Both the position numbers and the translations under genes were made by a program. Shown piece after piece: positions 1-64,000 of a stretch of DNA of 64,000 bases. The stretch is from Sporomusaceae bacterium. GTDB taxonomy: Bacteria > Bacillota > Negativicutes > UBA1444. Location: positions 1 to 64,000 of the forward strand of contig JAHDPL010000007.1 in the NCBI GenBank assembly GCA_018434355.1, in the 5' to 3' direction. Below the pieces are notes generated by a model. That model did not search any database and was not told the DNA's origin. It saw only the letters and a program-made list of their open reading frames with translations. Position 1 is the first letter of the stretch; each line of letters begins with the position of its first letter.

Positions 1-217
1 GCTTAGTGGCAAACGATATCTCTGCATGGAGGAATACCATGCCTGGCGGACAGTTTCTGGAACTCCTTCTGCTAAAGTGGTCCGACTTCGATAACAGCAA
101 AATATCTGCCGGGTATTTTACACATAATTTTGGACTTGACCCTGTCTTGCTGGATTTTTTGATTTTGCTGCAGTAAAATATCCATATTGAGTTGATGAAC
201 GATGACGGGAGGAAAAC
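1..217. other. Left edge, no assignable gene
   Basis: No gene is recognised here. A short open frame runs in from the left edge to a stop at 174-176 and another to 92-94; either could be the 3' end of an upstream gene, but neither tail resembles a family I know. A GGAGG stretch followed by ATG near 50 would give a 45-residue peptide of unknown merit. TTGACC at 136-141 looks like a -35 box but has no good -10 partner. The last bases (GGGAGG at about 207-212) are the ribosome binding site of the next gene. Confidence 0.4.
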
Positions 218-682
218 ATGACTGCTGCACTGGAAAAAGTGAAACGGGCCCTGGCCCCCTATCCTGATTTGCAGATCGTGCTGTTTGACGAAAGCACGCA
301 TACTTCTGAACTGGCTGCCGCGGCAGTAGGGGTCGCCGTGGCGCAGATCGCCAAGACCCTGATGTTTTTGGCCGATGGAACACCGGTGTTGGTTGTTGCC
401 TGCGGTGACCGCAAAATCAATACCAAAAAACTCGGCAAAGAGTTGAACGCGAAAAAAGTTCGTTTTGCCGATGCGGACAGTGTTTTGCAGATTACAGGCT
501 TTGCGCCGGGCGGCGTTTGTCCGTTCGGTCTGGATGATTCGATTACGATTTGTCTGGATCGCAGTCTTTACGATTACGAGGTCGTCTATGCCGCGGCCGG
601 AACAGCGAACTCGGCGTTGCCGGTGGCGCCGGAACGACTACGCGAAATTTTGGCGGCCCGAGTTGTTGATGTAGCCCAATAG
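218..682 (+). CDS. YbaK/EbsC-family aminoacyl-tRNA deacylase
   Basis: This 154-residue protein matches the YbaK/ProX-like editing domain, which hydrolyses mischarged aminoacyl-tRNA (typically Cys-tRNA-Pro or Ala-tRNA-Pro) in the cytoplasm. Visible family features are the conserved Lys in QIAKTLMF (about residue 46), GDRKIN (63-68), the glycine-rich TGFAPGGVCPFG loop (93-104) and GTANSAL near the end (128-134). Its length is that of a stand-alone single-domain YbaK. ATG 218 is preceded by GGGAGG at good spacing. A strong terminator follows, so it is transcribed apart from the dcw cluster. Family membership is clear. The exact tRNA substrate cannot be read from sequence. Confidence 0.9.
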   Translation: MTAALEKVKRALAPYPDLQIVLFDESTHTSELAAAAVGVAVAQIAKTLMFLADGTPVLVVACGDRKINTKKLGKELNAKKVRFADADSVLQITGFAPGGVCPFGLDDSITICLDRSLYDYEVVYAAAGTANSALPVAPERLREILAARVVDVAQ

Positions 683-694
683 GACTTAAGTCCT
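681..694. repeat. Perfect 14-bp palindrome
   Basis: AGGACTTAAGTCCT is a perfect inverted repeat that begins within the stop codon of the deacylase gene, just ahead of the terminator. It may be a protein-binding site or chance; no function is assigned. Confidence 0.35.
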
Positions 695-712
695 GATTTA
701 AAATATTTTTTC

Positions 713-743
713 AAATCCTTCAATTTTTTGAAGGATTTTTTTT
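713..743 (+). terminator. Rho-independent terminator after the deacylase gene
   Basis: AAATCCTTCAA (713-723) pairs with TTGAAGGATTT (728-738) around a short T loop and is followed by a run of T. This isolates the dcw cluster from upstream transcription. Confidence 0.85.
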
Positions 744-756
744 ATGTTTTTAGAAT

Positions 757-762
757 TATAAT
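757..762 (+). promoter_or_regulatory. -10 box of the mraZ (dcw) promoter
   Basis: TATAAT at 757-762 is a perfect -10 hexamer. The -35 region is weak (GGATTT or GATTTT at about 734-740). The predicted start of transcription, near 769, falls at the edge of the GTGG repeat array, which fits repression by MraZ. Confidence 0.55.
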
Positions 763-767
763 ACCGT

Positions 768-800
768 AAAGTGGTTTGATGTGGTGTAATGTGGTGAAAG
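768..800 (+). promoter_or_regulatory. Candidate MraZ operator: three GTGG repeats, 10-bp period
   Basis: GTGG begins at 771, 781 and 791, each in an exact 10-bp unit, and the first is part of AAAGTGG. MraZ proteins are known to bind short GTGG/TGGG direct repeats with about 10-bp phasing in the promoter of their own operon. The array sits between the -10 box and the mraZ start, as expected for autorepression. Confidence 0.75.
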
Positions 801-825
801 CGATTCGGAAAGGGGGTGGATAGAT

Positions 826-1257
826 GTGTTCATGGGGGAATACCAGCACACGCTGGACGGAAAAGGTCGGCTGATTTTGCCGGCAAAGATCCGCGAAGGA
901 CTCGGTGAGACATTTATCGCAACCCGCGGTCTGGATGACTGCTTGTTCATTTATACCAGGGAAGAATGGGCCGCACTGGAAGGAAAACTGAAACAGTTAT
1001 CGCTGGTAAAGCCCGAAGCACGGGCTTTTTCACGTTATATTTTTTCCGGTGCAGCCGAACTGGAAGCCGATAAACAGGGTAGGGTGCTGTTGCCGCCGAA
1101 CCTCAGGGAATACGCCAAACTGGAAAAGGATGTCGTGGTCATCGGCGTGGCTAGCCGCGTTGAAATATGGGATAAGGAAGCCTGGCAAAAATACAATGAA
1201 CGGATGGGTCCGACAGTGGAACAGCTTTCTGAACAGCTGATCGACTTCGGTATTTGA
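826..1257 (+). CDS. mraZ: Transcriptional regulator MraZ
   Basis: This 143-residue protein has the two tandem SpoVT-AbrB-like DNA-binding folds of MraZ, each marked by a D-x-K-G-R core (about residues 10-15) or its DKQGR equivalent (about 80-84) and a following PxxxR element. MraZ forms a ring-shaped oligomer that represses the dcw operon. The start is GTG at 826, six bases after AAGGGGGTGG. It gives the family N-terminus MFMGEY, whereas ATG 832 would remove it. The gene overlaps rsmH at its stop codon, and the GTGG repeat array just upstream is its likely operator. Confidence 0.95.
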   Translation: MFMGEYQHTLDGKGRLILPAKIREGLGETFIATRGLDDCLFIYTREEWAALEGKLKQLSLVKPEARAFSRYIFSGAAELEADKQGRVLLPPNLREYAKLEKDVVVIGVASRVEIWDKEAWQKYNERMGPTVEQLSEQLIDFGI

Positions 1258-2231
1258 TGATGCCGGAGAATTTTCAACACGAAACGGTATTGTTGCAAGA
1301 AAGCATCGACGCGATCGTGACAGACCCGGATGGGATTTACGTTGACTGTACGCTTGGCGGCGGAGGTCATTCCGCTGCGATTCTGGAACGGTTGAGTCCG
1401 CAGGGGATGCTGGTCGGCTTTGATCGGGATCCTGCGGCTTTGATGGCGGCTACGGCGAAACTGGTCCGGTTCTCTTCACAGGTTCGACTGGTTCCGGGAA
1501 ACTTTGCCGAGATTGACACGCTGCTTACTCGTTTGGGCATTGGGCAGGTCAATGGAGTCTTGTTTGACCTAGGGGTGTCTTCGCATCAACTTGATTTGCC
1601 GCAACGCGGTTTTTCTTACATGAAGGAAGGTCCGCTGGATATGCGGATGGACCCTGCCCAACCGCTGTCGGCCCTGCAGGTAGTGAACGAGTATTCCGAA
1701 GATGAACTGAACCGGGTAATCTTTGAATATGGTGAAGAACGCTGGGCTCGCCGCATTGCGAAATTCATCGTGGAAGTCCGCCAGATGAAACCGTTGCAGA
1801 ATACAGCCGAACTGGTCGAGGTCATTACGGCGGCCATCCCCGCAGCAGCCCGCAGACAGGGACCGCATCCTGCCAAAAGGACATTTCAGGCAATCCGGAT
1901 TGAAGTGAACGGTGAATTGCGGATTCTGGCCGGCGCCCTGCATAGCGCAATCGAGCGTCTTGCGCCCGGCGGCAGGATCGGTGTTATTTCATTCCATTCG
2001 TTGGAAGACAGAATCGTAAAGAATGTTTTTGCTGGTTTGCTCGGGCGTTGCACTTGCCCGCCACGGGCGCCGATTTGCACTTGTAATGCCAGAGCTGTGC
2101 TTGCGTTGCGCGGCAAAGCGTTGGCGCCTTCGGATGAAGAAGTGGAACGAAACCCCCGCTCACGTAGTGCGAAGCTGCGAGTTGCCGAGAAAATTGGACA
2201 GGGAGGCCAGAATGATGCCGCGAATCCATGA
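1257..2231 (+). CDS. rsmH: 16S rRNA (cytosine-1402-N4)-methyltransferase RsmH
   Basis: RsmH (MraW) methylates N4 of C1402 in the ribosomal P site using SAM. The protein (324 residues) begins with the HETVLLQES motif. It carries the SAM-binding CTLGGGGHS loop (about 31-40), then FDLGVSSHQLD, the RGFSY..GPLDMRMD segment and a C-terminal ISFHSLEDRIVK motif. All are diagnostic. ATG 1257 lies inside the mraZ stop (TGATG overlap), so translation is coupled; a TTG three bases earlier is possible but less likely. ftsL starts within its last codons. Confidence 0.96.
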   Translation: MMPENFQHETVLLQESIDAIVTDPDGIYVDCTLGGGGHSAAILERLSPQGMLVGFDRDPAALMAATAKLVRFSSQVRLVPGNFAEIDTLLTRLGIGQVNGVLFDLGVSSHQLDLPQRGFSYMKEGPLDMRMDPAQPLSALQVVNEYSEDELNRVIFEYGEERWARRIAKFIVEVRQMKPLQNTAELVEVITAAIPAAARRQGPHPAKRTFQAIRIEVNGELRILAGALHSAIERLAPGGRIGVISFHSLEDRIVKNVFAGLLGRCTCPPRAPICTCNARAVLALRGKALAPSDEEVERNPRSRSAKLRVAEKIGQGGQNDAANP

Positions 2232-2661
2232 ACGAAAAGAAGTGTTGTTGCCGGAAAAGACAGAGCGTTGTTCTCTGGCAAAACCTCGTCGGTGCCTGCG
2301 CACCGAATGCGTGATATCGGCGGTTGTACTGGGTTTGCTGGCGATGTTTGTGACCTGGGGCAGCTCCTCGATCGTAAAGGCTGGCTATGAATTGGTCCAG
2401 ACCAGGGCTTGCCTGACCAAGGTGGAAAAACAGAACGAGTTGCTGCGCTTGGAGATGGCTCGGTTGAAATCGCCGCAACGGATTCAGGAAATCGCGGTCA
2501 ACCAATTGGGGATGATCAAGCCGCAGGCAGTGTATGTCGTAGCCAAAGAAAGCAATGTGGCGAAAGCCGCAAGGCCGGCAAAGGATCGAGAAGAAATCGT
2601 GGCGGCGCGTAGCTCAATCTTGTTCGGCAATGCCCGGGCCGAGGCGCATAAAGCAAGGTAG
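2212..2661 (+). CDS. ftsL: Cell division protein FtsL
   Basis: This is a bitopic division protein of 149 residues. It has a basic cytoplasmic N-terminus of about 32 residues, one membrane segment (about 33-54) and then a heptad-rich coiled coil (about 57-88). It ends the conserved part with the RIQEIAVNQLGM signature of FtsL/DivIC. It would join FtsQ and FtsB to activate septal peptidoglycan synthesis. The start is placed at ATG 2212 (or 2215) after GGGAGG; the open frame extends further upstream only inside rsmH. Next to ftsL one normally finds a division transpeptidase (pbpB/spoVD), but murE follows directly. Confidence 0.88.
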   Translation: MMPRIHERKEVLLPEKTERCSLAKPRRCLRTECVISAVVLGLLAMFVTWGSSSIVKAGYELVQTRACLTKVEKQNELLRLEMARLKSPQRIQEIAVNQLGMIKPQAVYVVAKESNVAKAARPAKDREEIVAARSSILFGNARAEAHKAR

Positions 2662-2663
2662 TG

Positions 2664-2690
2664 AAGAGGCAGGTGAGAACCTGCTTCTTT
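2664..2690 (+). terminator. Hairpin, possible attenuator or terminator after ftsL
   Basis: AAGAGGCAGGT (2664-2674) pairs with ACCTGCTTCTT (2679-2689) with one G-U pair. The tail is only moderately T-rich (CTTTGTTTGG), so termination may be partial. A promoter lies just downstream. Confidence 0.55.
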
Positions 2691-2692
2691 GT

Positions 2693-2721
2693 TTGGCGGT
2701 TACGGCAAAAAGTGATAAAAT
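2693..2721 (+). promoter_or_regulatory. Promoter for murE and downstream genes
   Basis: TTGGCG (2693-2698), a 17-bp spacer and TAAAAT (2716-2721) match a sigma-A type promoter. It lies between the ftsL hairpin and murE, so the mur genes can be expressed apart from mraZ-rsmH-ftsL. Confidence 0.6.
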
Positions 2722-2753
2722 AATTGCCATGGAATGATTGACGGGAGGTTCCC

Positions 2754-4247
2754 ATGAGCTTTACATTGCAGGATATTGCGGGGAAAATTCCCCAACTCCG
2801 CCGGCAAGGCGGGCAGCAAGATAATCCGTTGATTTTGACCCTGGCCCACGATTCGCGCAAGGTGGAACCAGGGACTCTGTTTGTTTGCATTCCCGGCGCC
2901 ACGGTGGACGGGCATGACTTTGCCGAAGCGGCGGTGCGAAAAGGCGCCGTGGCGGTTTTGGCCGAACGCCCGCTGCCGGTTTCGTTGCCTGTGGCGGTAT
3001 TGGTGACGCCGGACGTGCGAAAAGCATTGGAAGTGATTTCTGCCTGGTTTTTTGGCGAACCGGCCAGACAGTTACGGATGATCGGCGTGACCGGAACCAA
3101 TGGGAAGACGACTACGACTCATATTATCCGGGACATTTTCAACCGGGCCGGGCGTCCCTGCGGCGTGATCGGCACCTTGCACACACTGATTGGCGATCAG
3201 GTGATTCCGGTGAAGAATACCACGCCGGATGTGCTTGACTTGCAATCCTCCTTGGCGGCGATGGTTGCCGGCGGGATGTCGGCGGTTGCGATGGAAGTCT
3301 CTTCGCACGCATTGGCGCTGGGTCGGGTGACTGGCTGCGAGTTTGACACCGCAGTGTTCACCAACATGACCCAGGACCATCTCGATTTTCACGGTGATTT
3401 GACGGCATATCGGGATGCCAAGGCAAACCTGTTCCGCTTGCTTGACGCTACCGATGCACTGAAACCGAACAAAAACGCGATTGTCAACATCGATGACCCC
3501 GCCGGTCGGTTCATGCTGGAACAAACACTGGCTCGGCCCGTCACTTATGGGATAGAACAGGCCGCTGACCTTCAGGCGGTAGATATTGGCATCCGGCCGG
3601 AAGGCTGCCGGTTCCGGGTTGTCGGTAAATTTGGCGAGTTTGTCGTGCAGTCCAGGTTGACCGGACGTTTCAATGTCTACAACCTGCTTGCGGCAATTGG
3701 CGTGGCATTGGCGGAAGGCATCAGCGTTGCCGATATTCAGGCTGCGCTGGCAAGTTTTTCAAATGTGCCGGGGCGGTTTGAACGGGTTGAAATCGACAAA
3801 CCGTTCAGCGTGATCGTCGATTACGCCCATACGCCGGATGGCTTGGAAAATGTGTTGCGTACGGCAAAACAGTTTGTGACCGGTCGATTGATTGCAGTGT
3901 TTGGTTGCGGCGGCGATCGGGACCGGACCAAACGACCGATCATGGGTGAGCTGGCGACGCGCTACGCCGACCGGGTGATCGTGACCTCGGACAATCCACG
4001 TTCTGAGAATCCGGATTTCATCATCGGCCAGATTATGGCAGGCATTGTGACGCCCGAGGCGCAGCGACGGACGGAAACCATCGCAGACAGACGACAGGCG
4101 ATTCAGCGGGCGATGGAAATTGCCGAAGCCGGCGATGTAATCCTGGTGGCAGGCAAAGGCCACGAAAATTATCAGATTCTGGCTGATCGGACGATTCATT
4201 TTGACGACCGGGAAGTCGTACAGGAGTTGGCGGGAGGGAAATCATGA
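2754..4247 (+). CDS. murE: UDP-MurNAc-L-Ala-D-Glu: meso-diaminopimelate ligase MurE
   Basis: MurE adds the third residue of the stem peptide in cytoplasmic peptidoglycan synthesis. The 497-residue protein shows the Mur ligase N-domain, the ATP-binding GTNGKTTTT loop (114-122), the conserved TNMTQDHLDFHG segment and a C-terminal domain. The motif DNPR (413-416) marks specificity for meso-diaminopimelate rather than lysine. It has a GGGAGG ribosome site before ATG 2754 and its own candidate promoter. It overlaps murF by ATGA. Identification is secure. Confidence 0.97.
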   Translation: MSFTLQDIAGKIPQLRRQGGQQDNPLILTLAHDSRKVEPGTLFVCIPGATVDGHDFAEAAVRKGAVAVLAERPLPVSLPVAVLVTPDVRKALEVISAWFFGEPARQLRMIGVTGTNGKTTTTHIIRDIFNRAGRPCGVIGTLHTLIGDQVIPVKNTTPDVLDLQSSLAAMVAGGMSAVAMEVSSHALALGRVTGCEFDTAVFTNMTQDHLDFHGDLTAYRDAKANLFRLLDATDALKPNKNAIVNIDDPAGRFMLEQTLARPVTYGIEQAADLQAVDIGIRPEGCRFRVVGKFGEFVVQSRLTGRFNVYNLLAAIGVALAEGISVADIQAALASFSNVPGRFERVEIDKPFSVIVDYAHTPDGLENVLRTAKQFVTGRLIAVFGCGGDRDRTKRPIMGELATRYADRVIVTSDNPRSENPDFIIGQIMAGIVTPEAQRRTETIADRRQAIQRAMEIAEAGDVILVAGKGHENYQILADRTIHFDDREVVQELAGGKS

Positions 4248-5620
4248 CAGCTTGCTTTACGCTGCAGGAAGTGCTGACGGCGACCCAAGGCCGTTGTATA
4301 TCGCCAACCGGACAACAGACTTTTTCCGGCGTATCGACTGACAGCAGGACGCTGCAAGCGGGAACGCTGTATGTCGCTTTATCAGGAGAAAAATTTGACG
4401 GGCATGACTACGCATCAGAAGCGATTGCCAAAGGCGCCGCGGGTATTGTTGTGTCGAGAGTGCTGCCGCTGACTGTTGGAGTACCGGTAATATTGGTGGA
4501 AGACTGTCGTAAGGCTTTGCAGGATTTGGCTCGGTTCCACCGCTGTAGGTTCCAGGGTCCGCTGATTGCGGTGACAGGCTCCAATGGCAAGACATCGACC
4601 AAGGACATGATTGCCGCCGTATTGTCAACTTCGCTCAATGTACTGAAGACCGAGGCGAACTTCAACAATGAAATTGGACTGTCGCAAACTTTGCTGCGAC
4701 TCGATGCTTCGCATCAAGCCGTGGTCGTCGAGATGGGGATGCGGGGGCGCGGTGAGATCGCCGAACTGGCTTCGATTGCCCTGCCGACGGTCGGCGTGGT
4801 GACGAATGTCGGTGAAACGCATCTGGAAAGATTAGGCACGGTAGCGAACATTGCCGCAGCCAAGGCTGAACTGGTCGAAGCCTTGCCATCAAGCGGCATT
4901 GCCGTGCTCAATGCCGATGATGAGCTGGTTATGGCGATGCGGACGAAAACGGCCGCGCGGGTGGTAACTTATGCTGTGCGGAGCAGCGCCGAAGTCTCGG
5001 CATCGGATATCGAACAGACGGCGCAGCAAGTTTCGTTTCGGTGTGCTGCCGACAGTGGCCGTTTTGCTGTCACTGTTCCACTGCCGGGTCTGCATACGGT
5101 TTACAATGCGCTGGCGGCAATTGCGGTCGGACGCTTGCTCGGCCTGACGGAGGAGAAGATTGCTGCCGGGCTGGCTGGCTACCAACCGGGGAAAATGCGG
5201 TTGAATATCCGCCAATACGGACAGATCACCGTGATTGACGATACCTATAACGCGAGTCCGTTATCGATGGCGGCGGCGATTAACGTGCTGGCCGAAATAG
5301 CCAAAGGCCGGAAAATAGCTGCCATCGGCGATATGTTGGAACTGGGAACGGTTGCAGCGGTTGCCCATCAAAAAGTGGGCGTTCATCTGGCAACTGCCGG
5401 GGCTGCGATTGTCATTACTGTGGGTGAAATGGCAAGTCATGCGGCTACCGCAGCGACGCAGAACGGTGTGGCCAAGGTAGTTGCCTGCCAGGACCACGGG
5501 CAGGCGGTATCGGAACTGAAAAAACTGTTGCAACCAGGGGATACGCTGCTGATCAAAGGCTCCCGCGGCATGCAGATGGAAAAATTGCTGGCTGTATTTA
5601 CACCATCGTCGGAGGAATGA
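4244..5620 (+). CDS. murF: UDP-MurNAc-tripeptide: D-Ala-D-Ala ligase MurF
   Basis: MurF adds the D-Ala-D-Ala dipeptide to UDP-MurNAc-tripeptide. The protein (458 residues) has the three-domain Mur ligase layout with P-loop GSNGKTSTK (about 112-120), NFNNEIG after it (typical of MurF), and the family motif DDTYNASP for the middle-to-C-terminal junction. It starts inside the murE stop codon (ATGA), so the two are translationally coupled. Seven bases separate it from mraY. Confidence 0.97.
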   Translation: MTACFTLQEVLTATQGRCISPTGQQTFSGVSTDSRTLQAGTLYVALSGEKFDGHDYASEAIAKGAAGIVVSRVLPLTVGVPVILVEDCRKALQDLARFHRCRFQGPLIAVTGSNGKTSTKDMIAAVLSTSLNVLKTEANFNNEIGLSQTLLRLDASHQAVVVEMGMRGRGEIAELASIALPTVGVVTNVGETHLERLGTVANIAAAKAELVEALPSSGIAVLNADDELVMAMRTKTAARVVTYAVRSSAEVSASDIEQTAQQVSFRCAADSGRFAVTVPLPGLHTVYNALAAIAVGRLLGLTEEKIAAGLAGYQPGKMRLNIRQYGQITVIDDTYNASPLSMAAAINVLAEIAKGRKIAAIGDMLELGTVAAVAHQKVGVHLATAGAAIVITVGEMASHAATAATQNGVAKVVACQDHGQAVSELKKLLQPGDTLLIKGSRGMQMEKLLAVFTPSSEE

Positions 5621-5626
5621 GTTTTC

Positions 5627-6604
5627 GTGGAAAAAATTGTATTGGCTCTGGTTTGTTCTTTCGGTGTGGTTGTGCTGCTCGGCCCGCTGGCCATCCCGCT
5701 ATTGCGGCGTTTGAAGTTCGGACAGGTCGTCCGCGAAGACGGACCGGCGGCGCATAAGGCCAAGACCGGCACGCCGACGATGGGCGGACTGATGATGCTG
5801 GCTGGTATTGCGGTGGCTGGTGCGATAGCCTATTACGATTCAGCGCCGGTATGGTTGCTGCTTTTCGTGACTCTGGCCTGCGGCGGCCTCGGCTTTCTTG
5901 ATGACTATATCAAGGTGGTTTTGAAGCGCAACTTGGGATTGAAAGCCAAACAAAAACTGTTGGGGCAGATTGTGATTGCCCTGCTATTTTCCTGGCTGGT
6001 TACCCAGACCATGGGGAGGGGAACGCAATTGTGGATTCCCGGCCTCGATCAGACCTGGGACGCTGGTTTTTTGTTTCATGTACTGGTGTTTTTCATCATT
6101 GTCGGTACGACGAATGCGGTCAACCTGACTGATGGACTGGATGGACTGGCGGCAGGGACTTCGGTTGCCGCGGCGGCAGTTTATGCCGGTATCGCTTTTT
6201 TCTTGGGCCAACCAGCGGTAGCCGGTTTTTTTGCCGCAGTCGTCGGCGCTTGTCTGGGTTTTCTTGTCTATAACCGTCATCCGGCCCGCATTTTCATGGG
6301 TGATACCGGTTCCCTGGCGCTTGGCGGTGCGCTGGCAGCCGGCGCGGTGCTGACCCGGACCGAGTTGGTGCTGCCGCTTGTCGGGGCGATTTTTGTCGCG
6401 GAGGCATTATCGGTGATTATCCAGGTTATTTCATTTAAATCGACCGGACGGCGAGTGTTTCGCATGAGTCCGCTGCATCATCATTTTGAACTGGGCGGCT
6501 GGTCTGAGACCAAGGTGGTCGGTGTATTCTGGCTGTTTGGCCTGATTTGCGGCCTACTGGGGTTGTCGGTGGTATTGTCATCAACGGTTGGAGGGTTACG
6601 TTAA
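5627..6604 (+). CDS. mraY: Phospho-MurNAc-pentapeptide-transferase MraY
   Basis: MraY transfers phospho-MurNAc-pentapeptide to undecaprenyl phosphate to make lipid I at the inner membrane. The 325-residue protein is very hydrophobic, with about ten membrane segments. It carries the signatures GTPTMGG, LGFLDDYIK (catalytic aspartates), NAVNLTDGLDGLA, FMGDTGSL and SPLHHHFE. The start is GTG 5627 after GGAGG. It ends exactly where murD begins. No spoVE/ftsW gene follows in the next positions. Confidence 0.97.
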   Translation: MEKIVLALVCSFGVVVLLGPLAIPLLRRLKFGQVVREDGPAAHKAKTGTPTMGGLMMLAGIAVAGAIAYYDSAPVWLLLFVTLACGGLGFLDDYIKVVLKRNLGLKAKQKLLGQIVIALLFSWLVTQTMGRGTQLWIPGLDQTWDAGFLFHVLVFFIIVGTTNAVNLTDGLDGLAAGTSVAAAAVYAGIAFFLGQPAVAGFFAAVVGACLGFLVYNRHPARIFMGDTGSLALGGALAAGAVLTRTELVLPLVGAIFVAEALSVIIQVISFKSTGRRVFRMSPLHHHFELGGWSETKVVGVFWLFGLICGLLGLSVVLSSTVGGLR

Positions 6605-7972
6605 ATGGAATTGGCCGGAAAGAACGTATTGGTTTTTGGTGCAGCGATCAGTGGGATTTCGGCGGCTGAAACACTGCTTGGCGCAGGCGCCAGGGTGACG
6701 TTGGCCGATGGAAAAGAACGGGATAAGCTCAAGCAGGCTGATGCATTGTCAGGGCTGGAATGCAGGGCAATGCTGGCGCTGGGACGGCAGGACGAAGAAT
6801 TGCTTGATGGAATGGATTTGCTGATTATTTCACCGGGAATTTCGATTCATCATGCATTGCCGCAGGCGGCGTTGCGACGAAAAATCCCTGTCTGGGGTGA
6901 AGTGGAGCTGGCCGGTCGACTGTGTCAGGCCCCGATTGTCGCGGTGACCGGCACCAACGGCAAGACGACGACGACGACCCTGCTGGGAGAAATGATGAAA
7001 ACACGGTTTGAACAAGTGGTAATCGGCGGCAATATCGGCGTTGGATTGGCCCAGGCGGTAGGCCAGGTCGCTGCGGACGGCTACGTAGTTGCGGAAATCT
7101 CCAGTTTTCAGCTGGAAGCGGCCGGTACTTTTCATCCGCATATCGCGGTGATGCTTAACCTGACACCGGATCATCTGGATCGACACGGCTCACTGGAGGG
7201 GTATGCCGCAGTCAAGGAACAGATTTTTGCCAACCAGACGTCGCAGGATTATCTGGTGCTGAACCATGATGATGAACGTGTCCGCGACATGGCGAAACGT
7301 TGTCGTTCTCAGGCCTTTTTCTTCAGTCGTCAGATCGAACTGGAGACAGGGGCCTTTGTATCTGCAGACGCTATTTGGCTGCGTTGGCAGGGCAAGGCGC
7401 AGCAGGTATGCCGAATCGATGAAATGAAACTGTTTGGCGGTCATAACGTGGAAAATGCTTTGGCGGCTTGCAGCGCAGCTTGCCTGGCCGGTGTGGCGCC
7501 GTCACAGATGGCGAATGTATTGCGGCAGTTCTGCGGAGTCGAACATCGAATCGAACCGGTGGCGACGCTGGAGGGAGTTCGTTGGTTCAACGATTCCAAA
7601 GCAACCAATCCCGAATCCTCAATCAAGGCGTTGGAAGCATTCCCGGGTCATGTTATCCTGATTGCCGGCGGGCGTGACAAAAATACCGATCTGGCTGAAT
7701 TTATGAATTTGGTGAAACAAAAAGTCGATCAGTTGATTCTGATTGGCGAAGCGGCGGCGCGTTTTGCAGCGGCGGCGCAGGCGTCCTGTGTGAAAAATAT
7801 CGTTCAGGTCGGCTCGCTGGAAGAAGCGGTGGAAACGGCGCGCCAACTGGCGCAGCCGCCGCAAGTCGTGTTACTGTCTCCGGCCTGCGCCAGCTATGAT
7901 ATGTTCGACAATTATGAGCAACGTGGCCGCATTTTCAAGCAATTGGTGAGAAAAGAGGAGCGTCAGGGATGA
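6605..7972 (+). CDS. murD: UDP-MurNAc-L-alanine: D-glutamate ligase MurD
   Basis: MurD adds D-glutamate to UDP-MurNAc-L-Ala. This 455-residue ligase has an N-terminal Rossmann fold (VLVFGAAISGISAAE), the P-loop GTNGKTTTT (116-124), LTPDHLDRH for the conserved His, and WFNDSKATNP (carbamoylated-lysine region and C-domain). It begins directly after the mraY stop with GGAGGG upstream, and it overlaps murG by ATGA. In many Firmicutes ftsW/spoVE lies between murD and murG; here it does not. Confidence 0.97.
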   Translation: MELAGKNVLVFGAAISGISAAETLLGAGARVTLADGKERDKLKQADALSGLECRAMLALGRQDEELLDGMDLLIISPGISIHHALPQAALRRKIPVWGEVELAGRLCQAPIVAVTGTNGKTTTTTLLGEMMKTRFEQVVIGGNIGVGLAQAVGQVAADGYVVAEISSFQLEAAGTFHPHIAVMLNLTPDHLDRHGSLEGYAAVKEQIFANQTSQDYLVLNHDDERVRDMAKRCRSQAFFFSRQIELETGAFVSADAIWLRWQGKAQQVCRIDEMKLFGGHNVENALAACSAACLAGVAPSQMANVLRQFCGVEHRIEPVATLEGVRWFNDSKATNPESSIKALEAFPGHVILIAGGRDKNTDLAEFMNLVKQKVDQLILIGEAAARFAAAAQASCVKNIVQVGSLEEAVETARQLAQPPQVVLLSPACASYDMFDNYEQRGRIFKQLVRKEERQG

Positions 7973-9102
7973 AATACCTGATAGCCGGCGGCGGTACCGG
8001 CGGGCATATTTACCCGGCGCTGGCGATTGCCGGCGCACTGCGCGAACAGGATCCGGCGGCCCGTTTCCTGTTTATCGGCACCGGTCACGGGCTGGAGGCC
8101 GAATTGGTGCCGCGGGCAGGCTATCCGCTGGAAAAAGTCGAATTGTATGGTTTCCAGCGCCGTCTTTCCTGGCGCAATGTAAAAAACCTATATTTGCTGG
8201 CTGCCAGCTTGTGGCAGGTACGGCGGATTCTGCGTGAATTCCGTCCGGATGTCGTCGTGGGAACCGGCGGGTACGTCTGCGGTCCGGTGGTTGCACAGGC
8301 GGCGCGCTTAGGCATCCCCACTCTGATTCAAGAGCAGAATGCACTGCCAGGCGTTACCAACAAGATTCTGGGCCGGATGGTTGACGTGGTGGCGCTGGGC
8401 TACGCCGAAGCGGCGGCAAGTTTTGCCGGGCGCAAGGCGAGGAGCGTCGTGACAGGCAATCCGGTGAGGCCGGATCTGCTCTGCGAAGAACGTGCGGCGG
8501 CCTGCCGTTTTTTTGGCCTGAATCCCGAACTGCCGGTTGTTTTGGTAACCGGCGGCAGTCAGGGCGCTCGCAGCCTCAATCAGGCCGCAATGTCGATGCT
8601 GCTGCGCTGCGTCAAAGAAAATAAACCAGTACAAATACTTCATATTACAGGGCAAACAGATTATAATAATACAATACGTTTGTTGGAATCTGCTGGCCTT
8701 GCGCCGAACGATCCGGCAGCGATATTCCGGGTGTTGCCGTATGTGCATGAAATGCCGAAAGCGTTGGCAGCGGCGACTCTGGCGATTTCCCGCGCCGGTG
8801 CGATCGGGCTTGCCGAGCTATCCCTGCGAGGAGTGCCGGCAATTTTGGTCCCCTATCCGTATGCGGCGGAAAATCATCAGGAAATCAACGCCCGCTCGCT
8901 GGAAAAGCGCGGAGCGGCTATCATGGTGCGCGATGCTGAATTGACCGGTGAAGTACTGTTTGAGATAGTGGACAGGTTGCTTGGCGATCCGGCGCGACTG
9001 CAGGAGATGGCAGCAGCGGCGGTTGAGGCGGCGCATCCTGAGGCAACGGCGGCGATTGCCGGATTGGTGCGGCAGCTGGCATGTCAAGAGCGGGTCAAAT
9101 AG
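7969..9102 (+). CDS. murG: UDP-GlcNAc: lipid I GlcNAc-transferase MurG
   Basis: MurG attaches GlcNAc to lipid I to make lipid II on the inner face of the membrane. The 377-residue GT-B glycosyltransferase shows the N-terminal GGGTGGHIYPALAIA, VVGTGGYVCGP, LIQEQNALPG and GGSQGARSLNQ motifs. The donor-binding SRAGAIGLAEL and the ENHQEINA element follow. It overlaps murD by ATGA. A stretch near 8611-8690 is AT-rich and uses codons rare in its neighbours, and it contains a promoter-like element. The frame is intact there. Confidence 0.96.
   Translation: MKYLIAGGGTGGHIYPALAIAGALREQDPAARFLFIGTGHGLEAELVPRAGYPLEKVELYGFQRRLSWRNVKNLYLLAASLWQVRRILREFRPDVVVGTGGYVCGPVVAQAARLGIPTLIQEQNALPGVTNKILGRMVDVVALGYAEAAASFAGRKARSVVTGNPVRPDLLCEERAAACRFFGLNPELPVVLVTGGSQGARSLNQAAMSMLLRCVKENKPVQILHITGQTDYNNTIRLLESAGLAPNDPAAIFRVLPYVHEMPKALAAATLAISRAGAIGLAELSLRGVPAILVPYPYAAENHQEINARSLEKRGAAIMVRDAELTGEVLFEIVDRLLGDPARLQEMAAAAVEAAHPEATAAIAGLVRQLACQERVK
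8639..8667 (+). promoter_or_regulatory. Possible intragenic promoter inside murG
   Basis: TTCATA (8639-8644), 17 bp and a perfect TATAAT (8662-8667) lie in an AT-rich patch within murG. It could drive murC/ddl-ftsQ. With no supporting data it may be chance in a locally AT-rich stretch. Confidence 0.3.
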
Positions 9103-9128
9103 TTTCAGTTTTGAGGGGGAAGGGTCAA

Positions 9129-11456
9129 GTGTTATTTGATGAAATCGATTCATTCCATTTTGTCGGAGTCGGCGGCGTGGGAATGAGCGCGATCGCATAT
9201 ATCCTGCTGAAAAAGGGCTGCCGGGTTTCCGGCTCCGACTTGCATGCTTCGGAGGTTACGGCCCGTCTGGCCAACAGCGGCGCGACGATTTTTCTCGGCC
9301 ATGCGGCAGCGAACCTCACCGACGTAAAGGCGATCGTAGTTTCCAGCGCCATCCGCAGCGAAAATCCGGAAGTGTTGGAAGCGCAGCGGCGTGGTCTGCC
9401 GATATTTCACCGTTCAGACTTGCTGGCGGCGTTGCTGAACGGTTGCGACGGGATTGCCGTGGCCGGATCGCATGGCAAAACCACCACGACTTCGATGATT
9501 GCTTTTTTGCTGGAGCGTGCAGGCAAGGATCCGCATGTACTGATCGGCGGTGACCTGGATGCGATCGGCGGCAACGCCAAAGTCGGCTCCAGTTCTTGGA
9601 TGGTTGCCGAGGCCGACGAAAGTGACGGTTCATTCCTGAAGTTTCTGCCGCAAATTGCTGTAGTCACAAATATCGAGAACGACCATCTGGACCATTATGG
9701 CAATGAAGCGGAAATCTATCGGGCGTTTGTCCAGTTTGTCAACCAGGTCAAAACAGGCGGGACGGCTGTGCTCGGTATTGACAGCGCTGCAGTGCGGACG
9801 CTGGCGGCGGAAACCGGCAACCAATGCATCACTTACGCCGTGGACCAGGTTGCCGACTTTACGGCGCGCCAGCTGGTTTCGCAAGGAATGGAGACCTCCT
9901 TTGAAGTGTATCGGTATGGTGAAGCGCTGGGAACAATGCGGATCAGCGTGCCTGGCCGCCATAATGTGATGAACTGCCTGGCCTGTGTTGTCGTAGGCAT
10001 GCAGCTGGGGATTCCGTTTGAGCAGATCGCCGCGATCATGCCGGGTTTTGGCGGCGTAAAACGTCGATTTCAGACCAAGGGCAGAGCGCATGGCATCTGG
10101 GTTGTTGACGACTATGGGCATCATCCGACAGAAATTCTGACCACCCTGCATGGCGCCAAAGCTGCGACCGATGGTCGGGTTGTCTGTGTTTTTCAGCCGC
10201 ACCGGTTTTCCCGCACGCAGCTCTTGGCCCGTGAGTTCGGTACGGCCTTTACTCCGGCCGATGTCATCGTGCTGACCGATGTCTATGCTGCCGGCGAAGC
10301 GCCGATTCCCGGAGTCGACGGAGAAACGATCCTGCGCGAACTGCAGGTCCGTCCCGGACAGATTGTTCACTACTGCCAGTCGCAACAGTCGCTGGAAGAG
10401 TGTATTTTCCCATTGCTCAGGGCTGGCGACTTGCTGATTACAATGGGCGCCGGCAATATATATCAGACAGGCGAACGGATTGTCGAACGCTTGACCAAGC
10501 ATTCATTGGAGGTGATCCATATGCAGCGGAAAAAAATCGGTGTGTTGATGGGCGGACCGTCGGCGGAGCGGGAGGTTTCGCTGAATACCGGCAAGGCAAT
10601 TGTCGCGGCGTTGCAGGAAAAAAACTACAACGTGGTCGGAATTGACCTGGACCCGGCCCGTTTTGTCCAACAATTGCAGGAGAACCAAATCGACATCGTA
10701 TTCAATGCCTTGCATGGCTTGTACGGTGAAGACGGAAAATTGCAAGGCGCACTCGAATTGCTGGGGATTCCCTATACCGGTTCCGGCGTGTTGGCAAGCG
10801 CGATGGCGATGGACAAAGCGGTATCGAAGCGGTTGTTTCAATCAGCCGGGATTCCGACACCGCGTTATCAGCTGCTAAAGAAGCGGGAGGGGATGGGCGA
10901 AGAGGTACTGAACTCGATTCTGGACGAATTTGAAGCGCCGTTTGTCGTCAAACCGTCCACCCAAGGTTCCACAATCGGCCTGACCATCGTGCAGGAACCG
11001 GAGGAATTGGCGGCAGCATTGGAAAAAGCGTTTAATTACGATACGGAAGTTTTGGTCGAGGAATTCATCGACGGCAGCGAATTGACCGTGGGCATTCTCG
11101 GCGGACTTCAGCCGGAAGCGTTGCCGGTTGTGGAAATCGTTCCTTACTCCGGGATTTACGATTACCACGCCAAGTACACCAAAGGCGCGACTGAATACTT
11201 TACGCCGGCCCGTATCGATGAGGCGACAACCCGCCTGACCCAGCAAGTGGCGCTGGCTGCTTTCAAAATCCTCGGCTGTTCAGGAATCGCCCGTGTCGAT
11301 GTACGACTTGACCCCTCCAACCACCCGTACGTGCTGGAGGTCAACACGATTCCCGGCATGACTGCGACCAGTCTGGTACCCAAGGCAGCTGCCGCTGTCG
11401 GTATGTCGTTTCCGGAGCTGTGCGAACGGATATTGCTGCTGACTCTGGAGCAGTAA
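9129..11456 (+). CDS. murC-ddl: MurC-Ddl fusion: UDP-MurNAc L-alanine ligase / D-Ala-D-Ala ligase
   Basis: One uninterrupted frame encodes two wall enzymes. Residues 1 to about 460 are MurC, adding L-Ala to UDP-MurNAc: FVGVGGVGMS dinucleotide fold, GSHGKTTTT P-loop at 113-121, DDYGHHPTE in the C-domain. Residues 465-775 are Ddl, an ATP-grasp D-Ala-D-Ala ligase: VLMGGPSAEREVSL, NALHGLYGEDG, KPSTQGSTIGL, KYTKGATEYF, EVNTIPGMT. The start chosen is GTG 9129 after GAGGGGGAAGGG; ATG 9081 lies inside murG. At the junction, GGAGGTGATCC (10508-10518) precedes in-frame ATG 10521, so a separate Ddl can also be made. MurC-Ddl fusions are known in Chlamydia. murB, often found between these genes, is absent. 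A lost stop codon or sequencing error is the alternative. Confidence 0.9.
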   Translation: MLFDEIDSFHFVGVGGVGMSAIAYILLKKGCRVSGSDLHASEVTARLANSGATIFLGHAAANLTDVKAIVVSSAIRSENPEVLEAQRRGLPIFHRSDLLAALLNGCDGIAVAGSHGKTTTTSMIAFLLERAGKDPHVLIGGDLDAIGGNAKVGSSSWMVAEADESDGSFLKFLPQIAVVTNIENDHLDHYGNEAEIYRAFVQFVNQVKTGGTAVLGIDSAAVRTLAAETGNQCITYAVDQVADFTARQLVSQGMETSFEVYRYGEALGTMRISVPGRHNVMNCLACVVVGMQLGIPFEQIAAIMPGFGGVKRRFQTKGRAHGIWVVDDYGHHPTEILTTLHGAKAATDGRVVCVFQPHRFSRTQLLAREFGTAFTPADVIVLTDVYAAGEAPIPGVDGETILRELQVRPGQIVHYCQSQQSLEECIFPLLRAGDLLITMGAGNIYQTGERIVERLTKHSLEVIHMQRKKIGVLMGGPSAEREVSLNTGKAIVAALQEKNYNVVGIDLDPARFVQQLQENQIDIVFNALHGLYGEDGKLQGALELLGIPYTGSGVLASAMAMDKAVSKRLFQSAGIPTPRYQLLKKREGMGEEVLNSILDEFEAPFVVKPSTQGSTIGLTIVQEPEELAAALEKAFNYDTEVLVEEFIDGSELTVGILGGLQPEALPVVEIVPYSGIYDYHAKYTKGATEYFTPARIDEATTRLTQQVALAAFKILGCSGIARVDVRLDPSNHPYVLEVNTIPGMTATSLVPKAAAAVGMSFPELCERILLLTLEQ
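10508..10518 (+). promoter_or_regulatory. Internal Shine-Dalgarno site at the MurC-Ddl junction
   Basis: GGAGGTGATCC is an 11-of-11 complement of the usual 16S rRNA 3' end. It lies eight bases (from GGAGG) before the in-frame ATG 10521 that fits the Ddl N-terminus MQRKKIGVLMGG. It supports independent synthesis of Ddl. Confidence 0.75.
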
Positions 11457-11459
11457 CCG

Positions 11460-12203
11460 ATGGAAAGCAGTCCGCGGAAAAGGAAACATTCCCGCTGGTT
11501 TTTTGAATGGATGCTGTTTTTTCTGATTGTCGGCGTGATTTTTGTCTGGCAGTGCTACAGTCGGCCGATTTACATCTACCTGCAGACAGTAACAGTGGTC
11601 GGCAATCAAAAAATCACGACGGAAGAAATCCACCAGATGGCCGGCGTTGCTTCCGATCAGGGATCGCTTTGGTTTTGGGACGCCAAACGGTTTTTTGCGT
11701 TGTTGCGCGACGACCTGCGGGTTGAAGAAGTGAGCTCGACTTTTGAGTGGCCGGCAACATTGGCGATTCAGATCAAGGAACGCCGTTCGTTGGCTTACCT
11801 AGCCAGTCGGCACGGCTTTCTCGACATTGATGCTACCGGTACGGTGATTGGCATTTCACGCAACCTTAAGAGCATGGAAGCTCCTCTCATTACCGGTTTC
11901 AAGGCTGGACGCGTCTACCCGGGAATGCAGCTCGGCGATTCCGGCGTGCACGGCGTGCTGGAATATCTGGTTTCACTAAATAAGGAAACCCGTGATAAAA
12001 TTTCCGAAGTCAACATAAATCCCCAACAAGGCGTCACCGTGATAACGCTTGACAATATCAAGATTCGTCTTGGGCCGTTGGAACGGTTGCGAGAAAAGGC
12101 CAGACTAACCCAGGATATATTGCAGGAAGTCCTGGTTAAGGGAGTGCCTGTGGAATCAATCGACCTTGTGCACGAAAAACCGGTATTGCGGTTTCGCTTG
12201 TAA
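11460..12203 (+). CDS. ftsQ: Cell division protein FtsQ/DivIB
   Basis: This bitopic protein of 247 residues has a short basic cytoplasmic tail, a membrane segment (about 14-35) and an extracytoplasmic POTRA domain that starts TVTVVGNQKITTEEI. A beta domain follows, ending IRLGPLERLREKARL, a segment conserved in FtsQ/DivIB. It would bind FtsL and FtsB at the septum. ATG 11460 follows the ddl stop by three bases, with GGAG overlapping the end of ddl. Its length matches the family. Confidence 0.88.
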   Translation: MESSPRKRKHSRWFFEWMLFFLIVGVIFVWQCYSRPIYIYLQTVTVVGNQKITTEEIHQMAGVASDQGSLWFWDAKRFFALLRDDLRVEEVSSTFEWPATLAIQIKERRSLAYLASRHGFLDIDATGTVIGISRNLKSMEAPLITGFKAGRVYPGMQLGDSGVHGVLEYLVSLNKETRDKISEVNINPQQGVTVITLDNIKIRLGPLERLREKARLTQDILQEVLVKGVPVESIDLVHEKPVLRFRL

Positions 12204-12230
12204 TAAAAGCAAATAAAAGGGGGAGTTCGT

Positions 12231-12926
12231 TTGAGTGCCCTGAAACAGGGGCGAGTGGCCCTGGCGTTTGTCTGTGTGGTATTGGGGATCATGCTGGCCG
12301 TACAGTTTCGGACAACCCAGGATATCCGCTCGACAATCCCGTTCCAGCGCGCCGAAGATCTGTCGCTGCGGCTGCGACAGGCCGAGAAGGAGCGCGACAC
12401 CGCACTGCGTCAACTACAGGAATTGCAGAATTCGACCATCAGCGAATCGGTGGCCAAGGAAGCGGAGCTGTTCCGCATGGCTGCCGGATATCTTACTGTC
12501 GAAGGCCCGGGTGTGGTCGTGACGATCGATGACAGCAAAAGACCGATGAAACCAGGCGAGAACCCGAACTTATATTTAATTCATGATGATGATATGCTTA
12601 AAGTGATTAATGAACTGTGGGCGGCCGGCGCCGAAGCGATCTCAATCAACGACCAGCGCCTGGTGGTAGGTTCGGAGATACGCTGTACCGGACCGACGAT
12701 CTCAGTGAATAATATGCGCCATACCCCGCCCTATGAAATCAGGGCGATCGGCGACCCCAAAACGCTCGAAGCTTCTTTGAAAATGCGGGGCGGCGTGATT
12801 GAGACCCTGCAGTTCTGGGGGATACAGGTCTCGGTAAAGACACAGCCTAAAGTGAAGATTGTTTCCTTTAAAGGAGCGCATAAATATCAGTTTGCCAAGC
12901 CGCTCAAGGAGGAAGCTGCAAAATGA
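12231..12926 (+). CDS. DUF881 membrane-anchored protein (YlxW/YlxX-like)
   Basis: This 231-residue protein has an N-terminal membrane anchor (about 8-25), a coiled coil (about 40-75) and a DUF881 domain (about 80-220, with GPGVVVTIDDS, INELWAAGAEAISIN and NNMRHTPPYEI). DUF881 genes lie beside sbp and ftsZ in many Firmicutes, but their role is not settled. The start is TTG 12231 after AAGGGGGAG. The 3' end overlaps sbp (ATGA). A short AT-rich patch at about 12567-12615 stands out from the surrounding GC content. Confidence 0.85.
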   Translation: MSALKQGRVALAFVCVVLGIMLAVQFRTTQDIRSTIPFQRAEDLSLRLRQAEKERDTALRQLQELQNSTISESVAKEAELFRMAAGYLTVEGPGVVVTIDDSKRPMKPGENPNLYLIHDDDMLKVINELWAAGAEAISINDQRLVVGSEIRCTGPTISVNNMRHTPPYEIRAIGDPKTLEASLKMRGGVIETLQFWGIQVSVKTQPKVKIVSFKGAHKYQFAKPLKEEAAK

Positions 12927-13252
12927 TGTTGCCGATTATCGGGGTATTGATCGGGATTGCGATAGGATTATTGTTTCCTGTAAGCATGCCGGTGGAATAT
13001 GGTAAATTCATGGCGGTTGCGCTGTTGGCTTCGCTGGATTCGGTATTCGGCGGATTGCGGTCGGCGCTGGAAGAAAAATTCGATAATGCCGTATTCATCA
13101 GTGGTTTCTTTGTCAATGCGCTACTGGCGGTCGTGCTGGTTTTTGTTGGCGATCGACTGGGAATCGATCTTTATTATGTTGCATCTTTGGCTTTTGGCTT
13201 GCGTATCTTTCAGAATCTGGCGATTATCCGGCGGTTTTTCCTGAAAAAATGA
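12923..13252 (+). CDS. sbp: Small basic protein Sbp (DUF1290)
   Basis: This is a 109-residue integral membrane protein with three hydrophobic segments. The family core is FMAVALLASLDSVFGGLRSA, followed by a C-terminal basic tail RRFFLKK. It is the DUF1290 protein found between DUF881 genes and ftsA/ftsZ in Bacillota. Function is unknown; the association with division genes is the only clue. A good ribosome site (AAGGAGG) lies inside the previous gene, with which it overlaps by ATGA. Confidence 0.87.
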   Translation: MMLPIIGVLIGIAIGLLFPVSMPVEYGKFMAVALLASLDSVFGGLRSALEEKFDNAVFISGFFVNALLAVVLVFVGDRLGIDLYYVASLAFGLRIFQNLAIIRRFFLKK

Positions 13253-13289
13253 GCTGAGGATATATTAGTGCTGAAAAGTGAGGGCTGAC

Positions 13290-14456
13290 ATGAAAAAAAC
13301 CGGCGTTTTCTGGACGATTGCCTTGTTGCTGACTTTGCTTGTCTCAGGCTGTTCCGGTGCTAAACCGCATACGGACCAGTTCCTTGTCGTCGGCCACGTG
13401 GCGGCTCTGAGCGGTGATTTGGCGTTATGGGGTCAGGCGGAAAAGAACGCGCTGTCGTTGGCGGTGGAAAAAATCAATGCTGCTGGCGGAGTGGCAGGAA
13501 AACAACTGAAAATCATCAGTTATGATACACGCGGCGATGCGGCGGAAACTGCCAAAGCTGCTCAGCGCCTGCTGGTGCACGATCGGGTTGTCGCAATCCT
13601 CGGTCCGGCCCAGAGCAGTAACGCCATCGTGATGAGCGCGGTGACGGAGCCTGCTAAGACACCGTTTATCGCCACCGCCGCGACCAGTCCCAAAGCGACG
13701 TTCGATCCGGTTGCCAATACTGTGCGTGGCTATGCTTTCCGCGCCGGCTTTATCGATTCTTATCAGGGAAGCGTTGCGGCGCATTTTGCCGGACGGGACC
13801 TCAAGGCGAAAACGGCAGCGGTTTTATATGACGCCGGTTCGGAGTATTCGACAGTTTTAGCGGCGTATTTTGCCAAAAAGTTTGCCAAGCAGGGAGGCAA
13901 GGTTTTGGCCAAAGAAGCTTTTCGGGCCAATGAGACTGACTTCCGGCCGTTGTTGACCAAAGTGGACCAGGATGAACCGGCGGTGATATTTGTCCCGACC
14001 TTTCATAAGGAAGCGGCGCTGTTGGTCAAGCAAGCCCGTGACCTTGGCATAAAAGCTAAAATCATCGGAGGCGACGGCTGGAGCAACCCGGAAATCCTTG
14101 CTTTGGGAGGCGCAGCGCTCGAAGGGACATATTTTGTCGCCCAGACCGGAATGGGCGACCCGGCGATTCAGTCTTTTATCGCGGAATATCGCGGCAAATT
14201 TGGCCAGGATCCGGTATTGCCGAATGCCGCCTTGGCAGTCGACAGTCTGCTGATGTTGGTAGAAGCGGTCAAGCAAGCCGATAGCGCCGATCCTGTGAAG
14301 ATTGCCAGGCAATTGGCGGCGCTGAGGGATACGCCTGTCCTGACAGGGAAACTGAGCATCGACCCATTGACGAACAGTCCCCAGAATCGCAGCGCAGTTG
14401 TGCAGGAAATACGTGGCGGCCAATTTGTCTTTACGACAAAAATAGCCTCGGATTAG
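13290..14456 (+). CDS. LivK-type ABC substrate-binding lipoprotein (orphan)
   Basis: This is a type I periplasmic-binding protein of the branched-chain amino acid (LivJ/LivK) group, 388 residues. It has a lipoprotein signal peptide with lipobox LVSGC, acylated Cys at 21, then GHVAALSGDLALWGQAEKNAL and the two-lobe fold (GPAQSSNAIVMSAV; GGDGWSNPEILALGG). ATG 13290 follows GAGGG; a GTG at 13278 is possible but would lengthen the signal peptide. No permease or ATPase gene is nearby. It sits between sbp and ftsZ where ftsA is common. The ligand cannot be told from sequence. It may be a sensor or a component of a distant Liv transporter. Confidence 0.88.
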   Translation: MKKTGVFWTIALLLTLLVSGCSGAKPHTDQFLVVGHVAALSGDLALWGQAEKNALSLAVEKINAAGGVAGKQLKIISYDTRGDAAETAKAAQRLLVHDRVVAILGPAQSSNAIVMSAVTEPAKTPFIATAATSPKATFDPVANTVRGYAFRAGFIDSYQGSVAAHFAGRDLKAKTAAVLYDAGSEYSTVLAAYFAKKFAKQGGKVLAKEAFRANETDFRPLLTKVDQDEPAVIFVPTFHKEAALLVKQARDLGIKAKIIGGDGWSNPEILALGGAALEGTYFVAQTGMGDPAIQSFIAEYRGKFGQDPVLPNAALAVDSLLMLVEAVKQADSADPVKIARQLAALRDTPVLTGKLSIDPLTNSPQNRSAVVQEIRGGQFVFTTKIASD

Positions 14457-14525
14457 TTTTTGCTGCAGGAATAATCCGTTTTGTGTGGAATATAGTTTTA
14501 AAATGCCAAGGATACAGGAGGGGCT

Positions 14526-15599
14526 ATGTTTATGCCGGGACTCGAACTGGAAATCGATACGGAGCCATTTGCCGCAATTAAAGTTGTTGGCGTCGGTGGC
14601 GCCGGTAATAATGCGGTGAATCGGATGATTAATTCATCGGTCAAAGGGGTCGAATTTATCGCGATCAATACGGATGCCCAGGCGTTGCTATCTTCTTTGG
14701 CGCCTTACCGCATTCAAATCGGCGAAAAATTGACCAAAGGCCTGGGCGCCGGTGCGAATCCGGAAGTCGGCCAGAAAGCTGCTGAAGAAAGCCGCGACGA
14801 AATTATGAAAGCGTTGCGCGGCGCCGATATGGTGTTCATTACTGCGGGAATGGGCGGCGGAACCGGTACCGGTGCGGCGCCGGTGGTTGCAGAGATTGCC
14901 AAGGAATTGGGCGCATTGACCGTAGGCGTGGTTACCCGTCCGTTCATGTTTGAGGCGCGGCGGCGGCAAAGCCAGTCCGAATGGGGCGTAGGTCGCATGC
15001 GTGACCAGGTGGATGCTTTGATAACGATTTCCAATGACCGTTTGTTGCAGATCGTGCAGAAGAGCGCATCGATCATGGATGCGTTCCGGATTGCCGATGA
15101 TGTTTTGCGTCAAGGTGTTCAGGGGATGTCCGACCTTATCGTTATTCCCGGTTTGATCAACCTTGACTTTGCCGATGTAAAGACGATTATGGAAGACGCC
15201 GGATCAGCACTGATGGGAGTTGGTGTCGGTCGGGGCGAAAATCGTGCGATGATGGCGACGGAACAGGCTGTCAAAAGCCCGTTGCTCGATGCTTCGATCG
15301 AAGGGGCCAAGGGTGTGTTGCTCAGTTTTTGCGGTGGTCCGGACATGGGACTGCTGGAAGTCAACGAAGCCGCCAGCATGGTGGCCGATATGGCAGACCC
15401 GGAAGCAAATATCATCTTTGGCGCCGTTATTGACGACAAGATGACCGATGAAATCCGGGTGACGATCATTGCAACCGGCTTTGAACCTAAACGCGCCAAA
15501 CCGGCGACCCGCAACGCGGTGATCCAGCCGGAAATCGCTCCCATCCCCAAATTCAAGGGACCTACACTGGAAATCCCGGAATGGATGAAACGCAAATAG
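14526..15599 (+). CDS. ftsZ: Cell division GTPase FtsZ
   Basis: FtsZ is the tubulin-like GTPase that forms the Z ring. The 357-residue protein has [13 protein letters not shown] (22-34), the tubulin signature GGTGTGA (111-117), SNDRLLQ, the T7 synergy loop [11 protein letters not shown] and [10 protein letters not shown]. The inter-domain linker is short, and the tail EIPEWMKRK is the conserved C-terminal peptide that would bind SepF or FtsA. The helix after [11 protein letters not shown] departs from the usual FEGKRR pattern. It has AGGAGGGG before ATG 14526 and a strong terminator after it. No ftsA is present beside it. Confidence 0.96.
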
Positions 15600-15615
15600 T
15601 CTGTTCAACTATTTT

Positions 15616-15644
15616 GACTCCGGCAGTTTCTGCCGGAGTTTTTT
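15616..15644 (+). terminator. Rho-independent terminator after ftsZ
   Basis: ACTCCGGCAG and CTGCCGGAGT form a perfect 10-bp stem with a TTT loop, followed by TTTTT. It closes the dcw cluster. Confidence 0.93.
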
Positions 15645-15723
15645 ATAACCTGCCGGAAAGAACGCTGTTTTGTGTTGAAAAGGAAAAGGAATATTGCTGG
15701 TTTAGCGAGAATATATATCTTTT

Positions 15724-17433
15724 ATGAAATGGCTTTATCGTGAATCGCCTGCCGAACCAAACATCGACCAATGGCTTGATCAGATAGGATTTTCCCCGTT
15801 GTTCGCCGCCGGCTTGTGGAGTCGCGGTCTGTGCAGCAAAGAGCGGTTGGAGCGCTTTTTTTGCGCCGATCCTGGCAGTTTGTTGGCTCCGGCCATGCTG
15901 GGCAGTGAAATGGAAAAAGCGGTGTCCCGTTTGCGGCAGGCTTTCGAACGGCAAGAAAAAATCGTCATTTTTGGCGATTACGATGTCGACGGAACGAGCG
16001 GCGCTGCCTTGATGCAGGAAGTATTCCAGCGGTTGGCCGCCCATTACGGTTTTTCGTCGGCTGTGATGTTGTCTGACCGTTTCACCGAGGGCTACGGACT
16101 GAATATGAAAAATCTCGACCGCTTGATTGCCATGCAGCCAAACCTGGTCGTCACCGTCGATTGTGGCGTGTCAAGCGGTGCGGAGATTGCCCGGCTAAAA
16201 AACTTGGGCATCGACGTGATCATTACCGACCACCACGGACTAAAAGGCGACTATCCTGATGCTGCGGTCGCTGTCGTGCATCCCGGGCTATCCTCGCAAG
16301 GGCCGCTCGCTACGGTGTCAGGCTGTTGCGTTGCTTGGCAACTGATGCGCGGACTGTGGGAAATCAATGGTAAGAAAAGCCCCGACTGGCTGATGCAGGA
16401 TTCGCTTGACCTGGTTGCACTCGGTGCCGTGTGTGATATCATGCCGCTCAATGAGCCGGAAAACCGTTATTTTGTCCGCGAAGGCATGCGACAGATTGAG
16501 CAGGGCGGCAGAACGGCTTTTCAAGTGATGCGGCAGGCTTGCGGTTGGCGCAGGGTCAATACGTATACGTTGGGATTTGTCATTGGGCCACGAATCAATG
16601 CCGCCGGTCGGATGAACAAGGCGAACGGCGCGGATCCGGTGGTGGAATGGCTGTTGGCCCAGGATAAACAGCGCTGTGCGGAAATTGCCGCACAACTGGA
16701 ACAGTTCAATAGCGAGCGCCGCCGGGAACAAGAGGAGTCGATTCAGGCAGGGCTGGGCCAGTTGGCGGACCAGGCTGAAGCGATATATGAGCGACTGTCG
16801 GTGGTGCGAGGCGATTTTCACGAAGGCGTCGTTGGCATTGTTGCCTCCAAACTGGCGGAAAAGTTCTATCGACCAGCCTTTGTCATGGCCAACACCGAAG
16901 AAACATCAGCAACGGGAGTGATGCGCGGTTCCGCCCGCAGTATTCCCGGTGTCGACCTGTTTTCGTTGATTGAAAGGCACCAGCATTTACTGGTTCAGTG
17001 GGGTGGCCATGCGATGGCGGCGGGACTCAATATCGAACAAGAGAACATGGACCGGTTTTTCCGGGCGATTGATGCCGAGCTTGCTGCCATGCCGGAGCAA
17101 ACCTGGGAGAAAGTCCGCTGGGTTGACGGAAGACTGACGCCGCAAGAGCTGACGGAATCCTTCTTTGCCAATCTGATGGCGCTGGAACCGCATGGTGAGA
17201 AATTCCCGCCCTTTGTCTGGGAGCTGACGGGAACTTTGACCAAAGGACGGGTTTTGGAACGTCCGGGCAGCCCCAAAGTGGGGACGCTGACAGTTGGCGG
17301 GCGCCATTATCCGTTTGCGATGTGGGACAATGCCGACCAGGTTGAAATCGGTGAAGAAAGGAATTTCATCGGTTGCTGGGAATACAACGACTATCAGCGG
17401 GCAATGCAGTTCCGGGCGATCGGGCTGGCGTGA
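15724..17433 (+). CDS. recJ: Single-stranded-DNA-specific exonuclease RecJ
   Basis: RecJ is a 5'-3' single-strand exonuclease in recombination and mismatch/base-excision repair. The 569-residue protein has the DHH superfamily motifs DYDVDGTSG (85-93) and TDHH (168-171), the D in LGAVCDIMPL, then the DHHA1 part with HEGVVGIVASKL and GGHAMAAGL, and an OB-like C-terminal region. The ATG is preceded by an AT-rich stretch with no clear Shine-Dalgarno and no convincing promoter, so expression may be low or the start leader very short. Confidence 0.94.
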   Translation: MKWLYRESPAEPNIDQWLDQIGFSPLFAAGLWSRGLCSKERLERFFCADPGSLLAPAMLGSEMEKAVSRLRQAFERQEKIVIFGDYDVDGTSGAALMQEVFQRLAAHYGFSSAVMLSDRFTEGYGLNMKNLDRLIAMQPNLVVTVDCGVSSGAEIARLKNLGIDVIITDHHGLKGDYPDAAVAVVHPGLSSQGPLATVSGCCVAWQLMRGLWEINGKKSPDWLMQDSLDLVALGAVCDIMPLNEPENRYFVREGMRQIEQGGRTAFQVMRQACGWRRVNTYTLGFVIGPRINAAGRMNKANGADPVVEWLLAQDKQRCAEIAAQLEQFNSERRREQEESIQAGLGQLADQAEAIYERLSVVRGDFHEGVVGIVASKLAEKFYRPAFVMANTEETSATGVMRGSARSIPGVDLFSLIERHQHLLVQWGGHAMAAGLNIEQENMDRFFRAIDAELAAMPEQTWEKVRWVDGRLTPQELTESFFANLMALEPHGEKFPPFVWELTGTLTKGRVLERPGSPKVGTLTVGGRHYPFAMWDNADQVEIGEERNFIGCWEYNDYQRAMQFRAIGLA

Positions 17434-17478
17434 ACAAAAATTGGCGAGACAAAAAACAGGACAGGGTGAGGGCCGCGC

Positions 17479-19677
17479 ATGACCAGTGACAAGATTCCCA
17501 ACATTACGGATATTATCGAGCGGGTTCGCAGCTATCAGTCCGAATCCGTGGTTCCGTTGTTGGAAAAAGCTTTTGCCACGGCGGTAAAGGCGCATGATGG
17601 GCAGCACCGGATTTCCGGCGAGGATTATATTCACCATCCGCTTGGGGTGGCCCGGATTCTGGCCGACCTCCAGATTGACGCGGACTCGATCGCCGCTGCG
17701 TTATTGCATGATGTTGTTGAAGACACGACGATCACCCTGGAACAACTGGAAAAGGAATTCGGCAAAGAAATCGCGATTCTGGTCGATGGCGTCACCAAGC
17801 TGAGCCGGATTGAGTATAAGTCCAAAGAAGAGCAGCAGATGGAAAACTATCGCAAGATGTTCCTGGCGATGGCCAAGGACATTCGGGTGGTATTGATCAA
17901 ACTGGCTGACCGACTACACAATATGCGCACGCTGAAACCGATGGCGCCGGAAAAGCAAAAGCGAATCGCTCGCGAGACGTTGGAGATCTTTGCGCCACTA
18001 GCGAACCGGCTGGGGATATCGAATATCAAATGGGAGTTGGAAGACTTGTCTTTCCGCTACCTGGAGCCGGAGCGCTACTACGAACTGGTGGACCAGGTCC
18101 GCCAGAAAAGACAGGAACGCGAGGCGATCATCGCCGAAGCTATGATTATATTGCGGGACAAGTTGCAGGAAGTCGACATTCGTGCCGAAATCGACGGCCG
18201 TCCCAAGCATTTTTACAGCATCTACAAGAAAATGCAGAAAGACCGCAAAGAACTGAGTGAAATCTATGATCTGTCGGCTGTCCGCATTTTGGTCGATTCG
18301 GTCAAGGACTGCTATGGAGCCCTGGGCATCGTGCACACGCTATGGAAGCCGATTCCGAACCGATTCAAGGATTTTATCGCCGTACCGAAATCCAACATGT
18401 ATCAGTCGCTGCATACGACGGTGATCGGTACGCAGGGGCAACCGCTGGAAATCCAGATTCGAACCTATGAGATGCACCGTATCGCCGAAGTCGGAATTGC
18501 GGCGCATTGGAAGTACAAGGAAGGCACCAAGGGGCCGAACAAGGGGTTTGACCAGAAATTGTCCTGGATGCGGCAGCTTCTGGAATGGCATCAGGATTTG
18601 CGCGATCCGCATGAATTTGTCGAGTCAGTGAAACTCGACGTGTTTGCCGATGAAGTGTTTGTATTTACGCCGAAGGGCGATGTGATCGATTTGCCGGCCG
18701 GTTCGGTGCCGCTTGACTTTGCCTACCGGGTCCATACCGATGTCGGACACCGCTGTGTAGGCGCCCGGGTAAACGGCCGGATGGTGCCTCTCGAAACGAA
18801 ACTGTCCAACGGTGATATTGTAGAGGTCATCACTTCCAAACAGGGAACGCCCAGCCGTGATTGGCTGAATATCGTAGCGTCGCCGGAAACCCGCAACAAG
18901 ATTCGCAACTGGTTCAAGAAGGAAAAACGCGACGAAAATATCGTCAAAGGCCGCGAAGCCCTGGAAAAAGACAGCAAGCGTCTCGGCTACGAGTGGAAAG
19001 AACTGGCCAAAGGCGGCAGGCTGGAAGAGATAACCCGGCGGATGAATTTTACCAATGAAGAAGATTTGTACGCGTCGTTGGGATTCGGCGGCATCACCGT
19101 GCATGCGATCATGGTAAAATTGATCGAGCAATACAAAAAAGAACAAAAACTTACGACCCCGCCGGACATGAACCAGCTACTGGCCGAACTGAAGCCGAAG
19201 CGGTCGAAAAGTAAAGGCAGTCATGGGATTTTGGTCAAAGGCGAGGGCGGGCTGATGGTCCGGTTGGCCCGTTGTTGCAACCCGGTGCCGGGCGATGTGA
19301 TTGTCGGTTATATCACGCGTGGCCGCGGCGTTTCGGTGCACCGGGTCGATTGCCCCAATATTTCGGCCGAACCGGACGAATATGAACGGATGATAGAGGT
19401 CGAGTGGGATACATCCACCGACGATTTATACAAAGTGACGATCGAGATTACGGCGATGGATCGACCAGGTATGTTGACCGATATCATGATGGTGTTGTCG
19501 GAGCACAAGATCAACGCCAGCACGGTCAATGCCAAGACGTTCAAGGACAAAAGGGCTACGATCAGTCTGTGCATTGATACGCGCAATACCAACCAACTGG
19601 AGAATATCATGGCAAAAATGAAACGGGTGCGTGATGTTTACGCCGTTCACCGCGCTGCATCTACGGGGCTGAACTGA
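17479..19677 (+). CDS. relA: Bifunctional (p)ppGpp synthetase/hydrolase Rel
   Basis: This long Rel/Spo protein (732 residues) makes and degrades (p)ppGpp in the stringent response. Domains in order are: HD hydrolase (HHPLGVA, HDVVED with H77-D78), synthetase with [10 protein letters not shown] (the RxKD motif of bifunctional Rel) and [11 protein letters not shown] ([15 protein letters not shown]), a zinc-finger-like region with [10 protein letters not shown], and a C-terminal ACT domain. Both active sites look intact. ATG 17479 follows GTGAGGG. The stop shares one base with the dtd start. Confidence 0.96.
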
Positions 19678-20126
19678 TGCGGGCGGTAGTGCAAAGGACC
19701 GGTTGGTCGGAAGTGAGCGTACACGACGAATGCGTGGGGCGCGCGACAGCGGGCCTGACAGTCTTGCTGGGAGTAGGTCGCGCCGACAATGATGACGATG
19801 TCATATATATGGTGGACAAAATTGCCAACCTGCGGATATTTGAAGATGAAGCAGGAAAAATGAACCGCTCGGTGCTTGATGTGTCCGGTCAGATTTTGGC
19901 GATATCGCAGTTCACTTTGTATGGAGACTGTCGCAAGGGCAGGCGGCCGGGATTTGATCAGGCGGCGCCGGCGGAACAGGCCAAAATTCTTTATGAAAAA
20001 TTTGTCGAGCAACTTCGTGCTAAAGGGATCGTGGTTGCCTGCGGACAGTTTCAGGCCGAAATGAAAGTGACGCTGGAAAACCAGGGACCGGTAACGTTGT
20101 TGATCGATAGCGGAAAAAGCTTTTAG
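19677..20126 (+). CDS. dtd: D-aminoacyl-tRNA deacylase Dtd
   Basis: Dtd removes D-amino acids (and glycine from tRNA-Ala) from mischarged tRNA. The 149-residue protein has MRAVVQRT at its start, the cross-subunit SQFTLYGD motif (about 79-86) and the C-terminal NQGPVT motif, close to the canonical NxGPVT with the Gly-cisPro pair. The rel-dtd order is common in Firmicutes. ATG 19677 overlaps the rel stop by one base, so translation is coupled. Confidence 0.95.
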
Positions 20127-20140
20127 CAGGGGGATCAAAG

Positions 20141-20761
20141 ATGAAGATTATTCAAATGGAAGTTGGCAGCCTGGGGACGAATTGTTATATCGCCTATTGT
20201 GAAAACACGAAGAAGGCGGTGATCATCGATCCAGGCGGTGATGCGGCGAGAATTCTGGCGGCGGTTTCGCGCGAAGGCTTATCGGTGGAAGCGATTATCA
20301 ATACGCATGGGCATGCGGATCATGTGCTGGCCAATGTCAAAGTGCAGGAGGCAACAGGCGCTCCGCTGTGGATTCACAGTGGCGATGCAGATATGCTGGG
20401 CAGCGGTTCACGCAACCTGTCGGCTTTTCTCGGCGGGGCCACCAGCTGTGGCAAGGCCGATCGGTTGCTGTCCGACGGCGAAGTTTTGCCGGTGGGCGAT
20501 TTTGCTTTGACTGTGCTTCATACTCCAGGACACACGCCGGGCGGCATCAGCCTGCTGGCCGGTAAGACGGTGTTTGTCGGCGATACGTTGTTTGCCGAAT
20601 CGATCGGTCGCACCGATTTCCCTGGCGGGTCCTACAGTCAGCTAATCAAAAGCATCAAACAAAAATTGATGGTGTTGGATGACGAAGTCAAAGCGTATCC
20701 CGGTCACGGACCGGCCACAACGATCGGTTGGGAACGGCGGCAAAATCCGTTTATCCAATAG
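20141..20761 (+). CDS. MBL-fold metallo-hydrolase (glyoxalase II-like)
   Basis: This compact metallo-beta-lactamase-fold hydrolase of 206 residues has the metal ligands THGHADH (H56, H58, D60, H61), HTPGHTPGG, GDTLF (Asp bridging ligand) and PGHGP (last His). It resembles the YcbL/type-II glyoxalase-like group that hydrolyses thioesters such as lactoylglutathione analogues. No glyoxalase II substrate-binding C-domain is present. The gene often follows rel-dtd in Bacillota. The substrate is not known. Confidence 0.9.
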   Translation: MKIIQMEVGSLGTNCYIAYCENTKKAVIIDPGGDAARILAAVSREGLSVEAIINTHGHADHVLANVKVQEATGAPLWIHSGDADMLGSGSRNLSAFLGGATSCGKADRLLSDGEVLPVGDFALTVLHTPGHTPGGISLLAGKTVFVGDTLFAESIGRTDFPGGSYSQLIKSIKQKLMVLDDEVKAYPGHGPATTIGWERRQNPFIQ

Positions 20762-20798
20762 CAGGCAAAACGACGACAGGAAAGTCAGGTGAAGTGAA

Positions 20799-21245
20799 AT
20801 GTCCATCGATATGGCTGACTTGCGGCGCAGATTTCGTGAAAAGCAGTATAAAGTGACGCCGCAGCGGCAAAAGATTCTGCAGACCTTTATCGACAATCAG
20901 GAAAAGCACCTCAGCGCGGAAGACGTCTATTCGCTGCTGCAGGTGGATTCGCCCGACATCGGCCTGGCGACGGTATATCGCAGCCTGGAGATGCTGGAAA
21001 AACTCGGATTTTTGCACCGGATCGAGTTTGGTGACGGCAAGAGCCGTTATGAATTGGCGACCGGCGACTCGAGCCATGCGCATCACCATCTGATCTGCCT
21101 TTCCTGCGGCGCAGTGCTTGAATTTGGCGATGACCTGATGGAAACGCTGGAAAGCTTTGTTTCCCGCACGGCGGATTTTGAGATTACCGATCACCAGGTC
21201 AAATTTTATGGCTATTGCAGCGAGTGCCGCAAACGGGATGAATAG
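20799..21245 (+). CDS. Fur-family metal-dependent repressor
   Basis: This 148-residue protein has the Fur winged helix (VTPQRQKIL, ATVYRSLEMLEKLG), a metal-binding HAHHHLIC segment and two Cys pairs (CLSCG and CSEC) for structural zinc. It could be Fur (iron) or PerR (peroxide); the sequence alone does not settle this. Neighbours do not help much, although a heme-type radical SAM gene follows and overlaps its 3' end by eight bases. No clear Fur box is visible in the short upstream gap. Confidence 0.9.
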   Translation: MSIDMADLRRRFREKQYKVTPQRQKILQTFIDNQEKHLSAEDVYSLLQVDSPDIGLATVYRSLEMLEKLGFLHRIEFGDGKSRYELATGDSSHAHHHLICLSCGAVLEFGDDLMETLESFVSRTADFEITDHQVKFYGYCSECRKRDE

Positions 21246-22437
21246 CGACAGGCCTTGGGGCAGCCTGACCGGTGTGCGTCCGACCAAAATCGTGCATCGT
21301 CGGCTCGATTTAGGCGAATCGACGCAAGATATCGCACGGTTTTTGACTGAACGCTACGGGGTCGCGGTCGAGAATGCCGGTTTATTGGTGGAAGTTGCCA
21401 AGCGCAACCGCTGCCTGATACCGACGCCGGAGACGGCGGAACAGGAAAAACGGTCGGTTTCATTGTATCTGGGAATCCCTTACTGCGCTTCGCGTTGCGT
21501 TTACTGCTCCTTTCCCTCGGCCTTGCTGCCGACGGACAAGGAGCAGATTGTTTGCCTGCTCGCGGCGATTGGACAGGATATACAAGCTGTGGTAAAATTG
21601 TTGAGTGCTTATGGCCTGACGGTGCGAGCGCTCTATATTGGCGGCGGTACGCCGACCTGCCTGCCGGAAGAATTTTTGGCCCGTTTGCTGGGGTGGCTGT
21701 CGAGTGCGTTTGATATTCCGGCCATGCAAGAGTTCACGGTAGAAGCAGGCCGTCCGGACAGCATTACGCCGGAAAAACTCCGCTTGCTGCGACAGGCGGG
21801 AGTCACGCGGGTCAGCGTCAATCCGCAGACGATGCGACAACTTACGCTTGACCGGATCGGGCGCAATCATTCAGCTGAACAGACGTTGCACGCGTTTGCC
21901 ATGGCTCGTGCGGCGAGGTTTTCCCGGATCAACATGGACCTGATCGCCGGGTTGCCTGGCGAAACTCTGTTGGATATGCAGCAGTCGCTGGTTCAAGTTT
22001 TGGCCGCGGGACCGGAGAATATCACCGTGCACACGCTGGCCTTGAAACGGGGGGCGGCGCTGAGGGATACCTCCGATGCCTCAACCTGGCAGGACAATTC
22101 GGTTGTCTGCCAGATGGTCGACGCTGCTGCTCGCGAGATTCGCTCAGCCGGTCTGTTGCCATACTACATTTACCGGCAGAAGAATTCACCCGGTAACCGG
22201 GAAAATGTCGGCTATGCCAAACCGGGCGCCGAGTGCATTTATAATGTTGATATTATTGAAGAACGTCGAACCATCCTCGGGATGGGACCATCGGCAACCA
22301 GCAAGGCGGTTCGCATGCCTGACTGGCGATTGGACAGCTGCTTTTTTCCTAAGGATATTGCGACCTACATCCGCAGGATCACAGAACTTGCCGGTAAACG
22401 TGAACAATTGATCAAGACGCTGTTTTCGGCCGAATAG
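21238..22437 (+). CDS. hemZ: HemZ-type radical SAM protein (coproporphyrinogen III dehydrogenase-like)
   Basis: This radical SAM enzyme of the HemN/HemZ family has the cluster-binding CxxxCxxC at C83, C87, C90 (PYCASRCVYC), then ALYIGGGTPT, NPQTM and NMDLIAGLPGE. Just before the barrel is the HemZ hallmark LTGVRPTKI (about 10-18). HemZ is annotated as oxygen-independent coproporphyrinogen III oxidase, but the activity of this subgroup is uncertain. The protein starts only nine residues before the GVRPTK segment, while Bacillus HemZ has well over a hundred residues there, so the N-terminal region is missing. The start overlaps the fur-like gene; upstream in-frame starts lie wholly inside that gene. 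Confidence 0.85.
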   Translation: MNSDRPWGSLTGVRPTKIVHRRLDLGESTQDIARFLTERYGVAVENAGLLVEVAKRNRCLIPTPETAEQEKRSVSLYLGIPYCASRCVYCSFPSALLPTDKEQIVCLLAAIGQDIQAVVKLLSAYGLTVRALYIGGGTPTCLPEEFLARLLGWLSSAFDIPAMQEFTVEAGRPDSITPEKLRLLRQAGVTRVSVNPQTMRQLTLDRIGRNHSAEQTLHAFAMARAARFSRINMDLIAGLPGETLLDMQQSLVQVLAAGPENITVHTLALKRGAALRDTSDASTWQDNSVVCQMVDAAAREIRSAGLLPYYIYRQKNSPGNRENVGYAKPGAECIYNVDIIEERRTILGMGPSATSKAVRMPDWRLDSCFFPKDIATYIRRITELAGKREQLIKTLFSAE

Positions 22438-22462
22438 CGCCGAATAAAACGGAGGGAACCGC

Positions 22463-23728
22463 ATGTTGACTTCTGGACCTCGCGGTACACACGACATCAC
22501 GCCGAATGAGGCGAAAAACTGGCTACGGATTGAGGCGGCAGCGCGGACGATCTGCAGTCTCTATCATTACGGTGAGATCCGCACGCCGATTTTTGAACAT
22601 ACGGAGTTGTTTTTGCGCGGCATCGGCGAAACCACTGACGTAGTGCAAAAAGAGATGTATACTTTTACCGACCGCGGCGGCCGCAGTGTGACGCTAAGGC
22701 CGGAAAACACGGCTGCTGTCGTGCGTTCCTATCTGGAGCAAAAATTGGGCGCTGACGGACAAACGGCCAAACTGTTTTATATTGGACCGATGTTCCGCTA
22801 TGATCGGCCGCAGGCCGGCCGCCTGCGCCAGTTTCATCAGTTCGGCATCGAGGCGATCGGCCCGACTGGCCCGTCAGTCGATGCAGAGATTATTGCAGTG
22901 GCTGTACGCTATTTCGAAAGCTTGGGACTGTCGAGCTTGAAGCTGATGATCAATTCGGTCGGCTGTCCGAAATGCAGACCGCAGTATCGAGTGGTGCTGC
23001 AGGACTTTTTGCGGGACAAACAACCGGACTTATGCCATGATTGTCAGTCAAGGTTTGAGCGCAATCCGATGCGGATTCTCGACTGCAAAGAAGAAAAATG
23101 CAACCGACTGTCAGCAGATGCGCCGCAAATGGTGGATTGCCTTTGCGAAGAATGCGCCGCTCATTTTTCCGGCTTGCAGCAATTTCTGCAGGCTGCCGGC
23201 ATTGAGTACACGCTGAATCCTCGCTTGGTGCGCGGACTTGACTATTACACCAAGACCGCCTTCGAAATCCAGTATCCGTTGCTTGGTGCGCAAAGCGCCG
23301 TCTGCGGCGGCGGTCGCTATGACGGACTGATTGAGGAATGCGGCGGCCCAGCTACCCCGGGCATCGGTTTTGCCATCGGCATGGAACGTGTGCTGTTGGC
23401 GATGGAAAAACAGCAACTGTTACCGCCGGCGCAGGATGAAGTGCCGGTATGGGTGATTCCGATGGCGCCGGAAGCGACGCTGCCGGCGTTCGGTTTGCTG
23501 AACCAACTGCGCGGACTGGGGATTTGCGCCGATATGGACCACAGCGGGCGCAGCATGAAGTCGCAGATGAAGCAGGCCAATCGGGTCAATGCGAAATATG
23601 TGGCGATATTTGGTGAAACAGAGCTCCAGACCAATCAGGTGACGCTAAAGAATATGACGATCGGCGAACAGACGATGCTGCCGTTAGCAACGGCCCTCAA
23701 TCAATTGAAACAGGAGTTGAACGGGTAA
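22463..23728 (+). CDS. hisS: Histidyl-tRNA synthetase
   Basis: This class II synthetase charges tRNA-His. The 421-residue protein has GPRGTHDI at the start, motif 2 around FYIGPMFRYDRPQAGRLRQF, the histidine-specific LVRGLDYYTKTAFE motif, GGGRYDGLIEECGG, motif 3 with GFAIGMERVLLAM, and a C-terminal anticodon-binding domain. A Cys-rich stretch near residues 171-230 (CPKC, CHDC, CKEEKC, CLCEEC) is seen in Firmicute HisRS insertions. It is preceded by CGGAGGG and followed without gap by aspS. No T-box leader fits in the 25-base gap. Confidence 0.96.
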   Translation: MLTSGPRGTHDITPNEAKNWLRIEAAARTICSLYHYGEIRTPIFEHTELFLRGIGETTDVVQKEMYTFTDRGGRSVTLRPENTAAVVRSYLEQKLGADGQTAKLFYIGPMFRYDRPQAGRLRQFHQFGIEAIGPTGPSVDAEIIAVAVRYFESLGLSSLKLMINSVGCPKCRPQYRVVLQDFLRDKQPDLCHDCQSRFERNPMRILDCKEEKCNRLSADAPQMVDCLCEECAAHFSGLQQFLQAAGIEYTLNPRLVRGLDYYTKTAFEIQYPLLGAQSAVCGGGRYDGLIEECGGPATPGIGFAIGMERVLLAMEKQQLLPPAQDEVPVWVIPMAPEATLPAFGLLNQLRGLGICADMDHSGRSMKSQMKQANRVNAKYVAIFGETELQTNQVTLKNMTIGEQTMLPLATALNQLKQELNG

Positions 23729-25525
23729 ATGGATACATTGGCAGGAATGAAACGGACTCACTCGTGCGGCGCGCTCACAGCTGCGGATGCCGGTACGGAA
23801 GTCATCTTGTGCGGCTGGGTTTCGCGCCAGCGGGACCACGGCGGATTGATTTTTATTGATCTGCGCGACCGGTCAGGCACCGTACAACTGGTATTCTCAC
23901 CGGAAATCAATCAGGCGGCGCTACTCAAAGCGGACGGCGTCCGAACCGAATATGTCCTCAGCGTGCGTGGCGCGGTTCGTTTGCGTTCGCCGGAAACCGT
24001 GAATCCGGCGATGGAAACCGGTGCGATCGAAGTGTGCGGCGAAGAGATCCGCATTCTCAATCCAGCTAAGACACCGCCGTTCTACATTCAGGACAATGTG
24101 GACGTCGATGAAACCGTTCGACTGAAATACCGCTATCTGGACCTGCGTCGGCCGGAAATGCAGCACAATCTGATATTACGCCACCGCGTCGCCAAGACGA
24201 TGCGCGACTTCTTTGACAGTCGCGACTTCATCGAAGTCGAAACGCCGATGCTGACCAAAAGCACGCCGGAAGGCGCGCGCGACTATCTGGTTCCCAGCCG
24301 GGTCAATCCTGGCAAGTTTTATGCCTTGCCGCAATCGCCGCAAATCTTCAAACAAATCCTGATGGTGGCCGGTTACGAGCGTTACTTCCAGATCGTTCGC
24401 TGTTTCCGCGACGAAGATCTGCGGGCCGACCGCCAGCCTGAGTTTACCCAGCTGGATGTCGAGATGTCGTTTGTCGAGCGGGACGATGTGCTGGCAATTA
24501 TGGAAAAGATGATCGCCGAAGTGTTCAAGGTGGCGATCGGCGCGGAACTGTCACTGCCGATGCGGCGTCTGTCTTATGATGAGGCGATGGAAAAGTTCGG
24601 TTCGGATAAGCCGGATCTGCGCTTCGATATGGAGATTTTTGATTTGTCTGAGGCGATGCGGGGTTCAGATTTCAAGGTGTTCGAATCGGTGCTGGCTGCC
24701 GGCGGCAAAATCAAGGGCATCAATGTCAAAGGCAATGCGGCGATTCCCCGCCGCGAGCTGGACGGTCTGGTCAATTATGTCGGCCAGTATGGCGCCAAAG
24801 GCCTGGCTTGGATCGGTTACACGGCGGAAGGGCTTAAATCGCAGATTTCAAAGTTTTTCTCGGATGAGCAATTGGATAAAATCCGCCTGACGGCGCAAGC
24901 CGAAGAAGGCGATCTGGTGCTTATCATTGCCGACAAACCGGCGGTCGCGGTCAACGCGATGGGGCAGTTGCGGCTGGAGATGGCACGGCGGATGAACCTG
25001 ATCGACCCTGACAAACTGGCGTTCGCCTGGGTGCTTGACTTCCCGATGTTCGAATACGACGAGGAAGAAAAACGCTATGTGGCGATGCACCATCCGTTCA
25101 CTTCGCCGCGTGACGAAGACATCCAGTATCTTGAGACAGAACCTGGCCGGATCAAAGCCAAGGCCTATGACATGGTGCTGAATGGCACTGAGATCGGCGG
25201 CGGCAGTATCCGGATATTCCAGCGCGATGTACAGGAAAAGGTATTTAAGGCAATCGGACTGACGGAAGAAGAAGCAAACGAAAAGTTCGGCTATTTGCTG
25301 GAGGCCTTTGAATTTGGCACGCCGCCGCACGGCGGGATCGCTTTCGGTCTCGACCGTCTGATTATGCTGATGGCAAAGCGTTCTTCGATCCGCGATGTGA
25401 TTGCTTTCCCCAAGACGCAAAGCGCTACCGACCTGATGTCTCAGGCGCCGTCGGAGGTTTCGCTGCGCCAACTGAAGGAACTCTCGATCCGGACTGAAGT
25501 GGCTGCCAAAAAGACTCAGAAGTAA
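23729..25525 (+). CDS. aspS: Aspartyl-tRNA synthetase (bacterial type)
   Basis: AspRS of 598 residues has an N-terminal OB anticodon domain (GWVSRQRDHGGLIFIDLRDR), the class II core with YRYLDLRRPEM and FRDEDLRADRQPEFTQLD, the bacterial GAD insertion (about 290-410), and motif 3 FGLDRLIMLM. Whether it is discriminating or also charges tRNA-Asn cannot be decided here because gatCAB and asnS are not in the window. It begins directly after the hisS stop. hisS-aspS is the standard Firmicute pair, and the 6S RNA candidate follows. Confidence 0.96.
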   Translation: MDTLAGMKRTHSCGALTAADAGTEVILCGWVSRQRDHGGLIFIDLRDRSGTVQLVFSPEINQAALLKADGVRTEYVLSVRGAVRLRSPETVNPAMETGAIEVCGEEIRILNPAKTPPFYIQDNVDVDETVRLKYRYLDLRRPEMQHNLILRHRVAKTMRDFFDSRDFIEVETPMLTKSTPEGARDYLVPSRVNPGKFYALPQSPQIFKQILMVAGYERYFQIVRCFRDEDLRADRQPEFTQLDVEMSFVERDDVLAIMEKMIAEVFKVAIGAELSLPMRRLSYDEAMEKFGSDKPDLRFDMEIFDLSEAMRGSDFKVFESVLAAGGKIKGINVKGNAAIPRRELDGLVNYVGQYGAKGLAWIGYTAEGLKSQISKFFSDEQLDKIRLTAQAEEGDLVLIIADKPAVAVNAMGQLRLEMARRMNLIDPDKLAFAWVLDFPMFEYDEEEKRYVAMHHPFTSPRDEDIQYLETEPGRIKAKAYDMVLNGTEIGGGSIRIFQRDVQEKVFKAIGLTEEEANEKFGYLLEAFEFGTPPHGGIAFGLDRLIMLMAKRSSIRDVIAFPKTQSATDLMSQAPSEVSLRQLKELSIRTEVAAKKTQK

Positions 25526-25539
25526 TGTTGCTTCAACTG

Positions 25540-25568
25540 TTGCCAGTAAGGCGGCAGTCTGGTACACT
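25540..25568 (+). promoter_or_regulatory. Promoter of the 6S RNA candidate
   Basis: TTGCCA (25540-25545), a 17-bp spacer ending in TGG and TACACT (25563-25568) form an extended -10 promoter. The expected start near 25574-25576 is the 5' end of the predicted closing stem. Confidence 0.65.
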
Positions 25569-25573
25569 CATAG

Positions 25574-25791
25574 TAAGAATAGTTGCATAAATCATCCTTG
25601 TCCCTGCTGTGTGCGTATAAACCCATTGTTTTGATCCAACACTTTCACATTGGGAGCTCAGACTCTGGTCGCTGCGTGAAAGCCCTGCTTGTTTCAGGGA
25701 CTCATTATACGGACAGGCGCGCACCCACCTGCTTAGGCAGGATTCAAAACACGGGTCAAACGGCATCGCGGGGATTTTTCTACTCTTTTTT
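25574..25791 (+). ncRNA. ssrS: 6S RNA candidate
   Basis: About 218 nt with no plausible coding frame fold into the 6S layout. AAGAATAG near the 5' end pairs with CTACTCTT (25780-25787; one mismatch), followed by a U run. Inside, GUGUG (25609-25613) pairs with CGCAC (25720-25724) and CGUAUAA (25614-25620) with UUAUACG (25705-25711). A central bubble of about 20 nt on each strand follows. CUUUCAC (25642-25648) pairs with GUGAAAG (25676-25682) to make the apical stem. The 3' side of the bubble holds a small hairpin CCCUG/CAGGG (25683-25699), as described for Firmicute 6S RNAs. In Bacillus subtilis the 6S gene bsrA also lies downstream of aspS. 6S RNA traps sigma-A RNA polymerase by mimicking an open promoter. 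Confidence 0.7.
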
Positions 25792-25854
25792 CGTGTGCTT
25801 GCCTGGCAGGAATGCTGACAAAGTAACCGAAATATAAAAGAGTAGTATTTTTTT
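25780..25854 (+). terminator. Long-range hairpin and terminator before ltaE
   Basis: CTACTCTTTT (25780-25789) is perfectly complementary to AAAAGAGTAG (25836-25845), which is followed by TATTTTTTT. The loop is about 46 nt. The 5' arm is the same segment that closes the 6S stem, so the two pairings exclude each other. Confidence 0.55.
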
Positions 25855-25857
25855 GTC

Positions 25858-25879
25858 CCGAATCAGGCAGTTGATTCGG
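25858..25879 (+). promoter_or_regulatory. Hairpin next to the ltaE ribosome binding site
   Basis: CCGAATCA (25858-25865) pairs perfectly with TGATTCGG (25872-25879) over a 6-nt loop. It ends where the GGAGAGG of ltaE begins, so it could affect ribosome access or protect the mRNA 5' end. Confidence 0.5.
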
Positions 25880-25897
25880 CGGAGAGGATTGTGAACG

Positions 25898-26932
25898 ATG
25901 GAGTATATTGATCTGCGCAGCGATACCGTGACAAAGCCGACGAACGAGATGCGTGAGGCGATGCTGAGAGCGGAAGTGGGCGATGACGTATACGGCGAAG
26001 ACCCGACCGTGATCGAACTGGAGAAACTGGGCGCCCGAATGACCGGCAAGGCCGCGGGCCTGTTCGTCGCCAGCGGCACGATGGGCAATCAGGTCGCTGT
26101 CTTGTCGCATACCCAGCGGGGCGATGAAGTCATTTGCGAAGCCGAATCGCACATTTATTATTATGAAGTGGCAGGCATGTCGGTTTTGTCTGGAGTGCAA
26201 GCCAGGACGCTGCCCTCGGTGAAGGGAGTTCTCAGTGCGGAAACCATCGAAGCGGCAATACGCCCGCTGGATGTCCACCAACCGCGCAGTGCGCTGATTT
26301 GTCTGGAAGATACCCACAACCGGGCTGGCGGCACCTGCTATCCGTTGGAAACCTTGGCAGCGATCCGCAAACTGGCTGACCGGTGCAAAATCCCGGTGCA
26401 TATTGACGGCGCCCGATTGTTCAACGCAGCGGTCGCGCAAGGGGTAAAAGTTGATAAGATTGCTCAGTATGCCGATTCGGTCCAGTTTTGTCTGTCGAAA
26501 GGTTTGTGCGCGCCTGTCGGCAGCTTGCTGGTCGGCAGCGAAGAATTCATCGCCAAAGCCCGCCGTTATCGCAAGATGCTCGGTGGCGGCATGAGACAGG
26601 CGGGCGTCATTGCGGCAACCGGGATTGTCGGTTTGCAAAGCATGGTGGAGCGTCTGGCGGAAGACCATGCCAATGCGAAGTTGTTGGCGAATGAACTGGC
26701 TACAAGCGGCTTTGCCATCGATTTATCGACAGTCCAGACTAATATCGTGATCTTTGATGTATCGCGAACAGGCCTAAAGGCGGCGGATTTCGTCGCACGA
26801 CTGAAGAAAGCCGGCGTGCTGGCCGGCGCAGTTGGCGAATACCGGGTCCGCATGGTGACGCATCATGGTATAACCGCGGCTGAAATCGCAAAAGTGGTGG
26901 ATGTATTGCAGCATCTGCCGAAGAAAGGCTGA
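25898..26932 (+). CDS. ltaE: Low-specificity L-threonine aldolase
   Basis: This PLP enzyme cleaves L-threonine and L-allo-threonine to glycine and acetaldehyde. The 344-residue fold-type I protein begins with the signature [12 protein letters not shown]. It has [18 protein letters not shown] (cofactor phosphate site), [10 protein letters not shown] (Asp contacting PLP) and the Schiff-base lysine K201 in [13 protein letters not shown]. It lies three bases ahead of rarA, with which it must be co-transcribed. The leader upstream contains a terminator-like structure and a hairpin by the ribosome site. Confidence 0.93.
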
Positions 26933-26935
26933 ACC

Positions 26936-28276
26936 GTGGACTTGTTTGCCGACCAGATGGAGAGCCGGCGGCTCAATCGTGAACCGCTCGCGCTACGGAT
27001 GCGTCCGCGGACGCTGGATGATTTTGTCGGACAGTCGGATTTGGTAGGACCGGGGCGGTTTTTGCGCCGGGTGATTGAAGCCGATTCTTTGCCGTCTCTG
27101 TTGTTTTTTGGCCCGCCGGGCACCGGCAAAACGACGCTGGCCAATATCGTGGCCCATTCGACCGGCGCGCAGTTTGAAGAGATGAACGCGGTGTCCGCCG
27201 GTGTGGCCGACATCCGCAAAGCGGTCGACAAGGCGCGCGATCGCTTGCTACGGGCTAATCGCCGCACGATCCTGTTCATCGACGAGATCCATCGTTTCAA
27301 CAAGTCGCAGCAGGACGCATTGCTGCCGCATGTGGAGAACGGAACGATCACGTTGATTGGCGCGACGACGGAAAACCCCTACTTTGAAGTGAACTCGCCG
27401 CTGTTATCGCGCATGCGGGTGTTGCGGCTGCAGGCTTTGTCACGCCAGGAAATCGTCGGCATTTTGCAGCGGGCGTTAAATGATGAAGCGCGAGGACTGG
27501 CAACGTTTCAGGCCAGGGCGGCGGATGAGGTGCTGGGACTGCTCTCCGACCGGGCCGGCGGCGATGCCCGGGTGGCGCTGAATTTATTGGAACAGATGGT
27601 GCTGATGCTGGCTGCGGAACAGGCGGAACCGGCACAGCCGATCGAGTTGACCCGTGAAATTGTCGAAACCGTCGCCATAGAAAAATTTCAGGCCTACGAT
27701 AAAAAAGGCGACAATCACTATGATGTCACGTCCGCATTTATTAAAAGCATGCGCGGTTCCGACCCCGACGCAGCCCTGCACTATCTGGCCCGGATGATCG
27801 AAGGCGGCGAAGACCCACGGTTCATTGCGCGTAGAATCATCATCTGCGCGGCCGAAGATGTCGGGAACGCCGACCCGACTGCGCTGATGCTGGCTGTAGC
27901 CGCCATGCAGGCGGCCGAGATGATCGGCTGGCCAGAGGCGAGAATCCCGATTGCACAGGCGGTGACCTACATCGCGGCCGCGCCAAAGAGCAATGCGGCT
28001 TATCTGGCGATCGACAGGGCCATGGCCGATGTGCGGGATCGTGAATGCGGCCCGGTGCCGCTGCATTTGCGAGACAGCCATTACCGGGGCGCTCAGCTGT
28101 TGGGGCATGGCAAAGGTTATAAGTATCCGCATGATTATCCGGAAGGTTTTGTCAACCAACAATATTTGCCGGAGCAACTGGCAGACAGTCGATACTACCA
28201 ACCGACGGAGCATGGCGCGGAACAGCGTTTGGCAGTCTTGATGAAACAGCGGCGACAAGGCCCGCAGAAGAAGTAA
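26936..28276 (+). CDS. rarA: Replication-associated recombination AAA ATPase RarA
   Basis: RarA (MgsA) is a clamp-loader-like AAA+ ATPase acting at stalled replication forks. The 446-residue protein has RMRPRTLDDFVGQ, Walker A GPPGTGKTT (59-67), Walker B FIDEIHRFNKSQQDALLP, sensor 1 IGATTENPYF, sensor 2, and the C-terminal tetramerisation region (GHGKGYKYPHDYPEGF). The start is GTG 26936. hisS-aspS-(6S)-rarA followed by an Rrf2-family regulator is a conserved Firmicute neighbourhood. Here a large signalling gene is inserted between rarA and iscR. Confidence 0.95.
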   Translation: MDLFADQMESRRLNREPLALRMRPRTLDDFVGQSDLVGPGRFLRRVIEADSLPSLLFFGPPGTGKTTLANIVAHSTGAQFEEMNAVSAGVADIRKAVDKARDRLLRANRRTILFIDEIHRFNKSQQDALLPHVENGTITLIGATTENPYFEVNSPLLSRMRVLRLQALSRQEIVGILQRALNDEARGLATFQARAADEVLGLLSDRAGGDARVALNLLEQMVLMLAAEQAEPAQPIELTREIVETVAIEKFQAYDKKGDNHYDVTSAFIKSMRGSDPDAALHYLARMIEGGEDPRFIARRIIICAAEDVGNADPTALMLAVAAMQAAEMIGWPEARIPIAQAVTYIAAAPKSNAAYLAIDRAMADVRDRECGPVPLHLRDSHYRGAQLLGHGKGYKYPHDYPEGFVNQQYLPEQLADSRYYQPTEHGAEQRLAVLMKQRRQGPQKK

Positions 28277-28299
28277 AGTAATAACGGGGGTGCTCTGCC

Positions 28300-31176
28300 A
28301 TGCTGACCCGGAAGCCGGAACGAGGTATGCGACAGAAACTGCACGCCAACCGGGGAAAATTTCGGCAATACATCGATCATGCGCCAGACGGCGTTTTTGT
28401 CGTTGATGAAACAGGCCGTTATCTTGAGGTGAACCCGGCAGGTTGCCGAATCACCGGCTATTCGGAGCAGGAACTGTTAACCATGACGATTGCCGACGTC
28501 CTGGCTCCGGAGTCTGTGGCGGACGGCCTGGCCCGTTTTGCCGAATTGCAACGGAATGGCGAGCTGCAGGCGGAGTTTCGTTTCGTTCACCGTGACGGCT
28601 CCTACCGCTGGTGGTCGGTGGATGCGGTAAAATTGACGGATACTCGTTTTCTTGGCTTTTCCAGGGATATTACCGAACGAAAAATGATTGAGGCAACGCA
28701 AAGCTTTTTGCTGCAATCGGGATATGGCAGGCCGGAGGAAGATTTTTTTGCCGCGTTGGCGCGTCACTTGGGCGATACCCTAGGCGTATATTATGTTTGC
28801 ATCGACCGTCTGTCCGGCGACCGTTTGACTGCCCAGACCGTGGCAGTTTACTGTGACGGTCATTTTGAAGACAACCTGGAGTATACACTAGCGGATACTC
28901 CCTGCGGGATGCTGCTGGACCAGTCCTTCTGCTTTTTTCCCCATAGGGTGGCCGAGTTGTTCCCCGGTGATCCTGCGTTAAGAGAACTTCAGGCAGACAG
29001 TTACATCGGAACAATGCTGCTTGGGTTTGATGGCAAGCCGATCGGTCTGATTGCCTTGCTGGACCGCAAGCCGATGAAGGATAGCCGGTTGGCGGAAACA
29101 TTGCTGCGGATGGTTTCCGTTCGCGCTGCTGGCGAGCTTGAGCGACTTCAGGGAATGGACGCTTTGCGAAAAAGTTTCGAAGTCCAGACCGTTCTGCGTG
29201 AAATTGCCCACGCGGCGGCAATCTGTCCCAGCATTGAAGAACTCTATGCCACGGTTCATCGACTGATTTCCCGGGTTTTGCCGGCGCGGATTTTTTATTT
29301 TGCTTTTGTCGACGAAGCGACAAAACGTGTTCATGTGCCTTATTGTTCCGATGAAATGGATTATGTGCCGCGCGGCAGACCGGTTGGGCGAGGCTTGACG
29401 GAATATGTGATGCGACTGGGACGGGCGGTCCATATCACTGCGGAAGCAATTGAAAAATTGATGGTTGCCGGCGAAATAACGTTGCGATTCGCCAAGCAGC
29501 TCGATTATCTGGGGGCGCCGCTGTTGACGCCACAGGGCAAACCGATCGGCGTGCTGGCGATGAATCTGCCTGCAGGGCATGACGAATTTTCCAATGAGCA
29601 GGTGGAAATCCTTGCTGCGGTTGCCGCGCAGGTTTCCCTGGCAATCATCCGTAAGCAGGGAGAAGATGCGCTGGCCGAAAGTGAGGCGCGTTACCGGGCT
29701 TTAGTCGAGCAGGCGCCGGAAGCAATCCTGGTAATCGAACCGCAAAGCGGCAGGATATTGGAGACAAATACCCGTTTCACCGAACGGTTTGGTTATGATT
29801 TGCGTCACGATGGCCCGTTGCGGGCGCAGGACATTACGCTCGATTCGACTGAAAACGTGGAAGCTCTGCTGGAACGGTCGCAACGGATTGGGTCGTTGCC
29901 TATGCAGCGCAGGGTGGTTCGGCATCGAAAAGGATTTTTGGTTGAAGTGGAGCGTTCGGCTACGGTCGTCAGGTACCGAAACCGCAGTCTGCTTACTGTC
30001 ACGTTGAGGGATGTATCGGATGAAATCCGGCGTGAGCGTGAGATTCATCGCGATGCACAAATGGCAACGCGCGTGCAGAATGCGATGCTTGCGGCGCCGG
30101 ATTCTTCGCAACATGTTGAAATCGGACTTGTGTACCAACCGCAGAGTTACGTCGGCGGCGATTTGTATTTTTTGGACTGGCGCTACAATAGCAAAGTGCT
30201 GCGAGGCTTTTTGGTTGATACTTCCGGACACGGCCTGAGCACTGCGCTCCACACTTCGGCCATGCATGTTCTGCTGAGGGAAGTCAACGAAATGGATCTG
30301 CCGATTTCCGAGCAGCTGCGCTGGCTAAATCAGAAGGCGCACGAGTATTTTGACGAAGGCACGTTTGCCGGTGCGTTGATTTTTGAACTGGACTTGCAGA
30401 CTAAAACGCTGCGATGGGCTCATGCCGGAATCCCGGAAATATGGGTATCGACGCATGCGCTGCGAGGACGCGTCCGGCGGGCGGGGATGTTTCTCGGCAT
30501 GAAACTCGATGAGCATTTTGAAATGCATGAACTGCCGATTGCTCAAGCGGATGCCTTCTATTTTTTGACAGATGGATTGTCAGACATGATCAGCAAACAG
30601 GATAAGCAAGAATTGCCGCAGACTTATACGGACGCGCTTGCCGAATTGCGACGCATGGCTGAGTCGTCAGAGCGGCGGGATGATGCGACTGCGGTCTGCA
30701 TTTTGGTGAAGTCGATGCCGGAAATCGAACCTTCTAATAATTCATGGCCCCGCAACTTTTATTTCAGCGGATACGGCGATTATCTGCGTCTCAAGGGAGA
30801 AGTGAGCCGGGTTGTAGCTGAAGTGACCGGATCGCCGCATTCGCTGCAAGAAGTCGCCGTCAATGAAGCGTTGGCTAATGCAATGGAGTGCAGGGACGCT
30901 GCGCCGCGCCAACATCATGCCAGACTGCGGTTCAACATGCTCGGTCGCTGGTTTGTAGTGCGAGTAAGGACCTCGCGGCTAGGGTTTGCCGGCAATGCTT
31001 TGTTGCGTTTATTACGGCTGCATCCGTCAGATATGTTTGAATTTGGTGAAGACGCGACGATGGGGCGGGGCATTCCCCTCATGTTGTCATTGGCGCATCG
31101 GATGACATACAACAGTGAGGGTACGGAAGTCTTGCTAGCTTGGAGGCTGCCGGTGGCGCAGTCTGAAAAAAATTAA
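28300..31176 (+). CDS. Multi-sensor PP2C phosphatase with C-terminal HATPase (PAS-GAF-GAF-PAS-SpoIIE-RsbW type)
   Basis: This 958-residue cytoplasmic protein has no membrane segment. Domains: PAS (about 20-130, ending FLGFSRDITERK), GAF-like (about 140-285), second GAF (about 295-450), second PAS (about 465-580), SpoIIE/RsbU-type PP2C phosphatase (about 600-800) and an anti-sigma-like HATPase (about 810-950). Metal-binding motifs look intact (YVGGDLYFLDW, DTSGHG, LTDGLSDM, RRDDATAV). The HATPase keeps its N box (VNEALANAM) and G box (MGRGIPLML). Such proteins dephosphorylate STAS anti-anti-sigma factors, and the HATPase may re-phosphorylate them. No STAS or sigma gene is adjacent, so the target is unknown. 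Confidence 0.85.
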   Translation: MLTRKPERGMRQKLHANRGKFRQYIDHAPDGVFVVDETGRYLEVNPAGCRITGYSEQELLTMTIADVLAPESVADGLARFAELQRNGELQAEFRFVHRDGSYRWWSVDAVKLTDTRFLGFSRDITERKMIEATQSFLLQSGYGRPEEDFFAALARHLGDTLGVYYVCIDRLSGDRLTAQTVAVYCDGHFEDNLEYTLADTPCGMLLDQSFCFFPHRVAELFPGDPALRELQADSYIGTMLLGFDGKPIGLIALLDRKPMKDSRLAETLLRMVSVRAAGELERLQGMDALRKSFEVQTVLREIAHAAAICPSIEELYATVHRLISRVLPARIFYFAFVDEATKRVHVPYCSDEMDYVPRGRPVGRGLTEYVMRLGRAVHITAEAIEKLMVAGEITLRFAKQLDYLGAPLLTPQGKPIGVLAMNLPAGHDEFSNEQVEILAAVAAQVSLAIIRKQGEDALAESEARYRALVEQAPEAILVIEPQSGRILETNTRFTERFGYDLRHDGPLRAQDITLDSTENVEALLERSQRIGSLPMQRRVVRHRKGFLVEVERSATVVRYRNRSLLTVTLRDVSDEIRREREIHRDAQMATRVQNAMLAAPDSSQHVEIGLVYQPQSYVGGDLYFLDWRYNSKVLRGFLVDTSGHGLSTALHTSAMHVLLREVNEMDLPISEQLRWLNQKAHEYFDEGTFAGALIFELDLQTKTLRWAHAGIPEIWVSTHALRGRVRRAGMFLGMKLDEHFEMHELPIAQADAFYFLTDGLSDMISKQDKQELPQTYTDALAELRRMAESSERRDDATAVCILVKSMPEIEPSNNSWPRNFYFSGYGDYLRLKGEVSRVVAEVTGSPHSLQEVAVNEALANAMECRDAAPRQHHARLRFNMLGRWFVVRVRTSRLGFAGNALLRLLRLHPSDMFEFGEDATMGRGIPLMLSLAHRMTYNSEGTEVLLAWRLPVAQSEKN

Positions 31177-31190
31177 TTTGCCAAACTGCT

Positions 31191-31219
31191 TTGACTATTT
31201 TATATGGGTATGGTATATT
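31191..31219 (+). promoter_or_regulatory. Promoter of the iscR-iscS-iscU operon
   Basis: TTGACT (31191-31196), exactly 17 bp ending in TGG, and TATATT (31214-31219) make a strong sigma-A promoter. The start of transcription should be near 31226, just before the palindromic operator. Confidence 0.85.
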
Positions 31220-31230
31220 TAAAACACAAA

Positions 31231-31249
31231 TCCGATTAATTTAGTCGGA
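31231..31249. promoter_or_regulatory. IscR type-1-like operator
   Basis: TCCGATTAATTTAGTCGGA is a 19-bp inverted repeat with one mismatched pair around a central T. It closely follows the IscR type-1 core (yyGACTrwwwyAGTCrr) known from gammaproteobacteria. It lies just after the predicted transcription start and before the ribosome site, so a bound repressor would block the promoter. Confidence 0.8.
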
Positions 31250-31264
31250 ATAAAGGGAGCCCAT

Positions 31265-31723
31265 ATGAAAGTATCAACCAAAAGCAGATATGGCTTGGCG
31301 GCGATGGTCGATCTGGCCGAACAGTATGGCAAGGGTCCGGTTGCGCTACGTAGCGTGGCAGCCAGACAACAGGTGTCCGAACATTATCTGGAGCAATTGA
31401 TGTCAAGCTTGCGCCGAGCGGGGTTTGTCCGTAGCGTTCGCGGTGCGCAGGGCGGATATGTTTTGGCCAAAGAACCGAACACAATCAGCGTGGGTGAAAT
31501 CGTGCGCGCTATGGAAGGGCCGATTGCTCCAGTCGATTGTCTGCTGGCGGAGCGGGGCGAGCAAAATCCCTATTGCGACAAAACCTGCGATTGCATTCGG
31601 CGTAATATCTGGCAGAAGATGGGCGACAGCATCAATGATACCTTGGACTCCATTTCATTGGCTTCGCTCTGTAGAGAAGGATCAGGAACGAATGAGAAGG
31701 AAAGAGGCGAAAGCAACGTATGA
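31265..31723 (+). CDS. iscR: Rrf2-family Fe-S regulator IscR
   Basis: This 152-residue Rrf2 regulator has the winged helix MKVSTKSRYGLAAMVDLA with recognition helix SEHYLEQLMSSLRRAGFV and wing RGAQGGYVLA. The cysteines C92, C104, C108 and C110 fit an iron-sulfur cluster site (E. coli IscR uses C92, C98, C104), in contrast to the Cys-poor CymR. It precedes iscS and iscU, overlapping iscS by ATGA. The palindrome upstream suggests that it represses its own operon when holding a cluster. CymR-like cysteine control is the less likely alternative. Confidence 0.9.
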   Translation: MKVSTKSRYGLAAMVDLAEQYGKGPVALRSVAARQQVSEHYLEQLMSSLRRAGFVRSVRGAQGGYVLAKEPNTISVGEIVRAMEGPIAPVDCLLAERGEQNPYCDKTCDCIRRNIWQKMGDSINDTLDSISLASLCREGSGTNEKERGESNV

Positions 31724-32952
31724 AAAAGGTTTATTTTGACAACGCGGCGACAACGCAGACAGACAAGGATGTTGCAGCGACTGTGCTCGAATATATGACG
31801 AACACATTCGGCAATCCAGGCAGTGTTCATGCTTTTGGCCGGGAGGCGCGAAAAGCGGTTGACATCGCCCGTGAACAGGTGGCTAAGCTGATTGGTGCGC
31901 AGTCGAGCGAAATCTTTTTTACTTCCGGCGGCACCGAAAGCGACAACATCTCCCTGAAAGGCGTCGCTTATGCTAATCGTAACCGCGGCAAGCACATCAT
32001 CACTTCGGCGATTGAGCACCACGCGGTGCTGGAACCTTGTGAAGCGTTGAAGAAAGAAGGCTTCGACCTGACAATTCTGCCGGTTGACGAATTTGGCCGG
32101 GTAAGTGTGGAAACTTTAAAAGCGGCGATTCGGCCAGATACGATTCTGATCAGCGTCATGTTTGCCAACAATGAAGTCGGCACGATGCAACCGATTGCCG
32201 AAATCGGCGCTATCGCCCGTGAACGCGGGATTTACTTCCACACCGATGCGGTTCAGGCGGTGGGAAACTGGCCGATTGATGTGAAAGCAATGAATATCGA
32301 CCTGTTGACGATGTCCGGTCACAAATTTCATGCCCCGAAGGGAATTGGCGCCCTGTATGTCCGCAAAGGGGTACGGATTCGTTCGCTGCAACAGGGCGGT
32401 GGTCAGGAGCGGCACATGCGTCCCGGCACGGAAAATGTGCCTGGCATTGTTGGCCTCGGTATGGCGGCCGAAAAATCATTGGCAGAGATGCCGGAAAAAA
32501 TCGACCGGATTCAAAAGCTGCGCGACCGATTGTTGGCCGGGATCATGGAAAATGTGCCGGAAATCAAGTTGAATGGTCATCCCACACTGCGCCTGCCTGG
32601 CAATGTGAATGTCAGCGTGATTTATATCGAAGGCGAGTCGTTGCTGCTGAATCTCGATATGAAGGGAATTGCCGCTTCGAGCGGTTCGGCCTGTACTTCG
32701 GGTTCGCTGGATCCGTCGCATGTTTTGCTGGCGATGGGGCTAGACCACGCTACCGCGCACGGGTCGCTGCGGTTGAGTCTCAGCAAAATGAACACGGATG
32801 AGGACGTAGATTATTTTCTGGCCGAGTTTCCCGCCATCGTGGCGAGACTGAGGAGCATGTCTCCCCTATATGCCACCCGTGGCAGCCAGGCTGCCCAGCG
32901 CTGTGAATCGGCGTCATGCAAAGAATCAGAATGTGAAATCAGGGGGTCGTAA
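31720..32952 (+). CDS. iscS: Cysteine desulfurase IscS/NifS with Cys-rich tail
   Basis: IscS takes sulfur from cysteine for Fe-S clusters and thio-modifications. The 410-residue PLP enzyme shows VYFDNAATTQ, TSGGTESDN, SAIEHHAVLEP, HTDAVQAVG, the PLP lysine K202 in SGHKFHAPKG and the persulfide cysteine C325 in SSGSACTSGS. After the usual end around MSPLYA (about 380-385) it continues with an extra tail holding C395, C400 and C405 (C-x4-C-x4-C). A perfect 15-base palindrome (32881-32895) lies in the DNA coding for the tail. The tail may bind a metal or pass on sulfur, or may be a recent run-on. Confidence 0.94.
   Translation: MKKVYFDNAATTQTDKDVAATVLEYMTNTFGNPGSVHAFGREARKAVDIAREQVAKLIGAQSSEIFFTSGGTESDNISLKGVAYANRNRGKHIITSAIEHHAVLEPCEALKKEGFDLTILPVDEFGRVSVETLKAAIRPDTILISVMFANNEVGTMQPIAEIGAIARERGIYFHTDAVQAVGNWPIDVKAMNIDLLTMSGHKFHAPKGIGALYVRKGVRIRSLQQGGGQERHMRPGTENVPGIVGLGMAAEKSLAEMPEKIDRIQKLRDRLLAGIMENVPEIKLNGHPTLRLPGNVNVSVIYIEGESLLLNLDMKGIAASSGSACTSGSLDPSHVLLAMGLDHATAHGSLRLSLSKMNTDEDVDYFLAEFPAIVARLRSMSPLYATRGSQAAQRCESASCKESECEIRGS
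32881..32895. repeat. Perfect 15-base palindrome in the iscS tail
   Basis: GGCAGCCAGGCTGCC is an exact inverted repeat with a single central base. It lies in the part of iscS coding for the non-conserved C-terminal extension. It might be a small insertion scar or an RNA hairpin tuning expression of the downstream gene. Confidence 0.4.
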
Positions 32953-32955
32953 GTG

Positions 32956-33327
32956 ATGTATACGGAAAAAGTAATGGATCATTTCTCCAATCCGCGCAAT
33001 GTCGGTGAATTGAAAGATGCAGACGGCGTCGGCGAAGTCGGTAACGCAAAATGCGGCGATATCATGAAGATTTTTCTCAAGGTGGAGAACGGCATCATAG
33101 AAGATGTCAAATTCCAGACCTTTGGCTGCGGCGCAGCCATCGCCACCAGCAGCATGGTGACCGAAATGGTCAAAGGGAAAACTCTGGAAGACGCACTGCG
33201 GATTTCTAATGAGGCGGTTGCAGAGGCGTTGGATGGACTACCGCCGGTGAAGATGCACTGTTCCAACTTGGCGGCCGATGCCGTGCATGCAGCGATTAAG
33301 GATTACATCGCCAAACATCCTGCCTGA
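32956..33327 (+). CDS. iscU: Fe-S cluster scaffold IscU (NifU N-terminal domain)
   Basis: IscU holds nascent Fe-S clusters made with sulfur from IscS. The 123-residue protein begins MYTEKVMDHFSNPRNVGE and has the three cluster cysteines C33 (GNAKCGD, with Asp35), C58 (TFGCGAAIATSS) and C102 (KMHCSNLA). These make it the IscU type rather than SufU. ATG 32956 is chosen; a GTG one codon earlier is possible. AGGGGG at 32941-32946 is the ribosome site. A terminator follows, so the operon is iscRSU only. hscAB and fdx, part of the proteobacterial operon, are absent. Confidence 0.95.
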   Translation: MYTEKVMDHFSNPRNVGELKDADGVGEVGNAKCGDIMKIFLKVENGIIEDVKFQTFGCGAAIATSSMVTEMVKGKTLEDALRISNEAVAEALDGLPPVKMHCSNLAADAVHAAIKDYIAKHPA

Positions 33328-33354
33328 CTGGCGCGTGTTGGCAACATACTTGGC

Positions 33355-33389
33355 GAATCGGGATTGCGTGCAGTCCCGGTTCTTTTTTT
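33355..33389 (+). terminator. Terminator of the isc operon
   Basis: GAATCGGGA (33355-33363) pairs with TCCCGGTTC (33374-33382) with one G-U pair, followed by seven T. Confidence 0.9.
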
Positions 33390-33414
33390 GTCGCCGGTTG
33401 TTGCCGGAGGCAAA

Positions 33415-33444
33415 TTGACAAGGGTTCGTAAAATTAGGTATAAT
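33415..33444 (+). promoter_or_regulatory. Consensus promoter of alaS
   Basis: TTGACA (33415-33420) and TATAAT (33439-33444) are both perfect hexamers, 18 bp apart. This is the best sigma-A promoter in the window. The leader to alaS is only about 35 nt. Confidence 0.9.
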
Positions 33445-33486
33445 TCCTTGAGAATGCGCCCTGTAGGCCAATTGGAGGTTAAAAGA

Positions 33487-36096
33487 ATGACCGGAAATGA
33501 ATTGAGACAAAAATACCTGCAGTTCTTTGCTGGGAAAGAACATCTGATTCTGCCCAGTTATCCGCTCATCCCCGATAATGACCCGAGTCTGTTGTTGATT
33601 GGCGCCGGCATGGCTCCCTTCAAGCCGTTTTTTACCGGCAAGATGAAACCGCCCCAACTGCGGATCGCTACCTCGCAGCGTTGCATCCGCACCGGCGATA
33701 TCGAAAATGTCGGCCGGACTGCCCGTCATCATACTTTCTTTGAGATGCTGGGTAATTTCTCGTTTGGCGATTATTTCAAAAAAGAAGCGATAGCCTGGGC
33801 CTGGGAGTTTGTCACCAAAGAATTGGGTCTGGCGCCGGACAAGCTCTGGATTACGATTTATACCGATGACGACGAAGCGTTTGAAATATGGAACAAGGAT
33901 ATCGGTCTGCCACCGGAGCGGATTATCCGGATGGCGGACAATTTCTGGGAAATCGGTACAGGTCCTTGCGGTCCCTGCTCAGAACTCTATGTCGATTTGG
34001 GCGAAGAGCGTGGTTGCGGCAAACCGGATTGCGCAGTCGGCTGCAACTGCGACCGCTATCTGGAAATCTGGAATCTGGTGTTTACCCAGTTTGACCGCGA
34101 TGAAGCAGGCAACTACACGCCGCTGGCCAAAAAGAACATCGATACCGGCGCAGGTCTGGAACGGATCGCATCGGTGTTGCAGAATAAAAAATCCAACTTT
34201 GAAACGGACCTGCTTTTCCCGATTATCGAGCATGCGATGAAAGTGGCCGGTGTTGAATACGGTCAGGCGGTTCGCACCGATATTTCGCTGAAAGTGATTG
34301 CCGACCACGCCCGTAGCGTCACCGTGATGATTTCGGATGGCATCTTGCCGTCGAACGAAGGCCGCGGTTATGTGATGCGCCGTTTGCTGCGCCGGGCGGT
34401 TCGGCATGGACGACTTTTGGGGATCGAAAAGCCGTTCCTGGTCGATATTGTCGATGTGGTGGCGGAGATTTTCCGTCAACCATACCCGGATATCGGCGAA
34501 AAACGCGATTATATCAAAAAAGTGATTCAGCTGGAAGAGGCCCGCTTCGGCGAAACGCTGGCCCAGGGCACAGAACTGTTGACCCAGCATATCGAAACCG
34601 TCAAGGCGGCCGGCGGCGAAATCCTGGATGGCGCGATTACGTTCAAACTGTATGACACCTTTGGCTTTCCCTGGGAACTGACTGCGGAAATCCTGGAAGA
34701 ACATGGTTTGAAACTGGATAAAGCAGGTTTTGACCAGGCGATGACCGAGCAGCGCGAACGCGCTCGGGCGGCAAGGCACGAAGCAGATGCGGCGGTCAGC
34801 ATTCCTGATCTGTCGGGGTTGGCCAACCAAAAACTCATCGTCGATTATTCGGCGACTGCCGCGACGGTAGTCTGTCTGTTCCGTGAAGGTCGTATTGTCG
34901 AAGAGACCCGCGACGGCGAAGAAGTGGCGGTGATTCTCGATGTGACCTCGTTCTATGCCGAAGGCGGCGGACAAGTCGGTGATACTGGCGTTTTGACCGG
35001 CCCGCTGGGCAAACTGGAAGTCGCGACGACCCGCAAATTGCCTGACGGTACCGTATATCACCTGGGAACGGTGACCGAAGGTTTCCTCAAACAGGGTGAC
35101 AAGGTCCAACTGGAACTCGGGCAGGAACGCAAAGCCGCCATTACCCGCAACCACACGGCGACGCATCTGTTGCATGCGGCCTTGCGCGAAACGCTCGGCA
35201 GCCATGTCAACCAGGCTGGCTCCTATGTCGGTCCGGACCGGCTGCGGTTCGATTTTTCCCACTTCGCCGCCATGAGTCCGCAGGAACTGGCTACCGTAGA
35301 GCAAGCAGTCAATCGGTCGATTTTGCTCAATGCGTCGATCGGCGTATTGGAAACAAGTCAGGAAATGGCCAAACAAATGGGCGCGATGGCGCTGTTTGGC
35401 GAAAAATACGGTGAAAAAGTCCGAGTTGTCGTTGTCGGCGACATATCCAAAGAGTTGTGCGGCGGTACCCATGTGGCAGCTACCGGTGAGATCGGCCTGT
35501 TCAAAATCGTCGCCGAATCCAGCATCGGGTCCGGTCTGCGCCGGATCGAAGCGGTGACCGGTTTAGCGGCGCTTGATTATGCCAATCTACGGGAAGCGAT
35601 GCTGGAAGCTGCAGCCCAATTGCTGAAAACCCGTCCCGAAGAACTGGTCAGCCGGTTGGAACAGGCGTTGAATCACAGCAAGGAACTGGAAAAGGAATTG
35701 GCCGCGGTGCAGTTGCAGCAGGCAAAAGGCGTAGTGCAGGGACTGTTGCAGCAAGTCGCCGAAGTCAAAGCCGTCCCGCTGGTTGCTGCTGCGGTCGAGG
35801 CGCCGGATATGGATACGCTGCGCTCGATGGCCGATATGGTCCGCGACAGCCTGAAAACAGGCGTTGTTGTGCTTGGCGCCGTGGTTGGCGACAAAGTCAA
35901 TTTTGTTGCGATGGCTGGCAAAGAAGCTGTCGCTCGCGGCGCGCATGCCGGCAATATCGTCAAGGAAGTTTCAGCGGCCGCCGGCGGCGGCGGCGGCGGT
36001 CGTCCGGAAATGGCGCAGGCCGGCGGCAAGAATCCGGAAAAGCTGGCCGAAGCCTTGGGCCTGGTCGGTTCGATTTTGGAAAAGCAGTTGCGCTAA
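33487..36096 (+). CDS. alaS: Alanyl-tRNA synthetase
   Basis: AlaRS of 869 residues: class II catalytic core (FFAGKEHLILPSYPLIP, RCIRTGDIENVGRT, HHTFFEMLGNFSFGDY), tRNA-recognition domain, editing domain with the zinc-binding NHTATHLLH and CGGTHV motifs, and the C-Ala domain ending in the GGGGGGR stretch. The true start is ATG 33487 after TTGGAGG; the frame is open further upstream but there it runs through the promoter and terminator. No T-box leader is possible in the short 5' region. It heads the conserved alaS-ireB-ruvX-DUF1292-mltG group. Confidence 0.96.
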   Translation: MTGNELRQKYLQFFAGKEHLILPSYPLIPDNDPSLLLIGAGMAPFKPFFTGKMKPPQLRIATSQRCIRTGDIENVGRTARHHTFFEMLGNFSFGDYFKKEAIAWAWEFVTKELGLAPDKLWITIYTDDDEAFEIWNKDIGLPPERIIRMADNFWEIGTGPCGPCSELYVDLGEERGCGKPDCAVGCNCDRYLEIWNLVFTQFDRDEAGNYTPLAKKNIDTGAGLERIASVLQNKKSNFETDLLFPIIEHAMKVAGVEYGQAVRTDISLKVIADHARSVTVMISDGILPSNEGRGYVMRRLLRRAVRHGRLLGIEKPFLVDIVDVVAEIFRQPYPDIGEKRDYIKKVIQLEEARFGETLAQGTELLTQHIETVKAAGGEILDGAITFKLYDTFGFPWELTAEILEEHGLKLDKAGFDQAMTEQRERARAARHEADAAVSIPDLSGLANQKLIVDYSATAATVVCLFREGRIVEETRDGEEVAVILDVTSFYAEGGGQVGDTGVLTGPLGKLEVATTRKLPDGTVYHLGTVTEGFLKQGDKVQLELGQERKAAITRNHTATHLLHAALRETLGSHVNQAGSYVGPDRLRFDFSHFAAMSPQELATVEQAVNRSILLNASIGVLETSQEMAKQMGAMALFGEKYGEKVRVVVVGDISKELCGGTHVAATGEIGLFKIVAESSIGSGLRRIEAVTGLAALDYANLREAMLEAAAQLLKTRPEELVSRLEQALNHSKELEKELAAVQLQQAKGVVQGLLQQVAEVKAVPLVAAAVEAPDMDTLRSMADMVRDSLKTGVVVLGAVVGDKVNFVAMAGKEAVARGAHAGNIVKEVSAAAGGGGGGRPEMAQAGGKNPEKLAEALGLVGSILEKQLR

Positions 36097-36190
36097 GCGA
36101 TAAAACAAAACAATCATGGCAGGAACCTTGCGTGAACAAGTCGAATAATTATCATTAGGTCCGCATGGTCGTGACGATGGATGATGGGAG

Positions 36191-36523
36191 ATGGCAAACG
36201 TGAGCTTTTCAGCCGATGATACGATTCATAAACCGCTGGAGGTCGGTGAAATCCTCGCAGGGGATTCTTCCGCCAATACTTTTGAAGAAACGATGAAGTT
36301 CGTCGTGGATAAAGAAAAGACCGAGGCCGGCAAGATTTTTGACGCCGTGTATGCGGCGCTGACGGAAAAAGGCTATAATCCGATCAATCAACTGGTAGGG
36401 TATCTGTTGTCAGGCGACCCCACCTATATTACCAATTTCAAGGAAGCCCGCAGCCAGATTCGCCGGGTCGAACGCGATGAATTGCTGGAAGAACTGGTAC
36501 GGTTCTACCTGAAAGACCGCTGA
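36191..36523 (+). CDS. ireB: IreB family regulatory protein (UPF0297, DUF965)
   Basis: This 110-residue protein has the UPF0297 core: [11 protein letters not shown] at its start, [27 protein letters not shown] in the middle and [17 protein letters not shown] at the end. In Enterococcus faecalis IreB is phosphorylated by the Ser/Thr kinase IreK and affects cephalosporin resistance. The position between alaS and ruvX is conserved across Firmicutes. The N-terminal 20 residues are variable; GTG 36200 is an alternative start. A hairpin terminator follows. Confidence 0.93.
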
Positions 36524-36536
36524 GAAATACGTATGT

Positions 36537-36569
36537 CGCCGCTGTGACGAAACGTCGCGGCGGCGTTTT
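36537..36569 (+). terminator. Hairpin terminator between ireB and ruvX
   Basis: CGCCGC at 36537 onward pairs with GCGGCG ending at 36565, extended by TGACG/CGTC(G) near the AAA loop, and followed by TTTT. The T run is short, so read-through is likely. Confidence 0.65.
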
Positions 36570-36608
36570 CCATTCCTTATCCGTAGAAAAAAAACGAGGA
36601 GGGTTGCA

Positions 36609-37046
36609 ATGAGAATCATGGGGCTGGACCTGGGAGAAACCCGGATCGGCGTGGCGCTCAGCGATGAACTGCTATTGACGGCGCAGGGACTCTGCGTGAT
36701 CAACAGTCGGGGAATCGTTAATGACCTGGCGCAGGTGGTCGAATTGATTGAATCCCATGCGGTGACAGAGTTGGTCATTGGCTTGCCGCGCAACATGGAT
36801 GGCAGTTGCGGCCCAATGGTTGAAAAAGTCCGTGAGTTCGGTCGTCAGCTTGCCGATCGTAAACCGGAACTGAAACTGGAGTATTGGGATGAACGCCTGA
36901 CAACGACTGCGGCGCAAAGAGTATTGGTCGACGCGGACATGAGCCGTTCGCGACGTCGCAAGGTAGTGGACAAGGTTGCCGCCGGACTGATTCTGCAGGG
37001 ATATATGGATCTGCGGGCGCGTCGGGCCGCTGCTGTCTCGCGCTGA
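36609..37046 (+). CDS. ruvX: Holliday junction resolvase-like protein RuvX/YqgF
   Basis: This 145-residue RNase H-fold nuclease begins MRIMGLDLGETRIGVALSD with the first catalytic Asp. It has VIGLPRNMDGSCGP and the second acidic pair in YWDERLTTTAA, and ends KVVDKVAAGLILQGYMD. YqgF is implicated in pre-16S rRNA 5' maturation and is structurally related to RuvC resolvases. ATG 36609 follows GAGGAGGG. It keeps the usual position after ireB. Confidence 0.95.
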   Translation: MRIMGLDLGETRIGVALSDELLLTAQGLCVINSRGIVNDLAQVVELIESHAVTELVIGLPRNMDGSCGPMVEKVREFGRQLADRKPELKLEYWDERLTTTAAQRVLVDADMSRSRRRKVVDKVAAGLILQGYMDLRARRAAAVSR

Positions 37047-37053
37047 TGCGGCA

Positions 37054-37082
37054 TTGACAGGGTCGAATTTATAGTATACGAT
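37054..37082 (+). promoter_or_regulatory. Promoter for the DUF1292 gene and mltG
   Basis: A perfect TTGACA (37054-37059), a 17-bp spacer and TACGAT (37077-37082) form a likely sigma-A promoter. Confidence 0.6.
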
Positions 37083-37115
37083 TAATTCATAGTAATTTTT
37101 TTTGTGAGGTGCACT

Positions 37116-37457
37116 ATGGCAGATTTTGAACATGATGAAGCGGAAGAAGTAGATATTTTTACCGATGAAGAAGGCAACGAGTACTATGTTCATCGCTATG
37201 TAGATGTCGGCAACAAGAAGTACGCGATTCTGGTTTATATCGACGATTCGGAGGAATATGACGAGAGCGCCGAAGAATGCGGTTGCGGCGATGAGTCTTG
37301 CGAATGCGACGACGATTGTGAAGTCGAAATCGCCAGGGTGGAAACGATGGCCGATGGGGAACAGGCGTTTGTTTTCATTGACCCGGAGGACCCTGAATAT
37401 GATAAAGTGTGCGAGGCTTACGAGAAGCTGATGGATTCCGAACCTTATGAAGCCTAA
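37116..37457 (+). CDS. DUF1292 protein with a Cys-rich acidic insert
   Basis: This acidic 113-residue protein has the DUF1292 pattern: TDEEGNEYYVHRYVDVGNKKYAILVYID in the first half and EQAFVFIDPEDPEYDKVCEAYEKL near the end. Between them is an insert with five cysteines (C55, C57, C62, C64, C68) among Asp and Glu. The Bacillus homologue YrzB lacks this Cys cluster as I recall it. The function of the family is unknown. ATG 37116 follows GTGAGGTG; a GTG at 37104 is weaker. The 3' end overlaps mltG by 11 bases. Confidence 0.88.
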   Translation: MADFEHDEAEEVDIFTDEEGNEYYVHRYVDVGNKKYAILVYIDDSEEYDESAEECGCGDESCECDDDCEVEIARVETMADGEQAFVFIDPEDPEYDKVCEAYEKLMDSEPYEA

Positions 37458-38454
37458 CCGGCTTCTTTTTTTCTGTGCGATCGGGTTGATTTTGGCGGCG
37501 CTGGCAGGCGGCGCCTTTTGGTACGGCGAACAAATGAAGCCGGTGGCGCCGGCCGATGCCAAGCAACAGACGATCAAAGTGAAATCCGGTATGACAACCG
37601 GCGCGATTGCCGATGCATTGCTGGATAAAGGCCTGATCCGCAACCGGACGGCATTTTTGCTGGCGGCGCGCCAGGCAGGTCTCGATAAATCTTTGCAAGC
37701 CGGTGAATACGCATTTTCACGCTCGATGAACGTCGGACAGATTATCGAAATCATGGCCAAGGGAATTACGGTATATTCGGAGTTCACGATTCCCGAAGGG
37801 TTTACCGTGGAGCAGATCGCCGGTTTACTTGAGGAAAAAGGGCTGGCGCGTAAGGAGCGTTTCTTGGCTCTGGCCAAGACCTATTCGCCGTTTGACAAGA
37901 CCGAGCGACCGAACGTGAAGTATCGGGCCGAAGGTTTTTTGTTTCCCGACACGTACCGGATCAGCCGCGGCGCTAGTGAAGAAATGATTCTGCAAACCAT
38001 GGCGAATGAATTTGCCGAAAAATTTACGCCGGAGTTGCAGGCAAAGGCCCAGTCAATCGGCTTGTCCACTTATGAGGTCATTGTGCTGGCTTCGCTGATC
38101 GAACGGGAAGTTCAGCTGGCGAAGGAACGACCGATGGTCGCCCGCGTGTTTCTGAATCGGATCAAAATAGAGATGCCGTTGCAATCCTGTGCGACAATCC
38201 AATATATCCTTGGTTATGCCAAGGAAGAATTGACGATCGCCGATACGCAGCTACCTTCACCTTACAATACTTATCTGCACCAGGGAATGCCGCCGGGACC
38301 GGTGGCAAATCCCGGCTTGTCGTCGATCCAGGCGGCACTCAATCCGGCCGAGGGTGACTGGCTTTATTTTGTCGTCGACGGCAAAACCGGCGGGCATCGC
38401 TTTAGCCGCAGCCTGGCCGAGCACGAAGCGGCAATTCAACAGATCGGGAAATGA
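37447..38454 (+). CDS. mltG: Endolytic murein transglycosylase MltG (YceG-like)
   Basis: MltG cleaves nascent glycan strands at the membrane and so sets glycan chain length. The 335-residue protein has one N-terminal membrane segment (about 7-27), a LysM-like subdomain (VKSGMTTGAIADALLDKGL) and the YceG catalytic domain with catalytic Glu in ASLIEREVQ. The motifs GFLFPDTYRI and LPSPYNTYLHQGMPPGP follow. It starts inside the DUF1292 gene and overlaps the U32 gene by ATGA, so all three are coupled. Confidence 0.95.
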   Translation: MKPNRLLFFCAIGLILAALAGGAFWYGEQMKPVAPADAKQQTIKVKSGMTTGAIADALLDKGLIRNRTAFLLAARQAGLDKSLQAGEYAFSRSMNVGQIIEIMAKGITVYSEFTIPEGFTVEQIAGLLEEKGLARKERFLALAKTYSPFDKTERPNVKYRAEGFLFPDTYRISRGASEEMILQTMANEFAEKFTPELQAKAQSIGLSTYEVIVLASLIEREVQLAKERPMVARVFLNRIKIEMPLQSCATIQYILGYAKEELTIADTQLPSPYNTYLHQGMPPGPVANPGLSSIQAALNPAEGDWLYFVVDGKTGGHRFSRSLAEHEAAIQQIGK

Positions 38455-39689
38455 GGATGTTTGTGAAAATACCGGAACTGCTGGCTCCGGCCGGCGACAT
38501 GGAACGACTGAAAGTAGCGCTGGCCTATGGCGCCGATGCCGTCTATCTGGGCGGCAAAAATTTTGGCTTGCGTGCTTTCTCCGGCAACTTTTCGCCGCAG
38601 GAACTGACGCAGGCCTGTGCGTACGCTCATGAGCGCGGCCGCAAGGTATACGTTACTGTGAATATTTTTCCCCACAACGCGGAGATCACCGAACTGCCGG
38701 GTTATTTGAAACAGCTGGCCCAGGCCGGTTGCGATGCAATCCTGGTTGCCGATCCCGGCGTGTTTAGTCTGGCGCGCGAGCTAATCCCGCAAATCCCGGT
38801 GCATATCAGCACCCAGGCCAATACCACCAACTGGCGGTCGGCAAAGTTTTGGCAGGATCAGGGAGCAGAGCGGGTCGTGCTGGCCCGGGAACTGTCACTT
38901 GCGGAAATCCAGGAAATCCGCCAAAAAGTATCTTTGGAACTGGAATGCTTCGTGCATGGCGCGATGTGCGTTTCCTATTCGGGCCGCTGCCTGATGAGCG
39001 CATTTATGACCGGGCGATCCGCCAACCGGGGCGAATGCGCCCAGCCTTGCCGTTGGCGTTACGCGCTCGTGGAAGAGAAACGGCCGGGACAGTATTTTCC
39101 GGTGGAGGAAGATGAACGGGGAACCTACATCCTAAACTCGCGCGATTTGTGCCTGCTGGGGCAGCTGCCGGAGCTGGCCGCCGCCGGCGTACAAAGTTTC
39201 AAGATCGAAGGCAGGATGAAAAGCGTCCATTACCTGGCGACCGTGGTCCGGGTTTATCGTGAAGCACTGGACGCCTTGGCAAACCCGAAAGCAGACCCGA
39301 CGCAGAGCCGGCGGGAGTGGCTGGAAGAAATCGAAAAAGCCGGCAGTCGCGGTTATACGACTGGATTCTATTCCGGCCAGCTAGCCGACGACTCACAGGA
39401 ATATGAAACGGTGCGTACCCTGCCGGAATGGGAATACGCCGGTTTGGTCAAGGGCTGGAATGCTCTTGACGGAATGGCGTTGGTGGAACAGCGCAACCAT
39501 ATGCAGCTGGGCGATGAGATCGAGGTGCTTAGGCCGGCGGGATCGGTAACTCGACAGAGACTCTGCCTGATGACCGATGTCGAGGGGGCGCCGCTGACCA
39601 CTGCGCCGCATCCGCAACAAATGCTGTTGGTCCAGCTCGACGCGCCGGCCGATGAATTTGCCATGCTGCGAAGACGCCGCCGTGAGTAG
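38451..39689 (+). CDS. U32-family tRNA hydroxylation protein (TrhP-like)
   Basis: This 412-residue U32 family protein has PELLAPAGDMERLKVALAYGADAVYLG at the start, VTVNIFPHN, the signature ECFVHGAMCVSYSGRCLMS and four conserved cysteines in MCVSYSGRC and GECAQPC that bind an Fe-S cluster. SFKIEGRMKS follows. Members called TrhP/YegQ/YrrO use prephenate to hydroxylate uridine 34 of tRNA; older annotation calls them peptidases. Firmicutes usually have two adjacent U32 genes (yrrN/yrrO); only one is present here. It overlaps mltG by ATGA. Confidence 0.85.
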   Translation: MRMFVKIPELLAPAGDMERLKVALAYGADAVYLGGKNFGLRAFSGNFSPQELTQACAYAHERGRKVYVTVNIFPHNAEITELPGYLKQLAQAGCDAILVADPGVFSLARELIPQIPVHISTQANTTNWRSAKFWQDQGAERVVLARELSLAEIQEIRQKVSLELECFVHGAMCVSYSGRCLMSAFMTGRSANRGECAQPCRWRYALVEEKRPGQYFPVEEDERGTYILNSRDLCLLGQLPELAAAGVQSFKIEGRMKSVHYLATVVRVYREALDALANPKADPTQSRREWLEEIEKAGSRGYTTGFYSGQLADDSQEYETVRTLPEWEYAGLVKGWNALDGMALVEQRNHMQLGDEIEVLRPAGSVTRQRLCLMTDVEGAPLTTAPHPQQMLLVQLDAPADEFAMLRRRRRE

Positions 39690-39751
39690 CCAAAAGGCAG
39701 CAGCCTGTGATAAAATTAGAAAACTAAAATAAATAATATGGTTTTGAGGAT

Positions 39752-40213
39752 ATGAAAACGAGCGAAAAGCGAATTCTGGTTCTGCATGGACCGAATCTGA
39801 ATATGCTGGGCAAACGGGAGCCTGAGGTGTACGGCTCGTTGACGCTGGAACAGCTGAATGCCGAACTGGCTGCGCAGGCTGCAAAGCTGGGCGTTGCTGT
39901 CGAATGCCGTCAGTCCAATCATGAAGGCGTGCTGGTCGATATGATCCAGACGGCTGACGGTGAGTATGATTGCATCATCATCAATCCGGCGGCTTTCACG
40001 CATTACAGCATTGCGGTCCGGGATGCGCTGGCGGCGATTTCAACGCCGGCTATCGAAGTTCATTTGTCCAATATCTATCGACGCGAAGAGTTTCGCCATC
40101 ACTCAGTCACTGCGCCGGTCACAGTCGGACAGATTGCCGGTTTTGGCTCGCAGGGCTATATTTTGGCCTTGTATGCGGCTGTTGACATTATCATGCGTGG
40201 AGGCAAAAAATAA
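39752..40213 (+). CDS. aroQ: Type II 3-dehydroquinate dehydratase
   Basis: AroQ dehydrates 3-dehydroquinate to 3-dehydroshikimate in the shikimate pathway. The 153-residue protein has [20 protein letters not shown] (active-site loop with catalytic Tyr), [39 protein letters not shown] and a final [11 protein letters not shown]. All are typical of the dodecameric type II enzyme. ATG 39752 lies after TTGAGGAT. It is directly followed by pepP and precedes efp, an order common in Bacillota. Confidence 0.96.
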
Positions 40214-41281
40214 TTGTCAGTCCAGTATGAAAGATTAACCAACTGGTTACAGCAACAGACGTTGCCTGCGGTATTGGTTTCCAAACGGATCAATGTCCGT
40301 TATTTCAGTGGATTTGCCGGTTCGGCCGGTGTGTTGGTGGTTTCGCCAACGATACGAAAATTGTTTGTTGATTTTCGTTATGTCGAACAGGCCCGGCAAA
40401 CCGCGCCTGAATATGAAACCGTAAAATGTCAGTCGAACCCGCTGGATGCCGCGGTTGAATATCTGCAACAGCAGAATCTTGACCGGATCGGTTTTGAAGC
40501 GGAGGATTTGACGGTTGCCGATTTTCGGCGGATTACGTCGGTGGTTGCCGAGCATCGCTGGATTCCCTCAGTTCTCGACTCTTTGCGGGTAGTGAAGTCA
40601 GCGGAAGAAATCGCAAAAATACAAACTGCAGCCCAGATTTTGGACCAGGCGTTTGCAAAAATCCTGCCGCAGATTCGGCCGGGAATCGCCGAAAACTCTC
40701 TGGCGGCTATTTTGGAATATGAAATGCGCCAACTGGGTTCCGAGCGGACCGGTTTTGCCACGATCGTAGCCAGCGGTCCCCGTTCGGCACTGCCGCATGG
40801 CGTTGCCGGCGATCGGTTACTGGCGACCGGCGATCTGGTCGTGTTTGATTTTGGCGCGGTGTTTGACGGCTATCACTCGGATATGACGCGTACGGTTTGC
40901 CTGGGCCCGGCCAGCGACCGTCAGCGGCAGATTTATGACACGGTTTTGTCGGCCCAAATGGCTGGGCTGGCGGCAGTCCGTCCCGGCGCTCTCTGCAGGG
41001 AGGTTGATGGCGTCGCTCGCGGCATCATTGCCGAAGCGGGATTTGGCGATTTTTTCGGCCACGGACTGGGCCATAGCGTTGGATTGGCCATTCATGAGAG
41101 TCCCCGGTTGTCGCCGCTGGCCGGCGAGGCTCGCCTGGAGACGGGCATGGTGGTTACGGTGGAACCGGGAATCTACCTGCCGGAATGGGGCGGCGTCAGG
41201 ATCGAAGACTTGGTTGTGGTAACCGCTGACGGTTGCCGTATTCTGAGCCATACGACCAAACAATTGCTTGAACTGACATGA
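40214..41281 (+). CDS. Xaa-Pro aminopeptidase (M24 family, PepP-like)
   Basis: This cytoplasmic metallopeptidase of 355 residues would remove the N-terminal residue before proline. It has a creatinase-like N-domain (NVRYFSGFAGSAGVLVV) and a pita-bread catalytic domain. The metal ligands are D in DFGAVFDGYHSDMTRT (two Asp), H in GHGLGHSVGLAIHE, E in VEPGIYLPEWGGVRIED (two Glu). The start is TTG 40214 immediately after the aroQ stop, with GGAGG overlapping the end of aroQ. aroQ-pepP-efp is a familiar Firmicute order. Confidence 0.92.
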   Translation: MSVQYERLTNWLQQQTLPAVLVSKRINVRYFSGFAGSAGVLVVSPTIRKLFVDFRYVEQARQTAPEYETVKCQSNPLDAAVEYLQQQNLDRIGFEAEDLTVADFRRITSVVAEHRWIPSVLDSLRVVKSAEEIAKIQTAAQILDQAFAKILPQIRPGIAENSLAAILEYEMRQLGSERTGFATIVASGPRSALPHGVAGDRLLATGDLVVFDFGAVFDGYHSDMTRTVCLGPASDRQRQIYDTVLSAQMAGLAAVRPGALCREVDGVARGIIAEAGFGDFFGHGLGHSVGLAIHESPRLSPLAGEARLETGMVVTVEPGIYLPEWGGVRIEDLVVVTADGCRILSHTTKQLLELT

Positions 41282-41333
41282 CGATCATTTCGGTGATCTG
41301 AAATTTTCATTAGAATGAAAGGGTGGAGTGTAG

Positions 41334-41891
41334 ATGATTTCGAGTAATGATTTTCGTAACGGCGTGACGGTGGAGATGGATGGGGATGCCTGGCAGGTCA
41401 TTGATTTCCAGCATGTCAAACCCGGTAAGGGCGCTGCGTTCGTACGGGCTAAAATGAAGAACATCAGAACCGGCTCGGTCGTGGAAAAAACCTTCAATCC
41501 GGGTGAAAAGATGGCCCGGGCCCATCTGGACAACCGTCAGATGCAATTCCTCTATGAATCTGATGGCGCATACAATTTCATGGATAACGAAAACTTTGAA
41601 CAGACTTCGATGACTGCCGAGCAGCTCGGTAGCGCCAAGAACTTCCTCAAGGAGAACATGAACATCGGCGTGCAGTTTTATCAGGGCGCGATCATGGGTG
41701 TCGAACTGCCGGTGGCTGTCGAGTTGCGCGTGGTTGAGACCGATCCGGGGATTCGCGGCGATACTGCGACTGGCGGTACCAAACCGGCCAAACTGGAAAC
41801 GGGCCATGTGGTAAAAGTCCCATTCTTTATCAACGTTGGCGATGTGTTGCGCGTTGACACCCGGACCGGCGATTATCTCGAACGGGCATAA
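41334..41891 (+). CDS. efp: Translation elongation factor P
   Basis: EF-P relieves ribosome stalling at consecutive prolines. The 185-residue protein has the three beta-barrel domains of the family, the modification-site loop VKPGKGAAF with Lys32, and a C-terminal [17 protein letters not shown]. The prolines flanking K32 are normal for the Firmicute type. A terminator follows. In spore formers the spoIIIA operon lies between efp and the asp23-like gene; here only about 190 bases separate them. Confidence 0.96.
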
Positions 41892-41923
41892 ACCGGCGGA
41901 AAATTTGTTGCAGCGACTGCTTG

Positions 41924-41951
41924 AAAAATCCCGTTTCGGCGGGATTTTTTT
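41924..41951 (+). terminator. Rho-independent terminator after efp
   Basis: AAATCCCG (ending 41933) pairs with CGGGATTT (from 41940) around TTTCGG, followed by a T run. Confidence 0.9.
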
Positions 41952-42037
41952 ACGATGTTGGGAAGATGACGGACGCTCTTGCTGAAAATGCATAAAAAAG
42001 CAGGGATATTCACTCGCCGGGTTGAATAATAGAATTG

Positions 42038-42043
42038 TATAAT
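42038..42043 (+). promoter_or_regulatory. Possible -10 box before the asp23-like gene
   Basis: TATAAT (42038-42043) lies 36 bases before the start codon. No good -35 box is seen at the correct distance, so an activator or an alternative sigma factor may be needed. Confidence 0.4.
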
Positions 42044-42079
42044 ATACAGGCTTTCAGCCTTTGGCAGAGGAGGGGCGAA

Positions 42080-42487
42080 ATGGACAACTCCAGGAAGAGT
42101 GGCCAGACCGGCGATGAACTGATGGATCTGGGCAGTGTCCGGATTGCCGATGAAGTGATTGCGTCCATTGCGGGGATTGCCACGATGGATGTTCCCGGCG
42201 TGGTCGGGATGAGTAGCGGACTGATCGGCGGGATGGCCGAAATGATGGGTAAAAAGAGCACCTCAAAAGGGGTCAAGGTTCAGGTGGGCGCGCGGGAAGT
42301 GGCGGTCGACCTGTATATTGTCGTGGAATATGGCCTGCGGATTCCCGATGTTGCGTTGCAAGTGCAGGAAAAGGTGAAGGAGGCTGTGGAAACCGCAACC
42401 GGCCTGACAGTATTGGAAATCAACGTGCATGTTCAGGGCGTCGGTTTTTCCCGCGGTGATACGGATGAAGATCTCAGGGTGCGATAG
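42080..42487 (+). CDS. Asp23/Gls24 family envelope stress protein
   Basis: This 135-residue protein of the Asp23 (YqhY) family has GSVRIADEVIASIAGIATMDVPGVVGM, KGVKVQVGAREVAVDLYIVVEYG and the C-terminal VLEINVHVQGVGF. Asp23 proteins coat the membrane through the anchor AmaP and respond to envelope stress. ATG 42080 follows GAGGAGGGG; a longer frame to the left is not used because it would start in the promoter. The next two genes encode AmaP and its usual small membrane partner. Confidence 0.93.
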   Translation: MDNSRKSGQTGDELMDLGSVRIADEVIASIAGIATMDVPGVVGMSSGLIGGMAEMMGKKSTSKGVKVQVGAREVAVDLYIVVEYGLRIPDVALQVQEKVKEAVETATGLTVLEINVHVQGVGFSRGDTDEDLRVR

Positions 42488-42498
42488 GGGGATGAACG

Positions 42499-43038
42499 AT
42501 GAGCATAATTGACCGGATAATCCTTTCGATTTACACAATATTGCTGATGCTGCTGTCGTTAACCTCTATTTTGCTGTCATTGAAAGTCTTGCCGCAAGAA
42601 TATTGGCAGCAGGGGCTTTCGCTGATTTATGGACGTTGGGAGGCCGCGCTGATCGGCGGTGTGTTTTTTCTTGTCAGTATACGCTTGCTGCTGGCGGGGC
42701 TGCGTTCGCGGCGCGGGCCGAACAAAATCGTTCACCAGACCGAGATGGGCGTGGTCGAGATTTCGATCGGCGCCGTCGAAGAGTTGATTGCCAAAACTGC
42801 CCGGCATACCCGCGGCGTCCGTAACGCCAAGGTCCATATCCGGCAGTTGGGCCATGAAGTTAAAGTAGATATGCGGATCGTGGTCGGACCGGAGTATAAT
42901 ATTCCCCAAGTGGCGGCGGAAATTCAGCAACGGACCCAGGAATACCTGAAAAATACAGTCGGTGTTTCGATGACCGAAGTCCGGATACTAGTCAATGATA
43001 TTTCCAACGAGTTCAAAAGCAAGACGCGTGTGGACTGA
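42499..43038 (+). CDS. amaP: Alkaline shock response membrane anchor AmaP
   Basis: This 179-residue protein has two membrane segments (about 7-30 and 48-67) connected by a short loop with KVLPQEYW. A cytoplasmic Asp23-like half follows (EMGVVEISIGAVEELIAKTARH, VKVDMRIVVGPEYNIPQVAAEIQ). This is the architecture of AmaP, which tethers Asp23 to the membrane. It lies 11 bases after the asp23-like gene, with GGGGGATGAACG before its start. Confidence 0.9.
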   Translation: MSIIDRIILSIYTILLMLLSLTSILLSLKVLPQEYWQQGLSLIYGRWEAALIGGVFFLVSIRLLLAGLRSRRGPNKIVHQTEMGVVEISIGAVEELIAKTARHTRGVRNAKVHIRQLGHEVKVDMRIVVGPEYNIPQVAAEIQQRTQEYLKNTVGVSMTEVRILVNDISNEFKSKTRVD

Positions 43039-43058
43039 GTGCAAGGGAGGTAACGGAC

Positions 43059-43286
43059 ATGGATCCGCTTTTGTTTCAAGAGATCTGGCGGGCTCACAGC
43101 GGGAAAATCATGGGGGTTTTAATCGGCTTTGTGCTGGGGTTGCTGATTCTTGCCATCGGCTTTTTCCAGGCCCTGTTCGTACTGATTTGCATGATTGTCG
43201 GCTATGTGATCGGCAAACGGATTGATGATAAAGAAGACCTGATGGAGATCCTGGACAAGCTGTTGCCGCCGGGAACGCATCGATAG
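43059..43286 (+). CDS. DUF2273 small membrane protein
   Basis: This is a 75-residue protein with two hydrophobic stretches (about 17-36 and 38-51) and a charged C-terminus IGKRIDDKEDLMEILDKLLPP, matching DUF2273. The family accompanies asp23 and amaP in many Firmicutes and is thought to be part of the same envelope complex; its role is unproven. CAAGGGAGG precedes ATG 43059. Confidence 0.87.
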   Translation: MDPLLFQEIWRAHSGKIMGVLIGFVLGLLILAIGFFQALFVLICMIVGYVIGKRIDDKEDLMEILDKLLPPGTHR

Positions 43287-43307
43287 AATAGGAGCGTCAA
43301 AAATACA

Positions 43308-43721
43308 ATGAGTCGAAGAAAAGCCCGGGAAATTGCATTGCAGGTATTATTCCATATTGATTTTACCGGGGGATCGCCGGAAGAGATCATTCCGGCCGTT
43401 TATTCCATGCAGGAAATCGAGTTTTCCGAGTCGGTCAATGAATATGTGGAATGGATCGTTGCCGGAACATTAGCGCATCGGGACGAAATCGACCGGCAGA
43501 TTTCCGAACTGGCCAAGGACTGGAAGCTGGAGCGCATGGGCGGCGTGGACCGGGCGATTACCCGGATGGCGATTTTTGAAATAAAATATGGCGAAGAGAA
43601 GGTTCCGCCGCGCGCCGCAGTCAATGAGGCGGTTGAATTGGCCAAACACTTCGGATCCGATGAATCGGGCCGGTTTGTCAACGGAATCCTGGGGTCTTTG
43701 GTGCGGGGCGTTCAGTCTTAA
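43308..43721 (+). CDS. nusB: Transcription antitermination factor NusB
   Basis: NusB acts with NusE (S10) in rRNA antitermination. The 137-residue all-helical protein has RRKAREIALQVLFHIDF at the start, WKLERMGGVDRAITRMAIFEI in the middle and the C-terminal signature AVNEAVELAKHFGSDESGRFVNGILGS. It abuts the next gene with no gap. folD, which follows nusB in Bacillus, is replaced by a TsaD paralogue. Confidence 0.96.
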   Translation: MSRRKAREIALQVLFHIDFTGGSPEEIIPAVYSMQEIEFSESVNEYVEWIVAGTLAHRDEIDRQISELAKDWKLERMGGVDRAITRMAIFEIKYGEEKVPPRAAVNEAVELAKHFGSDESGRFVNGILGSLVRGVQS

Positions 43722-44675
43722 ATGGAGCTGACAATCGGAATTGACACCAGTTGTTATACGACATCGGTCGCAGCAATGGATGGTGCGGGCCGGTTATTGG
43801 CGGATGCCCGGATTCCCTTGCAAGTCAAGCCGGGCGGCAAAGGACTGGCTCAATCGGAAATGGTTTTTCAGCATGTACGCAATCTGCCGGTGGTGATGGA
43901 GCGGTTTCGTCGGGCTGCGGGCCAGCAGGCCCGGATTGTCGGCGTAGGCGTTTCAGTGAGACCGCGGCCGGTGGATTCTTCGTACATGCCCGTTTTTCTT
44001 GCCGGGCTTGGAGTGGCAAAATCTGTTGCTGCGGCGCTTGCTTGCCCGGTATATGAAATCAGTCATCAGGAGAACCATTTGCTGGCCGGCTTATGGTCTG
44101 CCCAGATGGTTGAGGCTGTTCCCTTTCTGGCCGTTCACGCTTCAGGCGGTACGACCGAGATATTAAAAGTCGGTCAACATTCGGGCGGTTTGGCGATTGA
44201 ACTGCTTGGCGGTTCTGGTGATTTGAACGCCGGACAATTCATCGACCGGATTGGCGTGGCTCTGGGGTTGTCTTTTCCGGCCGGTCCGGCGCTGGAAAAG
44301 TTGGCGGAACAAGCCGAAGCCGACTATCCAGTGACCTCGCCGGCTGTTAACGGTTTGCAGATCAGTTTTTCCGGTCCCGAGAGTCATGTGAAGCGCTGGT
44401 TGGCAAGCCGCCCCGATCCAGCTGCGGTTGCCGCATCCGTTCAGCACTGTGTCGCAGAATCTTTGAGCCGGGCTTTGGCGGCCGCAATCAAGCAGACGGG
44501 TATTACGCGGATTTTGCTTGTCGGCGGCGTGGCAGCGAATCTTTTTATCCGTAACCATGTTTCAGGGGTTTTGCAAAAACCTTGGCAGGCCGAGGTGCGT
44601 TGGCCGAAAGCGGAATTCAGCGGCGATAATGCCGCCGGCACGGCCTGGTGGGCGCTGCGGCAAAGGACGGTGTAG
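43722..44675 (+). CDS. TsaD/Kae1 paralogue (M22 family), function unknown
   Basis: This 317-residue ASKHA-fold protein is related to TsaD, the tRNA t6A factor. It starts IGIDTSCYTTSVAAMD, has GVGVSVRPRPVDSSYMPVF, metal-site histidines H115 and H119 in SHQENHLLAG, HASGGTTEIL and a late GGVAANLFIR. It lacks the exact HxEGH form of TsaD and is shorter at the C-terminus. I regard it as a paralogue, seen between nusB and xseA in some Clostridia and Negativicutes, not as the true TsaD. Its start adjoins the nusB stop. Confidence 0.8.
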   Translation: MELTIGIDTSCYTTSVAAMDGAGRLLADARIPLQVKPGGKGLAQSEMVFQHVRNLPVVMERFRRAAGQQARIVGVGVSVRPRPVDSSYMPVFLAGLGVAKSVAAALACPVYEISHQENHLLAGLWSAQMVEAVPFLAVHASGGTTEILKVGQHSGGLAIELLGGSGDLNAGQFIDRIGVALGLSFPAGPALEKLAEQAEADYPVTSPAVNGLQISFSGPESHVKRWLASRPDPAAVAASVQHCVAESLSRALAAAIKQTGITRILLVGGVAANLFIRNHVSGVLQKPWQAEVRWPKAEFSGDNAAGTAWWALRQRTV

Positions 44676-44711
44676 TTTCTGGAGTTTCAAACGCAGCCAA
44701 CCGCACTCAGT

Positions 44712-45905
44712 GTGAGCGAATTGACCGCCTATATCCGGCATTTGTTTGAACGGGACAATTTGCTGGGACGCGTGCGCGTCTGGGGTGAATTGTCGAATTT
44801 CCGTCGTCACCATTCGGGGCATTGCTATTTCACGCTGAAGGATGCCGGGGCAGCGCTGCGTTGTGTGATGTTCCGCAGCAAGGCAATCGGGTTGAAGTTC
44901 GTTCCCCGGGACGGATTGCGGGTCCGTTTGACCGGCAATGTGTCGGTTTACGAACGTGACGGCAATTATCAGCTTTATGTGGAATCGATGCTGCCGGATG
45001 GCTTAGGCGATCTCAGCGCGGCATTCGCCAAACTGCGGGAAAAACTATTGGCGGAAGGACTGTTTGACGAGAGCCGTAAGCAGCCGATTCCTTTTCTGCC
45101 CAAGGCCATTGGTGTAGTGACTTCGCCAACCGGGGCAGCACTGAGGGATATTGTGACGGTGGCTAGGCGGCGACACGGCGGGATTCCGATTATTCTGGTC
45201 CCGGCCCAGGTACAGGGCGAGGAGGCGCCGGAGCAAATTGTGCGCGGTATTGAACTCCTCGATAGATCGGGCCGGGTCGATGTGATCGTGATTGGTCGTG
45301 GCGGCGGTAGTATCGAAGAATTGTGGGCCTTCAATGATGAGCGCGTGGTTCGGGCGGTGGCGGCGGCTGTGGCGCCGATTGTCTCGGCGGTGGGCCATCA
45401 GACGGATTTTACGCTCAGTGACTTTGCAGCTGATTTGCGGGCGGCAACTCCTTCACAGGCTGCGGAACTGGTCGTGCCGGACCGGTTGGAGTTGCTTCGT
45501 CGTTTGTCTTCGACCAAACGCAGGATCAATCAGGCTTTGCGGCACCTACTGATCGAGTGGCGGCTGCGATTGGAGCGTTGCCTGCAGTCTGCCTTGTTCC
45601 GCCGGCCGCAGGAACTGCTGCGTGATCGGAGTCAACTGCTTGACCAGCTGTCCGAACGATTGACGAACGCGCTGAAAACCGCACTGGATGAGCGCCAGCA
45701 ACGCCTGCGAATCACCAATGAAAAATTGAACCTGCTCAATCCCTGGGGAGTGCTGCAACGGGGCTATAGTGTAGTACGGCGACCGGACGGCGCAGTCATC
45801 TGCTCGGCTGAAGCTGTGGAAACCGGTGAATCGCTCGATATCTGGCTGCACAGGGGAAAACTTGCCGTAACTGTCACTAGCGCGGAGAGGGTGAGAAAAT
45901 CATGA
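44712..45905 (+). CDS. xseA: Exodeoxyribonuclease VII large subunit
   Basis: XseA is the catalytic subunit of ExoVII, a single-strand DNA exonuclease working with XseB. The protein has the N-terminal OB domain (RVWGELSNFRRHHSGHCYFTLKD), the catalytic core with VVTSPTGAALRDI, VIGRGGGSIEELWAFNDE and SAVGHQTDFTLSDFAADLRAATPSQAAEL, and a long helical C-terminal region. From GTG 44712 it has 397 residues, but the conserved LSV just upstream is in frame. The true start may therefore be CTG 44679, since no ATG, GTG or TTG lies between. It overlaps xseB by ATGA. Confidence 0.92.
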   Translation: MSELTAYIRHLFERDNLLGRVRVWGELSNFRRHHSGHCYFTLKDAGAALRCVMFRSKAIGLKFVPRDGLRVRLTGNVSVYERDGNYQLYVESMLPDGLGDLSAAFAKLREKLLAEGLFDESRKQPIPFLPKAIGVVTSPTGAALRDIVTVARRRHGGIPIILVPAQVQGEEAPEQIVRGIELLDRSGRVDVIVIGRGGGSIEELWAFNDERVVRAVAAAVAPIVSAVGHQTDFTLSDFAADLRAATPSQAAELVVPDRLELLRRLSSTKRRINQALRHLLIEWRLRLERCLQSALFRRPQELLRDRSQLLDQLSERLTNALKTALDERQQRLRITNEKLNLLNPWGVLQRGYSVVRRPDGAVICSAEAVETGESLDIWLHRGKLAVTVTSAERVRKS

Positions 45906-46162
45906 GAAAAGCGGCGCAAAAGAACGCTGTCGCCGGAGAGGGCTTTGATGAATCGCTGACCAGACTGGAAGCGCTGGTGGAAGAAATGGAGCGTGGCGAA
46001 CTGACTTTGGAGGCAGCAATGCAGAAACATGCCGAAGGGGTCGAACTGGCGGCATTTTGCCTGCAGCAGCTGAAAGCTTCCGAGAAAGCGGTCAATAAGG
46101 TACTGAAGGAATCGGGCGGCGTTTTGTCTGAAATGGAACTGATATTACCGGAGGAAGAGTAA
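45902..46162 (+). CDS. xseB: Exodeoxyribonuclease VII small subunit
   Basis: XseB is the helical small subunit that wraps the XseA C-terminal helices. The 86-residue protein has the family core FDESLTRLEALVEEMERGELTL and a following helix of LQQLKASEKAV. It starts within the end of xseA and ends one base into ispA, so the three genes are tightly coupled. Confidence 0.95.
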   Translation: MRKAAQKNAVAGEGFDESLTRLEALVEEMERGELTLEAAMQKHAEGVELAAFCLQQLKASEKAVNKVLKESGGVLSEMELILPEEE

Positions 46163-47043
46163 TGTGGCGTAACTATCTGAAACAGAGACAGGTGCAGGTG
46201 GAAGCGGCGATGGAGACTCTGGTCCCTGCTCGCGCCGACGAACCGCTGGCCGAAATGATGAAAGCGATGCGCTACAGTCTGTTTGCCGGCGGCAAACGGT
46301 TGCGGCCGATTTTACTGATGGCGGCGGCCGACGCGGTGGGCAAGGATGGAGGCTCGTTCCTGCATGCCGCCTGCGCGCTGGAGATGATCCATACCTATTC
46401 GCTGATTCATGACGATTTGCCGGCGATGGACGATGATGATTATCGGCGCGGCATGCTGACGAATCATAAGGTGTTTGGCGAAGGGATGGCAATTTTGGCA
46501 GGCGATGGCCTGCTGACGCTGGCGTTTGAAGTTTTGCTGTCGCAGCCTGATTCCCCGCCAGCCACTCTGAACCGGGTCGCGCGTGAAGTGGCGGCTGCTG
46601 CCGGACCGGCCGGCATGGTCGGCGGTCAGGCGATCGATCTGTCGTCGGAAGGAAAGTTTCCTTCGCCGCAAACCATGGCGCTGATGCATAGTCTTAAAAC
46701 CGGCGCGTTATTTCGCGCCAGCATCCGCTCCGGTGCAATCCTGGCCGAGGCGACCGAGGCGGAACTGGCCAGCCTGACCGAGTTTGCTGAAAAATTTGGC
46801 CTGGCGTTCCAGATCACCGACGACATCCTGGATGTGACAGGTTCCGATGCGACCTTGGGCAAACCGGTCGGCAGCGATGAACGCAATCAAAAGGCGACCT
46901 ATGTGACGGTCTACTCCCTGCCGGAAGCGCAAAAAATGGCGCAACAGGCAGTGACTGAAGCATTGGCTTCGCTCGAGCAATTCGGCGAAAAAGCCTGGGT
47001 TCTTCGCAGTTTGGCGGAATACCTGCTGACTCGTGATAGCTGA
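46162..47043 (+). CDS. ispA: Polyprenyl (geranyl/farnesyl) diphosphate synthase
   Basis: This short-chain trans-prenyltransferase makes farnesyl diphosphate from IPP and DMAPP. The 293-residue protein has the first Asp-rich motif DDLPAMDDDD (84-93) with its bacterial FPP-synthase two-residue insertion, GGKRLRP before it, GQAIDL, KTGALF and the second Asp-rich motif DDILDVTG. Together with dxs downstream it supplies isoprenoids, including the undecaprenyl carrier used by MraY and MurG. Confidence 0.94.
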   Translation: MWRNYLKQRQVQVEAAMETLVPARADEPLAEMMKAMRYSLFAGGKRLRPILLMAAADAVGKDGGSFLHAACALEMIHTYSLIHDDLPAMDDDDYRRGMLTNHKVFGEGMAILAGDGLLTLAFEVLLSQPDSPPATLNRVAREVAAAAGPAGMVGGQAIDLSSEGKFPSPQTMALMHSLKTGALFRASIRSGAILAEATEAELASLTEFAEKFGLAFQITDDILDVTGSDATLGKPVGSDERNQKATYVTVYSLPEAQKMAQQAVTEALASLEQFGEKAWVLRSLAEYLLTRDS

Positions 47044-47054
47044 GGGATTTGCTG

Positions 47055-47513
47055 ATGTATGACTGGTTTTTTGCCCTGTTGCGCAACCAGGTTTTCATGG
47101 CGGCGATTGCCGCCTGGACGGTGGCGCAGTGTACCAAAATATTGCGGGATATCCTGAACGGATCCTTTCGCTGGGAACGGATCACCGGGGCGGGCGGCAT
47201 GCCCAGCGCCCATGCGGCGATGGTCGTGGCGACGACAGTGTCCTCCGGCTTGGCCCTTGGCTTCGACAGCCCTTTTTTTGCTATTTCTTTCGTATTGTCC
47301 GGCATCGTTATGTATGATGCGGCAGGCGTGCGGCGTCATGCAGGACGGCATGCCCGGGCGCTGAACCGGATCATCCAGGAACTCAAAGGAGAACATCCGT
47401 TGAAAAATATCCGACTGAAAGAACTGATCGGTCATTCGCCGATGGAGGTTCTGGTCGGTGCATTGCAGGGGCTGTTTGTCGGCTGGTTTGTCTGCCGCAT
47501 CATTTATACCTGA
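47055..47513 (+). CDS. Divergent PAP2 family membrane protein (DUF212, YuiD-like)
   Basis: This small membrane protein of 152 residues has the DUF212 motifs AAWTVAQCTKILRD, GGMPSAHAAMV (the PSxH core of acid phosphatases), YDAAGVRRHAGRHA and LIGHSPMEVLVGALQG. It is related to PAP2 phosphatases; the natural substrate is unknown, although its place between ispA and dxs suggests an isoprenoid or lipid phosphate. ATG 47055 is chosen because GAGGG lies eight bases ahead; TTG 47049 is too close. Confidence 0.88.
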   Translation: MYDWFFALLRNQVFMAAIAAWTVAQCTKILRDILNGSFRWERITGAGGMPSAHAAMVVATTVSSGLALGFDSPFFAISFVLSGIVMYDAAGVRRHAGRHARALNRIIQELKGEHPLKNIRLKELIGHSPMEVLVGALQGLFVGWFVCRIIYT

Positions 47514-47527
47514 AAGGGGCTCTTCGC

Positions 47528-49429
47528 TTGACTTGCTATTTGAAAAACCTGTGTTCGCCCGATGATCTCGACAAGCTTGATTTTGATCAACTGGCGGCGC
47601 TGGCCGAAGAAATCCGCGAATTGATGATTCAGACCGTTTCGCGGACAGGTGGCCACCTCGCCTCCAATCTTGGGGTTGTCGAGCTTACTTTGGCCTTGCA
47701 TAAAGTATTTGACAGTCCGCGTGACAAATTCGTCTTCGATGTCGGTCATCAATCCTATGCCCACAAGATATTGACCGGTCGCCGCGACCAGTTTGAAAGC
47801 TTGCGGACGTATAAGGGCATCTGCGGCTTTCCCCGTCGCGATGAAAGCGCGCATGACGCTTTTGGCGCCGGTCATTCCAGCACTTCGGTGTCGGCTGCGT
47901 TGGGGATGGCGCTGGCCCGCGATATGCGAGGCGAGAAGCACAAAGTGATCGCGGTGATCGGTGATGGTTCATTGACCGGCGGACTGGCGTTCGAAGGGCT
48001 GAACCATGCCGGACATCTGAAACGGGATCTGATTGTGGTCCTCAATGACAACGAGATGTCGATCAGCAAAAATGTCGGTGCGGTGTCGCATTATCTGGCG
48101 AAAATGCGGTTGACCCCCACCTACTCCTGGGCCAAGCATAATATCGAGTTTTTCCTGCGGCGGATTCCGGCGATCGGCGACAGTGTGGCAAATACGGCGG
48201 AGCGGATGAAAAGCAGCGTCAAGTATCTGCTGGTGCCGGGCATGTTCTTTGAGGAACTTGGCTTTACTTATCTGGGGCCGATTGACGGGCATGACCTGCC
48301 GCTGTTGGTAGAAGTGATGGAAAAGGCAAAAAGCCTGCACACTCCGGTGCTGGTCCATGTATTGACGCAAAAAGGCAAAGGCTATGCGCCGGCTGAGTGC
48401 AGGGCGGACAAGTTCCACGGGGTGGGGCCGTTTTGCGTGGAATCCGGTAAAACCATCAAAGCTGCCCAAGCGCCGACCTATACGTCGGTTTTTGGCGATG
48501 CAATGATCGAAATGGCGGAAAAAGTACCGCAGTTGGTGGGAATCACCGCCGCGATGTCGGACGGAACCGGGCTCGACCGGTTTGCCGCCAAGTATCCGGA
48601 TCGTTTTTTTGATGTCGGGATTGCGGAGCAGCATGCCGTGACGATGGCTGCCGGACTGGCTTCACAGGGTAAACGACCGGTGGTTGCCGTGTACTCGACT
48701 TTTTCCCAGCGCGCTTATGACAGCTTGATTCATGATGTCTGCCTGCAAAACCTGCCGGTCATCATTGCACTGGACCGGGCCGGTTTAGTTGGCGAGGACG
48801 GCCCGACGCATCACGGCACGTTTGATTTGGCGTTCTGCCGGATCATCCCCAACCTTACCATCATGACGCCGAAGGATGAAGCGGAGTTGCGCGATATGCT
48901 CTTTACGGCGCTGCAGCTGGATGGACCGGTGGTGCTTCGCTATCCACGGGGACGCAGCGACGATGGATTCACGATGCCGGAGCAGCCGAACCGGCTGCCG
49001 GTCGGCAAGGCCGAGCGGCTGGCGCCGGGCGACGAAGTGGTGCTGCTGGCGGCCGGGACCATGGTCCAGTCGGCGCTGAAAGCAGCCGAAATGTTAAAAC
49101 AAAGTGGCGTACAGGCCGGTGTGATCAATGCACGGTTTGTCAAGCCGCTTGATACGGAGCTGATATTGGAGTTGGCAAAAACAGCCCGTTATTTGGTTAC
49201 ATTGGAAGAGAACTGCCTGATGGGCGGCTTTGGCTCAGCCGTGTGGGAGACAATCAACGCCGCCGGACTGACTGGTCCAAAACTGCTGCGACTTGGTCTG
49301 CCGGACTGTTTTGTCGAACAGGGAACGCGGGCCGAATTGCTGGAATGCTTGCGGCTCGATCCGCCAGGAATCGCCGAGCAGGTTGCCGCTTTTATCGGAG
49401 TGGAGTACCATGGCCCAGCAGAGGCTTGA
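47528..49429 (+). CDS. dxs: 1-deoxy-D-xylulose-5-phosphate synthase
   Basis: Dxs condenses pyruvate and glyceraldehyde-3-phosphate with thiamine diphosphate, the first step of the MEP pathway. The 633-residue transketolase-like enzyme has GGHLASNLGVVELTLALH, GAGHSSTSVSAALGMA, the ThDP motif GDGSLTGGLAFEGLN with NDN, VHVLTQKGKGYAPAE, GIAEQHAVTMAAGLA and DRAGLVGEDGPTHHG. The start is TTG 47528 with AAAGGGG ahead. The end overlaps tlyA by 20 bases. Confidence 0.96.
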   Translation: MTCYLKNLCSPDDLDKLDFDQLAALAEEIRELMIQTVSRTGGHLASNLGVVELTLALHKVFDSPRDKFVFDVGHQSYAHKILTGRRDQFESLRTYKGICGFPRRDESAHDAFGAGHSSTSVSAALGMALARDMRGEKHKVIAVIGDGSLTGGLAFEGLNHAGHLKRDLIVVLNDNEMSISKNVGAVSHYLAKMRLTPTYSWAKHNIEFFLRRIPAIGDSVANTAERMKSSVKYLLVPGMFFEELGFTYLGPIDGHDLPLLVEVMEKAKSLHTPVLVHVLTQKGKGYAPAECRADKFHGVGPFCVESGKTIKAAQAPTYTSVFGDAMIEMAEKVPQLVGITAAMSDGTGLDRFAAKYPDRFFDVGIAEQHAVTMAAGLASQGKRPVVAVYSTFSQRAYDSLIHDVCLQNLPVIIALDRAGLVGEDGPTHHGTFDLAFCRIIPNLTIMTPKDEAELRDMLFTALQLDGPVVLRYPRGRSDDGFTMPEQPNRLPVGKAERLAPGDEVVLLAAGTMVQSALKAAEMLKQSGVQAGVINARFVKPLDTELILELAKTARYLVTLEENCLMGGFGSAVWETINAAGLTGPKLLRLGLPDCFVEQGTRAELLECLRLDPPGIAEQVAAFIGVEYHGPAEA

Positions 49430-50225
49430 CGCGCTGTTGGTGCAACAAGGGATCGCTTCCGGGCGGGATCAGGCCAAGGCGTTCATTTTGTCGGGGCAGG
49501 TGCAGGTGGATGGGCAGCGGGTCGACAAAGCCGGTGCGATGGTGCCTGATACGGCGCAAATCGTGTTTGCCGGCAAAACCAATCCGTTTGTCAGCCGGGG
49601 CGGACTGAAGCTGGCCAAGGCGCTGACCGAGTTCGCAATTGAGCTTGCCGGTCGCCGGGTTTTGGATCTGGGGGCCTCTACCGGCGGATTCACGGATTGC
49701 GCTTTGCAAAATGGCGCGATCGAAGTGGTAGCCGTGGATGTCGGGTATGGACAACTGGCCTGGTCGCTGCGCAATGACAGTCGGGTAAAAGTGATGGAGC
49801 GGACCAATGCCCGTTATCTGACTGTAGAAGCGATTGATGGTCCGGTCGATTTTGTTACCGCCGATTTGGCATTCATTTCCCTTACCAAGGTGTTGCCGAT
49901 TCTGCCGCCATTGATCAGCGAAACCGCTGAAGCCGTTGTGCTGGTGAAACCCCAGTTTGAAGCAGGACGCGGTCAGGTCGGCAAAAAAGGCGTCGTCAAG
50001 GACCCGGCCGTGCACGAAGCAGTCATAAACCAAGTGACCGAAGTGGCCAAGGGGCTTGGGCTGCAGCCGGTCAATGTAAGTTATTCGCCAATCACCGGGC
50101 CGGAAGGCAATATCGAATATTTGTTGCACCTTGCCAACAGAGCCGAAGCGCAGCCTGATTTCGCCGAGCGGGTGGTTCAGACAGTGGCGGCGGCTCACGC
50201 CAACTTGCAGCCAGTACGGAGGTAG
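49410..50225 (+). CDS. tlyA: TlyA family rRNA (cytidine-2'-O)-methyltransferase
   Basis: TlyA proteins methylate ribose 2'-O of cytidines in 16S and 23S rRNA. The 271-residue protein has an N-terminal S4 RNA-binding domain (RLDALLVQQGIASGRDQAKAF), SRGGLKL, then an FtsJ-like SAM domain with VLDLGASTGGFTDC and DLAFISL, and VKPQFEAGRGQVGKKGVVKD for the catalytic Lys. ATG 49410 lies within the end of dxs after GGAGTGGAG. dxs-tlyA-nadK-argR-recN is the canonical order. Confidence 0.94.
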   Translation: MAQQRLDALLVQQGIASGRDQAKAFILSGQVQVDGQRVDKAGAMVPDTAQIVFAGKTNPFVSRGGLKLAKALTEFAIELAGRRVLDLGASTGGFTDCALQNGAIEVVAVDVGYGQLAWSLRNDSRVKVMERTNARYLTVEAIDGPVDFVTADLAFISLTKVLPILPPLISETAEAVVLVKPQFEAGRGQVGKKGVVKDPAVHEAVINQVTEVAKGLGLQPVNVSYSPITGPEGNIEYLLHLANRAEAQPDFAERVVQTVAAAHANLQPVRR

Positions 50226-50229
50226 TAGC

Positions 50230-51099
50230 TTGTTCACGATCGGATTGTTTCCCAACACGAAAAAGCCCAGCGTTGCTCCGATATTTGACTGGATTGTCCG
50301 CTATTTGCAGGATAAGCAGGTTCCGGTATTGATGCTCGAAGAAACTGCGGCGGCGATGAATTGTCCTGAGCTTGGCTGCAGCCGGGAGCGGCTGGCGGAA
50401 TCGGCGACGCTTGCACTGACATTGGGCGGCGACGGAACTTTGCTGAATACGACGCGGGAGCTGGCGCCGCACGGGATCGCTGTGTGCGGCATCAATCTGG
50501 GGCAACTGGGGTTTCTCACAGAAATTGAACTGGCTGACCTGACGCCATCGCTGGAAAAGCTGATTCGCGGTGAATACTATATCGAAGAGCGACAGATGCT
50601 TGATGCTGCGATCCTGCGTGACGGAGCGCAGATCATTGCCGCGTCGTCGCTAAATGATGTCGTGGTGGCCAAAGGCGGCTTTTCCCGGATGATTCGCTTA
50701 AAGCTCTATATTGACGGACACCTCACCGCCAATTATCCGGCGGACGGGTTGATTGTCGCGACCTCGACCGGTTCGACCGGCTATTCGTTGTCGGCGGGCG
50801 GACCGATTGTCAGTCCGGCACTGCGGGTGACCGTCATAACGCCGATTTGTCCGCATAGTTTAAATACCCGTTCATTGATCGTATCCGACAAGGAAGAAGT
50901 ACGAATCGAGCCTCAGGCCACCCATGACGATATCGTGCTGACCGTGGACGGACAGACTCTTTACCATTTGAAGCGCGGCGATAAGGTAGTGGTGACCCGT
51001 TCACCATTCCGGGCCCGGTTTGCCAAGTTTGTCGGTAGTAGTTACTATGATTCGCTTTGGACCAAATTGCGACGGAGCGATCCGGATGATTCCGTCTAA
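50230..51099 (+). CDS. nadK: NAD kinase
   Basis: NAD kinase makes NADP from NAD and ATP. The 289-residue protein has the catalytic GGDGT motif (66-70), GINLGQLGFLTEI, the conserved LNDVVV, YPADGLIVATSTGSTGYSLSAGGPIVSP and a C-terminal VDGQ. The start is TTG 50230, preceded at good distance by GGAGG; it overlaps neither neighbour at the 5' end. The 3' end overlaps the next gene by 14 bases. Confidence 0.95.
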   Translation: MFTIGLFPNTKKPSVAPIFDWIVRYLQDKQVPVLMLEETAAAMNCPELGCSRERLAESATLALTLGGDGTLLNTTRELAPHGIAVCGINLGQLGFLTEIELADLTPSLEKLIRGEYYIEERQMLDAAILRDGAQIIAASSLNDVVVAKGGFSRMIRLKLYIDGHLTANYPADGLIVATSTGSTGYSLSAGGPIVSPALRVTVITPICPHSLNTRSLIVSDKEEVRIEPQATHDDIVLTVDGQTLYHLKRGDKVVVTRSPFRARFAKFVGSSYYDSLWTKLRRSDPDDSV

Positions 51100-51724
51100 T
51101 GCACTGATCGCGGCGCATCAATACTTGGCTCCCGCCTTGCAGAGGGCGCGTTGTGTGCTGGATGCGACTGCCGGTAACGGCAACGACACTTTGTTTCTCT
51201 GCCAGCAGACACCGCCTGAGTGCCGGGTCTTTGCCTTTGACATCCAACTGGCTGCAATCCAGGGCGCTAGCGGTCGAATCGCGCAACACGGTTATGGCGA
51301 TAAGGTTTGCTGGATTCACGACGATCATGCAACACTGGCTGAGCATGTCACAATGCCGCTTGATGCAGCGATGTTCAATCTGGGTTATCTGCCCGGGCAG
51401 GATCATTGCCTGACCACGACTCCAGATTCGCTGGAGCGGGCATTGAAAGACCTGCTGGAACGATTGGCTCCGGGCGGGCGAATCACTGTGGTCGCTTACC
51501 CCGGTCATGCACCGGGGCGAGCTGAAATAGAGTTCCTGGAAGAATGGCTGCCTCAATGCCCACAGTCAAGGTTTGTCGTATCACGACTGACTTTTATCAA
51601 TCAAAAAAACAATCCAGCCATCCTCTATATGATTGGCGAAACGAGGAGGAAACCACATGAAAATGCATCGGCAAATCAAGGTCAAGGAATTGGTGGAACG
51701 CCTGGTTATCCGGACGCAGGATGA
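51086..51724 (+). CDS. YtqB-like class I SAM methyltransferase
   Basis: This protein has a Rossmann SAM domain with VLDATAGNGNDTLFL, FDIQLAAIQ, the NLGYLPG motif and the VAYPGHAPGRAEIEFLEEW segment typical of the YtqB/putative rRNA methylase family (often mislabelled MraW-like). YtqB homologues normally end near the NNPAILYMI segment. Here the frame runs on for about 25 residues and overlaps argR by 68 bases in another phase, so the stop codon at the usual place seems lost. ATG 51086 overlaps nadK. The substrate is not established by sequence. Confidence 0.82.
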   Translation: MIPSNALIAAHQYLAPALQRARCVLDATAGNGNDTLFLCQQTPPECRVFAFDIQLAAIQGASGRIAQHGYGDKVCWIHDDHATLAEHVTMPLDAAMFNLGYLPGQDHCLTTTPDSLERALKDLLERLAPGGRITVVAYPGHAPGRAEIEFLEEWLPQCPQSRFVVSRLTFINQKNNPAILYMIGETRRKPHENASANQGQGIGGTPGYPDAG

Positions 51725-52106
51725 GCTAGCCGAGGCGTTGCGCGGCGAAGGAATCGATGTGACGCAGGCCACGGTGTCGCGTGATATCAAGGAAATGCTG
51801 CTGGTCAAGGTTCCGACCGGCGATGGCGGTCACCGCTACGCATTTCCTTCCGAGAACAGTATCACAATATCCGTGGGACGTCTGGAAAAGACATTTCAGG
51901 ATTCGGTTCTTTCGATCAACAGCAGCGGCAATATAGTAGTGCTTCGTACCTTGCCGGGAACGGCACAGGCCGTGGCATACGTGCTGGATAATATCCGATG
52001 GACTGAAATCATCGGCACGGTGGCAGGCGACGACACGATCTTTATCGTGGTCAAACCGGAAAAAGATGTCCCCAAAGTGGTGGAACGCTTTGAATCCATG
52101 ATGTAG
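51657..52106 (+). CDS. argR: Arginine repressor ArgR
   Basis: ArgR/AhrC controls arginine genes as an arginine-bound hexamer. The 149-residue protein has the winged helix with TQDELAEALRGEGIDVTQATVSRDIKEM and a C-terminal oligomerisation and arginine-binding domain with LPGTAQAVA and GTVAGDDTIFIV (the GDD binding Arg). ATG 51657 follows GAGGAGG, though this lies inside the methyltransferase frame. The argR-recN pair is conserved throughout Bacillota. Confidence 0.95.
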   Translation: MKMHRQIKVKELVERLVIRTQDELAEALRGEGIDVTQATVSRDIKEMLLVKVPTGDGGHRYAFPSENSITISVGRLEKTFQDSVLSINSSGNIVVLRTLPGTAQAVAYVLDNIRWTEIIGTVAGDDTIFIVVKPEKDVPKVVERFESMM

Positions 52107-52117
52107 AGGCGATTCAG

Positions 52118-53824
52118 TTGTTGCAAGTATTGAAGGTGTTCAACTTCGCCCTGATCGAACAGGCCGAAATTGAATTTGACAATGGGTTTAACGTATTGAC
52201 CGGTGAGACCGGCGCAGGAAAATCGATGGTGGTCGATGCGCTGAACGTGGTGCTTGGCGGACGCTCATCGGTCGAGATGCTGCGTAGCGGTTGCGAACAG
52301 TTCCGGATCGATGCGGTGTTTGAGTTGCAGGCGCATGAACCTTTGCGGGCGCTCTTGGAGGAACAGGCGATTCCCCAGGAAGAGGACGGGCTGTTGTTTC
52401 TCAGTCGGTCGGTTTCACGCCAAGGCAAAAACACGGTGCTTGTCAACGGGACACCGGCGCCGTTGTCGCTATTGCGGACAATCGGCAGTATGTTGCTTGA
52501 CATGCACGGACAACATGAAAACCAGGCTTTGTTGCGACCGGAATCTTACCTGGGTCTGCTGGACGGCTCGGATAGCGCCAGTGCTCCGTTGCTGGCAGAT
52601 TATCAGCTGGCTTTTGCCGATTGGCGAAAAACCAGGGATAAAATCTCTGAACTAAATCGGGATGATCGTGAGCGAGCCCAAAGAATCGATATGTTGCAGT
52701 GGCAGGTCGGTGAAATCGAGGCGGCTCGTCTGAAGTTGTCGGAAGAGACCGAATTGCCGCAGCAGATTTCCCTGCTGGCGCATGCCGAGAAAATCAGCGC
52801 GACGGTGGGGGCGGCCTGGGCAGGCTTGTCTGATGGCGATGAGCGGAGCAAAGGCGCAATCTCGATCTTGCAGGAATGTCGGCGGCAACTGGATGTTGCG
52901 GCCCGGTTTGATGCGACGCTTGGTCAATATGCCGAACAAATCGCCCAGATCGTGGTCCTGCTTGACGACATGGCGCCGGAGCTGCGTGATTATTTGGATC
53001 AGGTGGAGTATGACCCGCTAAAGCTGTCGCGTTTGCAGGAACGCATGGATCTGATTTACCGGTTAAAGCAAAAGTACGGCGGATCGCTGGTTGAAGTGCT
53101 TGCGTATGCGCAAGCTGCCAGGGATGAGATGAACGAGCTGGTTTGTCACGACGATGTGCTGAGGGAAATGCAGAAAAAGCTGCAGCAGCAGGAGTCAGAA
53201 CTGAAAATCAAGGCACTGGCGCTTAGCAGACAAAGGGCTGATTCCGCAGCGGCGATGGGGTGGTCGGTCGAATCCCATTTGCAGGAACTGGGCATGCCGG
53301 GCGGAAAATTCGTCGTGCAACTGACAAGTGGGGAGAGTTTTACCGCAAACGGTTGCGATTCGATTCAATTTGCTTTTTCCGCCAATCCGGGAGAGGAACT
53401 GCGGCCGCTGGCCAAAGTCGCCTCCGGAGGCGAGCTTTCGCGGGTGGCGCTGGCGATCAAGACCGTCTGCTCGCGCAATGACGGGGCGCAGGTCATGGTA
53501 TTTGACGAGATCGACGCCGGGGTGGGCGGTCATACGGCGCGTAAAGTGGCCGAAAACATTGCCCGGGTTGCCTGGAAAAAACAGGTTCTTTGCATTACGC
53601 ATTTGCCGCAGATCGCTTCGATGGCGGACCGACACATTCATATCGAAAAGAAACCGGTGGCAGAACGCACCCAGACTTTTGTCAGGGTGTTGCCGGAACC
53701 GGAGCGTTTGCGGGAGCTGGCCCGGATGATCGGCGGTGATCCAATCACTCCGGCGGGACTGGACAATGCGGCAGAGATGGTGCAAACAGCGGCAGTTTTC
53801 AAGCAAACGATACAACTGACTTAA
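52118..53824 (+). CDS. recN: DNA repair protein RecN
   Basis: RecN is an SMC-like ATPase recruited early to double-strand breaks. The 568-residue protein has FALIEQAEIEF, Walker A TGETGAGKS (28-36), QHENQALL, a central coiled coil (about 150-360), the ABC signature VASGGELSRVALAIK and Walker B MVFDEIDAGVGGHTA, then CITHLPQIAS. The start is TTG 52118. In spore formers spoIVB and spo0A follow; here butyrate kinase does. Confidence 0.95.
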   Translation: MLQVLKVFNFALIEQAEIEFDNGFNVLTGETGAGKSMVVDALNVVLGGRSSVEMLRSGCEQFRIDAVFELQAHEPLRALLEEQAIPQEEDGLLFLSRSVSRQGKNTVLVNGTPAPLSLLRTIGSMLLDMHGQHENQALLRPESYLGLLDGSDSASAPLLADYQLAFADWRKTRDKISELNRDDRERAQRIDMLQWQVGEIEAARLKLSEETELPQQISLLAHAEKISATVGAAWAGLSDGDERSKGAISILQECRRQLDVAARFDATLGQYAEQIAQIVVLLDDMAPELRDYLDQVEYDPLKLSRLQERMDLIYRLKQKYGGSLVEVLAYAQAARDEMNELVCHDDVLREMQKKLQQQESELKIKALALSRQRADSAAAMGWSVESHLQELGMPGGKFVVQLTSGESFTANGCDSIQFAFSANPGEELRPLAKVASGGELSRVALAIKTVCSRNDGAQVMVFDEIDAGVGGHTARKVAENIARVAWKKQVLCITHLPQIASMADRHIHIEKKPVAERTQTFVRVLPEPERLRELARMIGGDPITPAGLDNAAEMVQTAAVFKQTIQLT

Positions 53825-53867
53825 CTGTGAATAAGAAAAACATTGCAATGGGACGGAGGCGGAAAAT

Positions 53868-54941
53868 TTGAAAAAAAAATATCGGGTTTTGGCAATCAAT
53901 CCAGGTTCTACATCAACTAAAATCGCGCTTTATGAAGAAACTCACTGCCTGTTTGAAGAAGTGATTCGGCACAGCAAGGAAGAACTCGTTTCTTTTGCCG
54001 ATATATACGCCCAGTATGACTATCGACGGGATCTGGTCGAACAGGCGGTAGAACGCCATGGGTTCAAACTGGCTGACCTCAATGCCGTCGTTGGTCGGGG
54101 CGGCGCGCTGAAACCGATTCCCGGCGGCACCTATACAGTGAATGAGGCCATGGTGCATGACCTGCAGCATAATGTGCAAACCCATCATGCTTCCAACCTC
54201 GGTGGGCTGATTGCCAAGGGAATTGCCGATCATTTTGGCCTGCCGGCGTTTATCGTCGATCCGGTCTGCGTCGATGAAATGGAACCAATCGCCCGATTGA
54301 GCGGCTGGCCGGAAATGCCGCGCCGCAGTCTGTTTCACGCGTTGAATCTTAAAGCGACGGCGCGTAAAGCCGCCAAAGAGCTGGGCAAGGATTTCATTGA
54401 CGTGACGCTTGTCATGGGCCATTTGGGCGGCGGCATTTCTTTTGCAGTCCAGCAGAACGGCCGGATGATCGATATCACCAATCCGATGGACGGCGGTGCG
54501 TTTTCGCCGGAACGTACCGGCAATCTGCCGCTCAGTCCGCTGGTTGAACTGTGTTATTCCGGACAGTATACGATGCAGGAAATGATCCGTAAAATGATCG
54601 GCAAGGGAGGTCTGATCGCCCACCTTGGCACTGATGACGCCAGGGAAGTCGAACGTCGGATCGATGAAGGCGATGAACAGGCAGAGCTGGTCTATAAGGC
54701 GATGGCATATCAGATTGCCAAAGAGATCGCGGCGATGACGACAGTAGTCAACGGCGAGTTCGATGCGATTGTTCTGACTGGCGGACTGGCCTATTCGCGT
54801 CGTTTGGTCGGCTGGATCAATGAGCGGGTCAAGTTTTTGGGCAAAGTCATGGTCTACCCGGGTGAAGATGAACTGCTGGCCTTATCGGAGGGGGCACTGC
54901 GCGTGCTGCACAAAGAAGAGACGGCAATGGTCTACGAATAG
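53868..54941 (+). CDS. buk: Butyrate kinase
   Basis: Butyrate kinase interconverts butyryl phosphate and butyrate with ATP, and may use branched-chain acyl phosphates. The 357-residue ASKHA kinase begins VLAINPGSTSTKIALYE and has GRGGALKPIPGGTY, NLGGLIAKGIAD, DPVCVDEMEPIARLSG, FHALNLKATAR, MGHLGGGISF and DGGAFSPERTG, all close to Clostridial and Bacillus Buk. The start is TTG 53868, eight bases after GGAGGCGG. No phosphotransbutyrylase gene (ptb) is beside it. It is followed by a P-loop ATPase, a pairing I recall from other anaerobic Firmicutes. Confidence 0.93.
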   Translation: MKKKYRVLAINPGSTSTKIALYEETHCLFEEVIRHSKEELVSFADIYAQYDYRRDLVEQAVERHGFKLADLNAVVGRGGALKPIPGGTYTVNEAMVHDLQHNVQTHHASNLGGLIAKGIADHFGLPAFIVDPVCVDEMEPIARLSGWPEMPRRSLFHALNLKATARKAAKELGKDFIDVTLVMGHLGGGISFAVQQNGRMIDITNPMDGGAFSPERTGNLPLSPLVELCYSGQYTMQEMIRKMIGKGGLIAHLGTDDAREVERRIDEGDEQAELVYKAMAYQIAKEIAAMTTVVNGEFDAIVLTGGLAYSRRLVGWINERVKFLGKVMVYPGEDELLALSEGALRVLHKEETAMVYE

Positions 54942-54952
54942 GGGAGTGCATT

Positions 54953-55657
54953 GTGTTGTTTGACCTTCAGGAGTTTCGCAAGGCAGAGGAGACAAAACCC
55001 CGGATCAAAGTGTTGGTTGGCGAATTTGGCAGCGGCAAGACCGAATTGACTGTGAATTTGGCTTCTTATATGCAACGCGCCGGCATGACCGCCGCCGTGA
55101 TTGACATGGATCTGGTCAAACCTTATTTCCGGACGCGCGAGCACAGAACGCGACTGGAAGCGCAAGGGGTCACGGTTGTAGCGCCGCCATTGAAACTGGC
55201 GCATGCGGATTTGCCAATCATGCCGCCGGATCTGACCCGGGTTCTCGCCAGTCCCGAGTATCGGGTGGTCATGGATGTCGGCGGTGCGAAAGCCGCGATT
55301 GTTCTGGGGCAGATTCGCAACCTGATTCGCGAGAACGGGGCCGAAGTGTTGATGGTGGTAAATGTCTGCCGGCCGTTTTCGGCGACGGTGGACGAGATCA
55401 TCACGGCGATTGCCAATATCGAGGCGGCATCAGGACTGGCAGTGACCGGTCTTGTCAGTAATACGAACCTGGGGGCGGAAACCACGGCGCAGCAGGTGCT
55501 GGAAGGGCTGCGTTTGACGCAGCAGGTTGCCGACCGCAAGGGATTGCCGCTACGCTGGCTGGTGTTGCCGGACTGGTTGTTCGGCAAAATCGATGTTGCT
55601 GCGCCACTGTTGCCGCTTCAACCGATGACGCAATATCCGTGGGACGATAACGATTGA
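54953..55657 (+). CDS. P-loop ATPase (CobQ/MinD-like), function unknown
   Basis: This 234-residue nucleotide-binding protein has P-loop GEFGSGKTE (23-31), AAVIDMDLVKPYFRTREH (switch with DxD), a middle DVGGAKAA that resembles Walker B/switch II, and a late GLVSNTNLG. It is of the SIMIBI type (MinD/CobQ/CooC group). CooC-type members help insert metal into enzymes, but no such target is here. It lies 11 bases after buk, so the two are an operon. GTG 54953 is the start. A hairpin follows. Confidence 0.8.
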   Translation: MLFDLQEFRKAEETKPRIKVLVGEFGSGKTELTVNLASYMQRAGMTAAVIDMDLVKPYFRTREHRTRLEAQGVTVVAPPLKLAHADLPIMPPDLTRVLASPEYRVVMDVGGAKAAIVLGQIRNLIRENGAEVLMVVNVCRPFSATVDEIITAIANIEAASGLAVTGLVSNTNLGAETTAQQVLEGLRLTQQVADRKGLPLRWLVLPDWLFGKIDVAAPLLPLQPMTQYPWDDND

Positions 55658-55660
55658 CGT

Positions 55661-55692
55661 AAAGACGCGACCCTCGGGGGTCGTGTCTTTCT
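55661..55692 (+). terminator. Hairpin terminator after the P-loop ATPase
   Basis: AAAGACGCGACCC (55661-55673) pairs with GGGTCGTGTCTTT (55678-55690) with one G-U pair. The stem is long, but the T run is weak and is mostly part of the stem. Confidence 0.65.
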
Positions 55693-55719
55693 ATGCGATT
55701 GGTGAAAGGGAAGAGATTG

Positions 55720-56256
55720 ATGGATGAAAATCTAACAGAAACATTTGTATCGGCCGAGCGCCTGTATGAAGGAAAAATGATCAACCTTCGCCGCGATATG
55801 GTGTTGTTGCCTAATGGCAATCAGGCGTCGCGGGAAGTCGTCGAGCACCCGGGCGCAGTGGCGGTCGTTCCTGTGCTGCCGGACGGCAGGCTACTAATGG
55901 TCAGACAGTTTCGCCACCCGGTCGGCCGAATTCTGCTGGAAATCCCGGCAGGAAAGCTGGCGTCTGGTGAAAATCCCGATGAATGCGCGCTGCGTGAACT
56001 GGAGGAAGAGACGGGCCACCTTGCCGGCAAGTTGGTACGTGTGGCCTCGATATTTACCGCCCCCGGTTTCACGGATGAAGTGATTCATATTTATCTGGCC
56101 GGTGATTTGAAAAAGACGACCGTCAACCCGGATGAAGACGAATTTCTCGCGGTTGTTGCCCATGAACCGCAGGAGATTGCCCGGATGATTCTCTCTGGCG
56201 ACATTTGCGATGCGAAAACGATTGCCGGCTTTTATCTGTTGCAGGAAACGCGATGA
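55720..56256 (+). CDS. nudF: Nudix hydrolase, ADP-ribose pyrophosphatase type
   Basis: The protein (178 residues) hydrolyses ADP-ribose to AMP and ribose-5-phosphate by family analogy. The Nudix box runs from G78 (GKLASGENPDECALRELEEE) with the conserved REL-EE-TG, preceded by RQFRHPVGRILLEIPAG, which is typical of NudF. ATG 55720 follows AAAGGGAAGAGA; ATG 55693 lies at the foot of the hairpin and is less likely. It overlaps the endoQ gene by ATGA. nudF beside this PHP gene also occurs in Bacillus. Confidence 0.92.
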   Translation: MDENLTETFVSAERLYEGKMINLRRDMVLLPNGNQASREVVEHPGAVAVVPVLPDGRLLMVRQFRHPVGRILLEIPAGKLASGENPDECALRELEEETGHLAGKLVRVASIFTAPGFTDEVIHIYLAGDLKKTTVNPDEDEFLAVVAHEPQEIARMILSGDICDAKTIAGFYLLQETR

Positions 56257-57437
56257 ACCGCTATTTTGCCGATTTCCACATTCATGTCGGCATCAGTGAA
56301 AGCGGCAAATGGGTAAAAATCCCGACTTCTCGCCAGCTGACCGTCCGGACGATTCTCGATACCGCCCTGCAGCGAAAAGGCCTTCAGATTGTGGCGATCG
56401 TCGATGCGATGTCGCCCTGGGTACAGCAGGATATCGGGCGGTTGCTGGAAGAAGGCCGCCTGGTCGCACAGGCTGGCGGCGGCTACCGTTACCATAATGG
56501 CGTGACGCTGCTGCTTGGCGCGGAGATTGAAACCTGCGAAGAATCTGGCGGCATGTGCCATTCTTTGCTCTACCTGCCCGATCTGCCTGCGATGCAGGAA
56601 TTGACGAAAGAAATGTCACGGCACATTCGCAACATCGGACTCAGCTCACAAAATGCGCATATGCCGTTGCGTCAATTGGCCAGCATCGCACGAATCCATC
56701 AGGCGTTGTTTGTGCCTGCCCATGTGTTCACGCCGCACAAGAGTCTATATGGCGCCTGTAGCCCGCGCATGTCTTCATTGCTGAACGAAGCGGATCTTGC
56801 TGTGGTTTCCGCCGTCGAACTGGGCTTGTCGGCAGATACGGTCATGGCGGACCGGATTCGGGAATTGTGGGGCTTTGAGTTTTTGACCAATTCCGATGCC
56901 CATTCACCGGAAAAAATCGGCCGCGAATATAATCTGCTGGAACTGGCCGCGCCGAGCTATGGAGAGTGCGTGCTGGCCTTCAAACGGCAAGCGGGGAGAC
57001 GGGTGCTGGAAAACTTCGGTATGGACCCGCGGCTGGGAAAATATCATCAAAGTTGTTGCGGGCAGTGTGAAACGATTTTTTCGGCTTCACCAATCCAGCC
57101 GACCTGCCCAAGTTGCGGCTGCACAAAACTGGTCAAAGGGGTGGCGGACCGTATCGAAGAGATCGCAGATGCGCCAGACGGGCTGCATCCGGCGACGCGA
57201 CCGCAATATCGCTATCAGGCTCCACTATATATGTTGCCCGGTCTGGGTGGAAAAACGCTGGCAAAACTGGTCGAGGAATTGGGCACGGAGATGGAACTGA
57301 TCCATGCGGTTTCGCTAGCTGAGATCCAGCGGGTGGGCGGACGGCGGGTCGCTGCGGCGATGGCCGCCGTACGAAACGGAACGGCGACTGTGCAAAGCGG
57401 CGGTGGCGGCATTTACGGCAAGGTCGGATTGCCGTGA
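56253..57437 (+). CDS. Endonuclease Q-like PHP-domain protein (YqxK family)
   Basis: This 394-residue protein has an N-terminal PHP metal-dependent domain (ADFHIHV, LLGAEIETCEE, VPAHVFTPHKSLYG, NSDAHSPEKIGREYN), a Cys4 zinc-binding region (CCGQC and CPSCGC, about 267-290) and a C-terminal helix-hairpin-helix stretch. The hairpin core is LPGLGGKTLAKLVEELG. This is the layout of EndoQ, which nicks DNA 5' to deaminated bases in Thermococcales and in Bacillus YqxK-like proteins. It probably acts in repair of uracil or hypoxanthine. The HhH region near residues 325-375 supports DNA binding. Confidence 0.88.
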   Translation: MNRYFADFHIHVGISESGKWVKIPTSRQLTVRTILDTALQRKGLQIVAIVDAMSPWVQQDIGRLLEEGRLVAQAGGGYRYHNGVTLLLGAEIETCEESGGMCHSLLYLPDLPAMQELTKEMSRHIRNIGLSSQNAHMPLRQLASIARIHQALFVPAHVFTPHKSLYGACSPRMSSLLNEADLAVVSAVELGLSADTVMADRIRELWGFEFLTNSDAHSPEKIGREYNLLELAAPSYGECVLAFKRQAGRRVLENFGMDPRLGKYHQSCCGQCETIFSASPIQPTCPSCGCTKLVKGVADRIEEIADAPDGLHPATRPQYRYQAPLYMLPGLGGKTLAKLVEELGTEMELIHAVSLAEIQRVGGRRVAAAMAAVRNGTATVQSGGGGIYGKVGLP

Positions 57438-57450
57438 CCGGGAGGTTTTC

Positions 57451-58338
57451 ATGCAGTCATTGATTGAAGAGTTTCTCAACTATATTTCGGTGGAACGCGG
57501 CTTATCGCGCAATACCATTGATGCCTACAGTCGTGACCTGCGACAGTTCGTGGCATTTTTGACGCAGACCGGTTATGACTCTGTGTCGGAAGTCCATTCT
57601 CACACGTTGGTCGATTATTTGCGCAAGCTACAACAGCAAGGGATGAAACCGACTTCTGTCACTCGTAAATTGGCGGCGATTCGCAGTTTTTTTCAATATC
57701 TGTTGCGGGAACGTCAGCTCAAGGCCGATCCATCAGAGACGATCGATTCGCTGAAGACTCCGCAACGACTGCCGAAAGTGCTGAGTGAAAAAGAAATGGT
57801 CAGGCTGCTCGAGCAACCAGGCGCCGCCACGCCGGCCAATCTGCGCGACAAAGCGATGTTGGAACTGATGTATGCCACCGGTGTGCGCGTATCGGAACTA
57901 GTTTCTTTGAAAGTTGGCGATATCAACATGGATATGGGTTATATCCGTTGTTTTGGCAAAGGTTCAAAAGAACGCATCGTGCCGATGGGGTCATCGGCGC
58001 AGCTGGCTTTGCAGAACTACCTGAACCGGGCCAGGCCGAAAATCGTCCGACGGGCGGCAGAAGACACGCTTTTTCTCAACCATCACGGTCGCAAGCTGAC
58101 CCGGCAGGGTTTTTGGCAGATTATCCAGGCCGCTGCCAGGCGGGTTGATATAAAAATAACAGTCACACCGCATATGCTGCGGCATTCTTTCGCCACACAC
58201 CTGCTCGAACATGGGGCCGATCTGCGGGCGGTGCAGGAAATGCTGGGTCACGCCGACATATCGACGACCCAGATCTATACGCATGTCACCCGGACCCGGC
58301 TCAAGGAAGTCTATGACAAGACCCATCCAAGGGCATAA
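57451..58338 (+). CDS. xerD: Tyrosine recombinase XerD
   Basis: XerD resolves chromosome dimers at dif sites. The 295-residue protein has an N-terminal SAM-like core-binding domain (FLNYISVERGLSRNTIDAYSRDL) and the catalytic domain with R146 (TGVRVSEL), K170 (FGKGSKERIVP), H241 and R244 (HMLRHSFATH), H267 (LGHADIS) and Y276 (TTQIYTH). All six catalytic residues are present. ATG 57451 follows GGGAGG. A dif site is not expected here and I did not see one. Confidence 0.94.
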   Translation: MQSLIEEFLNYISVERGLSRNTIDAYSRDLRQFVAFLTQTGYDSVSEVHSHTLVDYLRKLQQQGMKPTSVTRKLAAIRSFFQYLLRERQLKADPSETIDSLKTPQRLPKVLSEKEMVRLLEQPGAATPANLRDKAMLELMYATGVRVSELVSLKVGDINMDMGYIRCFGKGSKERIVPMGSSAQLALQNYLNRARPKIVRRAAEDTLFLNHHGRKLTRQGFWQIIQAAARRVDIKITVTPHMLRHSFATHLLEHGADLRAVQEMLGHADISTTQIYTHVTRTRLKEVYDKTHPRA

Positions 58339-58362
58339 GAGCTTAGGAGAGGAGCACTGGCA

Positions 58363-59688
58363 ATGCGAATGGTCGATTTGATCGAAAAGAAAAAACTGGC
58401 TGGTGTGCATGATGCGGCGGAACTGCGGTTTATTATCGAAGGTTATACCGCTGGCGCAATTCCCGATTATCAGATGGCGGCCTGGCTGATGGCGGTCCGG
58501 TTTCGCTCGCTCAACCGGCAAGAAACAGTCGAATTGACGCTGGCGATGGCTGAATCGGGACGTCAGCTCGACCTGTCGCAGATTGCCGGGACCAAAGTCG
58601 ATAAACACAGTACCGGCGGAGTGGCTGACACGACGACGTTGATCGTGACGCCGCTGGTTGCCGCCGCCGGAGTGAAGGTCGCCAAGATGTCGGGCAGAGG
58701 ACTCGGTTTTACCGGCGGAACCATCGACAAACTGGAATCGATTCCCGGTTTTCGTTCGGCGCTGACAACCGATGAATTCATCTGTCAGGTTCAACGGATC
58801 GGTCTGGCCATCACCAGTCAGACGCCGGATATTGCGCCGGCTGACGGCAAAATTTATGCGCTGCGTGATGTTACGGCAACTGTTGATAGTCTGCCGTTGA
58901 TCGCCGCATCGGTGATGAGCAAGAAAATTGCTGCCGGGGCTGACAAAATCCTGCTTGATGTAAAGTATGGCAGCGGCGCGTTTATGAAAACGCTGCCGGA
59001 AGCAGAGGCGCTGGCCCGGGTGATGGTCGATATCGGCAATGGTGCGGGCAGGGAAACGCTGGCGATGCTCAGCAGCATGGAAGAACCGCTCGGGACTGGC
59101 ATCGGCAACAGCCTGGAAATCGCCGAAGCAATCGAGATATTGTCAGGCAGCGGCGACCCGCGTTTATGTGAGTTTTGCATTGAAATGGCAGCACAGATGC
59201 TGCGGATGGCGCAGCCTGATCTTTCGCAACCGGCGGCGACAGAAACAATCAGGCAACTACTAACCAGCGGCGCCGCGTTGGCAAAGTTCCGCGAATTTAT
59301 TGAGGCGCAGGGCGGCGACGGAAGCGTTGTCACAGACCCCGGCTTGCTGGGAACTGCTGCAAACTGCCTGGAAATTTTGTCAAACCAAGCCGGCTTCGTC
59401 TGTTCGATGCAATCGGCCGAACTGGGCCGGGGTTCGATCTTGCTTGGCGCCGGCAGAGAGAAGAAGGGCGATCCGATTGACCTGCACGCGGGAATCAAAT
59501 TGCATGTGCGCTGCGGCGATGCGGTGGCGAGCGGACAACGGTTGGCGACTCTATATTACGGTAAAGGGGTCGATCCGAGGCAAGCAAAAACCCTTGTGCT
59601 GGATAGCATTCAATTGTCGGAACAACCGCAACCATGCCCTGCATTGATTGCCGGAATCATCGCCAAAGAACAAAGCGGCGCGACATGA
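58363..59688 (+). CDS. pdp: Pyrimidine-nucleoside phosphorylase
   Basis: This enzyme phosphorolyses uridine and (deoxy)thymidine in nucleoside salvage. The 441-residue protein begins MRMVDLIEKKK with an alpha domain. It has VDKHSTGGVADTTTLIVTPLVAAAG, the phosphate-binding KMSGRGLGFTGGTIDKLESI, KKIAAGADKILLDVKYGSGAFMK and a C-terminal alpha/beta lobe. The xerD-(drm)-pdp linkage is usual; phosphopentomutase (drm) is absent here. ATG 58363 follows TTAGGAGAGGAG. Confidence 0.95.
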   Translation: MRMVDLIEKKKLAGVHDAAELRFIIEGYTAGAIPDYQMAAWLMAVRFRSLNRQETVELTLAMAESGRQLDLSQIAGTKVDKHSTGGVADTTTLIVTPLVAAAGVKVAKMSGRGLGFTGGTIDKLESIPGFRSALTTDEFICQVQRIGLAITSQTPDIAPADGKIYALRDVTATVDSLPLIAASVMSKKIAAGADKILLDVKYGSGAFMKTLPEAEALARVMVDIGNGAGRETLAMLSSMEEPLGTGIGNSLEIAEAIEILSGSGDPRLCEFCIEMAAQMLRMAQPDLSQPAATETIRQLLTSGAALAKFREFIEAQGGDGSVVTDPGLLGTAANCLEILSNQAGFVCSMQSAELGRGSILLGAGREKKGDPIDLHAGIKLHVRCGDAVASGQRLATLYYGKGVDPRQAKTLVLDSIQLSEQPQPCPALIAGIIAKEQSGAT

Positions 59689-59704
59689 TAAACCGGGACT
59701 TTCT

Positions 59705-59733
59705 TTGCGTTCAGGCGGGTTTCCGGTTATAAT
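59705..59733 (+). promoter_or_regulatory. Promoter for the M50 protease-trpS-scpAB operon
   Basis: TTGCGT (59705-59710), 17 bp and a perfect TATAAT (59728-59733) lie just after pdp. Confidence 0.7.
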
Positions 59734-59781
59734 AAACGGGGAATAGTGCCGGTTCAGCGGCAAAATAAAAGGAGGTCCTTC

Positions 59782-60417
59782 GTGTTCGGATTTGATTCAG
59801 ATATGTTGTTCCGAATTCCGGCGTTGATTGCAGCGCTGACAATTCACGAATATGCACATGCCCGCGCTGCTGTGGCGATGGGCGACCCAACACCCAAATT
59901 TTTGGGCCGGGTGACGCTTAACCCAATTCCTCATATTGATCCGATCGGTTTGATTCTATTGTTTATCGCCGGGTTTGGCTGGGCCAAGCCGGTGGAAGTC
60001 AATCACCGCAATTTCCGCGATGGGCGCAAGGGAATGTTTGTCGTTTCACTGGCCGGAGCCGGCGCCAATATCGCATTGGGTTTTGTCGCCTGGTTTTTCT
60101 TGATGTTGCTGGGAGAACTGAATTTGATCGGCATGGTCTGGCAAAAGACACTTTGGCAATTGTACCGCTACAATCTGATGTTTGCAGTGTTCAATCTGTT
60201 GCCGGTTCCACCGCTCGATGGATCAAAAGTACTGATGAGCCTGTTGCCGGGACACTTGGCCTATCAGTATCAGAAACTGGAACCGTACGGAAACTATATC
60301 CTGATCGCGTTGGTACTCATCCCCGGTTTGCTCGGCACACTCGTGACGCCGTTTTATCGGATCATAGAGTTTTTTATCCGCGGAACCGCGAGTTTGATTT
60401 TGGGAATTGTATTTTAA
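59782..60417 (+). CDS. Site-2 protease-like M50 membrane metallopeptidase
   Basis: This 211-residue polytopic protein has the zinc motif HEYAH (H22, E23, H26) in its first membrane segment and a downstream VFNLLPVPPLDGSKV (the LDG Asp ligand). No PDZ domain is present. It belongs to the YwhC/rhomboid-like S2P subgroup. Substrates are unknown, although S2P enzymes cut membrane-bound regulators. Its place before trpS and scpAB is conserved in Bacillota. The start is GTG 59782 after GGAGG; the frame further left is not supported. Confidence 0.91.
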   Translation: MFGFDSDMLFRIPALIAALTIHEYAHARAAVAMGDPTPKFLGRVTLNPIPHIDPIGLILLFIAGFGWAKPVEVNHRNFRDGRKGMFVVSLAGAGANIALGFVAWFFLMLLGELNLIGMVWQKTLWQLYRYNLMFAVFNLLPVPPLDGSKVLMSLLPGHLAYQYQKLEPYGNYILIALVLIPGLLGTLVTPFYRIIEFFIRGTASLILGIVF

Positions 60418-60432
60418 GGAGCGAAACAACAG

Positions 60433-61425
60433 ATGGTTAAAGGACGTATTTTCAGCGGCATGCAGCCTTCGGGCAATTTTCACCTGGGCAATTACCTCGG
60501 AGCCTTGTCCAATTGGGTAAAACTTCAGCACGAATATGAGTGTTTCTTTTGCATCGTAGACTGGCATGCACTGACCTCTTCTTTTGAAGACCCGTCCCGT
60601 CTGCCGGACTATACGCACAACATGGCGCTGGACTGGCTGAGCGCCGGTCTGGATCCGGCCAAAAACAGGATATTCATCCAGTCTCATGTCAAGGAGCATG
60701 CGGAGCTGCATCTGCTACTCTCGATGATGACGCCGCTGTCCTGGCTGGAACGGGTGCCGACCTACAAGGACAAGTTGCAACAACTGGGCGACCAGGGCAA
60801 AGATATCAATACCTACGGATTTCTTGGCTATCCGGTGCTGATGACGGCTGATATCATCCTGTACCGGGCCGATACGGTGCCGGTCGGCGAAGACCAGCTG
60901 CCGCACCTGGAATTGGCGCGCGAAATAGTCCGGCGCTTCAATTACATCTACAAGCAGGAAGTGTTCCCCGAGCCGAAGGGCTATATCGGTGCGGCGCCAG
61001 TGGTGCCGGGCATCGACGGCCGCAAGATGAGCAAATCCTATGGCAACGAGATCGCATTTGCGGCCAGTCCCGACGATCTGCGGGCGCGAGTGCGTCTGAT
61101 GGTGACCGATCCGCAGCGGATCAAACGTACCGACCCCGGTCGGCCGGAGGTCTGTCCGGTGTTTACCTTCCACAAACTCTACAGCCAGAACGAGTTGACC
61201 ACGATCGACTCTGATTGCCACTCGGCGGGAATCGGCTGCGTCGATTGCAAAAAAAAGCTGGCTGAGCATATGGTCGAAGCCCTGGCCGATATTCACCACC
61301 GCCGGCAGGACTGGGCCGCCCGACCGGATGACGTGCGGGACATTCTGACCGACGGGGCAAACCGGGCTCGCGAAACAGCCCGTGAGACGATGGAACAGGT
61401 TCGCTCCGTCATGCACATGGGATGA
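60433..61425 (+). CDS. trpS: Tryptophanyl-tRNA synthetase
   Basis: This class I synthetase of 330 residues has the HIGH-like PSGNFHLGNYLGAL (about 12-25), FFCIVDWHALT, TADIILYRADTVPVGEDQ (tryptophan and ATP binding) and the KMSKS loop (about 196-200). No T-box or trp leader precedes it; it sits 15 bases after the M50 gene and overlaps scpA by ATGA, so it is co-transcribed with segregation genes. Confidence 0.96.
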   Translation: MVKGRIFSGMQPSGNFHLGNYLGALSNWVKLQHEYECFFCIVDWHALTSSFEDPSRLPDYTHNMALDWLSAGLDPAKNRIFIQSHVKEHAELHLLLSMMTPLSWLERVPTYKDKLQQLGDQGKDINTYGFLGYPVLMTADIILYRADTVPVGEDQLPHLELAREIVRRFNYIYKQEVFPEPKGYIGAAPVVPGIDGRKMSKSYGNEIAFAASPDDLRARVRLMVTDPQRIKRTDPGRPEVCPVFTFHKLYSQNELTTIDSDCHSAGIGCVDCKKKLAEHMVEALADIHHRRQDWAARPDDVRDILTDGANRARETARETMEQVRSVMHMG

Positions 61426-62141
61426 GTGCGGAAGAGTACAAAATTAAATTGGAGGGATTTGAGGGGCCGTTGGCCCTTCTGCTCCATCTGATTGAAAAGA
61501 ACCGGATCGATATTTACGATATCCCGGTCGCAGTGGTGGCAGAACAGTATATCGCCTATCTGCGGGCCTGGAGCGAATACAACATGGAAGTTGCCACCGA
61601 GTTTTTGACCATGGCGTCGACCTTGTTGCTGATCAAGTCGCGGATGTTGTTGCCGAAACCGGCAAAAATCGAGGAAGCTTCCGAATTGGAAGAAGAAGAC
61701 CCGCGAGCGGCCCTGGTGGAACGACTGATCGAATACCGGCGCTACCGGGAAGCGGCGGAATTGCTGCAACAGCTGCTGCGTCGCCGGCAGAGGTACTATC
61801 GCAGGCCGCCGCAAGTTTTCACTGTTGCCAGGGCTTTGCCGCAAGGACTGACCATTGACGATCTGCTGGCGGCTTTTGCCGCGATATGGGAAAGCGTTGC
61901 CGATGAGTTTCGCACCATTGCCCGAGAAGAAGTCACCGTGCAGGACAAGATGAACGATATCCTGGGCCTGTTGGAATCATTTCATGGTAGGATGGAGTTT
62001 CGTCAGGCGTTGAAACGGTCCGGTTCGAAAAATGAAATGGTCAGCACTTTTCTGGCGATACTGGAACTGATCCGTCTGCGCCGGATCCGCGTGCAGCAAC
62101 CGGAACAATTCGGACCGATCATCATGGTATGGAGGGAATAG
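61422..62141 (+). CDS. scpA: Chromosome segregation and condensation protein ScpA
   Basis: ScpA is the kleisin that bridges the SMC dimer. The 239-residue protein has the N-terminal FEGPLALLLHLIEKNRIDIYDI, YLRAWSEYNMEVATEFLTMASTLLLIKSRMLLP and the C-terminal winged-helix MVSTFLAILELIRLRRIRVQQ. A charged middle (EEASELEEEDPRAA) is the linker. ATG 61422 is inside the trpS stop. smc itself is not in this window. Confidence 0.96.
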   Translation: MSAEEYKIKLEGFEGPLALLLHLIEKNRIDIYDIPVAVVAEQYIAYLRAWSEYNMEVATEFLTMASTLLLIKSRMLLPKPAKIEEASELEEEDPRAALVERLIEYRRYREAAELLQQLLRRRQRYYRRPPQVFTVARALPQGLTIDDLLAAFAAIWESVADEFRTIAREEVTVQDKMNDILGLLESFHGRMEFRQALKRSGSKNEMVSTFLAILELIRLRRIRVQQPEQFGPIIMVWRE

Positions 62142-62147
62142 CCGAGC

Positions 62148-62687
62148 ATGTTTTACCAACATCTAAAAGGGCCGATGGAAGCGATGCTGTTTGCGTCCGG
62201 CGATCCGATGCCTGCCGAACGGTTGTCGGCGTTGCTGGATATTCCGATCGAACATGTCCAGGCGATGTTGCTGGAGTTGAAAGAAGATATGGAGCAACCG
62301 GGACGCGGCCTTTGTCTGGTGCAAGCGGCCGGCGGCTACCAGATCTGCACCCGGCCCGAATTTTCCTCAGTCGTTGAAAAACTGGCTGTTCACCAGGACC
62401 CGAAGCTTTCGCCGGCGGCGATGGAGACGTTATCGATCATCGCTTTCCGGCAGCCGGTCACCCGTCAGGATGTCGAGTATATCCGCGGCGTCCAGTCAGA
62501 TGGGGTGATCAACACACTGATCGAACGCAAGTTGATTAAAGAAGTGGGACGTAAGGAGACGATCGGGCGACCGATTTTATTTGGCACAAGCGAGGAGTTT
62601 CTTAGTTGCTTCGGCCTGAATAGTCTGGATGAGTTGCCGGCATTGCCGGAAGCGGCGGCGGAAGAAGCCGGACTGGGTGAGGCATGA
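62148..62687 (+). CDS. scpB: Chromosome segregation and condensation protein ScpB
   Basis: ScpB (179 residues) dimerises and binds ScpA in the SMC complex. Two winged-helix domains are visible: KGPMEAMLFASGDPMPAERLS and LSPAAMETLSIIAFRQPVTRQDVEYIRGV, followed by ERKLIKEVGRKETIGRPILFGTSEEFL. It follows scpA by six bases and overlaps rluB by ATGA. In spore formers dacB-spmA-spmB lie between scpB and rluB; here the two overlap. Confidence 0.95.
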   Translation: MFYQHLKGPMEAMLFASGDPMPAERLSALLDIPIEHVQAMLLELKEDMEQPGRGLCLVQAAGGYQICTRPEFSSVVEKLAVHQDPKLSPAAMETLSIIAFRQPVTRQDVEYIRGVQSDGVINTLIERKLIKEVGRKETIGRPILFGTSEEFLSCFGLNSLDELPALPEAAAEEAGLGEA

Positions 62688-63424
62688 GCAGCGAGCGCCT
62701 GCAAAAAATCATCAGTGCTGCCGGAGCTGCTTCGCGCCGTCAGGCAGAAACGATGATTCAGGCTGGCCGGGTTACTGTAAACGGAAAAATTGTCTCCGAA
62801 CTTGGCGCCAAAGCAGACTGGCAGACCGACCGGATTGAGCTGGACGGTGAACCTCTGCTGCGGGCGGCTCCGGTTTATCTGTTGCTGAACAAGCCTTATG
62901 GCGTGATCACATCGTTGAGTGATCCGCAAGGACGCAAAACCGTTGCCGATTTGGTCACTCTTGCCGGGATCTCTGACCGGGTTTATCCGGTGGGAAGACT
63001 TGATTATGATACGGAAGGTTTGCTGTTACTGACCAATGATGGAGAACTGACCCAGGGTCTGTCTCATCCGAAGTTTGAAATCGAAAAGGAATATCAGCTG
63101 GATGTTGAGCAGAAACCCTCGCCTGACGTGCTGAAAAAACTGGAGCAGGGCGTGATGTTGGCTGACGGAATGACGGCTGCAGCGAAGGCTTTTGCGCCGG
63201 TGTTGGCCGAAAACGGTTTCTGGCGATTTCGAATCGTCATTCATGAAGGTCGGAACCGTCAGGTCAGGCGGATGGCCGAATCGGTCGGGCTGGTGGTCCG
63301 ACGGCTGAAACGTGTGCGGTACGCGTTTTTGACGCTGAATGGTCTGGCGACGGGCGCATTGCGTCATCTGACGGCAGAAGAAGCGACTCGCTTGCAGGAA
63401 TTGGCGCGAAACCAACGCGAATAA
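62684..63424 (+). CDS. rluB: Pseudouridine synthase RluB-type
   Basis: This 246-residue RsuA-family pseudouridine synthase has an N-terminal S4 domain (ERLQKIISAAGAASRRQAE) and the catalytic Asp in VGRLDYDTEGLLLLTNDGEL. It then has NRQVRRMAESVGLVVRRLKR. RluB modifies U2605 of 23S rRNA; RluE or RsuA are less likely given the neighbours. It overlaps scpB by ATGA and precedes aroA by 62 bases. Confidence 0.94.
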   Translation: MSSERLQKIISAAGAASRRQAETMIQAGRVTVNGKIVSELGAKADWQTDRIELDGEPLLRAAPVYLLLNKPYGVITSLSDPQGRKTVADLVTLAGISDRVYPVGRLDYDTEGLLLLTNDGELTQGLSHPKFEIEKEYQLDVEQKPSPDVLKKLEQGVMLADGMTAAAKAFAPVLAENGFWRFRIVIHEGRNRQVRRMAESVGLVVRRLKRVRYAFLTLNGLATGALRHLTAEEATRLQELARNQRE

Positions 63425-63486
63425 TCTTTTTTTACTGTAAAGACGATATTATTGTAGCAATGTAGCAATGAAGGAGTGGATCGGAT

Positions 63487-64000
63487 ATGGCAGCAGCATT
63501 CGGCATCGAAAAAGCAGGGCGTTTGGCTGGCACGGTTGCGGTGCCTGGCGACAAATCGCTGTCGCATCGGAGTATCATGCTGGCAGGATTGGCGGATACA
63601 CCGGTTGAGGTACACAATTTTTTGGCCGCCGAGGATTGTCTGTCCACTGTTTCGTGTATGCGGGCAATGGGCGTATCGGTTGAAATTGAACCGAATGGCA
63701 CGGTGCTGGTAAAAGGCAAGGGGTTGTATGGCCTGAGTGAACCGGACGATGTACTGGATGCCGGGAATTCGGGGACAACGATTCGCCTGCTCAGCGGACT
63801 GCTTGCCGGACAATCATTTTTTTCAGTGCTGACTGGTGATGATTCGCTCAGGCGTCGACCGATGGCGCGAATTATCACGCCATTGTCCCAGATGGGCGCG
63901 CGGTTGATGGGACGTGAAAAATCGCGTTATGCGCCGATTGCTATTGAAGGAACGGGCAGTTTGCAGGGAATTGAATATAGGATGCCGGTGGCTAGCGCCC
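63487..64000 (+). CDS. aroA: 3-phosphoshikimate 1-carboxyvinyltransferase (EPSP synthase), 5' part
   Basis: AroA joins phosphoenolpyruvate and shikimate-3-phosphate in aromatic amino acid synthesis. The first 171 codons are in the window. They show VPGDKSLSHRSIMLAGLA (PEP and S3P binding), VLDAGNSGTTIRLLSGLLAG and LRRRPMARIITPL. The frame is open to the right edge. ATG 63487 follows GAAGGAG. A repeated GTAGCAAT pair lies upstream. aroQ lies 23 kb earlier in the same window; other shikimate genes are not seen. Confidence 0.95.
   Translation, partial: MAAAFGIEKAGRLAGTVAVPGDKSLSHRSIMLAGLADTPVEVHNFLAAEDCLSTVSCMRAMGVSVEIEPNGTVLVKGKGLYGLSEPDDVLDAGNSGTTIRLLSGLLAGQSFFSVLTGDDSLRRRPMARIITPLSQMGARLMGREKSRYAPIAIEGTGSLQGIEYRMPVASA

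Follow-up and report, generated by a model that had tools for sequence, protein, structure and literature searches.

The 64,000-nt stretch of Sporomusaceae bacterium DNA analysed here (the window; GenBank assembly GCA_018434355.1, contig JAHDPL010000007.1) has a long intergenic gap downstream of aspS, and the question that it raises is whether this gap encodes a small RNA and, if so, of which family. A prediction made from the letters alone (the original prediction) had placed a 6S RNA there. 6S RNA is well known as a promoter-mimicking small RNA that restrains RNA polymerase, and its gene in a Negativicutes bacterium is an expected, ordinary finding. The gap measures 372 bases, as had been stated, from the end of the aspS frame at 25525 to the start of the next gene at 25898. 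Upstream of it lie hisS (22463–23728) and aspS (23729–25525), and downstream a threonine-aldolase-type gene (25898–26932), all three assigned by NCBIfam and Pfam, followed by a gene for a RarA/MgsA-type AAA ATPase (rarA, 26936–28276), assigned by Pfam MgsA_C at 248.5 bits, with a product below the NCBIfam cut-off for RarA. We call the aldolase gene ltaE after the original prediction; it scores 324.7 bits with the low-specificity L-threonine aldolase model (cut-off 312) and fits the GntG-family PLP-dependent aldolase better (462.5 bits, cut-off 230). A perfect 8-bp inverted repeat, CCGAATCA/TGATTCGG, is found at 25858–25879, directly before the ltaE ribosome-binding region.

Family assignment and copy number

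Infernal scanning of the whole 64-kb window against Rfam 15 gave a single match at the gathering threshold: RF00013, the 6S RNA family, at 25598–25778 on the forward strand, which also carries all features described below. The match is full length (model positions 1–187 of 187), and its score of 101.2 bits (E = 3.3e-19) is far over the gathering score of 46.4 bits. No other family matched better; the three other matches in 25300–26000 at E <= 10 all scored far under their families' cut-offs. The same RF00013 search was positive in two control genomes, B. subtilis and E. coli, the 6S RNA of the latter (ssrS) belonging to the same family. Negativicutes sequences are likely present in Rfam's own alignments.

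The genome that contains the window (3.9 Mb in 55 contigs, its completeness given as 100%) has one RF00013 copy, and no second copy was found with all 45 candidates scored; this is a difference from B. subtilis 6S-1. With a model of a second 6S type described below (R1), applied to 68 of the 441 first-look candidates, the only locus recovered from this genome was that at 25598–25778; a 13-base template pattern had no match in it. The family match, fold, covariation, synteny, promoter-like site and template conservation were all computed for this locus. The predicted 6S identity is borne out by the covariance-model score, the covariation, the template conservation and the synteny, and the stretch very probably encodes a 6S RNA. 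We regard it as almost certain that the best overall explanation is a single 6S RNA gene of the ssrS/bsrA type, with a sigma-A-type promoter and a rod-shaped RNA that would hold RNA polymerase and be released by a product RNA (pRNA).

Fold and covariation

The closing stem, central bubble and apical stem that had been described are all present. Closing stem P1 pairs 25599–25616 with 25760–25776 (5′ strand by fold and conservation, 3′ strand by fold and covariation), helix P2 pairs 25627–25637 with 25740–25751 (3′ strand by fold and covariation), and the apical arm spans 25652–25726, its main helix having two-sided changes in 13 of 17 pairs. On the 3′ side of the central bubble, fold and conservation likewise place the small hairpin of the original prediction, CCUGC/GCAGG, at 25728–25741. 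For the comparison across the class, 50 distinct 6S sequences, including that of the window and all found with RF00013, were aligned with MAFFT (alignment A1). Four of the five pairs of the 3′-bubble hairpin are identical in 50/50 sequences, and the fifth is U-A (48) or U-G (2).

RNAalifold predicted 46 pairs on A1, 22 of them with two-sided changes. The Rfam structure paired 87.3% of the alignment cells, against 80.3% in shuffled alignments and 43.7–46.7% when slid, a share that leans towards the RF00013 fold because the sequences were found with RF00013. Covariation counts are affected less by this selection: two-sided changes occurred in 26 of 51 pairs (19.8 in shuffled alignments), and the covariation score was 0.252 against 0.131, with none of 500 shuffles as high. 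These data support a rod-shaped fold, made up of the closing stem, the central bubble and the apical arm, that is maintained by covariation. The folding energy of the single sequence is mildly unusual (z = −1.99; 9/200 shuffles at least as stable) and, taken alone, is weak evidence for 6S identity. In the window sequence the Rfam register of the apical GGG/CCC pairs reaches a probability of about 0.36–0.37, because the pairs of the minimum-energy fold are shifted against it.

A second, competing pairing had been proposed to refold the RNA upon product-RNA synthesis. Its letters are as claimed, GUCCCUG (25600–25606) and CAGGGAC (25695–25701) being exact complements; the refolding helix itself did not stand. 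All seven pairs have a probability of 0.0, and enforcing them gives −40.2 kcal/mol against −61.2 kcal/mol, a cost of 21 kcal/mol. Across the class the helix pairs 58.6% of the cells, compared with 58.0% in shuffled alignments, showing no conservation beyond the shuffles, and it has two two-sided pairs against 2.9 in shuffles, that is, no covariation. Its share of paired cells exceeds that of its slid versions (30.0–51.4%), as expected from the main fold, in which CAGGG at 25695–25699 pairs with CCCUG at 25683–25687, letters that also occur in the closing stem.

Candidate promoter and transcript ends

The promoter predicted in the gap corresponds to a promoter-like site at 25540–25568, where a promoter scan found a candidate −35 element, TTGCCA (25540–25545), and, after a 17-nt spacer, a −10 element, TACACT (25563–25568), with a TG upstream. 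Two such sites occur in 601 bases on both strands, compared with 0.6 ± 0.8 in shuffles. The nearest named relative by aspS, Negativicutes bacterium UBA1444 (L076; 88% identity over query residues 215–598), has identical hexamers and spacing ahead of its 6S RNA, and the intervening leader differs. L076 is a metagenome-assembled genome and the only named same-genus relative here. The locus contributes a precise annotation (fold, template and promoter) of 6S RNA in this lineage; the understanding of 6S RNA is left unchanged by it. Transcription probably starts near 25575, which would give the RNA a 5′ leader of about 23 nt, to be either retained or processed.

Directly after P1, two U runs, where one had been noted, can be read at 25775–25779 (U5) and, after six bases, at 25786–25791 (U6), and they mark a possible 3′ end (25775–25791). 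A transcript from the sigma-A-type promoter would measure about 180–205 nt. Folding of 25770–25860 (−27.8 kcal/mol, z = −3.69, 0/200 shuffles as good) also revealed a long bulged hairpin at 25780–25854, between the 6S RNA and ltaE, with a 10-bp, A/U-rich base stem (CTACTCTTTT/AAAAGAGTAG) and then a T7 run, which we consider a candidate terminator. Two standard terminator scans scored no terminator at this long and bulged hairpin, and by eye it was absent from the 110 nt after the 6S RNA in L076. A simple scan of up to 100 nt after the 6S RNA found a hairpin with a T run in 23 of 53 sequences and in 47 of 1,060 letter-shuffled controls; the hairpin at 25780–25854 may therefore end a longer transcript. 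The segment 25779–25900 was rejected as a repeat, having a single match in the genome.

Gene order and distribution

Of 60 genomes, including that of the window, 59 gave 6S matches with E <= 0.001, in 58 of them with scores over the cut-off; one small genome of the class (G057; 1.3 Mb, 98% complete) had no match at this threshold. For synteny, 80 named loci were kept of 484 with an AspS relative, the loci being chosen by aspS. At the Rfam gathering threshold, 30 of the 80 have a 6S RNA after aspS, with 62 to 515 nt between the end of the AspS match and the start of the 6S RNA. Thirty of the 80 loci are Negativicutes-type by our own grouping (L031–L057, L065, L068 and L076, with L046 and L056 labelled only Bacillota), and 27 of them have the 6S RNA after aspS; none was found in L044, L053 or L057, the last of which has a contig that ends at aspS. 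In L053 (Megasphaera micronuciformis), a ZTP riboswitch lies about 220 nt after aspS (5009–5086), and no 6S RNA was found in the locus. The other three 6S-bearing loci are from Tumebacillus (L073), Clostridium sp. (L080) and Halanaerobiaceae (L096).

By tblastn with the proteins of the window, hisS is upstream in 25 of the 27 6S-bearing Negativicutes-type loci (not in L065 and L076), and 24 carry rarA downstream in the same orientation (not L031, L046 and L076, the last a short contig). These counts bear on the reading of the structure as a cis-acting leader of ltaE rather than a free-standing RNA, a reading to which we give next to no credence. The structure does lie upstream of ltaE on the same strand, with the stable hairpin and T7 run between them; however, an aldolase gene is downstream of the 6S RNA in only one of the 27 loci (L031), whereas rarA follows in the 24 just named and aspS, by which the loci were chosen, precedes in 27/27. 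The structure is, moreover, that of 6S RNA and of no known cis element. We therefore keep to a free-standing 6S RNA.

The bsrA-like position after aspS also holds: aspS and yrvM flank bsrA (6S-1) of B. subtilis, a member of RF00013, according to PMC11077062, so that the next gene there is yrvM and in the window ltaE. Linkage to rarA is shared with lactic acid bacteria, whose 6S RNA is described in PMC8414754 with rarA upstream and uspA downstream; in the window rarA is the second gene downstream. The order hisS-aspS-6S with rarA downstream agrees with the Bacillota neighbourhood and is supportive, not strictly defining. We infer that it suggests an old gene order in Bacillota, aspS-6S-...-rarA, joining the Bacillus (aspS) and lactic acid bacteria (rarA) contexts. 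Among the literature matches listed from the one library searched, none treated 6S RNA in Negativicutes or 6S/ssrS in four genera of the class, and within that library none was found that brought 6S, aspS and rarA together.

Predicted product-RNA template and release

A predicted pRNA template lies in the 5′ bubble at 25627–25640, overlapping the 5′ strand of P2. Copying from C25640 would yield the pRNA 5′-GUUGGAUCAAAACA, or, as antisense sequence beginning opposite C25640, GUUGGAUC... The start register was set by visual comparison with the B. subtilis 6S-1 pRNA, GUUCGGUCAAAACU, as given in PMC8876501, and the two pRNAs are equal at 11 of 14 positions. Three features reported as pRNA hallmarks in PMC8414754, a start-adjoining A, a GG and an AA, are present at the template, and in A1 the adjoining A, GG at pRNA positions 4/5 and AA at 9/10 each occur in 50/50 sequences. 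In lactic acid bacteria the pRNA likewise has the A beside its start, a GG, and AA at positions 9/10, according to the same paper. The GG is at 4/5 in the window, as it is in E. coli, whereas it is at 5/6 in lactic acid bacteria (both from that paper) and at 5/6 in B. subtilis 6S-1.

The template also bears on whether the locus is a decaying 6S copy that is no longer functional. The window sequence has one extra A, at 25742, that occurs in none of the other 49 A1 sequences, as decay might leave; against this, every bubble and template base without variation in A1 is preserved, the promoter hexamers are common to L076, and the genome, listed as 100% complete, yielded no copy besides this 101.2-bit match. 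We consider decay very improbable and a working 6S RNA gene the better reading.

Transcription of the locus, polymerase binding, pRNA synthesis and release would follow from membership in the 6S family. By analogy with studied 6S RNAs, a transcript of the predicted length would fold into the rod with its central bubble, mimic an open promoter, occupy the housekeeping RNA polymerase holoenzyme and damp transcription. When NTPs return, the polymerase would copy the 5′ bubble from C25640 into the short pRNA, which would open P2 while the 3′-bubble hairpin stays, and the 6S RNA would leave the enzyme.

The GG at 25740–25741 has two alternative partners, CC at 25636–25637 in P2 or the 3′-bubble hairpin, and both options are kept in 50/50 sequences. 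Opening of P2 by the pRNA is a known switch according to PMC8876501. Opening of P2 together with the conserved 3′-bubble hairpin is the likelier switch, over the GUCCCUG/CAGGGAC pair of the original prediction. As described in the same paper, the hairpin is already present in free B. subtilis 6S-1, which agrees with the window, whereas in E. coli it has 9 bp and forms on release; the hairpin of the window, with 5–6 bp, is predicted for the free RNA as well. The B. subtilis central bubble collapse helix, formed by the 3′ strand of P2 and the distal 5′ bubble, is unsupported here, a further difference from 6S-1. In a crude duplex-energy test on hand-cut segments, its duplex has −0.3 kcal/mol in the window, and the mean over the 50 sequences is −1.11 kcal/mol compared with −1.07 kcal/mol (s.d. 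1.70) for shuffled ones. A tentative and rather unlikely extension is that aspS-linked 6S RNAs of Negativicutes are released without a collapse helix by a mixed mechanism, in which the pRNA is Bacillus-like and the conserved 3′-bubble hairpin, sharing its GG with P2, acts as in gammaproteobacteria.

A second 6S type in Negativicutes

Two or more RF00013 matches, and up to four, occur in 26 of the 60 genomes. Twenty further copies (L112–L131, for example L116 1501–1677) have aspS in none of their stretches of up to 3.2 kb, and all 20 share a different template, with the predicted pRNA GUAGGUUGAACAUA and near variants. They represent a second type of Negativicutes 6S RNA, which is located apart from aspS and has a conserved template of its own. 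In one genome (G036), two partial 6S matches, at C77:5975–6078 and C165:14040–14143, cover model positions 39–148 with 34.8 bits each, below the cut-off; they lie on contigs other than those of its two full copies, and each scores 105.4 bits with the model of the second type.
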